The translations under genes were made by a program, and so were the position numbers. Positions 1 through 40,858 of a stretch of DNA of 40,858 bases are shown piece by piece; the first letter of the stretch is position 1, and each line of letters starts with the position of its first letter. The DNA comes from Candidatus Poribacteria bacterium (lineage in GTDB: Bacteria; Poribacteria; WGA-4E; JAJDTR01): assembly GCA_028820655.1 (NCBI GenBank), contig JAPPIK010000048.1:1-40858 (forward strand), in the 5' to 3' direction. A model generated the notes under the pieces. The model was not told the origin of the DNA and did not search any database. It saw only the letters and a program-made list of their open reading frames with translations.

Positions 1-79
1 CTTACGTTTTACGTTTGACGTCTGTCTAAAAGCTACAAATTACTAATTCCGTTTTTTTTATTATTCTCTTTCTATGTAG

Positions 80-98
80 GCGGGGCATCTTGCCCCGC
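80..98. repeat. Hairpin repeat, GCGGGGCA arms
   Basis: Perfect 8-bp inverted arms, GCGGGGCA and TGCCCCGC, around a TCT loop, preceded by GTAG. The same style (GTAG plus a GC-rich palindrome) recurs at 2050, 17323 and 20366, so this is one of several dispersed intergenic hairpins rather than a dedicated terminator. There is no T-tract. Confidence 0.75.
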
Positions 99-155
99 AT
101 TGGCACGGCTTTATTCACGTCATTTATGCACCGTCAATTTAGAGAAATGGTATAA

Positions 156-344
156 GCAATACAGAAAAATCTGAGGCACGGAGAAATAACCGATAAGATT
201 ATTGGAGCTGCGTTGGAGGACGCGCATATCGCGCAGGCATTAAATTACTTGAAGGCGTATCGGTTGGAAGTGGGCTTATTAATCAATTTCGGAGGAAAAT
301 GTTTGAAGTTCAATCGATTGGTTCTTTCGCAACCCGACCATTAA
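156..344 (+). pseudogene. GxxExxB-family protein remnant with internal deletion
   Basis: One open frame joins two pieces typical of the GxxExxB family (PDDEXK-like, often near restriction and mobile genes). The first is an N-terminal piece reading LRHGEITDKIIGAA. The second is the family's C-terminal piece, containing LNYLKAYRLEVGLLINFGG, and ends at TAA. The family is usually about 125 residues. Here only about 60 codons remain, and the middle, with the region between the conserved G-x-x-E-x-x-B motif and the final strands, is missing. The junction lies near nt 213. There is no start codon or ribosome-binding site just upstream, and a stop lies at 153-155. I infer a decayed gene with an in-frame deletion. 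The family match is by eye. Confidence 0.6.
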
Positions 345-373
345 TTGGGCAAATGACGCAGTTTGAATCGAAA

Positions 374-440
374 ATGTCCTAGATTGGCCGATTCTAATCC
401 GTGAAATCCGTTTAATCCGCGAAAATCCGCGATTCAGACA
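374..440 (-). repeat. TGTCTGAAT-type intergenic repeat, inverted copy
   Basis: Ends in AATCCGCGATTCAGACA, the inverse of the TGTCTGAATCGCGGATT start seen at 5686. Inside are AATCCG units spaced about 10 bp apart (AATCCGTGAAATCCGTTTAA). The other end (TGTCCTAGAT) is a weaker match. This marks the left side of the island with the TPR and restriction genes. Confidence 0.65.
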
Positions 441-464
441 AGAGCATCCTCCTTGTAGGGTGGA

Positions 465-500
465 ATCAAGCAAATGGACAGTGAGTGCGATAGAGATATC
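465..500 (+). repeat. 35-bp GATC-ended element, degenerate copy 1
   Basis: Begins AATCAAGC and ends GCGATAGAGATATC. It lies inside a GTAGGGTGG / CCCACC hairpin frame (456-509), so it looks inserted in a second repeat. An upstream GTG at 460 lies within this repeat. For that reason the ATG at 541 is preferred as the start of the TPR gene. Confidence 0.65.
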
Positions 501-540
501 CTGCCCACCATCCTCAACTCCACCATTGGGAAAATCAACC

Positions 541-2049
541 ATGGATCGACAGAAAGCTCAACAACTCTATGAGGAAGGGCTAGTCCTGAAAAAGCACAAA
601 CACTATGACGACGCCCTATCTTGCTTTGAGCAGGTCGTTGAACTTGACGCCAATCATGCCGAAGCGTGGTATCAGATAGGCTGTTGCCGTTCAGAACTAG
701 CCAAACAGAAAATCGAAAGCGCCGAAGAGCGGCTCTGCGCTTATGGTGAGTTTGAACTTTATGAGGGGGCAATAGAGGCTTACCAGAAAGCGATTGAACT
801 CCAGCCAGATTACACAAGCGCCCGTAGATTTTTAGCAGAACTGTTCACCTATTTTGGTGAGATGCAATCCGAGGCGGATAAAGATGATCTATCTGACTGG
901 ATGCGGGCTATTGAGTGGTATAAACAAGCCATCGAAGTTTACCCCGATCTCACCGATTCCTACTATAAATTGGCAGAGGCATACGAGTTCTTATTGGACG
1001 ACAAGTCGATTCACGATTGGGACGATGACGATGTATTCGATCAAACAGGCATCGGCACAGTTGACATCACTGAGAGGCGCATAGAAACCTATCGACAGCT
1101 CACTCGGGTGCAACCCAGAGACGCCAAAGCTTTCTATCGATTGGGAGGAGCATACATAGTCTCTATCGATCCTCTCATTACGCTCTGCCAAGATTACGGC
1201 AATGAATCGACCGACGAAATTGAAGCCATGAGGGAATGGAAACACCCCGTCGTTCACGAGGTGCTCAAAAAAGCGGCAGGAGCGTTTCGGTCTGCCGTGA
1301 GTATTAAACCCGATTACGTATCTGCTTATTTGGAATTAGCAGTGGCGTATCAAGCAATTGGTCAACTGGAGGAGTCGGTTCAAGCCTTCAAACAAGCCAT
1401 TGCCCTTGGCAGCACGGCTCACGACCGACTTGCCAAAGCATATCACGACCTCGGTCGCCAGAAGTTTAGTGGTGGAAACTACACGGAAGCGATTGAGTGT
1501 TATCATAGTGCCATCGTGACCAACTCAAAATACGATGAGGTATATTACGATCTCGGGGTTGCACATGATGAAACTGGACAATACGAGTTGGCAGTCCTGT
1601 GGTACCAACGCGCAAGGAGCGCTTGTGGAGATCCCATTCTGCGTTATAATGACGACTATTTCGAGTCTGCGACGGATGTCTACGCGCATGTAAGGGACTC
1701 CTATGACTATCCCGATCTGTATTATCGCCTAGGAAAAACATATCACAGAATTGGACAATACGAGGACGCCGTAGAAGCCTATCTGGTGGCGATCGATCAC
1801 TTTATAGTTATTGAAGAAGCCTATCATGAGGCGTGCTATGAAATAGAGCGGAACGCGGTTAACCGCCTTGTTGCCCGCCGCCGTGCCGAGCAAGGGGATC
1901 ATGAGGCGTGTAATGAAATAGATCGGAACGCGGTACCCATTAAGCAGGAATATTTGAGTTGTCTTTTGCCCGAGCCGCCCCAGCAACCGGAATGGTGGGA
2001 TAATGTGTTCAAATACAAAGAGTCCGCATCGCGATGTGAACCCTTGTAG
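541..2049 (+). CDS. TPR-repeat protein
   Basis: A 502-residue tetratricopeptide protein, predicted cytosolic (no signal peptide or membrane segment). TPR-like helical pairs recur along the chain, for example YEEGLVLKKHKHYDDALSCF, AIEAYQKAIELQPDYTSA and AYHDLGRQKFSGGNYTEAI. TPRs are protein-binding scaffolds, and no enzymatic domain is visible. The ATG at 541 was chosen because an in-frame upstream GTG (460) lies in a dispersed repeat. The last 80 residues contain an in-frame near-duplication (HEACYEIERNAV, then HEACNEIDRNAV 25 residues later) that looks like inserted repeat DNA. The gene lies about 60 bp before the type IIG enzyme in the same direction, so a functional link is possible but not shown. 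Confidence 0.8.
   Translation: MDRQKAQQLYEEGLVLKKHKHYDDALSCFEQVVELDANHAEAWYQIGCCRSELAKQKIESAEERLCAYGEFELYEGAIEAYQKAIELQPDYTSARRFLAELFTYFGEMQSEADKDDLSDWMRAIEWYKQAIEVYPDLTDSYYKLAEAYEFLLDDKSIHDWDDDDVFDQTGIGTVDITERRIETYRQLTRVQPRDAKAFYRLGGAYIVSIDPLITLCQDYGNESTDEIEAMREWKHPVVHEVLKKAAGAFRSAVSIKPDYVSAYLELAVAYQAIGQLEESVQAFKQAIALGSTAHDRLAKAYHDLGRQKFSGGNYTEAIECYHSAIVTNSKYDEVYYDLGVAHDETGQYELAVLWYQRARSACGDPILRYNDDYFESATDVYAHVRDSYDYPDLYYRLGKTYHRIGQYEDAVEAYLVAIDHFIVIEEAYHEACYEIERNAVNRLVARRRAEQGDHEACNEIDRNAVPIKQEYLSCLLPEPPQQPEWWDNVFKYKESASRCEPL
1823..1934 (+). repeat. In-frame duplicated 37-bp segment within TPR gene
   Basis: Positions 1823-1859 and 1898-1934 are near-identical (ATCATGAGGCGTG, then ATGAAATAGA, then CGGAACGCGGT) and are exactly 75 bp apart, so the frame is kept. 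The second copy is bounded by GATC...GATC, like the dispersed 35-bp element. The spacer starts with the palindrome GCGGTTAACCGC. This is probably repeat DNA absorbed into the coding frame. Confidence 0.6.
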
Positions 2050-2066
2050 GGTGCGCACTGCGCACC
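2050..2066. repeat. Palindrome GGTGCGCA/TGCGCACC after TPR stop
   Basis: Perfect 8-bp arms around a single central C, immediately after the TAG stop of the TPR gene. It could form a hairpin between the TPR gene and the type IIG gene. There is no U-tract, so strong intrinsic termination is not expected. It resembles the other GTAG-led hairpin repeats. Confidence 0.6.
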
Positions 2067-2107
2067 AGCCTTTGATGAACTCTGTTAATTGAACCCTATA
2101 ATCAACA

Positions 2108-5100
2108 ATGAACCAACACAAAAACGACATCAAGAACGCCCTCAAGCAGTTCACCGACGGAAACCTCGCCGACAACGCGCGGCGCCTCCTCGACACCCTC
2201 GGCTATTGCAGCAAAAGAACAATGTCCCTCGAACCCAACACCGCCGAGGAATTCATTTATAATTTCGATCCGTCAAAGACAATAAATGCGAACCGGGCGC
2301 TGCTTGATGAATGGGAATCCATTGACATCTTGTTCCAACTGACAAGCGGCGAAATCACCCTGAGCGGCCAAGCCGCACTAGGCTTTGAGAGCAGCGGAAT
2401 AGATAATAGCATCTATCAATCCTACCTCTTCTTCGTTCTGAAACTGCGCGGCGGCAGTTACTCCCGCACCAAGCTTTCGGATATCACTCGCGAAATCAAC
2501 AAGCTCACCCCGATGCCCGCGATGGTAATCTTCCAGCACGGCAGATTGTTGACCTTCGCGGTTATCGATCGGCGTTTACACAGACGCGACGAATCAAGGG
2601 ATGTGCTCGAAAAAGTGACGCTGATTAAGGACATCAATCTCGGGGCGCCCCACCGCGCGCACATCGACATCCTATTCAACCTCTCGCATCGGCAGCGACA
2701 ATTCGCGAATTTCAACGCGCTCCATGAAGCCTGGAAAGAAGCGCTGGACACAGAGACGCTCAACAGAGATTTCTACAAGGGGTTGTTCAAGTGGTTTGAA
2801 TGGGCAGTGTGTGAGGCGAAGTTCCCGGCGGAAGAAGCGAATACGTTAAACCCGCAGGAACACGTTATCCGCTTAATCACCCGCCTATTGTTCGTTTGGT
2901 TTCTCAAGGAGAAGGGATTGGTCGCCGAGGAGTTGTTTCAGGAGGATGGTGTACGAGACTTGTTGAAAGACTACGACCGTGAGGACGGCGATTCCTACTA
3001 CCGTGCCGTGTTGCAAAACCTGTTCTTCGCCACGCTGAACACCGAGATAGAGAAGCGTGAGTTTAGCGCTGAGGCAAACGCCACGCATCGGGACTTCTCA
3101 CGGTATCGTTACAAAAGCCAAATCAGCAACCCGGATAAACTGCTGGAGTTGTTCGCTCAAACGCCCTTCATCAACGGCGGGCTGTTCGATTGCTTGGACA
3201 GCGAGGAGGCAACGGACGATGGCGGCTACCGGATCGACTGTTTTTCGGATAGGCACTACAAAAAACTGAGCCTCCCCAACCGTCTCTTTTTCCACAAGGA
3301 CGACGGTCTGTTTCCCTTGTTGAAACACTATAAGTTCACGGTTGAGGAGAACACGCCGATAGAGCAGGAGGTGGCGCTGGATCCCGAACTGCTCGGCAAG
3401 GTATTTGAAAACCTGCTGGCGGCATACAACCCGGAAACCGGCGAGTCTGCCCGCAAGCAGACCGGCTCCTACTACACGCCGCGCCCCATCGTGGACTATA
3501 TGGTAGAGGAGGCATTGGTAGCGGCGCTGGCGGGACAAGCGCGCTCGACAAACGGTGACGAAGCATTCTGGGAGGAGCGGCTGCACTATCTACTGGATTA
3601 TGCGAAGGCGTCCGACGATGCCGACCAATGGTTCAGTGCCGGCGAGGCCGATAAAATCGTGCAAGCAATCTCGGAACTCAAAATCCTCGACCCCGCCGTG
3701 GGTTCCGGAGCCTTTCCGATGGGAGTGCTCCACAAGCTGACCCTGGCGCTGCGGCGGCTTGACCAGGACAACAGCCGGTGGGAACGGTTACAGAAGGAAC
3801 GAGCGGCAAAACGCGCGGAAGCCGCATTCGACACGAAAGACGACAGAACGCGGCGTGAAGAACTCTTCGAAATCGACGAAACCTTCAAGCGCTACCGGGA
3901 TTCGGATTTCGGTCGAAAGTTGTACCTGATTCAAAACAGCATCTTCGGCGTGGATATTCAGTCTATTGCTTGCCAAATCGCCAAATTGCGCTTTTTCATC
4001 TCGCTTGCGATTGAGCAGGAGCCGGACGAAGAAGCGGAGAATTTCGGTATCAAGCCGTTGCCGAATCTGGAAACACGCTTTATTGCGGCGAACACGCTCA
4101 TCGGTCTCACCATCGTGCGGGATCTGACGAGCGTCAACGCACAGGACATAGAGCGTCAACTGCGCGATAACCGCGAGCGATATTTTCATGCCACGACACG
4201 ACGACAGAAACTTAATTGTAGACGTAGGGATAAGGTACTGCGCGGAAAATTGGCGGCGGAGTTAACGGGTGTCGGAATGCCCGCCGATGAAGCCGAAAAA
4301 ATCGCCTATTGGGATCCCTACGACCAGAATGCATCTACCGACTTTTTTGACACGGTATGGATGTTCGGGATCGCGGATGGGTTTGATGTGGTGATTGGAA
4401 ATCCGCCGTATGTGCGTCAAGAGAAAATAAAAAGCCTCAAACCGACGCTGAAGAAACAATATGATTGCTACACGGGCACAGCCGACCTCTACGTTTATTT
4501 CTATGAGCGCGGTTTTCAGTTGCTGCGGGACAATGGAATTCTGACCTACATCTCTTCAAACAAGTATTTCCGGTCCGCCTACGGCAAGAAACTAAGATCT
4601 TTTCTCGCCCGTCAATCTACTATTTCTCAACTTATTGATTTTGGTGATGCGCCGGTTTTTACCTCAATTGCGTATCCGAGCATCATCGTGATTGGCAAAA
4701 CGCGCACCGGAGGGAATCATCTTCGCGCGCTGAATTGGGAACCGGGCTCGTCCATTGAGGAATTTCGGAGGATTTTTCGGACGAAAGGGTTCTCCATGCC
4801 GCTAGATGCCCTAACCGCTGACGGTTGGCGTCTCACTTCTCCCGTGGTGTTGAATCTGTTGGAGAAACTACGCAGCACGGGTAAGCCGTTGGGTGAATAT
4901 GTAGAAGGACGATTTTATTACGGCATCAAAACAGGTTTGAACGATGCCTTCGTGGTGAACAGAGAAACACGAGATAGACTCATAGCTGAGCATTCATCGT
5001 CTGCTGAAGTATTAAAGCCCATTTTGCGTGGTCGGGATGTAAAGCGGTGGCAGGTTGATTTCGCCGAAAAGTACATCATCACCATCGAATCGTCGGAAAA

Positions 5101-5683
5101 TCGAACGCATCCGTGGTCTGGGCGATCCGCGGACGAAGCGGAGGAGGTTTTCGCCGATACTTATCCCGCAATCCACGCCCACTTGCAAGCGCATCGGGAT
5201 CGGTTGATTGAGCGTTACGATCAGGGGAAATATTTCTGGGAGTTGCGAGCGTGTGCCTATTGGAAGGAGTTTGAAAGACCGAAGATTGTCTATCCCGATA
5301 TAGCACAAAGTGCCGAGTTTGCCTTTGATGATGGCGTTTATATTTTGGGCAATACTTTGTATCTCTTGCCGACCAAGGAGATGTGGCTACTTGGATTGCT
5401 CAACAGCAAAGCAGTATTTTGGTTTTATACAAAAACAAGCACACAAATCCGAGGTGGATTTGTGAGGTTCATTGCTCAATATGTGTCACAAATCCCGGTT
5501 CCCAATATCGATCCATCACAGAAGACACTTGTTGAGAATCTAGTCAATGAGATTCTTGCCGCCAAACATAATGACCCGGACGCCGACATCACCGCGCTTG
5601 AAAATGAGATTGATCGGGTGGTATACTCACTATACAATTTAACCCGCGAGGAAATTGAGATTGTGGAGGGAGTGGCGGAGTAA
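2108..5683 (+). CDS. Type IIG (Eco57I-like) restriction-modification enzyme
   Basis: A 1,191-residue single-chain enzyme expected to methylate adenine in a specific DNA site and to cut DNA nearby. SAM-binding motif I is DPAVGSGAFPMG at residues 528-539, and the N6-adenine catalytic motif IV is NPPY at 765-768, giving the usual order of amino-methylases. The region after about residue 850 has the TaqI-like target-recognition layout (FYYGIKTGLNDAFVV; LKPILRGRDVKRW), and the C-terminus ends in the family's helical tail (LTREEIEIVEG). The N-terminal 500 residues would hold the nuclease; I cannot assign its catalytic residues with certainty. No separate S or R subunit and no BREX genes are adjacent, so a stand-alone type IIG enzyme fits best. 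No clear ribosome-binding site precedes the ATG. Length is normal and the frame is intact. Confidence 0.9.
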   Translation: MNQHKNDIKNALKQFTDGNLADNARRLLDTLGYCSKRTMSLEPNTAEEFIYNFDPSKTINANRALLDEWESIDILFQLTSGEITLSGQAALGFESSGIDNSIYQSYLFFVLKLRGGSYSRTKLSDITREINKLTPMPAMVIFQHGRLLTFAVIDRRLHRRDESRDVLEKVTLIKDINLGAPHRAHIDILFNLSHRQRQFANFNALHEAWKEALDTETLNRDFYKGLFKWFEWAVCEAKFPAEEANTLNPQEHVIRLITRLLFVWFLKEKGLVAEELFQEDGVRDLLKDYDREDGDSYYRAVLQNLFFATLNTEIEKREFSAEANATHRDFSRYRYKSQISNPDKLLELFAQTPFINGGLFDCLDSEEATDDGGYRIDCFSDRHYKKLSLPNRLFFHKDDGLFPLLKHYKFTVEENTPIEQEVALDPELLGKVFENLLAAYNPETGESARKQTGSYYTPRPIVDYMVEEALVAALAGQARSTNGDEAFWEERLHYLLDYAKASDDADQWFSAGEADKIVQAISELKILDPAVGSGAFPMGVLHKLTLALRRLDQDNSRWERLQKERAAKRAEAAFDTKDDRTRREELFEIDETFKRYRDSDFGRKLYLIQNSIFGVDIQSIACQIAKLRFFISLAIEQEPDEEAENFGIKPLPNLETRFIAANTLIGLTIVRDLTSVNAQDIERQLRDNRERYFHATTRRQKLNCRRRDKVLRGKLAAELTGVGMPADEAEKIAYWDPYDQNASTDFFDTVWMFGIADGFDVVIGNPPYVRQEKIKSLKPTLKKQYDCYTGTADLYVYFYERGFQLLRDNGILTYISSNKYFRSAYGKKLRSFLARQSTISQLIDFGDAPVFTSIAYPSIIVIGKTRTGGNHLRALNWEPGSSIEEFRRIFRTKGFSMPLDALTADGWRLTSPVVLNLLEKLRSTGKPLGEYVEGRFYYGIKTGLNDAFVVNRETRDRLIAEHSSSAEVLKPILRGRDVKRWQVDFAEKYIITIESSENRTHPWSGRSADEAEEVFADTYPAIHAHLQAHRDRLIERYDQGKYFWELRACAYWKEFERPKIVYPDIAQSAEFAFDDGVYILGNTLYLLPTKEMWLLGLLNSKAVFWFYTKTSTQIRGGFVRFIAQYVSQIPVPNIDPSQKTLVENLVNEILAAKHNDPDADITALENEIDRVVYSLYNLTREEIEIVEGVAE

Positions 5684-5685
5684 AT

Positions 5686-5783
5686 TGTCTGAATCGCGGA
5701 TTACACTGATTACGCAGATTGCGCGGATTAAAACCAATCGTCCATGTACACGAATTCAATCCGTGAATTCTGATATTCAGACA
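5686..5783 (+). repeat. 98-bp repeat with TGTCTGAAT/ATTCAGACA ends
   Basis: Starts 3 bp after the type IIG stop codon with TGTCTGAATCGCGGATTA and closes with ATTCAGACA, giving perfect 9-bp inverted ends. The interior has GATTACGCAGATTGCGCGG units and the inverted pair GAATTCAATCCGTGAATTC. Related copies are at 374, 7444 and 9901. It may be a non-autonomous mobile repeat; no transposase is near. Confidence 0.7.
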
Positions 5784-5801
5784 TGAGACAAAAAACTATC
5801 A

Positions 5802-5987
5802 TTGAGGCAGAGAAACAATGAGAAAATTGCAAAAAATATTCATAACCTGTCCACCTTGGATGCGGACTGGCGCTCTTGGCAGATCACAAGCGGATTGACG
5901 ACGCGGAAATCAAGATGCGGTAATCGCAAATTGAAAGATGACTTTGCAAAATCTAAACTTAACGGACACGTAGATTTGTACGGATAG
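5802..5987 (+). pseudogene. Possible frameshifted coiled-coil remnant
   Basis: The frame starts with NNEKIAKNIHNLSTLDADWR, and a neighbouring frame continues with LLADHKRIDDAEIKM before a stop. Together these resemble a small heptad-rich bacterial protein broken by a frameshift. No start, ribosome-binding site or named family can be assigned. This is weak and may be chance; the rest of the 5,784-6,038 interval shows nothing else. Confidence 0.2.
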
Positions 5988-6038
5988 AGAGTTGAATTAT
6001 TTAATCGTCTGCACTGAGACGTGGAAAGGAGCATAAGC

Positions 6039-7037
6039 ATGGATGTAAGCATACCTGCTCTGGAAAAGTTGGTGGACTATGTTGCTAGTGGGGTCGGAAG
6101 CGTAGCAGGTCCAATGTTAGCACCTTGGAAGGCGCGCCAAGAGACTAAAGCAAGACTAGTTAACGCCAAGGGGCGAGCAGATGAGTTAGTGATTCAGGCG
6201 CGTGGGCAGTCAACCGCGTTACAACTTATTGCAGACGCGCAGGAAAAGGCGCGAGAATTTGAAATTCAAGGCCAGATGTCCTTTAACGAGACAGTGAACC
6301 AGACCATTCAGTTCCAGGCAGAAAAGAGGCAGAGGAACATCAAGGCAGTGGTAAACCAAGCCGCTACCGAGCTTGGGGACAAGAATGTCCCTAATAGCGA
6401 GCCTGACCATGATTGGACAGCGCGGTTTTTCAACGAGGTGCAAGACGTATCGTCGGAAGGAATGCAGACACTTTGGGCACGAATCCTCGCTGGCAAAGTA
6501 GAGCGTCCAGAATCTACATCTATAAAGACTCTAGGTATATTGCGAAACCTCGATCAACATATTGCTACACTTTTCAGCCGACTATGCTCGTTATGTGTAA
6601 GCATCGAAAATGAAGATGCGCGAGTTCCTTCATTGGGCGGTGATGTGGGAAATAACTCTCTTGAGAAGTATGGTCTTGGATTTGGTAAACTCAATGAATT
6701 GAGTGAACATGGGCTCATCATCTCCAACTATACAACTTGGCATGATTATATCAACTGTATAGGAAGGATATTACCGCTAAATGTACCTCACCGATTCCGT
6801 ATCCCGTTCAATCATCAGGGGCGATTTTGGGTTCTGGCACCGATTTCGGGCGATACTACAGTGAATAATTTCAAGTTATTCGGCGTAGCTCTCACTCAAT
6901 CAGGCGCAGAATTGCTTAAAGTTGTTGATATTGACCCTGTAGACAATTACACGCAAGATCTCATTAGGTTCTTCAATCAAGAAGGGTTGCAGATGACCGA
7001 ATCAGATTCTACGGAACCTCAAATTTTGCCAATGTAA
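6039..7037 (+). CDS. DUF2806 / TIGR03899-like protein
   Basis: A 332-residue soluble protein. The central block with DHDWTARFFNEVQDVSSEGM followed by LWARILAGKVERP and LGILRNLDQHIATLFSRLC matches my memory of the DUF2806 family, whose biochemical role is unknown. The N-terminus (residues 1-100) is alanine/glutamine-rich and helical, likely coiled coil (ADAQEKAREFEIQGQ). The ATG at 6039 was chosen over an in-frame GTG at 6021 because AAAGGAG (6025-6031) lies 7 bp before it. It stands alone between the type IIG gene and a type IIG remnant. Proteins of this family often occur in variable regions, so a defence or stress role is possible but is inference. Confidence 0.7.
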   Translation: MDVSIPALEKLVDYVASGVGSVAGPMLAPWKARQETKARLVNAKGRADELVIQARGQSTALQLIADAQEKAREFEIQGQMSFNETVNQTIQFQAEKRQRNIKAVVNQAATELGDKNVPNSEPDHDWTARFFNEVQDVSSEGMQTLWARILAGKVERPESTSIKTLGILRNLDQHIATLFSRLCSLCVSIENEDARVPSLGGDVGNNSLEKYGLGFGKLNELSEHGLIISNYTTWHDYINCIGRILPLNVPHRFRIPFNHQGRFWVLAPISGDTTVNNFKLFGVALTQSGAELLKVVDIDPVDNYTQDLIRFFNQEGLQMTESDSTEPQILPM

Positions 7038-7281
7038 TACGGGCGATCTGGAGCCTACAGCAACGCGGAACAGTGGCCACTCGCATATAATGATTCTCAG
7101 TTTGACAATCCACCGCCTCCAGAGCGTCCGATGAATATACCAAGAAATCTAATGCGGACGGATTTCGCCATAGTCTTTCTTACCTCGCGTTCAATCCAGG
7201 CGTAACTGAATCTGCCGAAACCGTTTAGACGTTCGTATCCTTTATTGTTCTAGCTATAGCAATTCAAATCAGACCTCTGTA

Positions 7282-7437
7282 ACACAGATAGATACAAATG
7301 TGAATCGCATCTTCGTCGCCAAACGCGCTGACCAGAAAAACAACATGACCAGTCTTGATAAAGAAATTAATCAGGAGAAATACTCGGTACACAATTTAAT
7401 CCCGATAGAAATTGCGATTGTGGAGGGAGTGAGGTAA
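7282..7437 (+). pseudogene. 3' remnant of a second type IIG restriction gene
   Basis: About 50 codons, reading NVNRIFVAKRADQKNN, then LDKEINQEKYSVHNL, then IEIAIVEGV and a stop. They align codon for codon with the C-terminal tail of the intact enzyme (VNEILAAKHNDPDAD, ENEIDRVVYSLYNL, IEIVEGV; nt 5535-5683). The remnant differs at many positions, so it is an old or separately acquired homologue rather than a fresh duplication. As in the intact gene, the stop is followed within a few bases by the TCTGAATCGCGGATTA repeat. Upstream (7,038-7,280) I can recognise nothing else of the gene, so most of it has been deleted or has decayed beyond recognition. Confidence 0.75.
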
Positions 7438-7443
7438 TAAGCT

Positions 7444-7487
7444 AGTCTGAATCGCGGATTAAATGGATTACGCAGATTACGTGGATA
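7444..7487 (+). repeat. TGTCTGAAT-type repeat, partial copy
   Basis: Reads AGTCTGAATCGCGGATTA followed by ATGGATTACGCAGATTACG. It matches the start of the 5686 repeat in the same orientation and at the same place relative to a type IIG stop codon. The far inverted end is not recognisable. Confidence 0.6.
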
Positions 7488-7496
7488 AAAAACCGT

Positions 7497-7733
7497 TTGA
7501 GATATTTTAAATGTATCTGCGAGTGGAACCACTTCCTAAAGTGCCGGATTAGATGTAGGTCCCGAGAGTTGGAAAGTTATAACATTTATCTAGAGTCCGA
7601 CTCCTCTGTCTCCACACCGTTTCCAGTGCCAAACAGGATGCACGTTTCATATAATCTTCATGGTTTGGTTGACACCGATTTGCCGAAGGGTTATCATGAC
7701 ACTATGGGAAATCTGCTTCGCGAAGGAGAATAA
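7497..7733 (+). CDS. Small ORF upstream of TPR/Doc pair, uncertain
   Basis: A 78-codon frame with a TTG start and no clear ribosome-binding site. It ends 3 bp before the TPR ATG. The peptide has no recognised family, signal peptide or membrane helix. Its last codons (NLLREGE) lie over the ribosome-binding site GAAGGAG of the TPR gene. It may be a short leader or a chance frame; I lean towards chance. Confidence 0.2.
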   Translation: MRYFKCICEWNHFLKCRIRCRSRELESYNIYLESDSSVSTPFPVPNRMHVSYNLHGLVDTDLPKGYHDTMGNLLREGE

Positions 7734-7736
7734 GTC

Positions 7737-9491
7737 ATGCCAGAATTGAATTCTGTGCCTGTAGGCTTTGTATACGATCTCATGAGTGGACCTAACAGAC
7801 ATATTGGAGACGATAGTAAAACGGTAACTCCAAGGTTGCACGATGCTACAGAACATTACAGGCGCCATATTGCAACAAATCAACTTAGTGGTGAGATCGG
7901 GAATGCAAATGAAGAATGCAGCAAAGTTATGGCACTCAATCTCAATGATGCCACAGCCTATAACACCCGCGGAATAGCGTACGGCGAAAAAGGCGATTTT
8001 AGCAGAGCAATTGAAAATTTTGACGCAGCGATAGACCTGAAGTCTGATTATGTCGCAGCCTATTTCAATCGCGGTTTAGCCTACAGTGAACTAGGCGATG
8101 TTGTACATGCCATTAAAGATTTCACCCGAGTAGTACAATTGGATCCCAGTTATGTTGTGGCGTATAACAACCGTGGTGCAGCCTACGACATCCAAGAGAA
8201 GTTGGACCTTGCAATTGCAGACTATACCAAAACTATAGAACTGAATCCTAATTATTCCCAACCATATAATAATCGTGGTGTTGTATACAACAAAAAGGGG
8301 GATTTTGACAGTGCGATTGCGGACTTTAACAACGCGATAGGCTTAAGACACGATGATGCTGAGGCCTATAGCAATCGCGGTTTAGCGTACCTATACAAAG
8401 GCGATTATGACCTTTCCATTGCGGACTTTAACAGGGCTTTAGAATTGGCGCCATTCCTTGCCGGCGGGTATTACAATCGCGGCATTGCTTACAGTATGAA
8501 GGGCGATCACGATATTGCCATCGCAGACTTCACGAAAGCAATGGAGCACCACGAGGGCGACGCCGAAACCCATTACAATCGCGGCGTAGTTTGCGGCATG
8601 AAAGGTGATTATAGACGTGCGATTGCAGACTTTAGCGTTGTAATTGAAATGAAACCCACCGACGCCAGGGCCTATGCCAATCGCGGCATGGCCTACAGCA
8701 ATCACGGTGACTATGATCGTGCTATCGGCGACTATACCAAAGCCATAGTTCTGAAACCCGATGATGCCGATGTCTATAACAACCGCGGAGTCGCCTATGG
8801 CAAAAAGGATAATTTCGACTATGCCATTTTAGATTTTACCAAAGCGATGGAGTTAAAACCTGATGATGCCAACACTTGTAACAATCGTGGCGTGGTTTAC
8901 GTCAAGAAAGGCGAATATGACCTTGCCATTGTAGACTTCAACGAGGCAATACGATTGAAACCCCATTATGCCGATGCCTATAACAACCGAGGCGCAGCTT
9001 ACAGTGACCAAAGGGAGTTCCAGCGCGCCATTGCAGACTTCAATAAGGCATTAGAATTGAAATCCGATTTTGGTAACGCATATTACAATCGTGGTGAGGC
9101 TTGGTTGCACTTGGGAGAACGGATTAAAGCAAAGTCAGACTTGAAGGTCGCGGTAGCAATGGGCGTAAATGTTGTCGCCGCGTTTCATAACCTTTACGAA
9201 AGCGCCCTAGGTTTTGAAAAAAGCAATGGTCTGAAGTTGCCCGATGACATCGCCGCAATATTGACACCCCAAGAGAATGCTATTCGCAGGAAGGAGTTTC
9301 AAGAACGAGCCGTTACATTAATTGAGCGACTGTCGACAGAAGAACTAAAGGTTGTTATTGACTATTTGCTAGATTTACAAAATGGAGAGGCACAAGACAC
9401 GTTTCACCAGTTGGAGATTGATGCTGAAAGTGCCCTAGAGGAAATCTTGAAGAACTACGATCGAGCATGGAAAATTCTTGCCAAACATTGA
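7737..9491 (+). CDS. 12-repeat TPR protein with antitoxin-like C-terminus
   Basis: A 584-residue protein with a GAAGGAG ribosome-binding site. Residues from about 75 to 475 form twelve regular 34-residue TPRs, each carrying a (T/N)RG-x-AY signature such as NRGLAYSELGD, NRGIAYSMKGD and NRGVAYGKKDN. The region after residue 519 is different: FQERAVTLIERLSTEELKVV, then IDYLLDLQNGEA, then acidic helices. It has the pattern of small addiction-module antitoxins, which often start with an 'LIERL..E.L..V..FL..L' helix and continue into a flexible partner-binding tail. The Doc-like toxin begins within its stop codon. I infer that TPR scaffold and antitoxin are fused in one chain. The TPR assignment is firm; the antitoxin assignment is by pattern only. 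No DNA-binding domain is visible. Confidence 0.85.
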   Translation: MPELNSVPVGFVYDLMSGPNRHIGDDSKTVTPRLHDATEHYRRHIATNQLSGEIGNANEECSKVMALNLNDATAYNTRGIAYGEKGDFSRAIENFDAAIDLKSDYVAAYFNRGLAYSELGDVVHAIKDFTRVVQLDPSYVVAYNNRGAAYDIQEKLDLAIADYTKTIELNPNYSQPYNNRGVVYNKKGDFDSAIADFNNAIGLRHDDAEAYSNRGLAYLYKGDYDLSIADFNRALELAPFLAGGYYNRGIAYSMKGDHDIAIADFTKAMEHHEGDAETHYNRGVVCGMKGDYRRAIADFSVVIEMKPTDARAYANRGMAYSNHGDYDRAIGDYTKAIVLKPDDADVYNNRGVAYGKKDNFDYAILDFTKAMELKPDDANTCNNRGVVYVKKGEYDLAIVDFNEAIRLKPHYADAYNNRGAAYSDQREFQRAIADFNKALELKSDFGNAYYNRGEAWLHLGERIKAKSDLKVAVAMGVNVVAAFHNLYESALGFEKSNGLKLPDDIAAILTPQENAIRRKEFQERAVTLIERLSTEELKVVIDYLLDLQNGEAQDTFHQLEIDAESALEEILKNYDRAWKILAKH

Positions 9492-9895
9492 GATATCTGA
9501 CCATTGGGGAAATCCTGTGGGTTGCCAAGAAATGGGTGTGCGATTACAAGCTGCGGGATAAAGAGAGATTAGACTATTTGGTTGAGGCAGTTGGTGGAAC
9601 GTGGGGTGACATAGAACTATATCCGACATTGGCCAAAAAAGCTGCTGTATATGCACATCATATCATTACTGGACATATATTCATGAACGGCAATAAGCGA
9701 ATCGGGATAACTTGTGCTCTCTGGTTTTTGGTTAAGAATGGTTGTACTCTACGTCTTAGCATTGATGATTCGATAGTCTGGGTGGGCTATAGGATTGCAG
9801 ATAGAACAATTACCGACCTTGACATTATCGCCGACTATATGAAATTGTGGATTCGCACACCCGTGGGCGAAGATGACGCACATGGTTCAGATTGA
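9488..9895 (+). CDS. doc: Doc/Fic-fold (death-on-curing) toxin
   Basis: A Doc-family protein of 135 residues if it starts at TTG 9488, which overlaps the TGA of the TPR gene (9489-9491). That start gives the family-typical beginning LRYLTIGEIL. An in-frame ATG at 9467 would add seven residues. The Fic/Doc core is HIFMNGNKR at residues 63-71, followed by the helix ITCALWFLVKNGCTL, and ELYPTLAKKAAV matches the helix before the motif. Doc enzymes of phage P1 type phosphorylate EF-Tu and stop translation. The acidic residue of HxFx(D/E)GN is Asn here (N67). The proline is also missing (HIF for HPF), so activity may be altered. There is no separate Phd antitoxin; the upstream TPR C-terminus is the best candidate for neutralisation. 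Confidence 0.85.
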   Translation: MRYLTIGEILWVAKKWVCDYKLRDKERLDYLVEAVGGTWGDIELYPTLAKKAAVYAHHIITGHIFMNGNKRIGITCALWFLVKNGCTLRLSIDDSIVWVGYRIADRTITDLDIIADYMKLWIRTPVGEDDAHGSD

Positions 9896-9900
9896 ATATG

Positions 9901-9939
9901 CGAAATCCGTCTAATCCGCGAAAATCCGTGATTCAGACA
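9901..9939 (-). repeat. TGTCTGAAT-type repeat, inverted copy at island edge
   Basis: CGAAATCCGTCTAATCCGCG followed by AAAATCCGTGATTCAGACA, the same orientation as the copy at 374 and inverted relative to those at 5686 and 7444. It lies 6 bp after the Doc stop and marks the right edge of the accessory island; metabolic genes begin immediately after. Confidence 0.65.
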
Positions 9940-9965
9940 GTCTCTAACCACTAGCCACTGCTTTT

Positions 9966-10997
9966 TCACTCAACCGGCACCGACCTGCCGATCCGCGCAG
10001 ATTCATACATCCCATCGAAAATCTTGGTGACAATCAGCGCTTCCTCCGGGGGAACGGGCGACGGCAATCCCTCACGGATCGCTTGGTGAAAAGATTCAAA
10101 TTCGCCGATCAAATTTTTGAGCGGTTCGGGTTCATAGTCGATCATCTCCCCGTCCTTATCCATGTAGATGCGGAGCGGAGAATGCGTCGCGCCGGCGCGA
10201 TCACCAATGAAGAATGTGGTGCCGATGTTTTCTATATGAGTCGCCCAAGCGGATTCCAGCGACACCGTCAATCCGCCTTCAAAGTTGACTACCCCCATCG
10301 CGAAATCTTCGACCTCGAATAGGGCCGGATCCCAGTTTCCCCACGGATTGATTACATCCTTTTGATTCCCGAATTTCAGCGCGGTGAACCCGAATGCTTC
10401 AACGGGCTTGGGACATCCGAGAACCCACAGCAGCGCGTCGAGGACGTGCACGCCGATGTCGATGAGGGCGCCGCCTCCGGCGATGCTTTTCGTGATGAAG
10501 GAGGGCGTGCTGGGAACGCCGCGTCGTCGCACCGACATGGCACGGGCATAGTAGATATCCCCGAAGAATCCCTCGTCGCAGAGTTTTCTCAAGGTTCTCG
10601 CTTCGACCGTAAAGCGGTTTTGCAACCCAATCTGAAGAATCTTGCCCGAGGCGTGATAGGCGTCAACCATCGTCTGGCCGTCAACCGCGTTGCTCGCCAT
10701 CGGTTTCTCGCAGATGACGTGCTTGCCCGCCTCTAGCGCGGCTATGGTTGGCGGCGTATGGAAGTTGCTCGGGGTACACACACTTACCGCGTCTATCTCG
10801 TCCATGGCAAGCATGTCGTTATAGTCCGTGAAGACGTGCTCTATCTCGTGTTGTTTGGCAAATTCGTGTGCTCGCGGCTCGTCGATGTCGCACACGGCGA
10901 TAACCGACACGTCTTCTACGTTCCGATGCCCCGGCAGGTGCTTGCCAGCCGCGATGCCGCCCGCGCCGATAATACCAACATTAATTGTCCTCGTCAT
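9966..10997 (-). CDS. Gfo/Idh/MocA-family oxidoreductase
   Basis: A 343-residue NAD(P)-dependent sugar or cyclitol dehydrogenase type. Residues 6-15 hold the dinucleotide-binding loop (VGIIGAGGIA), then VCDIDEPRA at the end of strand 2, then CTPSNFH and the catalytic-loop signature EKPMA, with a C-terminal alpha/beta substrate domain. A histidine is conserved-looking in GVHVLDALLW, as in many relatives. AGGAA lies before the ATG. The substrate cannot be told from sequence; relatives act on inositols, glucose-fructose or amino sugars. It stands alone, divergent from the E2/E1 pair. Confidence 0.9.
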   Translation of the reverse strand: MTRTINVGIIGAGGIAAGKHLPGHRNVEDVSVIAVCDIDEPRAHEFAKQHEIEHVFTDYNDMLAMDEIDAVSVCTPSNFHTPPTIAALEAGKHVICEKPMASNAVDGQTMVDAYHASGKILQIGLQNRFTVEARTLRKLCDEGFFGDIYYARAMSVRRRGVPSTPSFITKSIAGGGALIDIGVHVLDALLWVLGCPKPVEAFGFTALKFGNQKDVINPWGNWDPALFEVEDFAMGVVNFEGGLTVSLESAWATHIENIGTTFFIGDRAGATHSPLRIYMDKDGEMIDYEPEPLKNLIGEFESFHQAIREGLPSPVPPEEALIVTKIFDGMYESARIGRSVPVE

Positions 10998-11093
10998 GAA
11001 TAGGTTTCCTTTTGGGTGGGAGTAGCGATGCCGTGGAGTGTCTGAATGGCTTGATTTAAACCTGTTGCCCTACAAAAAACTCGCTGAAGCTAA

Positions 11094-11312
11094 TGTCCCA
11101 ATATTCAGGAAAATATTGCGTGTCGCAAAGTCATAAAGGGTAACATCCATGCCGCGATTCGTGCCAATGAATTGGCGGAAAGTGTAGATTATGCCCGTCT
11201 CGCCGTTTTGCCCCGCGTTGCTATTAGCTTTGACGGAAAAGACGCTAATAAAGCATCAGGCGAGGTGATACCGGAAGCTGACTTTTCATTGTCAAATGGA
11301 AGGTATAGATGA
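11094..11312 (+). pseudogene. Unrecognised ORF fragment between oxidoreductase and E2
   Basis: A stop-to-stop frame of 72 codons with protein-like composition: VIKGNIHAAIRANELAESV, then DYARLAVLPRVAISFDGK, ending in SLSNGRYR. It has no ATG or GTG near its beginning and no ribosome-binding site. I do not recognise the family. It could be the end of a decayed gene. The remainder of the 10,998-11,444 gap shows no other feature. Confidence 0.3.
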
Positions 11313-11444
11313 TAAACTCTTAGGCGAAATTGCTGGTTTTGGGTTCGTGTTAGTCAAGACGAGAGTACGCTAAAATCAATCAAGTGACCGCCACAAGAAA
11401 CACTTCATGAAACAAAATCAATCTCTTTGAAACAAGAAATCACT

Positions 11445-12722
11445 ATGGCAACAGTCGTTGTGATGCCCAAACTTGGGCAGTCAGTCGAAACCTGCATTAT
11501 CATCGGTTGGATAAAGCAGAAAGGTGATTCAATCACCGCGGGGGAACCGCTCTGCGAAGTGGAGACCGACAAATCCGCGTTGGAAGTAGAAAGCCCTGCG
11601 TCGGGCACCCTGTTGGATGTGTTCTTTGACGAGGGGGAAGAGGTACCGGTACAAGTCAACATCGCTGCGATCGGAGAACCCGGCGAGGATATCACCAGTC
11701 TAAAACCTAATGTTTCGGCGGAAAGTCCGCCCGAGGATAAATCGTCCGCCACTACCGACGAACCGGTTCAGGCTGTCCCTACACAACCGGCGGCGTTTGA
11801 GGTTCCCCGGAAGCGCCCTTCCAAGTCGGACCGGATTAAACGACGCATATCACCGCGAGCAGCGAGTTTGGCAGAGGAGCTAGGCATAGATATCTCCGGC
11901 ATCCGGGGTACAGGGCCGGGTGGTCGGATTATCGAGAGGGACGTTCGCGCAGCGCCGCCGACTTCCGTACAACCCGCGGCAGGTCAGACCAGAATGACCC
12001 CGCCGATCCAGACGGAACTCCCCCCGGGCGAGACGCAGTCAGTCCCGTTGCAAGGCACGCGCAAGATTATCGCCGAACGAATGCTATATTCGATTCAATC
12101 GACGGCGCAACTTACGCTCAATGCCTCGGCAGACGCCCGCGCCCTATTATCTTTCCGCCAGCGTTTGAAAAGCAGCACTGAAGCGTTCGATCTTCAGAAC
12201 GTCACCATCAACGATTTCATTCTTTTCGCCGTTTCCCGTACGTTACCCGACCATCCGGAGTTGAACGCCGTGCTTGTCAAGGAGGCCATTTCACAGTACG
12301 AAAGTGTGCATCTAGGATTCGCGGTAGATACGCCGCGCTGCCTGATGGTGCCCGTCATTCGGGACGCTAACACGTTGAATTTGAAAGCGATTTCCCGCGA
12401 AGCCAAACGATTGACCGCCGCATGTTTGGAAGGAGATGTCTCTCCCGATGAGTTAACCGGGGGCACATTTACGGTGACAAATCTAGGGAATATGGGGATT
12501 GAAAGTTTTACGCCGATATTGAACCCTCCGCAGGTGGGAATCTTGGGTGTTGGGAACGTGAATCTGAAACCGGTAGAGGTTGATGGCGAGGTACGGCACA
12601 TCCCACACATCGGGTTGTCGTTAACAATTGACCATCAGACGGTGGACGGCGCCGCGGCCGCCCGATTTTTGGGTACACTCTCGGGACGATTGACCGCAAT
12701 CGATTTGCTGGTGGCAATGTAG
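11445..12722 (+). CDS. 2-oxoacid dehydrogenase E2 (dihydrolipoyl acyltransferase)
   Basis: Core acyltransferase of a pyruvate- or branched-chain-oxoacid-type dehydrogenase, 425 residues. It moves the acyl group from E1 to CoA by a swinging lipoyl arm. An N-terminal lipoyl domain carries the modified lysine in ETDKSALEVESP (K43). An Ala/Pro-rich linker follows, then an E1/E3-binding domain (RISPRAASLAEELGIDISG, about 133-168), and the C-terminal catalytic domain has DHQTVDG with active-site H397 and D401. The ATG at 11445 was chosen; the in-frame TTG at 11427 only adds MKQEIT. It lies 52 bp upstream of the fused E1 and was likely co-transcribed with it. Which oxoacid it uses is open; acetoin dehydrogenase is also possible. 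Confidence 0.93.
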   Translation: MATVVVMPKLGQSVETCIIIGWIKQKGDSITAGEPLCEVETDKSALEVESPASGTLLDVFFDEGEEVPVQVNIAAIGEPGEDITSLKPNVSAESPPEDKSSATTDEPVQAVPTQPAAFEVPRKRPSKSDRIKRRISPRAASLAEELGIDISGIRGTGPGGRIIERDVRAAPPTSVQPAAGQTRMTPPIQTELPPGETQSVPLQGTRKIIAERMLYSIQSTAQLTLNASADARALLSFRQRLKSSTEAFDLQNVTINDFILFAVSRTLPDHPELNAVLVKEAISQYESVHLGFAVDTPRCLMVPVIRDANTLNLKAISREAKRLTAACLEGDVSPDELTGGTFTVTNLGNMGIESFTPILNPPQVGILGVGNVNLKPVEVDGEVRHIPHIGLSLTIDHQTVDGAAAARFLGTLSGRLTAIDLLVAM

Positions 12723-12774
12723 AGCATGTGTTTGTTTCAGAACGAGGAACCGACACACGGGAATTAGATAGAGC

Positions 12775-15231
12775 ATGCCGAAGTCACTAACGATAGACCC
12801 ATCGGAAGTTCGCCAGAGATCAACTATCAAAAGCCGGGAGATACCGGTGAACGCCTATTCCGCGACTCCCGAGCGGGAGGGAGAAAAGTTCGGCAGCGAG
12901 AACTTGGTGCGGATTTATCGGGACATGGTCTACATTCGCGAGTTTGAGAGCATGCTGGATGGGGTGAAGAAGGAGGGCGCCTACAGGGGCATGGAGTACG
13001 ACCATCGCGGTCCTGCCCATCTATCGATCGGACAGGAGGCTGCGGCGGTTGGTCAATGTTTTCATCTCTCGGCGGATGATTTCATCTTCGGCTCTCACCG
13101 GAGTCACGGGGAGATACTGGCAAAGAGTCTAGCGGCAATTCAGAAACTGAGCGAGAGCGACTTGACCGGTATCATGGAATCGTACATGGACGGTGCGCCG
13201 TTGCGGGTCGTGGAACGATTCTCGAAGGGCGACGCGAAAGATCTGGCAATTAACTATACGCTGTACGGCACGCTAGCAGAGATATTCGGCAGGGAGAACG
13301 GGTTCAATAAGGGCATGGGCGGGTCGATGCACGCGTTTTTTCCACCGTTCGGCGTAATGCCCAACAACGCCATTGTCGGCGGGTCTGCGGATATAGCAAC
13401 GGGCGCTGCTCTTTTCAAGCGTGTGAATCGTAAACCGGGGATTGTCATTGCCAACATCGGCGACGCATCGATGGGGTGTGGTCCCGTGTGGGAAGCCATC
13501 ACGTTTGCCGCGATGGATCAGTATCGTACGCTTTGGGATCGGGAGGTGGGAGGCAACCCGCCGATCCTCTTCAATTTCATGAACAATTTTTACGGTATGG
13601 GCGGGCAGTCCAAGGGCGAAACGATGGGGTTTGGGATTCTGGCGCGGGTCGGTTCGGGGGTCAACCCGGATGCCATGCATGCGGAACGTGTTGACGGGTA
13701 CAATCCGCTCGCGGTGGCAGATGCGATAGAGCGTAAACGTGAAGTCCTGGAAGAGGGTCAAGGACCTGTGCTGCTAGACATGGTGACCTACCGATTTTCC
13801 GGTCATTCCCCGTCGGATGCGTCTTCGTATCGCGACAAAACGGAGATGGACCTCTGGTATCAACAGGATGCCCTGACGAACTACGAGGAATACCTATTGG
13901 AAAATCGCCATGCGGATAGCAATCGCTTGGACGCCTTTAGAGATGATGTCACCGAGAGATTGGTGAACGTGTTCGAGGCGGCGACCTCCCTTGAACTATC
14001 ACCGCGAGTCAGCATTCGAGTCGACAGTATCGGGGAGATGATGTTCTCCGATCAGTATCAGGATCGACTTAGCGAAAAGTCACCGGAGGTTCTGATTCCG
14101 AAGTCGCAAAGCCGTCTCAAGACGACCTTGGCAAAGCACCGATTCGGGTTTGACGGTGGGAAACCGCGGCCCAAACTTCAGACTTTGACCTACGCCGAGG
14201 CGCTCTTTGAAGCCTTGATGCACCGCTTCTATGAAGACCCGACGATGATCGCTTACGGTGAAGAAAACCGTGACTGGGGCGGTGCGTTCAGCGTTTACCG
14301 CGGATTGACGGAATGCCTCCCTTATCACCGCTTGTTCAACTCGCCGATTTCCGAAGCGGCGATTGTCGGAACTGCCGTCGGATACGCGCTCTCCGGTGGC
14401 CGCGTGGTGGCTGAGTTGATGTATTGCGATTTCATGGGGCGAGCGGGCGACGAGATTTTCAACCAGATGGCTAAATGGCAATCCATGTCCGCAAACGTCC
14501 TGCAGATGCCGATGGTACTGCGTGTATCTGTCGGATCAAAGTACGGGGCACAGCATTCGCAAGATTGGACCTCCATCGTGGCGCACATCCCAGGCTTGAA
14601 GGTGATGTTTCCGGCAACCGCCTACGACGCGAAGGGAATGTTGAACTTGGCGCTGCGAGGCACGGACCCGGTAGTCTTCTTTGAAAGTCAGCGTTTGTAC
14701 CCCGAGCCGGAGACGCTTGTCGAAGGGGGAGTGCCGACCGGATATTACGAGGTGGAGATGGGGGAACCGGCGCTCAGGCGTCGTGGCGGAGATTTGACTA
14801 TCGTCACGGTTGGTGCCGTGCTCTACCGGGCACTGGAGGCGGCGGATGAGTTGGCGGACAAGCACGGCATCACCGCCGAAGTGATTGACGCGCGTTTTAT
14901 CAATCCGCTGAACTACGAGAAAATTGCCGAATCGGTTGAGAAAACCGGCAAGGTCGTGCTCGTATCCGACGCCTGTGAACGCGGGTCTTTTCTGCACACG
15001 ATGGCGTCGAATATCAGCCAACTGGCTTTCAATTATCTTGATGGTCCGGTCGCTGTGGTCGGCGCGCGCAACTGGATTACGCCGCCCGCTGAGTTGGAGG
15101 AGGCGTTTTTCCCGCAGAAGGAGTGGATTCTTGACACGATTCACGAGCGGATATTGCCGCTCACGGAGCACAAAGTTAGCACTGTACAGAATGTTGAGGA
15201 GATTGTTAGACGCAATCAGTTGGGCATTTAA
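12775..15231 (+). CDS. 2-oxoacid dehydrogenase E1, fused alpha and beta subunits
   Basis: An 818-residue thiamine diphosphate enzyme that decarboxylates a 2-oxoacid and passes the acyl group to the E2 encoded just upstream. The alpha half (about 60-440) has [20 protein letters not shown], the cofactor motif starting at G229 ([13 protein letters not shown]) and [10 protein letters not shown]. The beta half (about 470-818) has [31 protein letters not shown] and [16 protein letters not shown]. Most bacteria use two separate genes for these halves. The thiamine motif has GDA rather than the common GDG, and a longer spacer to the NN. No lipoamide dehydrogenase (E3) lies in the window. The ATG at 12775 has no strong ribosome-binding site, and the first 50 residues are poorly conserved, so a later start (ATG is not obvious) is possible. 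Confidence 0.93.
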
Positions 15232-15368
15232 CCTAGGTTGCCGCCTTTCACGGACGGGAGCACGGAAACCTAGTTTTTACCGACCTGGAAACACGAAATT
15301 GACGGAAATCATCCAAATTTACCTGAAATTTAGCAGACGTGAACCAAAAAATTTCTCTGCTATCAGGT

Positions 15369-15748
15369 AGCGCGCCATTGCCCCTGTCGGAATTATTCTT
15401 TTAGCAAGTAACACTCATTTTTCGCTCTATGACAGGCTTTGAATAAGCGTTCCTTCGTAGAATGGTATCACTCCAGAGGAGTGATATGTCAATAGAACAC
15501 GATTCCTTATCGCGTCTGCACTCCAGAGGAGTGCAATGTCGAGTGTTATTTGATAGTGTGCCATTATCCCTGCCGGGATAATTCTTTCAGCAAGTAACAC
15601 TGGTTTTTTTCGCTCAATGATTAGCCGTGAAAAGTGTTCCTTCGTCGTCTGGTTTTCACTCCAGCGGAGTGCTATGTCAATAGAATCATGATGCGTCCAA
15701 TCGCCGCACTCCAGCGGAGTGCAATGTCGAGTGTTACTTGAGAGCAAG
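15369..15748. repeat. Two tandem ~188-bp units with CACTCC hairpins
   Basis: Unit 1 is about 15369-15556 and unit 2 about 15557-15748. Each runs GCCATT-CCCTG-CGG-ATTCTTT-AGCAAGTAACACT, then AAG(C/T)GTTCCTTCGT, then two hairpins of type CACTCCAG(A/C)GGAGTG separated by ATGTCAATAGAA, ending in CAATGTCGAGTGTTA. The same pair recurs at 29150-29638. There is no coding capacity. It fills the interval between the E1 gene and inositol-phosphate synthase; 15,232-15,368 shows nothing recognisable beyond the palindrome AACCTAGGTT near the E1 stop. Confidence 0.8.
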
Positions 15749-15829
15749 TTGGGTTATTTAGTAAATAGTTGAACACGACGGCGGCGCACATCGTAACCGA
15801 GACGTGCACACCGCTTAAGGAGGAAGTAT

Positions 15830-16912
15830 ATGACGTGGCAGGCAGACAATCCGATCAAGGTTGCGATTGTCGGTGTTGGTAATTGTAGCAGCGCTTTTAT
15901 TCAAGGTTTGACCTACTATCGAAAGTTCGGCGCAGATGCCCCCGGTCTGATCAATGTTGACATTGGCGGGTACAAAGTCACTGATATTGTCCCGGTGGCT
16001 GCCTTTGATGTCGATGCACGGCGGGTGGGCTTGGATCTGTCGGAAGCCATTTTTTCGGGCGCAAATATCGCGTATCGGTATCCGGATATCGACGTGCCCC
16101 ACAGCGGCGTGACAGTGCAGATGGGCCCCGTGATGGATGGAGTCACCCCAGCCTTGGCGGAGTTTGTCGAGGTCGCGGATAAACCGCCGGTGGATGTCGC
16201 CAAAGTTTTACGGGAAAGCGGCGCGGAGATGTTGTTAAACTTTCTACCGACGGCATCGGCGGAAGCCGCAAGATTCTACGCGGATGCAGCCATCAAAGAA
16301 GCCCGGATAGGGTTCATTAACGGAATGCCGGAGTTGATTGTTTGTGATCCCGCCTACCAGCAGGCGGCTATCGAAAACAACGTCCCGCTCATAGGCGACG
16401 ACGTGAAGAGTCAACTCGGGGGAACTGCGATTCATCGAGCGCTGCTCCAACTGTTGAAAGCCAGAGGCATTCATGTTGAGCGCACGTATCAGGTGAACTA
16501 CGCGGGCAACACGGATTTTTACAATCTCGTGCATCGGGGACAGTCGAAACACAAAACAAAACAGGAAGCGCTTTCCTCCTTGGTTTCCCCGGAAACCGAG
16601 ATTTCGACAGGATTTTCTTTCGTCGAGCTGATGGGAGACCGCAAGACCGCGATTTTCTACATCGACGGCGTAAATTACGGCGGGGCGCCGCTGCATTTCG
16701 AGGCGAAACTGGAAGTAGAGGACAGCGCAAATTTCGGCGGCGTGATAGCGGACATGGTCCGATTCATGAAGGTGGGACTTGATAGAGGCGTCTCTGGCCC
16801 ACTGCATTCCGCCTCCGCGGTGTTGACCAAGCACCCGCCGATATCGATTGATGAAGACGGCGTGGCACTCCGGCAACTACAGGAATTTGTTGACGGCGAA
16901 CGGGAGCGGTAA
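15830..16912 (+). CDS. ino1: myo-inositol-3-phosphate synthase
   Basis: Converts glucose 6-phosphate to 1L-myo-inositol 3-phosphate with bound NAD, the first step towards inositol lipids or solutes. Its 360 residues match the short bacterial/archaeal form. Visible features are the NAD-binding GVGNCSSAF (16-24), NFLPTASAEAARFY, the strongly conserved GDDVKSQLGGTAIHR, and NYAGNTDFYN. An AAGGAGG ribosome-binding site precedes the ATG by a normal distance. A strong terminator follows at 16943, so this is a single-gene unit. The next gene (cytidylyltransferase-like) could act in the same inositol-phosphate route, but the two are not co-transcribed by this evidence. Confidence 0.93.
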   Translation: MTWQADNPIKVAIVGVGNCSSAFIQGLTYYRKFGADAPGLINVDIGGYKVTDIVPVAAFDVDARRVGLDLSEAIFSGANIAYRYPDIDVPHSGVTVQMGPVMDGVTPALAEFVEVADKPPVDVAKVLRESGAEMLLNFLPTASAEAARFYADAAIKEARIGFINGMPELIVCDPAYQQAAIENNVPLIGDDVKSQLGGTAIHRALLQLLKARGIHVERTYQVNYAGNTDFYNLVHRGQSKHKTKQEALSSLVSPETEISTGFSFVELMGDRKTAIFYIDGVNYGGAPLHFEAKLEVEDSANFGGVIADMVRFMKVGLDRGVSGPLHSASAVLTKHPPISIDEDGVALRQLQEFVDGERER

Positions 16913-16942
16913 ATGACGGATTCGAGTGCTACGCCCACGTAG

Positions 16943-16973
16943 AAAGGCAGGTCAGTAAGCGCCTGCCTTTTTT
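16943..16973 (+). terminator. Rho-independent terminator after ino1
   Basis: Stem AAAGGCAGG / CCTGCCTTT (9 bp) around a 10-nt loop, running into TTTTTT. It starts 31 bp after the ino1 stop. It is the clearest intrinsic terminator in the window. Confidence 0.9.
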
Positions 16974-17106
16974 CGTGTCCGGACGATGACAGAATCCGGT
17001 GGTCCGCCTGTAGGTTATACCATTTCGCTTGAATAACAGTGTATACAGTGCTTTCCATTTGCTGTTATGAGAATTGATTCCCTTCACACCCAACCCCGTA
17101 GGCGGG

Positions 17107-17141
17107 AATCAAACGAGTGGATAGCGAGTGCGATAGAGATC
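17107..17141 (+). repeat. 35-bp GATC-ended element, copy 2
   Basis: AATCAAACGAGTGG to GCGATAGAGATC, preceded by CCCGTAGGCGGG and followed by CTCTTGCCCCAC. The flanks are consistent with a GTAGGCGGG hairpin repeat split by the element. Confidence 0.75.
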
Positions 17142-17322
17142 CTCTTGCCCCACTTTGTACAGACTTGATTGGCGCTATTAATGCGCGGCTGATATATAGA
17201 GATGGTATTATAGTCATTAAGGAGTGCGATAGAACGTCCCACTGTTAGTTTGCGCATCACAACCACAATCTAAAGAAGATCAAGATTTTAATCGGCAGTT
17301 CTAGTTTTCCCCAAACTCTGTA

Positions 17323-17344
17323 GGTGCGGTTTCCCAACCGCACC
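17323..17344. repeat. Hairpin GGTGCGGTT/AACCGCACC
   Basis: Perfect 9-bp arms around TCCC, led by GTAG. Parts of the same repeat (GGTAGGTG and AACCGCACC) flank the triple 35-bp element at 21,130-21,255, where the repeat has apparently been split. The rest of 16,974-17,454 shows no gene. Confidence 0.75.
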
Positions 17345-17454
17345 GAGAATCGTTAGAGTATTACCGATTTAATTTTTTTTTCATACAGATTGTGCTACAG
17401 AGATGGCAACTTGGGTTAACTTCCCGACGTGTGTTGGAGATAAGGAGTTTGGGT

Positions 17455-18204
17455 TTGAAGGCGATTATTATCGGGGCTGGAAGGGGTGTGCGACTTATGC
17501 CCACAACAGCCAATACTCCGAAATGCTTTGCTAAAATTGGTAACCGCCGTATTCTCGATTGGGGACTTCAGGCGTTCGCAGACAACGATTTCGAACGTAT
17601 CTGTTTTATCGGAGGTTACGCGATCGAACATGTGCGGAGGGACTATCCGCAACTCGTGTTCTATCATAACGCTAACTGGGAAAATAACAACATTCTCGCA
17701 TCGTTGATGTACGCCGAACCCGAAATGGATGAGCCGTTTGTCTGTTGCTACTCCGACATCTTGTTTAAGTCAGACATTGTAAGGCACCTTATTTCCAGCG
17801 ATGGCGATATCTCACTAGCCGTGGATACACAGTGGCTTGAGCGATATACCCACCGCACGGAGCATCCAACCGATGACGCCGAAAAGGTAACGGTGCTGGA
17901 CGGAGTGGTTACCCAAATCCATCGGGATATACTTGAGTCGGAAGCCCATGGTGAATTCATTGGCGTAGCAAAGTTTTCGACTGAAGGCGCATATCTGCTG
18001 AAGGAACACTACCACCGGTCTCGCAAGTGCTACGGCGTCAAACCCTATCGGGAGGCGCCGAGTTTTCAGAAAGCCTATCTCATTCATCTTCTTCAGGAGA
18101 TGATTGAGGCAGGCGTGGAGATGGAACATATAGATTGCGCTGGCGGATACATGGAGATTGACACCCAACAAGACCTTGAGTTGGCACGTAAACTGTGGAG
18201 GTAA
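17455..18204 (+). CDS. Nucleotidyltransferase, phosphocholine/inositol-P cytidylyltransferase-like
   Basis: A 249-residue enzyme of the sugar-phosphate nucleotidyltransferase fold that joins a phosphorylated alcohol or sugar to a nucleotide. The nucleotide loop is KAIIIGAGRGVRLMP followed by TPKCF with the catalytic Lys. HNANWENNNILASLMYA matches the signature of LicC-type phosphocholine cytidylyltransferases, and YSDILF corresponds to the metal-binding Asp region. The start was set at TTG 17455, with TAAGGAG 7 bp upstream, giving the family-typical N-terminus; a longer frame back to 17392 lacks support. The next gene starts 4 bp after its stop. Because ino1 lies just upstream, inositol phosphate is a candidate substrate (inference). 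Confidence 0.8.
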   Translation: MKAIIIGAGRGVRLMPTTANTPKCFAKIGNRRILDWGLQAFADNDFERICFIGGYAIEHVRRDYPQLVFYHNANWENNNILASLMYAEPEMDEPFVCCYSDILFKSDIVRHLISSDGDISLAVDTQWLERYTHRTEHPTDDAEKVTVLDGVVTQIHRDILESEAHGEFIGVAKFSTEGAYLLKEHYHRSRKCYGVKPYREAPSFQKAYLIHLLQEMIEAGVEMEHIDCAGGYMEIDTQQDLELARKLWR

Positions 18205-18208
18205 ATTG

Positions 18209-19270
18209 ATGGAGGTGAGTAAACCCTTTACGTCGACTGTCGTGGGATCGATGCCTCGACCGGCATTTGTGCGCGATTTGCTCAACCCGGAGACACGGCG
18301 TGACCTGGGCGACGTAGAATTTTCGCGCAGACTGGATGCCGCCGTGGCTTACGTCATTGCGATGCAGGAAGCCGCCGGCATTGATATTATCAGCGATGGT
18401 GAATGGCGCCGGCTGAGTTACATAGGGATTATCGCCGACATCTGTGACGGGTTCGAGGTGAGTTATCGCGGCAATCAGCCGTGGACGATTGTGACAAAGC
18501 CAATTTCACTTCGTAATACCGGCTTGGTGGCTAAGGAAGCGTCCTTCATCCGTCGGCACAGCCGGTGTGAGCCCAAGGTTGCACTACCATCGCCATATCT
18601 CCTCGGTCAGCGAATGTGGGACGCCGAGTTGAGCCGAGCCAGCTATCCGACCCGCGAGACTTTCATGCGAGATCTGATACCTGTTCTTCGCGGCGAACTC
18701 CAAGCCCTTCGCGAGGAGGGTATTCGTCACGTGCAATTCGACGACCCCCACCTGTGTCTCTTTGTTGACGAGCGAGTTCGAAGTCAATACGAGGATCCAC
18801 AGCGAGAGATGCACCTTTGTGTCGATTTGCTCAACGAGATTCTTGATGGATTCGAGGATTTAAACACGGCAATTCATCTCTGTCGACGCAACAAGGGAAG
18901 GGATGGATGGGTAGGTGAAGGAGGTTACGAACCGATTATGGATTGCCTCAAACAGTTGCGTGTCAAGTCATATATGCTAGAGTTCGCGATTCCTGTTGCC
19001 GGCGATTTCGGTGTCCTGCGCGAAATACCGGAGGATAGTGCTATCGGGCTTGGTTGTGTGGATTGCCGCAGCGAGCGGATAGACACACCGGAGGAAATCG
19101 TTACGCGCGTTGAGAAAGCTCTGAGATTTGTGCCTCCCGAGCGACTGTTCATTCATCCAGACTGCGGTTTCGCTCCCGGCAGCGCGGCGGACATTCCCAT
19201 CGATGAAGCCTACAGGAAGCTCTGCAATGAATCGGCTGCGAGTAAGATACTCAAGGAGAAATACGGCTAA
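18209..19270 (+). CDS. MetE-like (cobalamin-independent methionine synthase C-domain) protein
   Basis: A 353-residue UROD/MetE-superfamily barrel. Signs are STVVGSMPRP at the N-terminus, SDGEWRR, QFDDPHLCLF, the probable metal-binding HLCRRN, and the C-terminal FIHPDCGFAPGS with its Cys ligand. GLGCVDCRSERIDTPEEI matches the loop of homologues that transfer methyl groups to or from thiols. Full MetE has two such domains; only the catalytic one is here. The start at 18209 follows GGAGG 8 bp upstream, which lies in the end of the preceding gene, so translation is probably coupled. Its true substrate is unknown; many single-domain relatives do not make methionine. Confidence 0.85.
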   Translation: MEVSKPFTSTVVGSMPRPAFVRDLLNPETRRDLGDVEFSRRLDAAVAYVIAMQEAAGIDIISDGEWRRLSYIGIIADICDGFEVSYRGNQPWTIVTKPISLRNTGLVAKEASFIRRHSRCEPKVALPSPYLLGQRMWDAELSRASYPTRETFMRDLIPVLRGELQALREEGIRHVQFDDPHLCLFVDERVRSQYEDPQREMHLCVDLLNEILDGFEDLNTAIHLCRRNKGRDGWVGEGGYEPIMDCLKQLRVKSYMLEFAIPVAGDFGVLREIPEDSAIGLGCVDCRSERIDTPEEIVTRVEKALRFVPPERLFIHPDCGFAPGSAADIPIDEAYRKLCNESAASKILKEKYG

Positions 19271-19458
19271 TCTTTATTCCATATTCCCGTTGTCCATGCT
19301 ATAATGAATGCTTCATAAACTAAGGTGATGCCTAATGCCCCAAATGGCTATATTACGTATCACGCATTACTTGTTAATCCATTTTCACTCTCGGTTGGAT
19401 TTCCACTGCATATTGTAGAATGGCCACCTTGAAACAAATCATTTAAGGAGATTATGAA

Positions 19459-20301
19459 ATGAAACTTGCGTTTTTCAATGATTATCAACTTGGCGTGATA
19501 AAAGGGGATCGAATCGTTGATGTCGGTTCCGCCGTGGATGGTCTATCCTATCATTCGCCGCAGGAACTCATAAATATGTTGATAGAGAATTTCGGAGACC
19601 TGCAAGCCCAGATAGAAAGCGCGGCGGTTGAGGGAGACGGTGTGTCGCTTGCGGACGTGAATCTCAGAGCGCCGGTGCCGCGACCGGGTCAGTTGCTTTG
19701 TCTCGCCGGCAATTACATTGAACCTGAATCACCTGATCGCGGAGAATTTAATGCGTTCCTTAAGTCGCCCACGAGCATTATCGGAACCGGCGACACTTCC
19801 GAATTTCCTTCAGCCGAAGCCAGCGTTTTTCACTTTGAACCTGAGTTGGCATTGGTAATCGGAAAGACGGCAAGTCGGGTCTCGCAAGCCGACGCCATGG
19901 ATCACGTTTTTGGATACACGCAATTCATAGACGGCTCAGCCCGCGGGTTGCACGGCGGCTTTTTCCTCGGAAAGAGTTGGCACACGTTTGCGCCGATGGG
20001 ACCGGCGCTAGTCACCGCGGACGAGATTGAAGACCCGAATGATCTCGGTATCCGGCTTTGGGTAAACGATGATCTTCGCCATGACTTCTCCTCTAACTCC
20101 ATGGATCGCTTTATTCCCGAGATGCTTGAGGAGGTTACCAACGTCGTAACGCTTGAGCCGGGAGATGTGGTGTCCACCGGCACCCACCATGAATCGCTGT
20201 CGCCGATTCACGATGGCGACACGCTGCGCCTCGAGATAGAGGGGTTGGGGCCTGCGCTGACGGTTAATATCCATGATCCATTGAAGCGGTCATGGGAATA
20301 G
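19459..20301 (+). CDS. Fumarylacetoacetate hydrolase-family protein
   Basis: A 280-residue FAH-fold enzyme that cleaves or hydrates beta-diketo or acylpyruvate-type acids. After a poorly conserved N-terminus (MKLAFFNDYQLGVIKG), the catalytic domain begins at PRPGQLLCLAGNY. Metal ligands are expected in FHFEPELALVIGK (acidic pair), with DGSARG, LGKSWHTFAPMGPAL and PGDVVSTGTHHE as typical blocks. TAAGGAG lies before the ATG. It stands alone and converges on tsaE. The substrate is not predictable. Confidence 0.9.
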   Translation: MKLAFFNDYQLGVIKGDRIVDVGSAVDGLSYHSPQELINMLIENFGDLQAQIESAAVEGDGVSLADVNLRAPVPRPGQLLCLAGNYIEPESPDRGEFNAFLKSPTSIIGTGDTSEFPSAEASVFHFEPELALVIGKTASRVSQADAMDHVFGYTQFIDGSARGLHGGFFLGKSWHTFAPMGPALVTADEIEDPNDLGIRLWVNDDLRHDFSSNSMDRFIPEMLEEVTNVVTLEPGDVVSTGTHHESLSPIHDGDTLRLEIEGLGPALTVNIHDPLKRSWE

Positions 20302-20365
20302 GGCTGAAAGTATCGCGTAGAAAATAGGAAAATACTCCACGCCCTCCTCGTGGGTTATCCCTTTC

Positions 20366-20393
20366 GTAGGGGACGCAGATCTGCGTCCCCTAC
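20366..20393. repeat. 28-bp perfect palindrome between convergent genes
   Basis: The 14-bp arm GTAGGGGACGCAGA is followed exactly by its reverse complement, with no loop. It lies between the convergent FAH-family and tsaE genes, where a transcript hairpin from either strand is possible. There is no T-tract. It is one of the GTAG-led hairpin repeats. Confidence 0.8.
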
Positions 20394-20436
20394 AGCATTG
20401 AACGAGCACCGGTTAGACAGTTTCCCATCTAATCCT

Positions 20437-20868
20437 TCAAGCAAGGGTTCGCCGCAATTCAATGGCGCGTGTCGATTCGCCCACCCACGTCATCGTAATT
20501 TCGATACGGTTGGCAGGTAGCAAGTTGGCCATGCGGTCCGCCCACTCAATGATGCAGATTCCGGTTCCCTCCAGATATTCCTCCAGTCCAAGTTCGACGA
20601 TTTCGCCGTGGTGTTGCAGGCGGTAGAGATCAATATGGTAGATTGGTATATTCCCCACGTACTCATTGATGAGGGTATAAGACGGGCTGTTGACGACCTC
20701 GTGGGAAGCGATGCCTATTCCACAGGCGATTCCCTGCGTCAGACAGGTCTTGCCCGCGCCGAGATCGCCGATCAGCGCAACTACGTCACCGGCTTTCAGG
20801 TTTCCACCGATTTGTTTTCCGATTGACTGTGTTTCTTCCGGGCTGTGTGTTTGAAAGGTTTCTTTCAT
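20437..20868 (-). CDS. tsaE: tRNA threonylcarbamoyladenosine biosynthesis ATPase TsaE
   Basis: ATPase partner of TsaB/TsaD that is needed for the t6A37 modification of ANN-decoding tRNAs. Its 143 residues match the family length. The Walker A motif is GDLGAGKT (34-41; K40). SPSYTLINEY and IYHIDLYRL correspond to the switch and Walker B regions, and IIEWADR is a family signature. The start is ATG 20868; an in-frame TTG at 20877 would add three residues. tsaB and tsaD are not nearby. It is the only t6A gene in the window. Confidence 0.93.
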   Translation of the reverse strand: MKETFQTHSPEETQSIGKQIGGNLKAGDVVALIGDLGAGKTCLTQGIACGIGIASHEVVNSPSYTLINEYVGNIPIYHIDLYRLQHHGEIVELGLEEYLEGTGICIIEWADRMANLLPANRIEITMTWVGESTRAIELRRTLA

Positions 20869-20950
20869 GAGTTTCAAGGATGCTCTAGATTCTTTTGTCT
20901 TTCATATTTAGTGGCCTTCTCGCTAAGTCTATATGGCATCATTTCAAAGT

Positions 20951-20967
20951 AGTAGGCACACTCCGTG
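20951..20967. repeat. Hairpin GGCACAC/GTGTGCC
   Basis: Seven-base arms around TCC. A second small hairpin, GAACCA-TTTAG-TGGTTC, lies at about 21056-21072. The 20,870-21,550 interval holds no gene; besides these hairpins it carries the triple element at 21136. Confidence 0.6.
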
Positions 20968-21135
20968 TGCCGTAAACCGCCTTTCACCACCCAACGGTCG
21001 GTAGGAGGGATCTCCAGGTCGCGACCTCCCTACTTGTATTAAATACTTAGAAAGTGAACCATTTAGTGGTTCATTCGCTAAGAATTTAAGGCTTACGAGA
21101 CTGGCAGAGAAAACTGTGCTACCACGCCGGTAGGT

Positions 21136-21240
21136 GATCAAGCGAGTGAATAGCGAGTGCGATAGAGATCCAGCAAGCGAGTGCATAGCGAGCGCGGTAG
21201 AGATCCAGCAAGCGAGTGCATAGCGAGCGCGGTAGAGATC
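21136..21240 (+). repeat. Triple head-to-tail 35-bp element
   Basis: Three 35-bp units: 21136-21170 (begins GATCAAGCGAGTG), 21171-21205 and 21206-21240. Units 2 and 3 are identical (begin CAGCAAGCGAGTGC, end GCGGTAGAGATC). They are bounded by GGTAGGTG before and TTCGAACCGCACC after, which together resemble a split copy of the hairpin at 17323. The unit itself has an internal half-repeat (GCGAGTG-NATA twice). Confidence 0.9.
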
Positions 21241-21550
21241 CCTTCGAACCGCACCGGCTCCCAACACTAACCATATTTCTTGGAAAATAAACCATTTAGT
21301 CTAGCAATGGTTTGTAGTAGCTAATACCTGATGGGAGTTCTATCACACAGGATCATCTATACCCTCACTATCCCTTCCGTTGATCGTTGTCCCCTCGCTT
21401 GATTGTAATGCCTAAGAGGACAAGATAAATGGGAAAGCAGAAAGCGCACAATGATTCAGATGCGAAAATTATGATGAGTTGCTGGTGCTGTAATCTATCT
21501 GACCCTGACACAACCTTCCAATCTTCCCGCCTTCCGCCCTTTCAAGTGGC

Positions 21551-22231
21551 TTAATCTTCCCTCCGCACGCAGTAGACCGTGATGGTGGAAGGGTCTTCCT
21601 CCAAAAGCGCCGTGTATCCGAATTCCTCCGACGTGAATCCGTGGCGTGCAAGCAGATCGAAAAATCCATCGGCGTTGGCACGATTCGGTTCCGCTATGAT
21701 CGCCGTGCCGTCAAGGGCAAGATGCCTTTGGATTAGGGCGAGAATCGGATTCCAGTTCCTCTCCTCATAGACGACATCTGACGCAAGGATGCGCGTGAAT
21801 CGACCTTTGAAGCAAGGAGCGTTCCAGTCCATTTGAACGAAGGATGAACGCTTGATGCACCTGTTTTGAAGGGAATTATATTGCGCGAACAACAGCGCGT
21901 CCTTTTCGTAGTCGGCAAACATGACACTGCCGCCGCCTATGGAAGCGACGATTCCCGACACCCCAAATCCGCAGCCGATTTCCAAGACCCGATGGGACTT
22001 CAATGAGTCCATCTGATCCAGATGGCGGGCGAGCGCAATTGAAGATGGCCACAGGAATGCCCAATAAGGGAGGCGTAGTGCGCCGTCATGTTCCTCTTTG
22101 CTCAATTCATCAAGGAATTGATCGGGATCGACCACAACAGTTATGGCGATATTCCGATTCGCCAGTCGGATGATTTCCTGCCTCAGCGGATAGCGTTCGG
22201 CGAGACGCCGTTGCAGCTCATTGATGCGCAT
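21551..22231 (-). CDS. Class I SAM methyltransferase (METTL21/KMT-like)
   Basis: A 226-residue SAM-dependent methyltransferase. LPYWAFLWPSSIALARHL followed by RVLEIGCGFGVSGIVAS (motif I) matches the lysine-methyltransferase-like family that modifies proteins. ASDVVYEERNW is the usual post-motif II region of that group, and IIAEPNR follows. The start is the ATG at 22231; a TTG at 22240 is possible. It lies about 30 bp downstream of the NhaC-type gene on the same strand, so co-transcription is likely. The target is unknown. Confidence 0.8.
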   Translation of the reverse strand: MRINELQRRLAERYPLRQEIIRLANRNIAITVVVDPDQFLDELSKEEHDGALRLPYWAFLWPSSIALARHLDQMDSLKSHRVLEIGCGFGVSGIVASIGGGSVMFADYEKDALLFAQYNSLQNRCIKRSSFVQMDWNAPCFKGRFTRILASDVVYEERNWNPILALIQRHLALDGTAIIAEPNRANADGFFDLLARHGFTSEEFGYTALLEEDPSTITVYCVRRED

Positions 22232-22261
22232 GAAAGTCAAGCGGCGGAGAAACTGTGGTGG

Positions 22262-23947
22262 TCATGTCATTGCGCGGTGATTCGCCCCAAACTTGCTTAC
22301 GACATAGAACAACAGGACGATTAGAACTCCGGCGGCACCCATCCCGACAAACGATGAAACCCCCAGCGCTGCCGGTATGTAGCCGAAGATGATCGCCAGT
22401 CCCGCAACGGTCAGACTGTAAGGGAGCTGGGTTCGTACATGGTGAATCGGGTCGCATTCGCTCGCAATGGAACTCATGATCGTCGTGTCGGAGATAGGAG
22501 AGCAATGATCGCCGAAGATTGATCCGTCAAGCACCGCCCCCAAGCTGATGGCTGTCGTCAGCCCATAGGAGTCCCCATCGAGTGCATAGGCAATCGGTAT
22601 GGCCGTTGGAATGAGGATTGCCATGGTGCCCCAGCTCGTGCCCGTGGCGAACGAAGTCAGGGACGCGACGATGAAGAGAAGCGCGGGGAACCATAACGGC
22701 GAAACCACACCTTCCACCGTCGCCGCGAGAAAATCTCCCGTTGACAGTTGGTCACAGACGGCTTTTAGGCTCCACGCCAGGACAAGAACCGCGGTTGGCA
22801 GCAAGCTGCCTTTGAGACCGGAAATCACGGCACATCCAATCTCGGAGAAACTTATCCGCGATACTAGCTTTGCACAGAAAAGCGACAATAGGAAACCGCT
22901 TCCGGAGGCGATTGCCAAGATTTTGAGGTTGTTCGCATTGGATAGCGCCTCACGCCACGCCGATGGGGACAGGAAAAATCCCTTGCCGCCGCCATCAATC
23001 CAGAATCCTATCAACATGACGCCAAGCAGTGTTCCGATCGGGATGACCGCGCTGAGGGGGTGCACATTTGCCGATGCCGTGGATTTCAGCGTCGTGAACG
23101 CTCTTGAGGACATCAGTTTTGCATCTTCACCAATCACAGCTCCCGTTTCTCGCACACGAATCTCCGCCTTACGCATAGCCCCGAAATCAATACCGCCGAT
23201 CGCATTTGTAAGAACGAAAATTATCGTCATCAGGCAATAGAAGCGAAAACCGAGCGCGTCGAAAAACATGGAGTAGCCGTCTTTCTGTATTCCTAACGAG
23301 TTGGCAACCTCGTTGAACAGCCCAACTTCATACCCGATCCAAGTGCTTACCACCGCCAGTCCGGCGATGGGAGCGGTGGTGGAATCCACGAGATACGCCA
23401 GTTTCTCGCGGCTTATTCGTTTTTGGTCGGTAGCGGGACGCATGGCAGACCCGACAATCATTGTGTTGGCGTAGTCATCGATGAATACGGCGCATCCCAT
23501 GAGAACGGTGACGAACTGGGTTGAACGCGCGCTTTTTGCAAATCGCGAGAGCCAACGGATGATTCCCTGGATGCCCCCGGACACTATCACGACGGAGATT
23601 GTGGAGAGAATCAGGACAATGAAAAGGATGACCAAGAGGTTGAATGAATTTGCGACGGATGTTGCCACCGCTGCAGTTTGGCTGGATACAGATGTGAACC
23701 AATCCCTGACGGAATCCGACGCCATTCGCACCGACGAGAGCATAATTCCAACGGCTACCGCCAGCCCGAGACTCAGCAACAGTCGATGTGTCGCAATTGC
23801 CAAGGTGACGGCAAGTAGGGGCGGGACAATGCTATACCAGACTAGAGCGTTCGAGCCTTCCAGACGCCGTTCGCCGTATGCCGCAACTGCGGAAATGGCA
23901 ACGAATGCCAGTCCCGCCAGCAGGATTTCTTTTTTCTTGTCTAACAT
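22262..23947 (-). CDS. nhaC: NhaC-family Na+/H+ antiporter
   Basis: A 561-residue membrane transporter with about 12 hydrophobic segments, in the inner membrane. The NhaC signature FIDDYANTMIVGSAMRP is near residues 155-170. The second half has FATGTSWGTMAILIPTAIPI and GSIFGDHCSPISDTTIMSS, the conserved ion-site region shared by NhaC-like antiporters. The first 30 residues form a signal-anchor-like helix. It probably exchanges sodium and protons, although some relatives carry other solutes. It shares an operon with the downstream methyltransferase. The region 23,948-24,173 between it and the fusion gene shows no gene. Confidence 0.9.
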   Translation of the reverse strand: MLDKKKEILLAGLAFVAISAVAAYGERRLEGSNALVWYSIVPPLLAVTLAIATHRLLLSLGLAVAVGIMLSSVRMASDSVRDWFTSVSSQTAAVATSVANSFNLLVILFIVLILSTISVVIVSGGIQGIIRWLSRFAKSARSTQFVTVLMGCAVFIDDYANTMIVGSAMRPATDQKRISREKLAYLVDSTTAPIAGLAVVSTWIGYEVGLFNEVANSLGIQKDGYSMFFDALGFRFYCLMTIIFVLTNAIGGIDFGAMRKAEIRVRETGAVIGEDAKLMSSRAFTTLKSTASANVHPLSAVIPIGTLLGVMLIGFWIDGGGKGFFLSPSAWREALSNANNLKILAIASGSGFLLSLFCAKLVSRISFSEIGCAVISGLKGSLLPTAVLVLAWSLKAVCDQLSTGDFLAATVEGVVSPLWFPALLFIVASLTSFATGTSWGTMAILIPTAIPIAYALDGDSYGLTTAISLGAVLDGSIFGDHCSPISDTTIMSSIASECDPIHHVRTQLPYSLTVAGLAIIFGYIPAALGVSSFVGMGAAGVLIVLLFYVVSKFGANHRAMT

Positions 23948-24173
23948 GAGTCGTTAAACAGGTTTCAGTTTTGGGGTATATCTTCTGACGTAGCTAGGAA
24001 GAACAGAATTAAAATGATAGAAGATTCGCACCAAGTCAAAAAAGGGAAGCCAAAGAAATTTGGGTCTCGCAGAGATCTTTTCTACACTGGGAGCTCGGTG
24101 CTCACACCATCCGATGGGTCAATCTGTTCACGCGCTTGTGCGTTCAACCCAACGTACGGGTTCGCCGAAGATT

Positions 24174-26090
24174 TCAGGTATTTCGGAAATCAATAACGGT
24201 CTCTCTATACGCTTCTGGTAGCCCTATGTCAAAGCGTCTGCCCTTGAGAACATACCCGGAAAAACTATCCTCTTTCCGCAGTGTGTCGAGACAGGGAGTC
24301 AACTGGAACTCGCCTCTTTCGCGGAGGTTTTGGGAGATGTTTTCTTCGAGATAGTCAAAAATCTGCGGTGTGAGCACGTACAGCCCAAAGACGGTCAGGA
24401 ACAGATCCTCTTCCATTCGGTCAACGTGCAGGTGCTGCCGCGCGTACTCCACGGGCGGTTTCTCGTAGAACTCCGTTATAGAAAGAAGCGAATCATCCTG
24501 CCATACGCCGTTCACACATCCAAAATTGTGAAGCTCCTCCACGGAGGTAGTTTTCAAGCCAACAACGCTATGCCCGACTTCATTATATACGTCCAGAAGT
24601 TGTCTCGTGCATGACGTTTCACTATCGGACGCGTAAAGATGATCGCCCAACATGAGCAAGAAGGGCTCACCGTCGACCCACTCTTTCGCGCAGAAAACGG
24701 CATGCCCGAAGCCCTCCTGAACCTCCTGCGAAATTACCGTGACTTGCCGTCCAAGGTCCATCAGGTATTGGCAGTAGGCTTGGTCCTCCTTGGACAATCG
24801 GTTGTAGTTTTCGATTGGGGGCGGAGTATTGAAAAAATCCTCGAAAAACTCGCGGTCTCTACGCTGAACGATGAGGCAAACTTCATCCACGCCAGCGTGT
24901 ATAGCTTCTTCGATTAATGCCATAATCGCCGGTTTGGCTCTTCCATCCCTGTCAATGATCGGGAACAGTTCCTTTATGATGCCTTTTGAAGCCGGAAAGA
25001 GGCGTGTACTAAATCCCGCGGCGGGGATCACCGCTTTTCGAACACGCCTTCCTGCCTCAATCACAAGCTCAAGGCATGGCATTTTCAGGTCGCGCTCAAT
25101 GATATCAATCGCTTGGCGCTGGCTTTGTTTATCCGGGACAATGAATTGTGCGGAACCGTCGCCTTGAGATCCGACGCCCTTACCTCCCAAGACGTAGGGT
25201 TGCAGGGGTTCATATTCGAGGAGTCGGTGCAATTCAGGCGCTGTCAATTGCGAAGGGCAGGCGGGTTGAAGATGAGAGTCAAATTCCGCCTGTGCCTCTG
25301 TCATCAATTGACCGATTCGTCCGGCGTCTCCACCCCGCAAGGCTCCATAGGCGGCATTCGTTATTCGAGCGCTGATTGGTCCGAGATACTCCTGAACATC
25401 CCTCTGACGTTGGTCTTCGGCGAACGGATAACAGCGATTGAGAGCACTCAAAATCTCCTTCGTGTCTTTACCGGCGGCAAGATCTACGATAACGAAGTAG
25501 AGGTCGTTCGGTACGTTGAATTCCTTGACATCAAGCCGGTCCCCATCGTAAATCATCATTACGGGGCGGCCGTATGCACAGCCCTGGTCCATCCGGCCGC
25601 ATCGGGAAGGGGTAGTAATTTCGCCGGTGTAGGCGGATTCCATTTCGCCGCGTGTGGTCATCTTGAGGTCGTAGACGCGGTTGAAGGCACGAGCCACAAG
25701 CACGCAGATTGCGGCGCTGGACGACAACCCTTTCTTTACCGGAAGATCGGTGCGATAGTTGTCGATCTCGATTCCGCGCACATGGTAGTGCGTTAAGATT
25801 TGATGGGCAACGCCGGCGGCATAGCTGAAGAATCCCCCTTTCTCGGCTTCCTCGAGCAGCGCCTCCCGTTCCATCGGCAGCTCGAATGGCCCCTTCCGTT
25901 CGCCATTGTTTAGCGTTGCGCGGAAGATGAGTTTCGTGGGATGAGGCTTCACCTCGGCATACACCCCTTGATTGGTGCTCGTAATCAGCGTGTACCCCTT
26001 TTCCAAATCAGCATTGATGCGGCGATAGCCTCCCGCCCAATCACTATGTTCCCCAAATAGGCAGATTCTGCCGGGAACAAAGATCTTCAT
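24174..26090 (-). CDS. Bifunctional GHMP sugar kinase / UTP-sugar-1-P uridylyltransferase
   Basis: A 638-residue fusion. The N-terminal half (1-350) is a GHMP kinase: GEHSDW (13-18, galactokinase-type), PVKKGLSSSAA (118-128, ATP loop) and GGKGVGSQGDGSAQF (302-316). The C-terminal half (351-638) is a GalU-like nucleotidyltransferase: PAAGFSTRLFPASKGIIKEL, LGDHLY, EFYEKPP and RRFDIGLPEAYRE. It would phosphorylate a free sugar at C1 and convert it to a UDP-sugar, as plant glucuronokinase plus pyrophosphorylase, or Bacteroides Fkp for fucose, do for their sugars. The start is the fifth-codon ATG (26090) because GAGGAG lies 4 bp before it; the upstream ATG overlaps that site. The sugar (galactose, glucuronate or arabinose) is not predictable. 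Confidence 0.88.
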   Translation of the reverse strand: MKIFVPGRICLFGEHSDWAGGYRRINADLEKGYTLITSTNQGVYAEVKPHPTKLIFRATLNNGERKGPFELPMEREALLEEAEKGGFFSYAAGVAHQILTHYHVRGIEIDNYRTDLPVKKGLSSSAAICVLVARAFNRVYDLKMTTRGEMESAYTGEITTPSRCGRMDQGCAYGRPVMMIYDGDRLDVKEFNVPNDLYFVIVDLAAGKDTKEILSALNRCYPFAEDQRQRDVQEYLGPISARITNAAYGALRGGDAGRIGQLMTEAQAEFDSHLQPACPSQLTAPELHRLLEYEPLQPYVLGGKGVGSQGDGSAQFIVPDKQSQRQAIDIIERDLKMPCLELVIEAGRRVRKAVIPAAGFSTRLFPASKGIIKELFPIIDRDGRAKPAIMALIEEAIHAGVDEVCLIVQRRDREFFEDFFNTPPPIENYNRLSKEDQAYCQYLMDLGRQVTVISQEVQEGFGHAVFCAKEWVDGEPFLLMLGDHLYASDSETSCTRQLLDVYNEVGHSVVGLKTTSVEELHNFGCVNGVWQDDSLLSITEFYEKPPVEYARQHLHVDRMEEDLFLTVFGLYVLTPQIFDYLEENISQNLRERGEFQLTPCLDTLRKEDSFSGYVLKGRRFDIGLPEAYRETVIDFRNT

Positions 26091-26145
26091 AGCTCTCCTC
26101 ATACGATTATGGGATATTTCTGCCGTTAATTTTTATTTTATCTTA

Positions 26146-26308
26146 CTGTTTAGTGCATCGTTTGGTTCGTAGTATTACAATTCGTCGCACGTCCGGTCTA
26201 GGCATGTAAGCCCCCGATTCGTCGGAATCAGCATCGTACTTCTCTACTCGGCACGTCCCCGGCCCCGCTCGGTCTGGATTGGCAAATCCAGACCGATGGA
26301 CTAAACAG
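26146..26308 (+). mobile_element. MITE-like element, 9-bp inverted ends, copy 1
   Basis: 163 bp bounded by CTGTTTAGT and ACTAAACAG (perfect 9-bp inverted ends). The interior contains GTAAGCCCCCGAT, CTCGGTCTGG and the hairpin GGTCTGGATT-GGCA-AATCCAGACC. A second copy lies at 39414-39582. It encodes nothing. Target duplications are not evident at either copy. It lies in the gap before the helicase gene; the remaining 26,309-26,493 holds no gene. Confidence 0.75.
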
Positions 26309-26493
26309 GTACTATTCTATAATAATATTCGATGCCGCGTCTACAGATTTCAGCGGCACGACGTAAGTCGCACGGTAGTTTCAAGCGATTGGACGGCACA
26401 GGCACCGTCCTATACAACCGGGTAATCACATTTGACAAAAGGGGTGGAAGCAGTTATAATCATTCCGGCCCTAATTGGGTCTGGGAGATTTGA

Positions 26494-28947
26494 ATGTTCT
26501 ACAGGGGTTTACAGCTTGATCGGTTTCAACAAGACGCTATTCAAGCACTAGATCGGGAGCGTTCTGTTATTGTCGCCGCTCCGACCGGAGCGGGCAAAAC
26601 GGTGGTTGCCGAGTACGCGGTTGACAAATGTATTCAGAGCGATCGACGCGTAATTTACACGGCGCCAATCAAAGCGCTTAGTAACCAGAAGTATCGGGAT
26701 TTTCATGAGCGATTCGGCGACCGAGTAGGTATCGTAACGGGAGACGTTGTCCTCAATCCGTATGCCCAGATTCTGTTGATGACGACGGAAATCTTCCGGA
26801 ACACGATCTTTGACGATATTGAGCGTTTGGCAGACGTAGAATACACGATCTTCGACGAGATTCATTACATTAACGACGTTGAACGGGGGACGGTGTGGGA
26901 GGAGAGCATCATCTTCGCCCCGCAGCACATTAAATTTGCATGTTTGAGCGCGACCATTCCGAATATCGATCAATTTGCGGATTGGATGCGGAGCGTTCGA
27001 GAGATTGAGATCAATGTGGTTCAGGAACCTGAGCGCCCTGTACCTCTCGAACATCACCTCTATCTGGACGGATATGGTATTGGAACCATCGACGATCTGC
27101 GGCGGGTCCAGCAGATTATCGCCAAATTCGATCACCTTCACGGTGGCGAGAAGGTTGACGAAATAGTTGCTAACGCACTTCCCAACCTGACTCGCGCGGA
27201 TCTGGTCGGTTACCTTCAAAAACAGGACCGGCTGCCCTGTCTCTATTTCTGCTTTAGTCGCAAGCAGTGTGAGCGAAACGCCGAATCCTATGCTCACTCA
27301 TCGGGGCGTAGTTTTCTAAAAGTTGAGCAGCGGGAACAAATCCTCACTTTGTTTGATTCGCTTTGCGTGCGGTATGGTATCGACGAGAATCGGAAGGCGT
27401 CCGAGTTGCGCAGTCTGATTTCGAAAGGGGTCGCGTACCACCACGCCGGGATGCTGCCCACCTTGAAGGAGGTCGTTGAACAACTCTTCACATCCGGACT
27501 TGTGCAGTTGCTCTTTACGACAGAAACATTCGCTGTGGGCATCAACATGCCGGCATGTACCGCGGTATTTGAAAGCCTTGAGAAGTTTGACGGGTTCGGC
27601 TTCCGGTATCTAAAGGCGCGCGAATATCATCAGATGGCTGGACGCGCCGGGCGGCGCGGTATCGACCCCGTCGGTTACGTATACGGCCGGGTAAATCCTC
27701 GATTTTCGGATCTTGAGAAGGTCCAAAAGATTACCTCTGACCGGATTGAACCGATCGGAAGTCAATTTAACCTCTCCTATTCAAGTATCTTGAATCTTTA
27801 TCAAAAGTACGGCGATGACATATACGATGTCTGCACGCTCAGCTTGGGGAATTTTCAAAACTACACGCGAATCCGTAAAATCGATAAAAACCTCAAGCGC
27901 GCCGAAGAGGGGCTGAAGAATTCGCCGCTGCCGATCTGCATTCACGACCATTTGGACGCCTCCGAGCAGGTTGCAGGTTACCTTGACCTCCTTAACAGCG
28001 TCGCGAATCAGAAACAAACCCTTAGAACAAAACGCTTGGAGGCAAAGCGAAAATACCGTGGCCGTAAGAACAAACGAGTGCGGTTTAAGAAACTCGCTCA
28101 AATCAATCAGCAGGTGCGGGGTGTCGAATCCAAATTAGTGGATAGCTTGTGCCACGGGTGCCGGCGATATAAGTTGTGCCATCAGCAGTATCAAGAAATT
28201 GAGCGGTTCACCGGTCAAGTTGAAACCCTCGTCCGAGAACGGGATCATTTTGAGCACTTTCAGCAACGGCAGATTGCGTCTCGACTCAAAGTGCTTGAGG
28301 AACTCGGTTATATAGAGGGGACCGATTTGTTGCCTAGAGGTGAAATTGCCTCAAAGATCTCGGGTTATGAGATGCAAATCTCTCTGCTACTGTTTGGCGG
28401 GTTTTTTGAGAAACTGGACGAAGACGCAATCAATGTTCTGATGTTGGCGATTGTGTCCGAACCAAGGAAGGATTCGGGGCGTTTTCGAAAACTGTATGAT
28501 AACCGATTAAAAGGCGTTCTTAAATCGGCGGATAAGGAGGTTGAGAATCTTCGCGTTCTGGAATCGCTGCACGGAGTGGCGGAGGTCACACCGAGGTTTG
28601 AAACCAAGTTGAGCACGGCGATGCTTGCTTGGAGCCGGGGTTGCGAATTTGAGGAGTTGCACAGGTATGCGGATCTTGCGGACGGCGACTTTGTTCGCTC
28701 ATTTCGACTCGTGATAGACTTTCTGCGTCAGACGCGTCGCGCAATGGCGGGGCATGCCGCGCTATTGGAAAAACTAGATCGGTGTGTCGGAAAGATTAAC
28801 CGCGATGTGGTCGATGCGGAACGTCAGCTAAGAATGGCACAGGCGGACACACCTCCGGGCGATGTTTCTATGGAGTCAGGTGTGGTCAACGATGAAAGTG
28901 GGGATTGGGACGTGATTGGCGATTCGCGGCTGTCTCTCGATGATTGA
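26494..28947 (+). CDS. Ski2-like DEAD/DEAH-box RNA helicase with C-terminal DSHCT-like domain
   Basis: An 817-residue ATP-dependent helicase of the Ski2/Mtr4/Brr2-like group, probably acting in RNA turnover. Motif I is APTGAGKT (29-36, K35), motif II DEIH (121-124), motif III SAT (near 152), and motif VI QMAGRAGRRG (380-389). LFTTETFAVGINMPA is motif V. After the RecA domains lies a basic coiled stretch (KRLEAKRKYRGRKNKRVRFK) and then a Cys cluster, C553-x2-C556-x5-C562 (CHGCRRYKLC), which may bind zinc. The rest (LEELGYIEGTDLLPRGEIA) resembles DSHCT helical domains. GGGAG precedes the ATG. No partner gene is adjacent. The exact target RNA is unknown. Confidence 0.88.
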   Translation: MFYRGLQLDRFQQDAIQALDRERSVIVAAPTGAGKTVVAEYAVDKCIQSDRRVIYTAPIKALSNQKYRDFHERFGDRVGIVTGDVVLNPYAQILLMTTEIFRNTIFDDIERLADVEYTIFDEIHYINDVERGTVWEESIIFAPQHIKFACLSATIPNIDQFADWMRSVREIEINVVQEPERPVPLEHHLYLDGYGIGTIDDLRRVQQIIAKFDHLHGGEKVDEIVANALPNLTRADLVGYLQKQDRLPCLYFCFSRKQCERNAESYAHSSGRSFLKVEQREQILTLFDSLCVRYGIDENRKASELRSLISKGVAYHHAGMLPTLKEVVEQLFTSGLVQLLFTTETFAVGINMPACTAVFESLEKFDGFGFRYLKAREYHQMAGRAGRRGIDPVGYVYGRVNPRFSDLEKVQKITSDRIEPIGSQFNLSYSSILNLYQKYGDDIYDVCTLSLGNFQNYTRIRKIDKNLKRAEEGLKNSPLPICIHDHLDASEQVAGYLDLLNSVANQKQTLRTKRLEAKRKYRGRKNKRVRFKKLAQINQQVRGVESKLVDSLCHGCRRYKLCHQQYQEIERFTGQVETLVRERDHFEHFQQRQIASRLKVLEELGYIEGTDLLPRGEIASKISGYEMQISLLLFGGFFEKLDEDAINVLMLAIVSEPRKDSGRFRKLYDNRLKGVLKSADKEVENLRVLESLHGVAEVTPRFETKLSTAMLAWSRGCEFEELHRYADLADGDFVRSFRLVIDFLRQTRRAMAGHAALLEKLDRCVGKINRDVVDAERQLRMAQADTPPGDVSMESGVVNDESGDWDVIGDSRLSLDD

Positions 28948-29095
28948 CGATCACTCCGGTACGTGCGCTTCAAGAAAGGTGTGGGGGCTTAGATTATATG
29001 GGGTGAAATAGAGCACGGAAGAATATAATATCTTTGTCTTGCCTTCAAGGGTCACTTGTGTTACAGTAAGATAACGAAAGTTGCTCCCTATGTAA

Positions 29096-29114
29096 CACAA
29101 TCTGTTAGATTGTG
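29096..29114. repeat. Hairpin CACAATCT/AGATTGTG, copy 1
   Basis: Eight-base arms around GTT, followed by GCATGCGATACGCGAACTGACAG. A near-identical stretch lies at 37076 (followed by CATACGCATACTGACCG), so this repeat is at least about 40 bp long. It is intergenic. Confidence 0.75.
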
Positions 29115-29149
29115 CATGCGATACGCGAACTGACAGTTGGCACGGTAAA

Positions 29150-29638
29150 ATCCCCGTCAGAATGATTCTTTCAGCGAATAACGCTCATTCATCGATCTAT
29201 TATAGGATTTGAAAAAGCGTTCTTTCCTAGAATGGATTTCACTCCATAGGGGATCAAGCGAGTGGATGGAGTTTCCATAGAGATCTTAGATGTCAATAGA
29301 ACACGATTCCTGACCGCGTCTGCACTCCAGCGGATCAAGGGAGTGGATAGCGACCGCGATAGAGATCCCGGCAATGTCAATAGAATCGTGAGACGTCCAA
29401 TCTCCGCGCTCCAGCGGTGCGCAATGTCGAGTGTTACTTGAGAGCACGCCATTATCCCTGTCGGAATAGTTCTTTCAGTAGGTAACACCGGTTTTCACAC
29501 CTTGGTTAGCTTTGAAAAAGCGTTCCATGATAGATATTTCCCGCGTATCGCACTCCAGAGGAGTGCAATGTCAATAGAATCATGAAGCGTTCAATCTCCG
29601 CACTCCAGCGGAGTGCAATATTCAGTGTTACTTGAGAC
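29150..29638. repeat. CACTCC-hairpin repeat pair with nested 35-bp elements
   Basis: Two units like those at 15369. The first (about 29150-29448) has two 35-bp elements inside its hairpins, at 29252-29285 and 29333-29367, splitting CACTCCATAGG... and CACTCCAGCGG.... The second (about 29449-29638) is uninterrupted, with CACTCCAGAGGAGTG and CACTCCAGCGGAGTG. No gene fills 28,948-29,771. Confidence 0.85.
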
Positions 29639-29771
29639 CGTCTCGGCGTAACAAAGCGAAGGGCAGAGATATGGGCGGGATTGACCAAATCCTGAAAAAC
29701 CAAATAAGCGGAGCGATTGACAGTGACAGCAATAAATACTACGTAATTTCTTAAATGGATTGGAGTTTAGA

Positions 29772-30683
29772 ATGAATAGATGCCTCAGGGGGAGTATCAT
29801 ATCAATTTGCCTCGCCGTTTTCCTCGTCAGTTGCGGAAGCCATAATGAATATCTGTCCAAAGGGAAAGAGTTAATTAAATCCGAGAGGCGGCGCAAGGAG
29901 GAACGCGCTGTTGCTCAGTTTAAATTGGCGATTCAGCAGGAGCCAAGTAATGCCGAGGCACATTATCTACTCGGGTTCTACGATTCTCAGGAGTTTTACA
30001 ACGCGAAGTCTTCGTCAGAGAACTGGGAAGAGTACTGGGAAAAGGCTAGCACCGAGAATCGTGGGAAGCATATGTTCCTCGCATATCAGCAGGAACAGAA
30101 CAAATATCTTGAGATTCTGGTGTTTGAAACCTTGAGACGCAATGAACCGGGGGTGCAGAACGCGGCATTGAACGCGCTTAAGCGCATCTACAAACAGGGT
30201 GATCGGGACAAGCTGCTGAAATCTTTGAAGAAAGCCATCAAGTCCAAAGACAACCGGGATCGCCACGACGCTCACTGGGTGCTTGCTGAAATCGGCAAGG
30301 ACGCGCCCGGCACAATCGTGCCGCTGCTCGTCGAACTGCTCGATCACAAACGCAAGGAGACGCGGTTAAACGCGGTCAAAGCGCTGGGAGAGATCCGAGA
30401 CGAAAACGCGATCCCCGAATTGGTCAAGATCGTGAACTCGGGATCAGCCAAACGCGCAAAGGATAGGGAAAGCCCCGAGGTTCGACAATTAGCGGTTGAA
30501 GCTCTCGGGAAAATAGGGGGTGCCGCCGTTAAAGAATTGGTTGAAATTGCCGAAAATAAAGGTTCTTCCTTGCGTGTCGATGCGATTCAAGCGCTTGCCA
30601 CTCTGGGCGATGAGCGAGCGGTCAATCCATTGTTAAACGCTTTGGGCGAACAAGGCAGTCGAGAGGTTGAAATTAAATTTTGA
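29772..30683 (+). CDS. HEAT-repeat lipoprotein with short TPR-like segment
   Basis: A 303-residue secreted lipoprotein: N-terminal hydrophobic signal, then LVSCGSHNE with the lipobox Cys, so it is anchored in a membrane facing the envelope. After the signal is one TPR-like helix pair (AIQQEPSNAEAHYLLGFYD). From about residue 150, HEAT-like repeats follow: VLAEIGKDAPGTIVPLLVEL, AVKALGEIRDENAIPELVKI, AVEALGKIGGAAVKELVEIA and IQALATLGDERAVNPLLNAL. These are protein-binding solenoids; no catalytic residues are seen. The start is ATG 29772, with GGAG nearby. The protein ends shortly after its last repeat. It is paired with the next gene, a lipoprotein with the same repeat type. Confidence 0.8.
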   Translation: MNRCLRGSIISICLAVFLVSCGSHNEYLSKGKELIKSERRRKEERAVAQFKLAIQQEPSNAEAHYLLGFYDSQEFYNAKSSSENWEEYWEKASTENRGKHMFLAYQQEQNKYLEILVFETLRRNEPGVQNAALNALKRIYKQGDRDKLLKSLKKAIKSKDNRDRHDAHWVLAEIGKDAPGTIVPLLVELLDHKRKETRLNAVKALGEIRDENAIPELVKIVNSGSAKRAKDRESPEVRQLAVEALGKIGGAAVKELVEIAENKGSSLRVDAIQALATLGDERAVNPLLNALGEQGSREVEIKF

Positions 30684-30767
30684 TAATACGATTGATGCAT
30701 GCCCCGATTCTGTGGAATCTGCTTCCCGCTTTTACGCCCTGATAATTTGTTGTGATAAGGAGATCTC

Positions 30768-32030
30768 ATGCTGGTTAAGATTCAATCATTACTCTTAATT
30801 GTCATCCTTATTTGCGCCGTGGGATGCGAGAATCGTTACCACGACGAGCAGTTTAAAATTCATGTACAACAGTTGGATAGCGATCTCGAAAATCGATGGT
30901 CTACCAACGGAGTCGTGGTGATTTCGGTTGAACCGAACGGTCCGGCAGCCAGAGCGCAACTTGAAGAGGGTGAATTAATCTCCTATGTCGTCGGTGAATA
31001 TTCCCTTGGGAGCGAGGGGAATTACGGGCGTGCGGCAAAGAAGTCGATGCATGAAGACAACAACCTTATCTTACGCTTTACTGACGGCAGAATAGTCAGG
31101 CTAGCCGTGCGCCGCAGCGGCGATAAACCGGGACTCAAAGTTGATGGAAATGTCGTCAATGAAGTGAAGGGTGGAAGTCCCGCGGCGAACGCAAACATAC
31201 AGGTCGGCGATTCGATTGACGCGGTGATTGATGAGCGTAAGATACGCACAATTGACGATTATAAGGAAGCCATTGAGGAGTTTACGAAACACGGCTCCAA
31301 AATAACCTTCCGCACGACCGAGTTGGCGGGCGTCAGAATTGCGGCAGTCGAAGCGCTGGGTGAACTCGGCGACGCACGGGCTGTCGACCCGCTGATGGAC
31401 ATTGTGGAACAGAGCGGTGACTTGTCGCTGCGCAAACCGGCAATTAGGAGTTTGGCGCGCCTTGTCGACTTTAGCCAATCGAGCACCCATTCAACGGAAA
31501 GGTTTAATGCCTTACGCGAGAAGATTGCAGACGGGCGAGTGCTTGCGTTAGCGCAAATGTACGTAAAGCGCGCTGTGGAGGCCGACCAAGAGATTCGCCG
31601 TACATGCATCGGCATATTGGGCGTATTGAAACCGCAATCCGCGATTGGGGTATTGACTGCCGTTATGGAAGATAGCGGTGAAGTGCCGGGCATTCGGTTC
31701 CAAGCCGGGCTTGGCTTGAGTCAGATTGGAGCGGACGCGGTTGATTCGCTTATCGCCGCATTCGAGCGTGGCGATGCAAACGTCAAGAACATAGCGGCTT
31801 CCGCCCTCGGAAATATCGGCGGTATCAGGTCCCGGGATGTTTTGATTGATGCGCTAGACTCCTTGGAGGACCTTACCATCAGGTTGACGATTGTTGACGC
31901 GCTTGCCAAAATCGGCGATGCGCCCGCTATCCAAGCGCTTCAGAACCAGAAGGTACGCTTCCAAGATGAAAGTAGCCTAAACACGTTCCTCAATGAAGTG
32001 CTTGGGCAACTTGAGGCGCGATCAATGTAG
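30768..32030 (+). CDS. Lipoprotein with two PDZ-like domains and HEAT repeats
   Basis: A 420-residue envelope lipoprotein: hydrophobic signal, then ICAVGCEN with the lipobox Cys. Two PDZ-like domains follow (about 45-110: VVVISVEPNGPAARAQLEEG; about 120-190: VKGGSPAANANIQVGDSID and KITFRTTE), which bind peptide ends. Next come HEAT repeats similar to those of the preceding gene (AVEALGELGDARAVDPLMDI; AASALGNIGGIRSRDVLIDA; ALAKIGDAPAIQALQ). A clear ATAAGGAG site precedes the ATG. It lies 84 bp after the related gene, so likely one operon. Neither gene is a known enzyme; a scaffold or quality-control role is inference. Confidence 0.82.
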   Translation: MLVKIQSLLLIVILICAVGCENRYHDEQFKIHVQQLDSDLENRWSTNGVVVISVEPNGPAARAQLEEGELISYVVGEYSLGSEGNYGRAAKKSMHEDNNLILRFTDGRIVRLAVRRSGDKPGLKVDGNVVNEVKGGSPAANANIQVGDSIDAVIDERKIRTIDDYKEAIEEFTKHGSKITFRTTELAGVRIAAVEALGELGDARAVDPLMDIVEQSGDLSLRKPAIRSLARLVDFSQSSTHSTERFNALREKIADGRVLALAQMYVKRAVEADQEIRRTCIGILGVLKPQSAIGVLTAVMEDSGEVPGIRFQAGLGLSQIGADAVDSLIAAFERGDANVKNIAASALGNIGGIRSRDVLIDALDSLEDLTIRLTIVDALAKIGDAPAIQALQNQKVRFQDESSLNTFLNEVLGQLEARSM

Positions 32031-32178
32031 CCTCCGATATCTCCCTTGTAGGGATTATGCACGTCTCCAACTCGATCCTCCAGGGCCAAGAGTAGCGAAA
32101 TCGTAGATAGATCTCTACCCCTAGCCGGTATCACTTTCCCCGTCCATTCCCTTCCGTGATTTACTCCGTGACCTTAAT

Positions 32179-32871
32179 ATGGGAAGAACAGTCTGCAAAG
32201 TAAAGATCTGTGGCACAACTAGCGTTGAGGATGCCCGGATGGCCGAAGATGCCGGCGCAGACTATTGCGGGGTCGTCGTTGAAGTACCGTTTCCCGAGCG
32301 GTCCGTCTCCATTGACGCGGCTGCCGAGATCGCGCGGCAGATCTCGATTCCAACCGTGATACCTGTCTTTAACCGTTCCACGGACTGGGTTCGGCGCGCG
32401 GTAGAGCTAATCCGACCGTCTGCGGTCCAGCTAATGGGTCACGAATCGCCCGATGAACTTCATCAACTTAAGCACCAGCTTTCCTGCGACGTGTGGAAAT
32501 CCCTTTTTCTGCCCCCCGGTACGGGTGATAAACCCGACGTTGAAGGAATTCACGTCGAGATGGACGCGTACACTCGTGCAGGCGCGGACGCACTCCTGTT
32601 CGATACCGTAGCGGTCAGCCGAGGCAAAGTTCGATTCGGTGGGACGGGCAAAACCAGCGACTGGGATGTCGCCGCCAAGTTAATTGCCGCTTCGACGATT
32701 CCGGCGTTTCTTTCCGGCGGTATTCGGGCCGAAAACGCGAGACAGGCAATCGAAACCGTTCACCCCTATGGGATTGACCTCTGCTCGGGAGTCGAATCCG
32801 TCAAGGGTTCGCGCGATGCGCGAAAACTGGAATCGCTTATGGACGTGGTCGGGAAGAGCCGCCGTCAATAG
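32179..32871 (+). CDS. trpF: Phosphoribosylanthranilate isomerase
   Basis: Third step of tryptophan synthesis: isomerises N-(5-phosphoribosyl)-anthranilate. It is a 230-residue (beta-alpha)8 barrel. The catalytic Cys is in KVKICGTTS (C11), and the general-acid Asp is in DALLFDTVAV. GGTGKTSDW, FLSGGIRAEN and GIDLCSGVES form the phosphate-binding loops typical of TrpF. No other trp gene is near. The gene is convergent with the glycosyltransferase; the stops are 9 bp apart. No strong ribosome-binding site precedes the ATG. Confidence 0.93.
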   Translation: MGRTVCKVKICGTTSVEDARMAEDAGADYCGVVVEVPFPERSVSIDAAAEIARQISIPTVIPVFNRSTDWVRRAVELIRPSAVQLMGHESPDELHQLKHQLSCDVWKSLFLPPGTGDKPDVEGIHVEMDAYTRAGADALLFDTVAVSRGKVRFGGTGKTSDWDVAAKLIAASTIPAFLSGGIRAENARQAIETVHPYGIDLCSGVESVKGSRDARKLESLMDVVGKSRRQ

Positions 32872-32880
32872 GTACTTCCC

Positions 32881-34356
32881 TCACTCTGATGTATCCCACA
32901 GATACAGATTGATTGTCCGATCCTTCGCCCTCGCAGAAACGGGAAAAGTTTCGACAATCCGCCCCCTCTGGCGTATCCACCGCCGCAACTCCCGTCCCGA
33001 ATCAAAAACATTGAAAGTTCCCGCATCAATCACGAACCATATCCGCGCGCCTTCCGATCTCCATTCCTCCGCCAATTCAGTCCTATTGTCCATCACCTCT
33101 TTGATCGCAATTGACTTAAGCTCCGGTAAATAGTGCCGGCTCATCTCCGGGAGAGAGAGGGCCACTTGATCGGTATCCCTCATCTCTGAACGGATGGTTG
33201 AGAACGCCTCGCGCCACTTGGGTCTACCCCCGTTTTCGACTCTAAAGTAGAGAAAGTCCTGGGAGAGCATCGTGACGATGATGACGCAAGGTAGCACAGC
33301 ACGGATGATCATAGGAAGCGATTTTACTCTCGAAATCCGATCGCAGCCGATAGCACAGAGCAGAAAGTAAGCGGGGGATGTATAAAACAGGTAATAGCCG
33401 GCGACGTTCTGAAAGCGCGAAGCGATCAGCATCAGAACAAGCGGAATGCCCGCATAGCAAGCCAAGAACCGTACCGAGTTCTCGATGGGCTTGAAGACTA
33501 GCGAAGACAAAGCGGTTACCGCGACGGGCACACTCAAACCGTACACGAGAGTAAAGATGATGTAGATTGGGCTTCGCTGCCATAGATTCAACCCCCAGCC
33601 CGAAAACAACCAATTTCGGAAATCCGGTAGAAGAAGCACGAAGATCGGAACCGTGAACGGAATAAAGAAAATTAGCAGATTACGCCATCGAAGCCCCTTA
33701 GGGTACCTCGTAGTGTCTACACGGGATGGAGAGAGCGAGTCGCGCTCTTCCTGTGCGTGGACGAACAGCCCTTGTATACGGGGAAACGCGCCCGCTAGCC
33801 AAAAACTCGCTGCATAACCCGCGAGAGCGGGAATGATGAATATGGAAAGCGTGTGGGAAAGGATTAAGCAGATTGCGGCAAAGAGTGAACCGACCATCAT
33901 TACGGGACGGTCGTGGTGTATGGCGAGGTAGAAACTCCATGCCGTCAGCATTCCGAATAGGAACGTGAAGATGTAGCCGCGCGAATTCTGCGACCAGTAA
34001 AGATGCCAGTGTGAAAGCGCAACGAAGGCAGACGCGAATATCCCAACTCGTGCGTTGACCAGCGAGCGTCCCATTAGGAAGATCACCGGGATCGACGCCA
34101 TACCGACAATGCACGGCATAAAACGTGCGCCCCATTCGTCTGCGCCCCAAGTCGACAGCGACAATTTGACGGCAAAGTACGGCAGCGGATTTATACCCAA
34201 GCTGTCGATCGAAAGCTGTTTTGCATGAAGAACCGTCAAAACCTCGTCCATCCATAGACCCCACGTACCCAAATTCCAGAAGCGAAGTATTGCTCCGGCG
34301 ATCACTATTGGCGCGAGGAAATATAGACTGCGAATTCTTAGCTGGACTTTGCACAT
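32881..34356 (-). CDS. ArnT/PMT-like membrane glycosyltransferase
   Basis: A 491-residue inner-membrane enzyme with many hydrophobic segments, of the lipid-linked sugar transferase superfamily (GT39/GT83-like). The first loop carries LWMDEVLTVLHAK, the acidic pair expected for catalysis and metal binding, after RFWNLGTWG. WSQNSRGYIF is the conserved loop after helix pair 3. A soluble tail ends the protein (about 400-491). The donor is probably a polyprenyl-phosphate sugar and the acceptor a protein or lipid; neither can be told from sequence. The start is ATG 34356; an upstream ribosome-binding site is not obvious. Confidence 0.85.
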   Translation of the reverse strand: MCKVQLRIRSLYFLAPIVIAGAILRFWNLGTWGLWMDEVLTVLHAKQLSIDSLGINPLPYFAVKLSLSTWGADEWGARFMPCIVGMASIPVIFLMGRSLVNARVGIFASAFVALSHWHLYWSQNSRGYIFTFLFGMLTAWSFYLAIHHDRPVMMVGSLFAAICLILSHTLSIFIIPALAGYAASFWLAGAFPRIQGLFVHAQEERDSLSPSRVDTTRYPKGLRWRNLLIFFIPFTVPIFVLLLPDFRNWLFSGWGLNLWQRSPIYIIFTLVYGLSVPVAVTALSSLVFKPIENSVRFLACYAGIPLVLMLIASRFQNVAGYYLFYTSPAYFLLCAIGCDRISRVKSLPMIIRAVLPCVIIVTMLSQDFLYFRVENGGRPKWREAFSTIRSEMRDTDQVALSLPEMSRHYLPELKSIAIKEVMDNRTELAEEWRSEGARIWFVIDAGTFNVFDSGRELRRWIRQRGRIVETFPVSARAKDRTINLYLWDTSE

Positions 34357-34367
34357 AGGTAGGGTGA

Positions 34368-34428
34368 GATCAGGCGAGCGAATTGCGAGTAAGACTCTCT
34401 ATCGCCCTCGTTATTCACTCGGTTGATT
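34368..34428. repeat. 35-bp element, head-to-head pair
   Basis: A plus-strand copy begins GATCAGGCGAGCG (34368) and meets a minus-strand copy (34395-34428) reading CTCTATCGCCCTCG then TTATTCACTCGG. Together they form an inverted pair upstream of the glycosyltransferase start. Confidence 0.65.
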
Positions 34429-34583
34429 GCTCAATGTTTGAGCACTTTTCTGATGAATATTTCAGCATTTGCCTTCAAACTCGAATAGGAAGCACGGCTA
34501 CTCAGTGAACTCAACTATGGGTACTGCTGCTACGCGGCGTGATTTTCGGGGCGTTGGACAGTCAAGGAAAGAAAATTCCGATA

Positions 34584-34598
34584 TGGCATACAATTTGC
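34584..34598 (+). promoter_or_regulatory. Sigma-54-type promoter candidate
   Basis: TGGCATACAATTTGC matches the -24/-12 pattern, with GG and GC separated by 10 bp. It lies about 335 bp upstream of the ammonium transporter gene, in a stretch (34,429-34,933) without a recognisable gene. Nitrogen genes are classic sigma-54 targets, which fits the position. The long leader makes it tentative. Confidence 0.4.
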
Positions 34599-34933
34599 GC
34601 AATAGGGTGAATTGTGGATTCGGTTGGCAAGCTGCCATTATATCACGGCAAGCAGCGAATCACAATTAAGATTCAGCTGTACATTTGGTGCCATAGCGAC
34701 GCCTTCTCTGGCGGATTGCGGAGTGGAACTCAACCACTGGTTGCTCATTCCGTGGTTGAATCGATGCAAATTGTACCCGCGAAGTGCCGGGTACTGTCTT
34801 GCTCAAACCGGCATGTCCCATGTCGAGTGCTTGCACTCGTACAACGTGTTTTGTGCTTGATCTGATCTTCGCACTGTGCTAAAATGGCAAAAGCGTCTCG
34901 TTCTCACCATACACCGTCAAAAAGGGGGTTAGT

Positions 34934-36325
34934 ATGCAAAAGCACGACATTTCAGAATGCGATTGCCGCATTCGAGAGAGACTTCGGTTTTTAGATAATA
35001 GTCGACGGAAATACGTATTGTGGTCGATGGTATTGTTGGTTGGTTTATTGGCTCCAGGGCTTGCGCTCGCCGAGGAAGGCGCCGCAATTGACTCCGGTGA
35101 CACCGCGTGGTTACTCACCGCAACGGCATTGGTCCTGTTCATGACTATCCCGGGATTGTCCCTATTCTATGGTGGTTTGGTCCGCAGGAACAATGTGCTG
35201 TCTGTGTTAATGCAATGCTTCGCAATCACGGGCTTGATCACCGTACTGTGGGTGTTGCTTGGTTATAGTCTCGCCTTTGATACGACAGGTATGAATGCAG
35301 GCACCCTGAACCTCAATTCGTTCATTGGGGGATTGGGGAAAGTTTTCCTTAAGGGTATAGACGTAGGCACTGCGTCCGGGACAATTCCGGAGACGGTGTT
35401 TCTTACGTTTCAGCTAACCTTCGCTATTATTACCCCGGCGCTCATCGTAGGCGCTTTCGCTGAGCGTATGAAGTTCACCGCAGTGCTCTGGTTTTCCGGT
35501 ATTTGGTCACTGATTGTGTATGCGCCCATCTGCCACATGGCATGGGGAGGCCCTGGTTCGCTCTTCGGAGACATCATCGGCGCGCTTGATTTCGCGGGCG
35601 GCACGGTCGTACACATCAACGCGGGTGTTGCCGCGCTCGTCGCTGCCATAATGATTGGGAAACGGATAGGTTATCCGACGACACCTATGCCTCCGCACAG
35701 TCTAACACTGACTGTAGCCGGAGCATCCATGCTCTGGGTGGGATGGTTTGGATTTAACGCCGGCAGCGCCGTTGCAGCGGATGGCGCGGCGGGAATGGCG
35801 ATGCTTGTAACGCAGATCTCGACCGGGACAGCAGCCATAGCTTGGATGTTCACCGAGTGGATGAAACACGGTAAACCCAGTGTGCTCGGAATCGTGACGG
35901 GCGCTGTAGCCGGGCTGGTCGCTATTACCCCGGCGTCAGGCAGCGTCGGACCGATGGGAGCTTTGGTCATCGGTGTTGTGTCCGGTGTCGTCTGCTTCTG
36001 GGGGGCGACGAGTCTCAAACAGAAACTGGGCTATGATGATTCACTGGATGCCTTCGGTGTACACGGTATCGGTGGTATCGTCGGCGCACTCTTAACCGGG
36101 ATTTTCGCAGCGAAGGTCCTCGGCGGTGTAGAGGCGGATTTAAATATCGGTGCTCAGTTCGTCAAGCAACTCCTGAGCGTTGCCATCACTATTGTCTGGA
36201 GCGCCGTACTCTCCTTTATCATCCTTAAGATTCTGGACGCGATTATCGGTCTGCGTGTTGAAGGGGATGAGGAAAGGGAAGGCTTGGATCTCGTGCTTCA
36301 CGATGAACGAGGTTACAACCTTTAG
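34934..36325 (+). CDS. amt: Ammonium transporter
   Basis: Moves ammonium or ammonia across the inner membrane. It has 463 residues with a cleavable-looking signal (VLWSMVLLVGLLAPGLALAEE) and 11 predicted helices. The twin pore histidines are in VVHINAG (H227) and VHGIGG (H377), exactly 150 residues apart as in AmtB. FYGGLVRRNN and WVGWFGFNAGS are family signatures. A GGGGG ribosome-binding site precedes the ATG. glnB follows 212 bp downstream in the same direction, the classical amt-glnB pair in which PII blocks the channel when nitrogen is plentiful. Confidence 0.95.
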   Translation: MQKHDISECDCRIRERLRFLDNSRRKYVLWSMVLLVGLLAPGLALAEEGAAIDSGDTAWLLTATALVLFMTIPGLSLFYGGLVRRNNVLSVLMQCFAITGLITVLWVLLGYSLAFDTTGMNAGTLNLNSFIGGLGKVFLKGIDVGTASGTIPETVFLTFQLTFAIITPALIVGAFAERMKFTAVLWFSGIWSLIVYAPICHMAWGGPGSLFGDIIGALDFAGGTVVHINAGVAALVAAIMIGKRIGYPTTPMPPHSLTLTVAGASMLWVGWFGFNAGSAVAADGAAGMAMLVTQISTGTAAIAWMFTEWMKHGKPSVLGIVTGAVAGLVAITPASGSVGPMGALVIGVVSGVVCFWGATSLKQKLGYDDSLDAFGVHGIGGIVGALLTGIFAAKVLGGVEADLNIGAQFVKQLLSVAITIVWSAVLSFIILKILDAIIGLRVEGDEEREGLDLVLHDERGYNL

Positions 36326-36453
36326 CCATCGAGATGTATCGAGCGTCGTAAGGGGATTCGCTACAGTTAAAGTTCAGCGCTTCAAATTTGTGCCGCATGT
36401 TGGGCCGACACTTCAATCGCGGTATCAAGCACCGATGAAGATACCGAAGTTGA

Positions 36454-36876
<423 letters not shown>

Positions 36877-36888
36877 CTTAATGAACGA

Positions 36889-36954
36889 CTGTAGCACGTA
36901 TCTTTACGGCATCAGCGCCGCGCTGAGTCTCCTGCCGGGAGTTATGTGCTACAG
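36889..36954. repeat. Inverted repeat CTGTAGCAC/GTGCTACAG
   Basis: Nine-base arms at 36889-36897 and 36946-36954, with 48 bp between. They lie just after glnB. Also in the 36,877-37,508 interval are the CCACAATCT hairpin (37076), a degenerate 35-bp element (37117), the 51-bp tandem repeat (37191) and another element (37409). I see no gene here. Confidence 0.55.
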
Positions 36955-37075
36955 CTCGTCCCTCCTACCGGTTTCTTCCTGTCAGCATTCCCTCCGCCAG
37001 ATTAAATCCAGCGAAACCGATCTCTTGATTCCGCCATCCATGCACAAGATGCAATATACGCGTCGTTCTTCTCTA

Positions 37076-37096
37076 CCACAATCTGTTAGATTGTGG
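37076..37096. repeat. Hairpin CCACAATCT/AGATTGTGG, copy 2
   Basis: Nine-base arms around GTT; the second copy of the repeat at 29096. It is followed by CATACGCATACTGACCG and by a degenerate 35-bp element (37117-37140, GACGAGCGAATGCGATAGAA). Confidence 0.75.
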
Positions 37097-37190
37097 CATA
37101 CGCATACTGACCGAACAGACGAGCGAATGCGATAGAAATCCTATAGGTTTCCCGGCACGATAGGGATCTTGAAGGAGTGTAGAGACTCCC

Positions 37191-37292
37191 AAACCCCGTG
37201 TACCCAAGCCCCAGCGGGGTGGCAGGTGTATAGTAACACCGAAACCCCACGTGCCTGAGCCCCAGCGAGGCGGCAGGTGTGCAGCAAGACAC
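37191..37292. repeat. Tandem 51-bp repeat, two copies
   Basis: Unit 1 is 37191-37241 and unit 2 is 37242-37292. Each starts AAACCCC and contains AGCCCCAGCG, then GGCAGGTGT. The copies differ at several positions. CCCC-AGC-GGGG in the first can fold as a small hairpin; the second has CCCCAGCGAGG. There is no gene. Confidence 0.7.
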
Positions 37293-37408
37293 AGTAGAAA
37301 CATAGAAAGGCTTTTCAAACGACCCAAAATGGATTTGTTACCGATTGTTCAAATAGGCTCTTTACTTCATCTCAAGGGGATTTCTATCGCACGGGGTTTA
37401 CTATCAAG

Positions 37409-37446
37409 CCTTTCTATCGCGTTAATTATCCGTATTAACTCGCTCG
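37409..37446 (-). repeat. 35-bp element, minus-strand copy
   Basis: Reads CCTTTCTATCGCGTTAAT then CGTATTAACTCGCTCG, a degenerate inverse copy. A related half (TTTCTATCGCA) lies at 37381. Confidence 0.5.
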
Positions 37447-37508
37447 CTCCTAAAATGCGGTAAGAGAGGAAATGTTATGGGTGGTTATTGAAGGTAGGAT
37501 GTGCGGCA

Positions 37509-37868
37509 TTAACTGCTCTCGCCCGAAAGATCTGCGTGGGATTCCAGTTGATCCAATCGCTGCCGCAACCGAGATTGTTCCCGGGCGATCCTCAGTACGT
37601 AAAGGCAAAACACTAGCCAAATCACGAAATAAGCGGATACCAAAAATTTCAAGCGGCGCTTCTGCCGTTCTTCCAGCTTTTCTACTGATTTGCTTACCGC
37701 TTGACCAACTTCGGTTTCATCGACCTGGGCGTCCATCTCGGCGATAGCATCGTTAACTGCGGCGAGAACTTCATCCTGTGTAATCGCAACCGGGACCTGA
37801 CGACCGAGAAATAAGCCGAAAAAGATAAGGAAAAAAACTCCAACGATCAACGGCGCTGCCTTGTTCAT
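37509..37868 (-). CDS. CcmD-like membrane protein with N-terminal extension
   Basis: A 119-residue protein with two hydrophobic helices: an N-terminal one (LIVGVFFLIFFGLFLG) and a second (SAYFVIWLVFCLYVL) followed by basic RIAREQSRLRQRLDQLE. The second part matches the pattern of CcmD, a small heme-export helper of cytochrome c maturation (AY.iiW...Y.l.l.rrq..l...l..l). CcmD is usually 40-70 residues; here about 70 residues, with a helix and an acidic loop, precede it. It lies 61 bp downstream of ccmC on the same strand, as expected. GGAGG precedes the ATG. Confidence 0.7.
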   Translation of the reverse strand: MNKAAPLIVGVFFLIFFGLFLGRQVPVAITQDEVLAAVNDAIAEMDAQVDETEVGQAVSKSVEKLEERQKRRLKFLVSAYFVIWLVFCLYVLRIAREQSRLRQRLDQLESHADLSGESS

Positions 37869-37929
37869 TCAATTCCTCCAACTCACCACTTCGTGTAGAC
37901 CTACCTTCCGCGCCACCCAACGGCACCAA

Positions 37930-38595
37930 TCATTCCCCCATCTGCCGATACTGAATGATTTCCAAGCGCGTTTTCAGGCGTTCCATTTCGTACCGCACCA
38001 TGAGCACAAAGACATAAACCACCGTTAAAGCAAACCAGGTTAACATCCAGGTTGTGACCATCTCCGGGGCTAAGTTCCACTTTGTGTCGGTGTCGGGATG
38101 CAGGTTGCCTTGCCAAATCTCCACCGAGAAGTAGACTATCGGGACGTCCAAGAAAGCGAGAATGCCCAATACCGCAGAATAAACTTTCCTCTTTTCCCCC
38201 GTCAGCGCAGATCTCAAGATAAAGTAGCCGATATACATTAACCAGAGAATGAGCGTGCTTGTGAGTCTCGGTTCCCAGTTCCACCACGTATTCCATGCAG
38301 GCTTCGCCCAGATGGGTCCCGTCAGTAACACGATGGTGCAGAAAACGATTCCAAGCTCCGCCGACGCGGCAGCGACCGTGTCAAATTTGTCTTTTCGTTT
38401 AATCAAGTATAGAAGACTAAATAGACACGTCACGCCGAAAGCGAGAAAGACGGTAAGCGCGGAAGACACGTGAAAGTAGAAAATCTTCTGAACCTCGAGC
38501 ATGGTCGTCTCGATTGGCGCATAGCTAAAGACAAGATAAATCGCCAAAAACAGAAATGACATCGCGATGATTCCAACAACCTGAGATTGCTTCAT
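37930..38595 (-). CDS. ccmC: Heme exporter/chaperone-complex protein CcmC
   Basis: Part of the system that delivers heme to CcmE during cytochrome c maturation, in the inner membrane. It has 221 residues with six hydrophobic segments. The tryptophan-rich WNTWWNWEPRLTSTLILWL is the hallmark loop. External histidines lie in FYFHVSSA and GNLHPD. It starts 13 bp after the stop of the methionine aminopeptidase gene, so the two are probably co-transcribed. No ccmA, B, E, F or H lies in the window. Confidence 0.93.
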   Translation of the reverse strand: MKQSQVVGIIAMSFLFLAIYLVFSYAPIETTMLEVQKIFYFHVSSALTVFLAFGVTCLFSLLYLIKRKDKFDTVAAASAELGIVFCTIVLLTGPIWAKPAWNTWWNWEPRLTSTLILWLMYIGYFILRSALTGEKRKVYSAVLGILAFLDVPIVYFSVEIWQGNLHPDTDTKWNLAPEMVTTWMLTWFALTVVYVFVLMVRYEMERLKTRLEIIQYRQMGE

Positions 38596-38608
38596 CGTTT
38601 TATTGATC

Positions 38609-39394
38609 TCATCCCCAAAGCTCCGGATTATAGGTTAAGATTTCCGGTCCGTCGGAGAGAACGGCTACCGTATGTTCAAAATGAGCGGACAAACTTGAAT
38701 CCGCCGTGACAGCCGTCCAGCCATCCTCACGCACCGCTGCCTCATAACGTCCCGCGTTGACCATCGGCTCAATGGCAAGAACCATTCCGGGTTTCAACCG
38801 GATGCCCTTCCCGGCTTCGCCATAATTTGGCACCTGTGGAGATTCGTGCATACTGCGTCCGATTCCGTGACCGACGAAATCTCGCGCGACGGAGAATCCG
38901 TGCGCTTCAACGCATTCCTGCACGGCGTAGCATACATCGCCCAGTCGATTTCCCGGTTTTGCCTGGTCGATAGAAGCATAAAGGGACGCTCTGGTCACGT
39001 CGAGCAGCTTTTGTGCCTCGTCGGAAATCTCTCCGACCTTAAACGTAAAGGCGTTGTCGCCATGGAAGCCGCCGAGAAAAATTGCGGTATCAATTCCGAT
39101 GATGTCACCCTCCTTCAGGGTGACCGCTTTGCTCGGGATTCCATGGATAATCTCTTCGTTAATCGAGGCGCAAATTGTTGCCGGGTATGGGGCGTGTTCG
39201 GGAAGCTGGTAGCCGAGAAATGATGACACTCCGCCAAGTTCTTTGATAGTCTTGCGCGAGATTTGATCCAATTCAAAGGTTGAGACGCCAGGTGCAACGC
39301 CCTCTCCAATCCTTTGCAGCAAAACCGACGCCGCCTTACCGCTGCGCCGCATCGCTTCGATTTCAGGTCGCGATTTGATTCTGATCTTTGACAT
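38609..39394 (-). CDS. map: Methionine aminopeptidase, type I
   Basis: Removes the initiator methionine from new proteins. Its 261 residues are family length. All expected ligands are visible: H84, D102 and D113 (GIDTAIFLGGFHGD), H176 (VGHGIGRSMHE), E209 (LAIEPMV) and E240 (FEHTV). It leads the minus-strand cluster with ccmC and the ccmD-like gene. The ribosome-binding site is weak (GAGAAATGG). Confidence 0.95.
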   Translation of the reverse strand: MSKIRIKSRPEIEAMRRSGKAASVLLQRIGEGVAPGVSTFELDQISRKTIKELGGVSSFLGYQLPEHAPYPATICASINEEIIHGIPSKAVTLKEGDIIGIDTAIFLGGFHGDNAFTFKVGEISDEAQKLLDVTRASLYASIDQAKPGNRLGDVCYAVQECVEAHGFSVARDFVGHGIGRSMHESPQVPNYGEAGKGIRLKPGMVLAIEPMVNAGRYEAAVREDGWTAVTADSSLSAHFEHTVAVLSDGPEILTYNPELWG

Positions 39395-39413
39395 TTAATA
39401 CCATTTCTCGTAG

Positions 39414-39582
39414 CTGTTTAGTACATCGTTTGGTTCGTAGTGTTACAATTTTACGCACTTTCGGTCTGGGAATGTAAGCCCCCGATGGGGCGGAATTCGC
39501 ATTATACTTCCCTGCTCGGCCTGTTTCCTGCCCCCTCCCCGCTTGGTCTGGATTGGCAAATCCAGACCGATGGACTAAATAG
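39414..39582 (+). mobile_element. MITE-like element, copy 2
   Basis: 169 bp from CTGTTTAGT to ACTAAATAG; one base of the right inverted end differs from copy 1. Internal similarity to 26146-26308 runs along its length (CATCGTTTGGTTCGTAGT; GTAAGCCCCCGAT; TCTGGATTGGCAAATCCAGA). It lies upstream of map, just outside its start. The rest of 39,395-39,761 has no gene except the element copy at 39681. Confidence 0.75.
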
Positions 39583-39680
39583 TCGCCAATTCTCCGTTGG
39601 CTCAATATTCATCTGTCAGCAGAACCCAATAGCGTTAATTGAATCTTATCAATGCCGGGGAAGAAAATCTGTAATGGGGG

Positions 39681-39714
39681 ATTTGCTATCGCCTTCGTTA
39701 ATCACTCAGTTGAT
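39681..39714 (-). repeat. 35-bp element, minus-strand copy
   Basis: ATTTGCTATCGCCTTCG then TTAATCACTCAGTTGAT, an inverse degenerate copy located downstream of the DUF362 gene. Confidence 0.6.
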
Positions 39715-39761
39715 GTCCTCGTTCAGACGCTTGATTCTCTTCAATCCTGTACAGTCCGAAA

Positions 39762-40703
39762 TTAGGCGACACGCTTTGCCCAAAGATGTTTGAGCGTACT
39801 CTTCGCAATTCGAAGCGGCGAGAAATTCACCGGCACCGGTCCCGGGAATTGGAAGTCAGACACACGCACATCCGACAGGCGCTCCCCTAAAACCTCAATC
39901 TTATCCAAGTCTGTTTCCCCGACCCCGAGTTCTCGCGCGGCGTTCATCAGATCGAACTGCGTATCCGACAAACCGATAATTTCCGCGTGGGCGCGATCCA
40001 TCGCAACGACGTCCACACCGCCGGTCAATATGTCGAGCGGATAGGGATTTCCGTAACGCGGCCCCATTTTGTCCATCGCGGTGATGGCGTCGACGACTGT
40101 GAGCGCCGGTTTGATCAGTTGACAGTATTCAATTAGCATCTTGCCGAACGTGAACCGATCTTTCCCGCGTGAGAAATGGAGACGCGCTTTCCGTTTACCG
40201 GGTACGCAACCGAAGTTGTTCTTGATAGCCCCGGTCAGTTGCATCTGCTGGTGCACTTTCAGTTTCGGCACGTTAATCACGACATCCGCCTCTACCACCT
40301 CGCGCGCCAACTTGTAAGTGCGCAAGCTGTAGGATGCCGGAGCAGGTACTCGTACTCCCCCCGTCCAATCCGTAATCGGCACGCCCAACTCCTCGGCGAC
40401 CCTCATGAGTCCTGATTTTCTCGCAATTGTTGTTACATTTCCAAATGCCGGTGAATCACCAATTAACGGTTTGCCGCCAACCGACTGTATTTGGCGAATC
40501 AACGAACGCATCACCGTGTGGTGAGTGGCCGTCGGATCATCGGCGTGAGAGGCACCGAGAAGGTTCGGTTTTAGAAGAACCCGATTCCCCGGTGTCACGT
40601 AATTGCCGATTCCTCCGAGCAGTTCCAGCAGATTGGAGACGGCTCGGTCGACCAGTTCCTGTGAATAGCTCGAACACTTGACAATCGCAACAGTCGGGGG
40701 CAT
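39762..40703 (-). CDS. DUF362-domain protein
   Basis: A 313-residue protein of the DUF362 family, which is common in anaerobes and candidate phyla but of uncertain function. Signatures are RVLLKPNLLGA, IGDSPAFGN, ADVVINVPKLKVHQQM, TGAIKNNFGCVPG and VVDAITAMDKMGPRYG. The C-terminal ferredoxin domain present in some relatives is absent; no clustered Cys is seen. AGGAG precedes the ATG. It stands alone, and no neighbour suggests a pathway. Confidence 0.88.
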   Translation of the reverse strand: MPPTVAIVKCSSYSQELVDRAVSNLLELLGGIGNYVTPGNRVLLKPNLLGASHADDPTATHHTVMRSLIRQIQSVGGKPLIGDSPAFGNVTTIARKSGLMRVAEELGVPITDWTGGVRVPAPASYSLRTYKLAREVVEADVVINVPKLKVHQQMQLTGAIKNNFGCVPGKRKARLHFSRGKDRFTFGKMLIEYCQLIKPALTVVDAITAMDKMGPRYGNPYPLDILTGGVDVVAMDRAHAEIIGLSDTQFDLMNAARELGVGETDLDKIEVLGERLSDVRVSDFQFPGPVPVNFSPLRIAKSTLKHLWAKRVA

Positions 40704-40792
40704 GGAAACTCCTTTCGTGGAAGTTCCGTTGTATTTGCTAACGTTGCCGAACTTAAAGACCTAAGCCCTACTTTGTAACTGTTGTAGGGTGG

Positions 40793-40826
40793 AATCAAAG
40801 GAACGGATAGTGATTGCGATAGTGTG
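40793..40826 (+). repeat. 35-bp element, copy at window end
   Basis: AATCAAAGGAACGGATAG then TGATTGCGATAGTG, inside a GTAGGGTGG / CCACC frame as at 456-509. The window ends in another GTAGGGTGCAAT, which is cut off. Confidence 0.6.
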
Positions 40827-40858
40827 CCCCTCCCCACCATTTCCTGTAGGGTGCAATC

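What the first reader, a model, noticed from the sequence alone, without database searches (positions are those of the whole stretch)
7737..9895. TPR scaffold with a built-in antitoxin-like tail, coupled to a Doc toxin
Seen: a protein with 12 TPRs ends in a 65-residue segment (from residue 519) patterned like a small antitoxin. The Doc-family start codon overlaps its stop, and there is no separate Phd/antitoxin gene. Known: Doc usually follows a small Phd antitoxin with a DNA-binding domain. Inference: TPR sensing and toxin neutralisation are combined in one chain, so the TPR part could detect a cellular or phage protein and release the toxin. This is my strongest candidate for an undescribed system.
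Basis: partly seen in the sequence, partly recalled or inferred. Interest (0 to 1): 0.75.

Follow-up and report, generated by a model that had tools for sequence, protein, structure and literature searches.

The report
TPR sensor fused to a Doc antitoxin
In sponge-associated Poribacteria, the antidote for a growth-stopping toxin (Doc) is fused to a large protein-binding scaffold (and in relatives to immune TIR or FRG domains) instead of the usual DNA-binding domain, which suggests a poison kept under guard until the scaffold senses something.

Summary
Window 7737-9491 is a TPR protein (12 repeats) whose last 68 residues (9285-9488) are a complete small antitoxin joined end to end, and a Doc toxin overlaps its stop codon. 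The same antitoxin is a separate 69-aa gene in a same-genus species and in another Poribacterium, each time downstream of a separate TPR gene. The last 22 residues align without gaps to the Doc-neutralising peptide of Phd ('Phd-C'). A motif model trained only on non-Poribacterial Doc antitoxins ranks the window tail above every ORF that is not itself Doc-linked. The six mapped Phd hot spots are the most hydrophobic of 74,613 possible six-position sets. The pairing occurs in about 50 Poribacteria genomes: all 45 full-length Docs have the tail upstream (44 intact), while 25 of 69 tails lack a full-length Doc. The N-terminal part varies: TPR, TIR, TIR-TPR or FRG-TPR. The same TPR-plus-linker scaffold also carries an unrelated antitoxin (UPF0175) ahead of a DUF3368 (PIN-like) toxin. 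Neutralisation by a swappable tail is known (PanA Phd-C); TPR, TIR and FRG carriers were not found in the papers searched. That the TPR part senses a trigger and releases Doc is inferred; no docking model or experiment shows contact.

The parts
7737..9491 (+). TPR-antitoxin fusion gene (584 aa)
7947..9164 (+). array of 12 TPRs (approximate limits)
   Evidence: (PF00515/PF07719, 11-12 stretches) and reading of the sequence
9165..9272 (+). post-TPR linker/cap (VNVVAAFHN...LTPQ), shared with plain TPR proteins and with TPR-UPF0175 fusions
9285..9488 (+). 68-aa small antitoxin domain (helical hairpin plus C-terminal helix)
9423..9488 (+). last 22 residues: Phd-C-like Doc-neutralising helix
9488..9895 (+). 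Doc toxin gene (start TTG 9488, or ATG 9467)
9674..9700 (+). Fic/Doc motif HIFMNGNKR
2108..5683 (+). context: type IIG restriction-methyltransferase, also found next to related loci in G018, G010 and G014

Best explanation
A toxin-antitoxin pair in which the antitoxin is the C-terminal domain of a TPR scaffold. (1) Shown by sequence: the last 22 residues are the Doc-binding helix, part of a 68-aa small antitoxin fused to a complete TPR protein. (2) Inferred from homology and from the experiments of others on Phd and PanA: this helix binds Doc's groove and keeps the EF-Tu kinase inactive; translational coupling ensures that no Doc is made without antitoxin. (3) Inferred: the TPR array (or TIR, TIR-TPR, FRG-TPR in relatives) replaces the DNA-binding domain and acts as the input module. 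When its ligand binds, or the scaffold is degraded, the tail lets go and Doc halts translation, most likely as abortive defence. (4) The scaffold is general: the same TPR-plus-linker carries UPF0175 ahead of a DUF3368 (PIN-like) toxin.
For: Independent motif model: window tail 21.8 bits, 50 of 51 Poribacterial upstream proteins 12-27 bits, best Doc-unrelated background 9.3, other window ORFs below -9. Phd hot spots F56/I59/M60/H63/L67/L70 (PMC9207808) fall on L/I/L/Y/W/L, rank 1 of 74,613 sets. Unfused TPR, antitoxin and Doc genes in G018, unfused TPR and antitoxin in same-genus G001. 45 full-length Docs: 44 with intact tail, 1 truncated; 25 of 69 tails without a full-length Doc, most with Doc remnants. 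All 47 Doc genes examined are translation-coupled. TIR+tail and FRG/TIR+TPR+tail architectures. Second antitoxin family on the same scaffold. Doc fold of relative L084: 3dd7, TM 0.79.
Against: No direct evidence of binding, toxicity or triggering. AF2 of the only in-frame TPR-tail-Doc read-through found (L084) gave low confidence for the tail (about 60) and no coordinates to measure contacts. In most family f2 genomes the locus lies among housekeeping genes, not in a defence island. One Doc (L071) is intact beside a tail that stops before W67/L70. The window Doc has N where the other 24 aligned Docs have D in the motif, though N is within the published consensus.
Confidence: 0.6

Rival explanations
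1. Ordinary Phd-Doc type addiction module with an unusual passive carrier: the tail neutralises Doc, and the TPR/TIR parts merely stabilise the tail (as SUMO does for PanA Phd-C) and sense nothing.
For: Isolated Phd-C did not neutralise but did when fused to SUMO (PMC10440598). Many carriers are minimal (97-99 aa, 1-2 TPRs). f2 loci lie among housekeeping genes.
Against: The carriers are drawn from sensor or immune domains (TPR, TIR, FRG), not random folds. The same scaffold is joined to a second antitoxin. Unfused TPR, TIR-TPR or FRG genes sit next to the unfused antitoxin. In f1/f4 there is linkage to type IIG RM or PLD-SNF2 genes.
Confidence: 0.25
2. The TPR part is a targeting adaptor: it brings Doc, tethered by the tail, to particular proteins, and Doc acts as a regulated Fic-type modifying enzyme rather than a toxin (compare metazoan FICD, which has TPRs and an inhibitory helix in the same chain; own knowledge).
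For: TPRs are protein-binding repeats; repeat number varies widely; the L084 model also draws weak matches to FICD structures.
Against: The tail retains all six hot spots of a picomolar inhibitor, which suggests inhibition rather than loose tethering. Asymmetric loss (Doc lost often, tail almost never) fits a harmful Doc. The Doc motif is of the NKR kinase type.
Confidence: 0.1
3. The tail is only an extra TPR or a C-terminal cap of the TPR array and has nothing to do with Doc.
For: It is helical and follows TPRs.
Against: It exists without TPRs and on TIR proteins; the TPR array already has its own cap ending at LTPQ; no TPR match in the PDB; tail-profile hits sit at ORF ends beside Doc or, mostly, Doc remnants.
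Confidence: 0.02

Closest known systems
Phd-Doc (P1, Salmonella, E. faecalis)
   Same: Doc fold and motif; C-terminal neutralising helix with the same hot-spot spacing (PMC9207808, PMC13034048); antitoxin gene first, coupled to toxin
   Different: no Phd/YefM or AbrB DNA-binding domain; carrier is a 12-TPR array plus helical hairpin
PanA-Phd-C : Doc (C. doosanense; PMC10440598)
   Same: a Phd-C element at the C-terminus of a larger domain that does not itself neutralise; that domain was proposed as sensor
   Different: Panacea there; TPR, TIR, TIR-TPR or FRG-TPR here; the TPR scaffold also carries an unrelated antitoxin (UPF0175)
Small hairpin Doc antitoxins of Bacteroidota (L087, L130, L156 and others)
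   Same: 68-aa domain matches over its whole length
   Different: stand-alone there, fused to TPR in the window
UPF0175 (COG2886) - PIN pairs (PMC2701414)
   Same: relatives of the window scaffold carry this antitoxin ahead of a DUF3368 toxin gene
   Different: the window itself carries Phd-C and Doc

Membership tests
Phd-Doc type II TA | toxin with HXFX(D/N)(A/G)NKR Fic motif and Doc fold | tested here: met
   (fold match is for the L084 relative)
Phd-Doc type II TA | antitoxin gene directly upstream, translation-coupled | tested here: met
Phd-Doc type II TA | C-terminal Doc-neutralising helix with the six hot spots | tested here: met
   sequence only:
Phd-Doc type II TA | N-terminal Phd/YefM DNA-binding domain | tested here: not met
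   only TPRs found, no Phd domain
Phd-Doc type II TA | toxin is toxic and antitoxin neutralises it | not testable with these tools
   no experiment; asymmetric decay is indirect support
PanA-type modular antitoxin | Panacea (DUF4065) domain | tested here: not met
   absent from Pfam/NCBIfam scans
PanA-type modular antitoxin | linear Phd-C neutralising element on a separate larger domain | tested here: met
   sequence only:
plain TPR protein | C-terminus is TPR or TPR cap only | tested here: not met
   68-aa antitoxin follows the cap
anti-phage defence system | protects against phage | not testable with these tools
   only context: type IIG RM or PLD-SNF2 neighbours in f1/f4, TIR/FRG partners

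The most novel reading that the evidence does not exclude
Poribacteria carry a general class of guarded toxins: one TPR scaffold (often with TIR or FRG) onto which unrelated antitoxins (Phd-C for Doc, UPF0175 for DUF3368/PIN) are swapped, so that one sensing architecture controls different toxins as an innate immune system.
Probability: 0.35. Interest if true: 0.85.

Novelty: new variant of a known kind. Interest (0 to 1): 0.66.

Why it matters
What triggers type II toxins in nature is a long-standing open question. Here the antitoxin is physically joined to a protein-binding or immune domain, in many genomes and with two unrelated toxins. The candidate sensor and the candidate neutraliser are therefore in one chain and can be tested by domain swaps. 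The TIR+antitoxin and FRG-TPR+antitoxin forms also link toxin-antitoxin modules to TIR-type immunity in a phylum known for living inside sponges.

Tried and rejected
A genome-contig scan with the single Doc sequence found nothing; the alignment query worked. A mixed TPR+Doc alignment was misaligned by MAFFT and replaced by Doc-only rows. AF2 of the L084 TPR-tail-Doc read-through: Doc part confident, TPR and tail not, no coordinates, so docking is inconclusive. 'Tail is an extra TPR' was rejected. 'Conservation of the A-W pair is only the Doc start codon inside GCATGG' was rejected as the whole cause: six of the 47 loci use GCTTGG, GCGTGG or GCCTGG and keep A-W. 'Window Doc is dead because of D to N' was not adopted: N is in the published consensus and in E. 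faecalis Doc. A shared operator for autoregulation was not pursued; only short weak inverted repeats were found upstream. Literature searches found no TPR or TIR antitoxin for Doc; the library lacks most subscription papers.

Full report
OBSERVATION. The window lies in a Poribacteria genome: the close relatives of its Doc in named records are all 'Candidatus Poribacteria', apart from one KSB1 relative. ORF 7737-9491 encodes 584 aa with 11-12 Pfam TPR matches. Its last part is followed, with overlap, by a Doc-family gene (PF02661 E 8.6e-11; TIGR01550 above cut-off). The Doc start is TTG 9488 (4-nt overlap) or ATG 9467. Across 47 Doc genes of this subfamily (46 Poribacteria and 1 KSB1), 19 have a start codon only at the overlap, 16 only the ATG lying inside the antitoxin's A-W codons, 12 both, and none neither. 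Every gene in the set is therefore arranged for translation coupling.

THE TAIL IS A FUSED SMALL ANTITOXIN. Neither Pfam nor NCBIfam recognises it, but relatives settle it. In G018 a stand-alone 69-aa gene is 49% identical to window residues 517-584 and overlaps an intact Doc. In G001, the same-genus genome, a stand-alone 69-aa gene is 56% identical; there Doc is gone. In both, a separate TPR gene ends at the conserved LTPQ-type cap upstream of the antitoxin (7 nt away in G001). The window protein is thus one complete TPR protein (cap ending at 9272) plus one complete antitoxin (from 9285), a clean gene fusion. By profile comparison the 68-aa domain matches small Doc-linked antitoxins of Bacteroidota over its whole length (hhalign probability 94.7, E 5.7e-8). 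AF2 predicts three helices (2-15, 18-33, 41-67; mean pLDDT 66) with no TPR match in the PDB.

THE LAST 22 RESIDUES ARE PHD-C-LIKE. Doc genes from many phyla and phages have upstream antitoxins with varied N-termini but a common ending. A 16-column motif model trained on 33 such sequences, nearly all from outside Poribacteria and none from the TPR-tail family, scores the window tail 21.8 bits. Fifty of 51 Poribacterial upstream proteins score 12-27; background C-termini average -12.4 (SD 6.2); every background sequence at 11 bits or more is itself a Doc-adjacent antitoxin or the G012 TIR-tail protein, and the best unrelated one scores 9.3. Salmonella Phd52-73 has six hot spots (F56, I59, M60, H63, L67, L70) and is sufficient to inhibit Doc (PMC9207808). 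In the ungapped C-terminal alignment these fall on L, I, L, Y, W, L of the window. Over 57 distinct Poribacterial tails, those six positions are the most hydrophobic of all 74,613 six-position sets, and no shifted register comes close. E. faecalis Phd residues 65-79 form the corresponding toxin-binding peptide (PMC13034048). The L084 Doc model is closest to Doc of the Doc:Phd-C complex 3dd7 (TM 0.79).

DISTRIBUTION AND DECAY. A Doc profile finds 45 full-length members of this subfamily in Poribacteria. A 24-residue tail profile finds 69 tails at E 1e-5 or better in 61 genomes. Forty-four of the 45 full-length Docs have an intact tail upstream; the exception (L071) has the W codon changed to stop. 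Twenty-five of the 69 tails lack a full-length Doc, and most of these show remnants: internal deletions, frameshifts or short N- or C-terminal pieces. I counted these by hand from the tables. Losing the toxin is tolerated and losing the antitoxin is not, as a toxin-antitoxin pair predicts.

SWAPPED CARRIERS. Most tails sit on TPR arrays of very different length (97-899 aa). Three sit directly on TIR proteins (G004 with intact Doc; G000 second copy with frameshifted Doc; G012 with Doc remnant). Three sit on TIR-TPR proteins (G037 with intact Doc; G066; G039) and one on FRG-TPR (G010). In G018 and G001 the neighbouring unfused genes are TIR-TPR and FRG.

A SECOND ANTITOXIN ON THE SAME SCAFFOLD. 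A UPF0175 search in the phylum gave many hits inside large ORFs. Of 40 fetched, 36 have three or more TPR-like repeats, 39 have the same linker as the window, and 34 are followed by a DUF3368-like toxin gene (pattern counts). Pfam confirms TPR+UPF0175 and DUF3368 for L350, and TIR, UPF0175 and DUF3368 for L325. UPF0175 (COG2886)-PIN pairs are known TA candidates (PMC2701414). The linker itself is the normal C-terminus of a large Poribacterial TPR family, so antitoxins appear to have been appended to it at least twice.

CONTEXT. In families f1/f4 the locus follows a type IIG restriction enzyme (window 2108-5683, G018, two loci in G010, G014), and the three TIR+tail loci lie beside a PLD-type gene, which in L044 continues into a SNF2-type helicase (PADLOC C3a139). 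In family f2 it lies among housekeeping genes, so defence linkage is partial.

MECHANISM. Shown by sequence: antitoxin identity, fusion, coupling, recurrence, carrier swapping. Inferred from homologues: the tail binds Doc and blocks EF-Tu phosphorylation. Inferred only: TPR (or TIR/FRG) as input module, triggered release, defence role.

NOVELTY. Swappable linear neutralising elements, including Phd-C on Panacea with Panacea proposed as sensor, are published (PMC10440598). TPR, TIR and FRG-TPR carriers for a Doc antitoxin, and one scaffold serving two toxin families, were not found in the searches made. I therefore file it as a new variant of a known kind.

Noticed in passing
L312-L351, e.g. 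L350 and L325: TPR (once TIR-TPR) proteins with the window's linker end in a UPF0175 antitoxin domain, usually followed by a DUF3368 (PIN-like) toxin gene; sometimes next to the TPR-tail-Doc cassette (L332, L349, L350).
   Followed up: partly
L044 4411-5022, L075 4340-4945, L281 1501-2109 (-): TIR domain directly fused to the Doc-neutralising tail; Doc intact in one, frameshifted in one, a remnant in one.
   Followed up: partly
L265 166-2478 (-), L277 1976-4081, L066 1875-4571 (-): FRG-TPR-tail and TIR-TPR-tail proteins; Doc is broken in the first two and intact in L066.
   Followed up: partly
L264 1090-1704 (-), L266 3866-4480: The 69-aa antitoxin domain is fused at its C-terminus to an unidentified domain of about 135 aa, with no Doc seen nearby; a second hairpin protein of 76 aa with a different tail follows.
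   Followed up: no
window 9465-9470 and equivalents: In 16 of 47 loci the only Doc start codon is the ATG formed inside the antitoxin's Ala-Trp codons (GCATGG), Trp being a binding hot spot; toxin start and antitoxin hot spot share bases.
   Followed up: yes
window 9674-9700: Window Doc has Asn (HIFMNGNKR) where the other 24 aligned relatives have Asp; allowed by the consensus, but its activity should be checked.
   Followed up: partly
window 460-2049: A second TPR protein lies directly upstream of the type IIG restriction enzyme; it has no antitoxin tail (motif score -9.6).
   Followed up: partly
66 of 85 Poribacteria genomes: The post-TPR linker/cap occurs in up to 14 copies per genome, many on plain TPR proteins ending LTPQ: a large unnamed family with possibly further C-terminal partners.
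   Followed up: partly

Follow-up and report, generated by a model that had tools for sequence, protein, structure and literature searches.

At 29252-29367 of the window, a stretch of 40,858 nt from a Candidatus Poribacteria genome, the halves of a small hairpin repeat are held apart by a short sequence that recurs elsewhere in the same stretch. The locus raises the question of whether this sequence is an insert in its own right, and by which means such a short sequence would come to lie inside other repeats. The original prediction took it for a 35-bp element nested within the hairpin repeat and targeted to palindromes. Here, the window (C13:1-40858 of genome G000; 5.88 Mb, 61 contigs) was compared with the rest of its genome, with a genome of the same genus (G001) and with further members of the phylum.

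Copies of the unit and their hosts in the window

The nested sequence is a hairpin unit of 34-36 nt with the consensus (A/G)ATCAAGCGAGTGGATAGCGAGTGCGATAGAGATC(YY), far below coding size. With up to three mismatches, 211 copies were found in G000, against none for the reversed control, and 111 in G001. Exact copies made up 22 of the 211, and their flanks differed. From each of the two genomes, 60 stretches surrounding listed copies or orthologous sites were fetched (1,205,475 bases of G000, window included, and 1,092,080 bases of G001, ~2.3 Mb in all). They held 669 places with the 34-nt core at up to nine mismatches and none with the core read backwards; the stretches had been selected for carrying copies, so this count does not stand for a genome-wide density. 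The location of the unit is almost wholly intergenic: open reading frames of at least 200 aa covered 70% of the sequence, yet wholly contained just 15 of the 669 copies.

A covariance model of the unit (R1) detected nine copies in the window at E < 1e-4, plus the weak unit at 29252. The nesting at 29252-29367 is real and comprises one good and one weak copy. The good copy (29333-29368, + strand, 56.9 bits) fills a CACTCCAGCGGAGTG host hairpin, whose left part, CACTCCAGCGG (29323-29333, +), was recognized against the intact copies at 15657 and 15707. The host picks up again at GGCAATGTC, from 29370 on, and intact repeats read CACTCCAGCGGAGTGCAATGTC. Positions 29323-29369 consist of CACTCCAGCGG, ATCAAGGGAGTGGATAGCGACCGCGATAGAGATC and CC, followed by GGCAATGTC. 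The second copy (29252-29286, +, 14.4 bits, E 0.27) is rearranged or degenerate and matches poorly (GATCAAG...GAGATC). It lies in a second host hairpin, which starts at 29240 and has the frame CACTCCATAGGG...TTAGATGTC. Intact, empty hosts of the form CACTCCAG(A/C)GGAGTG are present four times at 15469-15721 (+; at 15469, 15519, 15657 and 15707) and twice at 29551-29615 (+; at 29551 and 29601). These six occurrences at up to two mismatches compare with 0.04 expected in the window, and the intact hairpin occurs 192 times exactly in G000.

The copies reported earlier at 465, 17107 and 21136 do sit within hairpin frames, but the frames begin with GTAGGGTGG, GTAGGCGGG and GTAGGTG, and not with CACTCCAGCGGAGTG. 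The one at 464-499 (+, 35.7 bits) has a REP-like GTAGGGTGG...TGCCCACC frame, and that at 17107-17142 (+, 56.8 bits) a GTAGGCGGG...CTTGCCCC frame. At 21136-21241 (+), three units lie head to tail with a 35-bp period inside GTAGGTG...AACCGCACC (57.9, 31.2 and 47.3 bits). Three copies had been overlooked, at 34393-34428 (-, 52.4 bits), 39680-39715 (-, 44.8 bits) and 40793-40828 (+, 43.4 bits), the last in GTAGGGTGG...CCCCACC. The nested-element phenomenon is bigger than the prediction had it. Rfam 15 covariance models gave no match in the window at the gathering threshold, and none in 29100-29700 at E ≤ 1.

The window carries other repeats as well. A second dispersed palindrome, GGTCTGGATTGGCAAATCCAGACC, is found at 26257-26308 and 39531-39582, in copies that are 92% identical, and again near 83.5-84.5 kb of the same contig (C13). 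An intergenic repeat of AATCCGCG/AATCCGTG-like words (369-440, 5687-5733, 7445-7491 and 9868-9939) is a host of the unit in some places elsewhere. Within one open reading frame (7737-9491), nine 61-nt repeats with 102-bp spacing (8062-9040) encode a 34-aa protein repeat, of TPR type as judged by its period. Positions 2108-5683 encode a large Eco57I-type restriction-modification methylase with a TaqI_C specificity domain.

Empty sites, insertion rule and self-nesting

Paralogous empty sites were searched with flanks of 22 + 22 nt, at up to four mismatches each and at most 25 nt apart. Such a site was found for 239 of the 669 copies in the G000 and G001 stretches. The best gap was 8 in 92 of them, 7 in 72, 9 in 22, 10 in 14, 6 in 11 and another value in 28. 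Gap 8, the commonest, corresponds to a net gain of 34 bp, in which xG/CG/x becomes xG/ATCAA..GATC/YY/x and the YG is replaced. G precedes the insert in 89 of the 92 empty sites of this class. The replaced pair was CG in 41 of 65 distinct contexts, and the YY that stands in its place is mostly CC or TT. Pairs with gap 7 mostly reflect tandem growth by 35 bp. The predicted length of 35 bp is thus that of the tandem period, whereas the net insertion is usually 34 bp.

With flanks at up to two mismatches, the net 34-bp rule was seen in CTCCAGNGGAG, CCCCAGNGGGG, GTAGGGTGCGCAC and the unit itself, the host forms read at this limit including CTCCAGCGGAG and CCCCAG(A/C)GGGG. In the window, the copy at 29333 has empty paralogues with a net difference of 34 bp, for example at three places in one fetched stretch (L172) and one place in another (L068), and the copy at 40793 has one in a third (L182), also net 34 bp. 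The net gain in the GTAGGCGGGGCATCTTGCCCC host is 32-33, and there the insert is preceded by A, which makes for a less clean junction; deviating junctions (net 32-36) exist in some pairs. A candidate rule by which the purine after C sets the base left of the insert (GCG giving G, GCA giving A) was rejected; it held in 60 of 61 GCG cases but in 10 of 15 GCA cases. Genome-wide indel calling by one alignment run yielded few clean cases.

Across long syntenic stretches, G001 and the window share 82-91% identity, and a neighbour-anchored comparison returned 21 G000 copies with an orthologous place, nine of which were read in addition to those of the window. At the 29252 site, G001 (C127) has a plain empty hairpin, CACTCCAGCGGAGTGAGATGTG, and the remaining repeat array is absent. 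A G000 hairpin at C42:267447 is filled by three units, one nested and one tandem, where G001 reads GTAGGGTGGGCATTGCCCACC; at C41:110641, one unit (net 34 bp) sits in what G001 has, on that strand, as GTAGGGTGGGCACCGCCCACC. Two copies, C13:34394 (the window's copy at 34393) and C44:81737, are common to both genomes. Around 17107 and 21136, G001 departs from the window over the entire intergenic stretch, and no clean empty site is readable. Since these are comparisons of two genomes, they leave the polarity (gain in G000 or loss in G001) unfixed. The original idea of a precise insertion, with junctions that are conserved and empty sites that match, is borne out by the paralogous and orthologous comparisons alike; the contrary outcome that had been named, missing empty sites or random junctions, did not arise, as empty sites were found.

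The 669 copies occupy 460 distinct 6+6 frames. GTAG hairpins account for 178 of them, self-nesting for 168 (83 by a strict and 85 by a loose test) and CCCCAGNGGGG for 56; a further 44 directly follow another copy, 33 lie in CTCCAGNGG and 12 in CACT-type heptamer repeats. The remainder comprises 169 other frames, many of which are worn forms of the same hosts, and nine at stretch ends. Independent insertions are fewer than copies, because mobile hosts copy the unit along. In the 83 strictly self-nested cases, the copy is flanked on either side by half of another unit, which was entered after position 23 in 50 cases, after 17 or 18 in 24 and after 9-12 in nine. Most of these inserts follow a G and have lost a YG. 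The inner unit usually has a stem different from that of the outer one, so these nests are not simple duplications.

There is only partial support for targeting to palindromes. Hairpin repeats make up many of the hosts, but the unit also enters itself and the CACT-type heptamers, and the constant determinant is the G/YG trinucleotide, which is the firmer one. In a test of 316 distinct non-nested frames, from which nested and tandem copies had first been dropped, only 35% were hairpin-like by either of two criteria, with single-criterion controls of 12% and 6%. A spanning energy of -4 or lower was reached by 17% of the frames, only slightly more than the 12% seen when flanks were re-paired, and 20% had a hairpin in the final 16 nt of their left flank, compared with 6% in the control. 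On these results, we keep the palindrome claim as a partial one.

Fold and folding strand

The stem pairs of the unit covary. Among 572 distinct sequences, columns 10-18 are GC in 359, AT in 93 and CG in 90; columns 7-21 are CG in 387, TA in 70 and GC in 55; columns 6-22 are GC in 217, GT in 179, AT in 82 and CG in 64; and columns 11-17 are TG in 243, TA in 172 and CG in 135. Between these pairs, G8/A20 and A9/G19 are nearly constant. Among 92 diverse copies taken from 359 distinct clean ones, 89.9% of cells were paired, compared with 61.9% after shuffling, and double-change cells numbered 94, compared with 23.7; the signal was lost on sliding the partner. As the copies are related, shuffles alone overstate this signal, a bias against which the slid controls and the variety of pair types serve as guards. 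RNAalifold, unprompted, returned the same four stem pairs and one hairpin only.

A pattern that left the pairs 6-22, 7-21 and 10-18 free matched 306 places in the fetched stretches, 100 of them distinct. All three pairs were formed in 74 of these 100, and the single pairs in 91, 91 and 92, respectively, against 64, 58 and 53 expected. G.T wobbles at 6-22 and 11-17 were common (134 and 174 of 465) and their A.C mirror images rare (10 and 5), which identifies the written strand as the folding strand. The upkeep of the fold in dispersed copies suggests that the lineages that spread needed it. A closing helix of GATC with GATC (positions 1-3 against 31-33) was weighed but rejected, because 186 of the 572 sequences have A at position 31 whereas C3 does not change.

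Distribution, explanations and candidate enzyme

The distribution of the unit across the phylum is patchy. A pattern scan of named genomes matched six stretches, all from Candidatus Poribacteria metagenome-assembled genomes, and nothing else. The covariance model detected the element in 7 of 84 genomes of the phylum, strongly in G000, G001 and G004 and weakly in G014, G010, G079 and G080 (at least 21, 1, 2 and 3 matches). These counts are out of ~82 candidates scored per genome, and the high ones are lower bounds; in G004, which belongs to another family of the order, 141 of 150 scored candidates matched. The free-pair pattern was present in 5 of the 84 genomes, with 384, 299, 15, 9 and 1 places in G000, G001, G004, G014 and G010, and none in the controls. 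Matches in the four weak genomes were not counted as spread, because they lie mostly on few small contigs that may be mis-binned. Small unit-bearing contigs in otherwise unit-poor genomes (G014:C72, G080:C352 and G079:C49) would fit either transfer or mis-binning. Viral contigs gave no unit match, plasmids gave none to one 70-nt query, and no earlier report of such repeats in Poribacteria was found in the open-licence literature.

We consider the unit to be, more likely than not, a non-autonomous, structure-dependent micro mobile element of 34-36 nt that is moved in trans; it would rank among the smallest known mobile elements. Movement would pass through a single-stranded intermediate. The written strand, once single-stranded, would fold into a short hairpin of two base pairs, a tandem G.A/A.G step, two more base pairs and a G(A/G)ATA loop, flanked by the constant sequences ATCAA and GCGATAG. 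An enzyme acting in trans may then recognize the fold, place the unit after a G and replace the next two letters, usually CG. Its targets would mostly be small repeats, namely GTAG-tagged REP-like hairpins, CCCCAGNGGGG and CTCCAGNGGAG, and also the unit itself, whose own CG and YG steps are targets, so that nests and tandems could grow. Copies lodged in REPs could additionally ride on REP movement. Counting against the micro-element are the draft state of the assemblies, the lack of the GTAG tag of REPs and the orientation of the copies, which shows no bias relative to local GC skew (159 vs 135 clusters, p 0.18) such as a lagging-strand mechanism on single-stranded DNA might give.

The copies could also arise with no dedicated enzyme, if template switching or gene conversion between hairpin repeats copied the unit during replication. 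Hosts that are often palindromic and repeated, tandem 35-bp arrays, their fast turnover between G000 and G001 and the variable junctions (net 32-36) would all fit. However, insertions into hosts that have no sequence in common, and into three positions within the unit, show the same two ends and have replaced the same YG, which microhomology-driven switching does not predict, and pairing is kept through compensatory change; we hold this origin to be unlikely. Movement as an RNA copy that is later reverse transcribed, reportedly the route proposed for cyanobacterial SDRs, would agree with one structured strand, with its wobble pairs and with a tandem G.A step, a kind that is common in RNA. We rate it as quite unlikely, given a search limited to RVT_1 reverse transcriptases that found none in the element-rich G000 and G004 and one match below the cut-off in G001.

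A selected regulatory RNA or protein-binding domain that was added to hairpins, as a terminator or mRNA stabilizer, would explain why nearly all copies are intergenic and why the fold is conserved. Nested and tandem copies, presence and absence at orthologous places, the diversity of frames, the restriction to 7 of 84 genomes and the lack of an Rfam match make it very improbable. That the mosaic is made of chance or decayed repeats which look nested has in its favour the weakness of the 29252 copy by itself, and next to no probability after the controls, in which the reversed core matched 0 places as against 669, and the free-pair pattern 0 as against 384 in G000.

Among known systems, the nearest likeness appears to be with the SDRs of Nostoc, and it is one of behaviour only. 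Elhai et al. are said to have described in 2008 that the SDRs of Nostoc and its relatives, of 21-27 nt, are nested in other repeats and in themselves, and that their hairpins reportedly show compensatory stem changes. The unit is likewise tens of nt long, nests in repeats and in itself (83 of 669) and has compensatory stem changes, but at 34-36 nt it is larger, and Poribacteria are a phylum far from the cyanobacteria in which SDRs were described. A further shared trait is the precise site, as SDR5 is inserted at one exact point of HIP1 (PMC4390886). The unit, however, replaces YG after G rather than splitting HIP1, and its tandem G.A step is constant. Short palindromic elements of Volvox organelles are inserted into one another and thought to be selfish (PMC2670323). 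Unlike the unit, they are simple organellar palindromes of 11-77 nt, with no fixed target rule seen in the passages on them (PMC2670323).

The unit shares with the REP/REPIN system (RAYT, TnpA_REP) small intergenic hairpins in hundreds of copies and the presence of RAYT genes in the genome. REPs are palindromes of 20-40 bp, mostly tagged by GTAG or CGTC (PMC3733652), and a few families are inserted within palindromes (its section 7), so that insertion into palindromes has precedent. The E. coli RAYT cleaves single-stranded REP at CT, for which GTAG and a mismatch bulge in the stem are required (PMC8266576); the constant mismatch of the unit resembles this bulge. As an intergenic, high-copy palindrome of 34-36 nt (211 copies), the unit falls within the REP size class. 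However, it has no GTAG or CGTC tag and a constant 5' flank, ATCAA, instead; GTAG is present only in some of its hosts (178 of 669), and it replaces a dinucleotide and sits inside GTAG hairpins rather than being one. Its stem mismatch is constant, but for want of the tag we do not class it among the REPs. IS200/IS605-derived MITEs (PATE-like) have two subterminal hairpins and insert without loss of target letters, whereas the unit has one hairpin and replaces two. A separate class of enzyme-driven micro-transposons, neither REPs nor IS200/IS605 derivatives, in which a folded 34-nt strand swaps for YG after G and parasitizes its own copies and REP hairpins, themselves dependants of a RAYT gene, is conceivable, though on the whole doubtful.

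The way in which elements of 20-40 letters move has been in question ever since the first accounts of REPs and SDRs. Hundreds of copies that follow a fixed target rule, together with empty sites that can be read, a fold backed by compensatory change and a small set of candidate enzymes, make it testable here. A search for a Y1 or TnpA_REP-like enzyme, suggested with the original prediction, was productive: G000 has seven Y1_Tnp matches, and both of the two that were tested are REP-associated tyrosine transposases. The four strongest have 1, 2, 4 and 3 unit copies (at up to 11 mismatches) within 1.5 kb, the three weakest none. Beside the Y1 gene in one G000 stretch (L041), three adjoining copies fill GTAGGAG..TCTCCAGGTCGCGA hairpins, and an empty form of this hairpin lies on the opposite side of the gene. 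In G004, one of the three Y1 genes has three copies within 1.4 kb, where simple arithmetic gives ~0.1 as expected; in G001, no copy among the matches listed is near the three Y1 genes that were listed. Such proximity is ambiguous, because GTAG-tagged hosts would place the unit close to RAYTs also in the case of a different moving enzyme. Of 58 relatives, 56 have Y1_Tnp, and the majority of these lack the element, so that the presence of the enzyme does not predict that of the element. To our knowledge, dinucleotide replacement is not a feature of Y1 transposition. A REP-associated Y1 (HUH) transposase is our leading candidate for the moving enzyme, if a tentative one. Directly upstream of a RAYT gene in a further stretch (L040, 400-1400), a long repeat array was noticed, with repetitive translations of its open reading frames.
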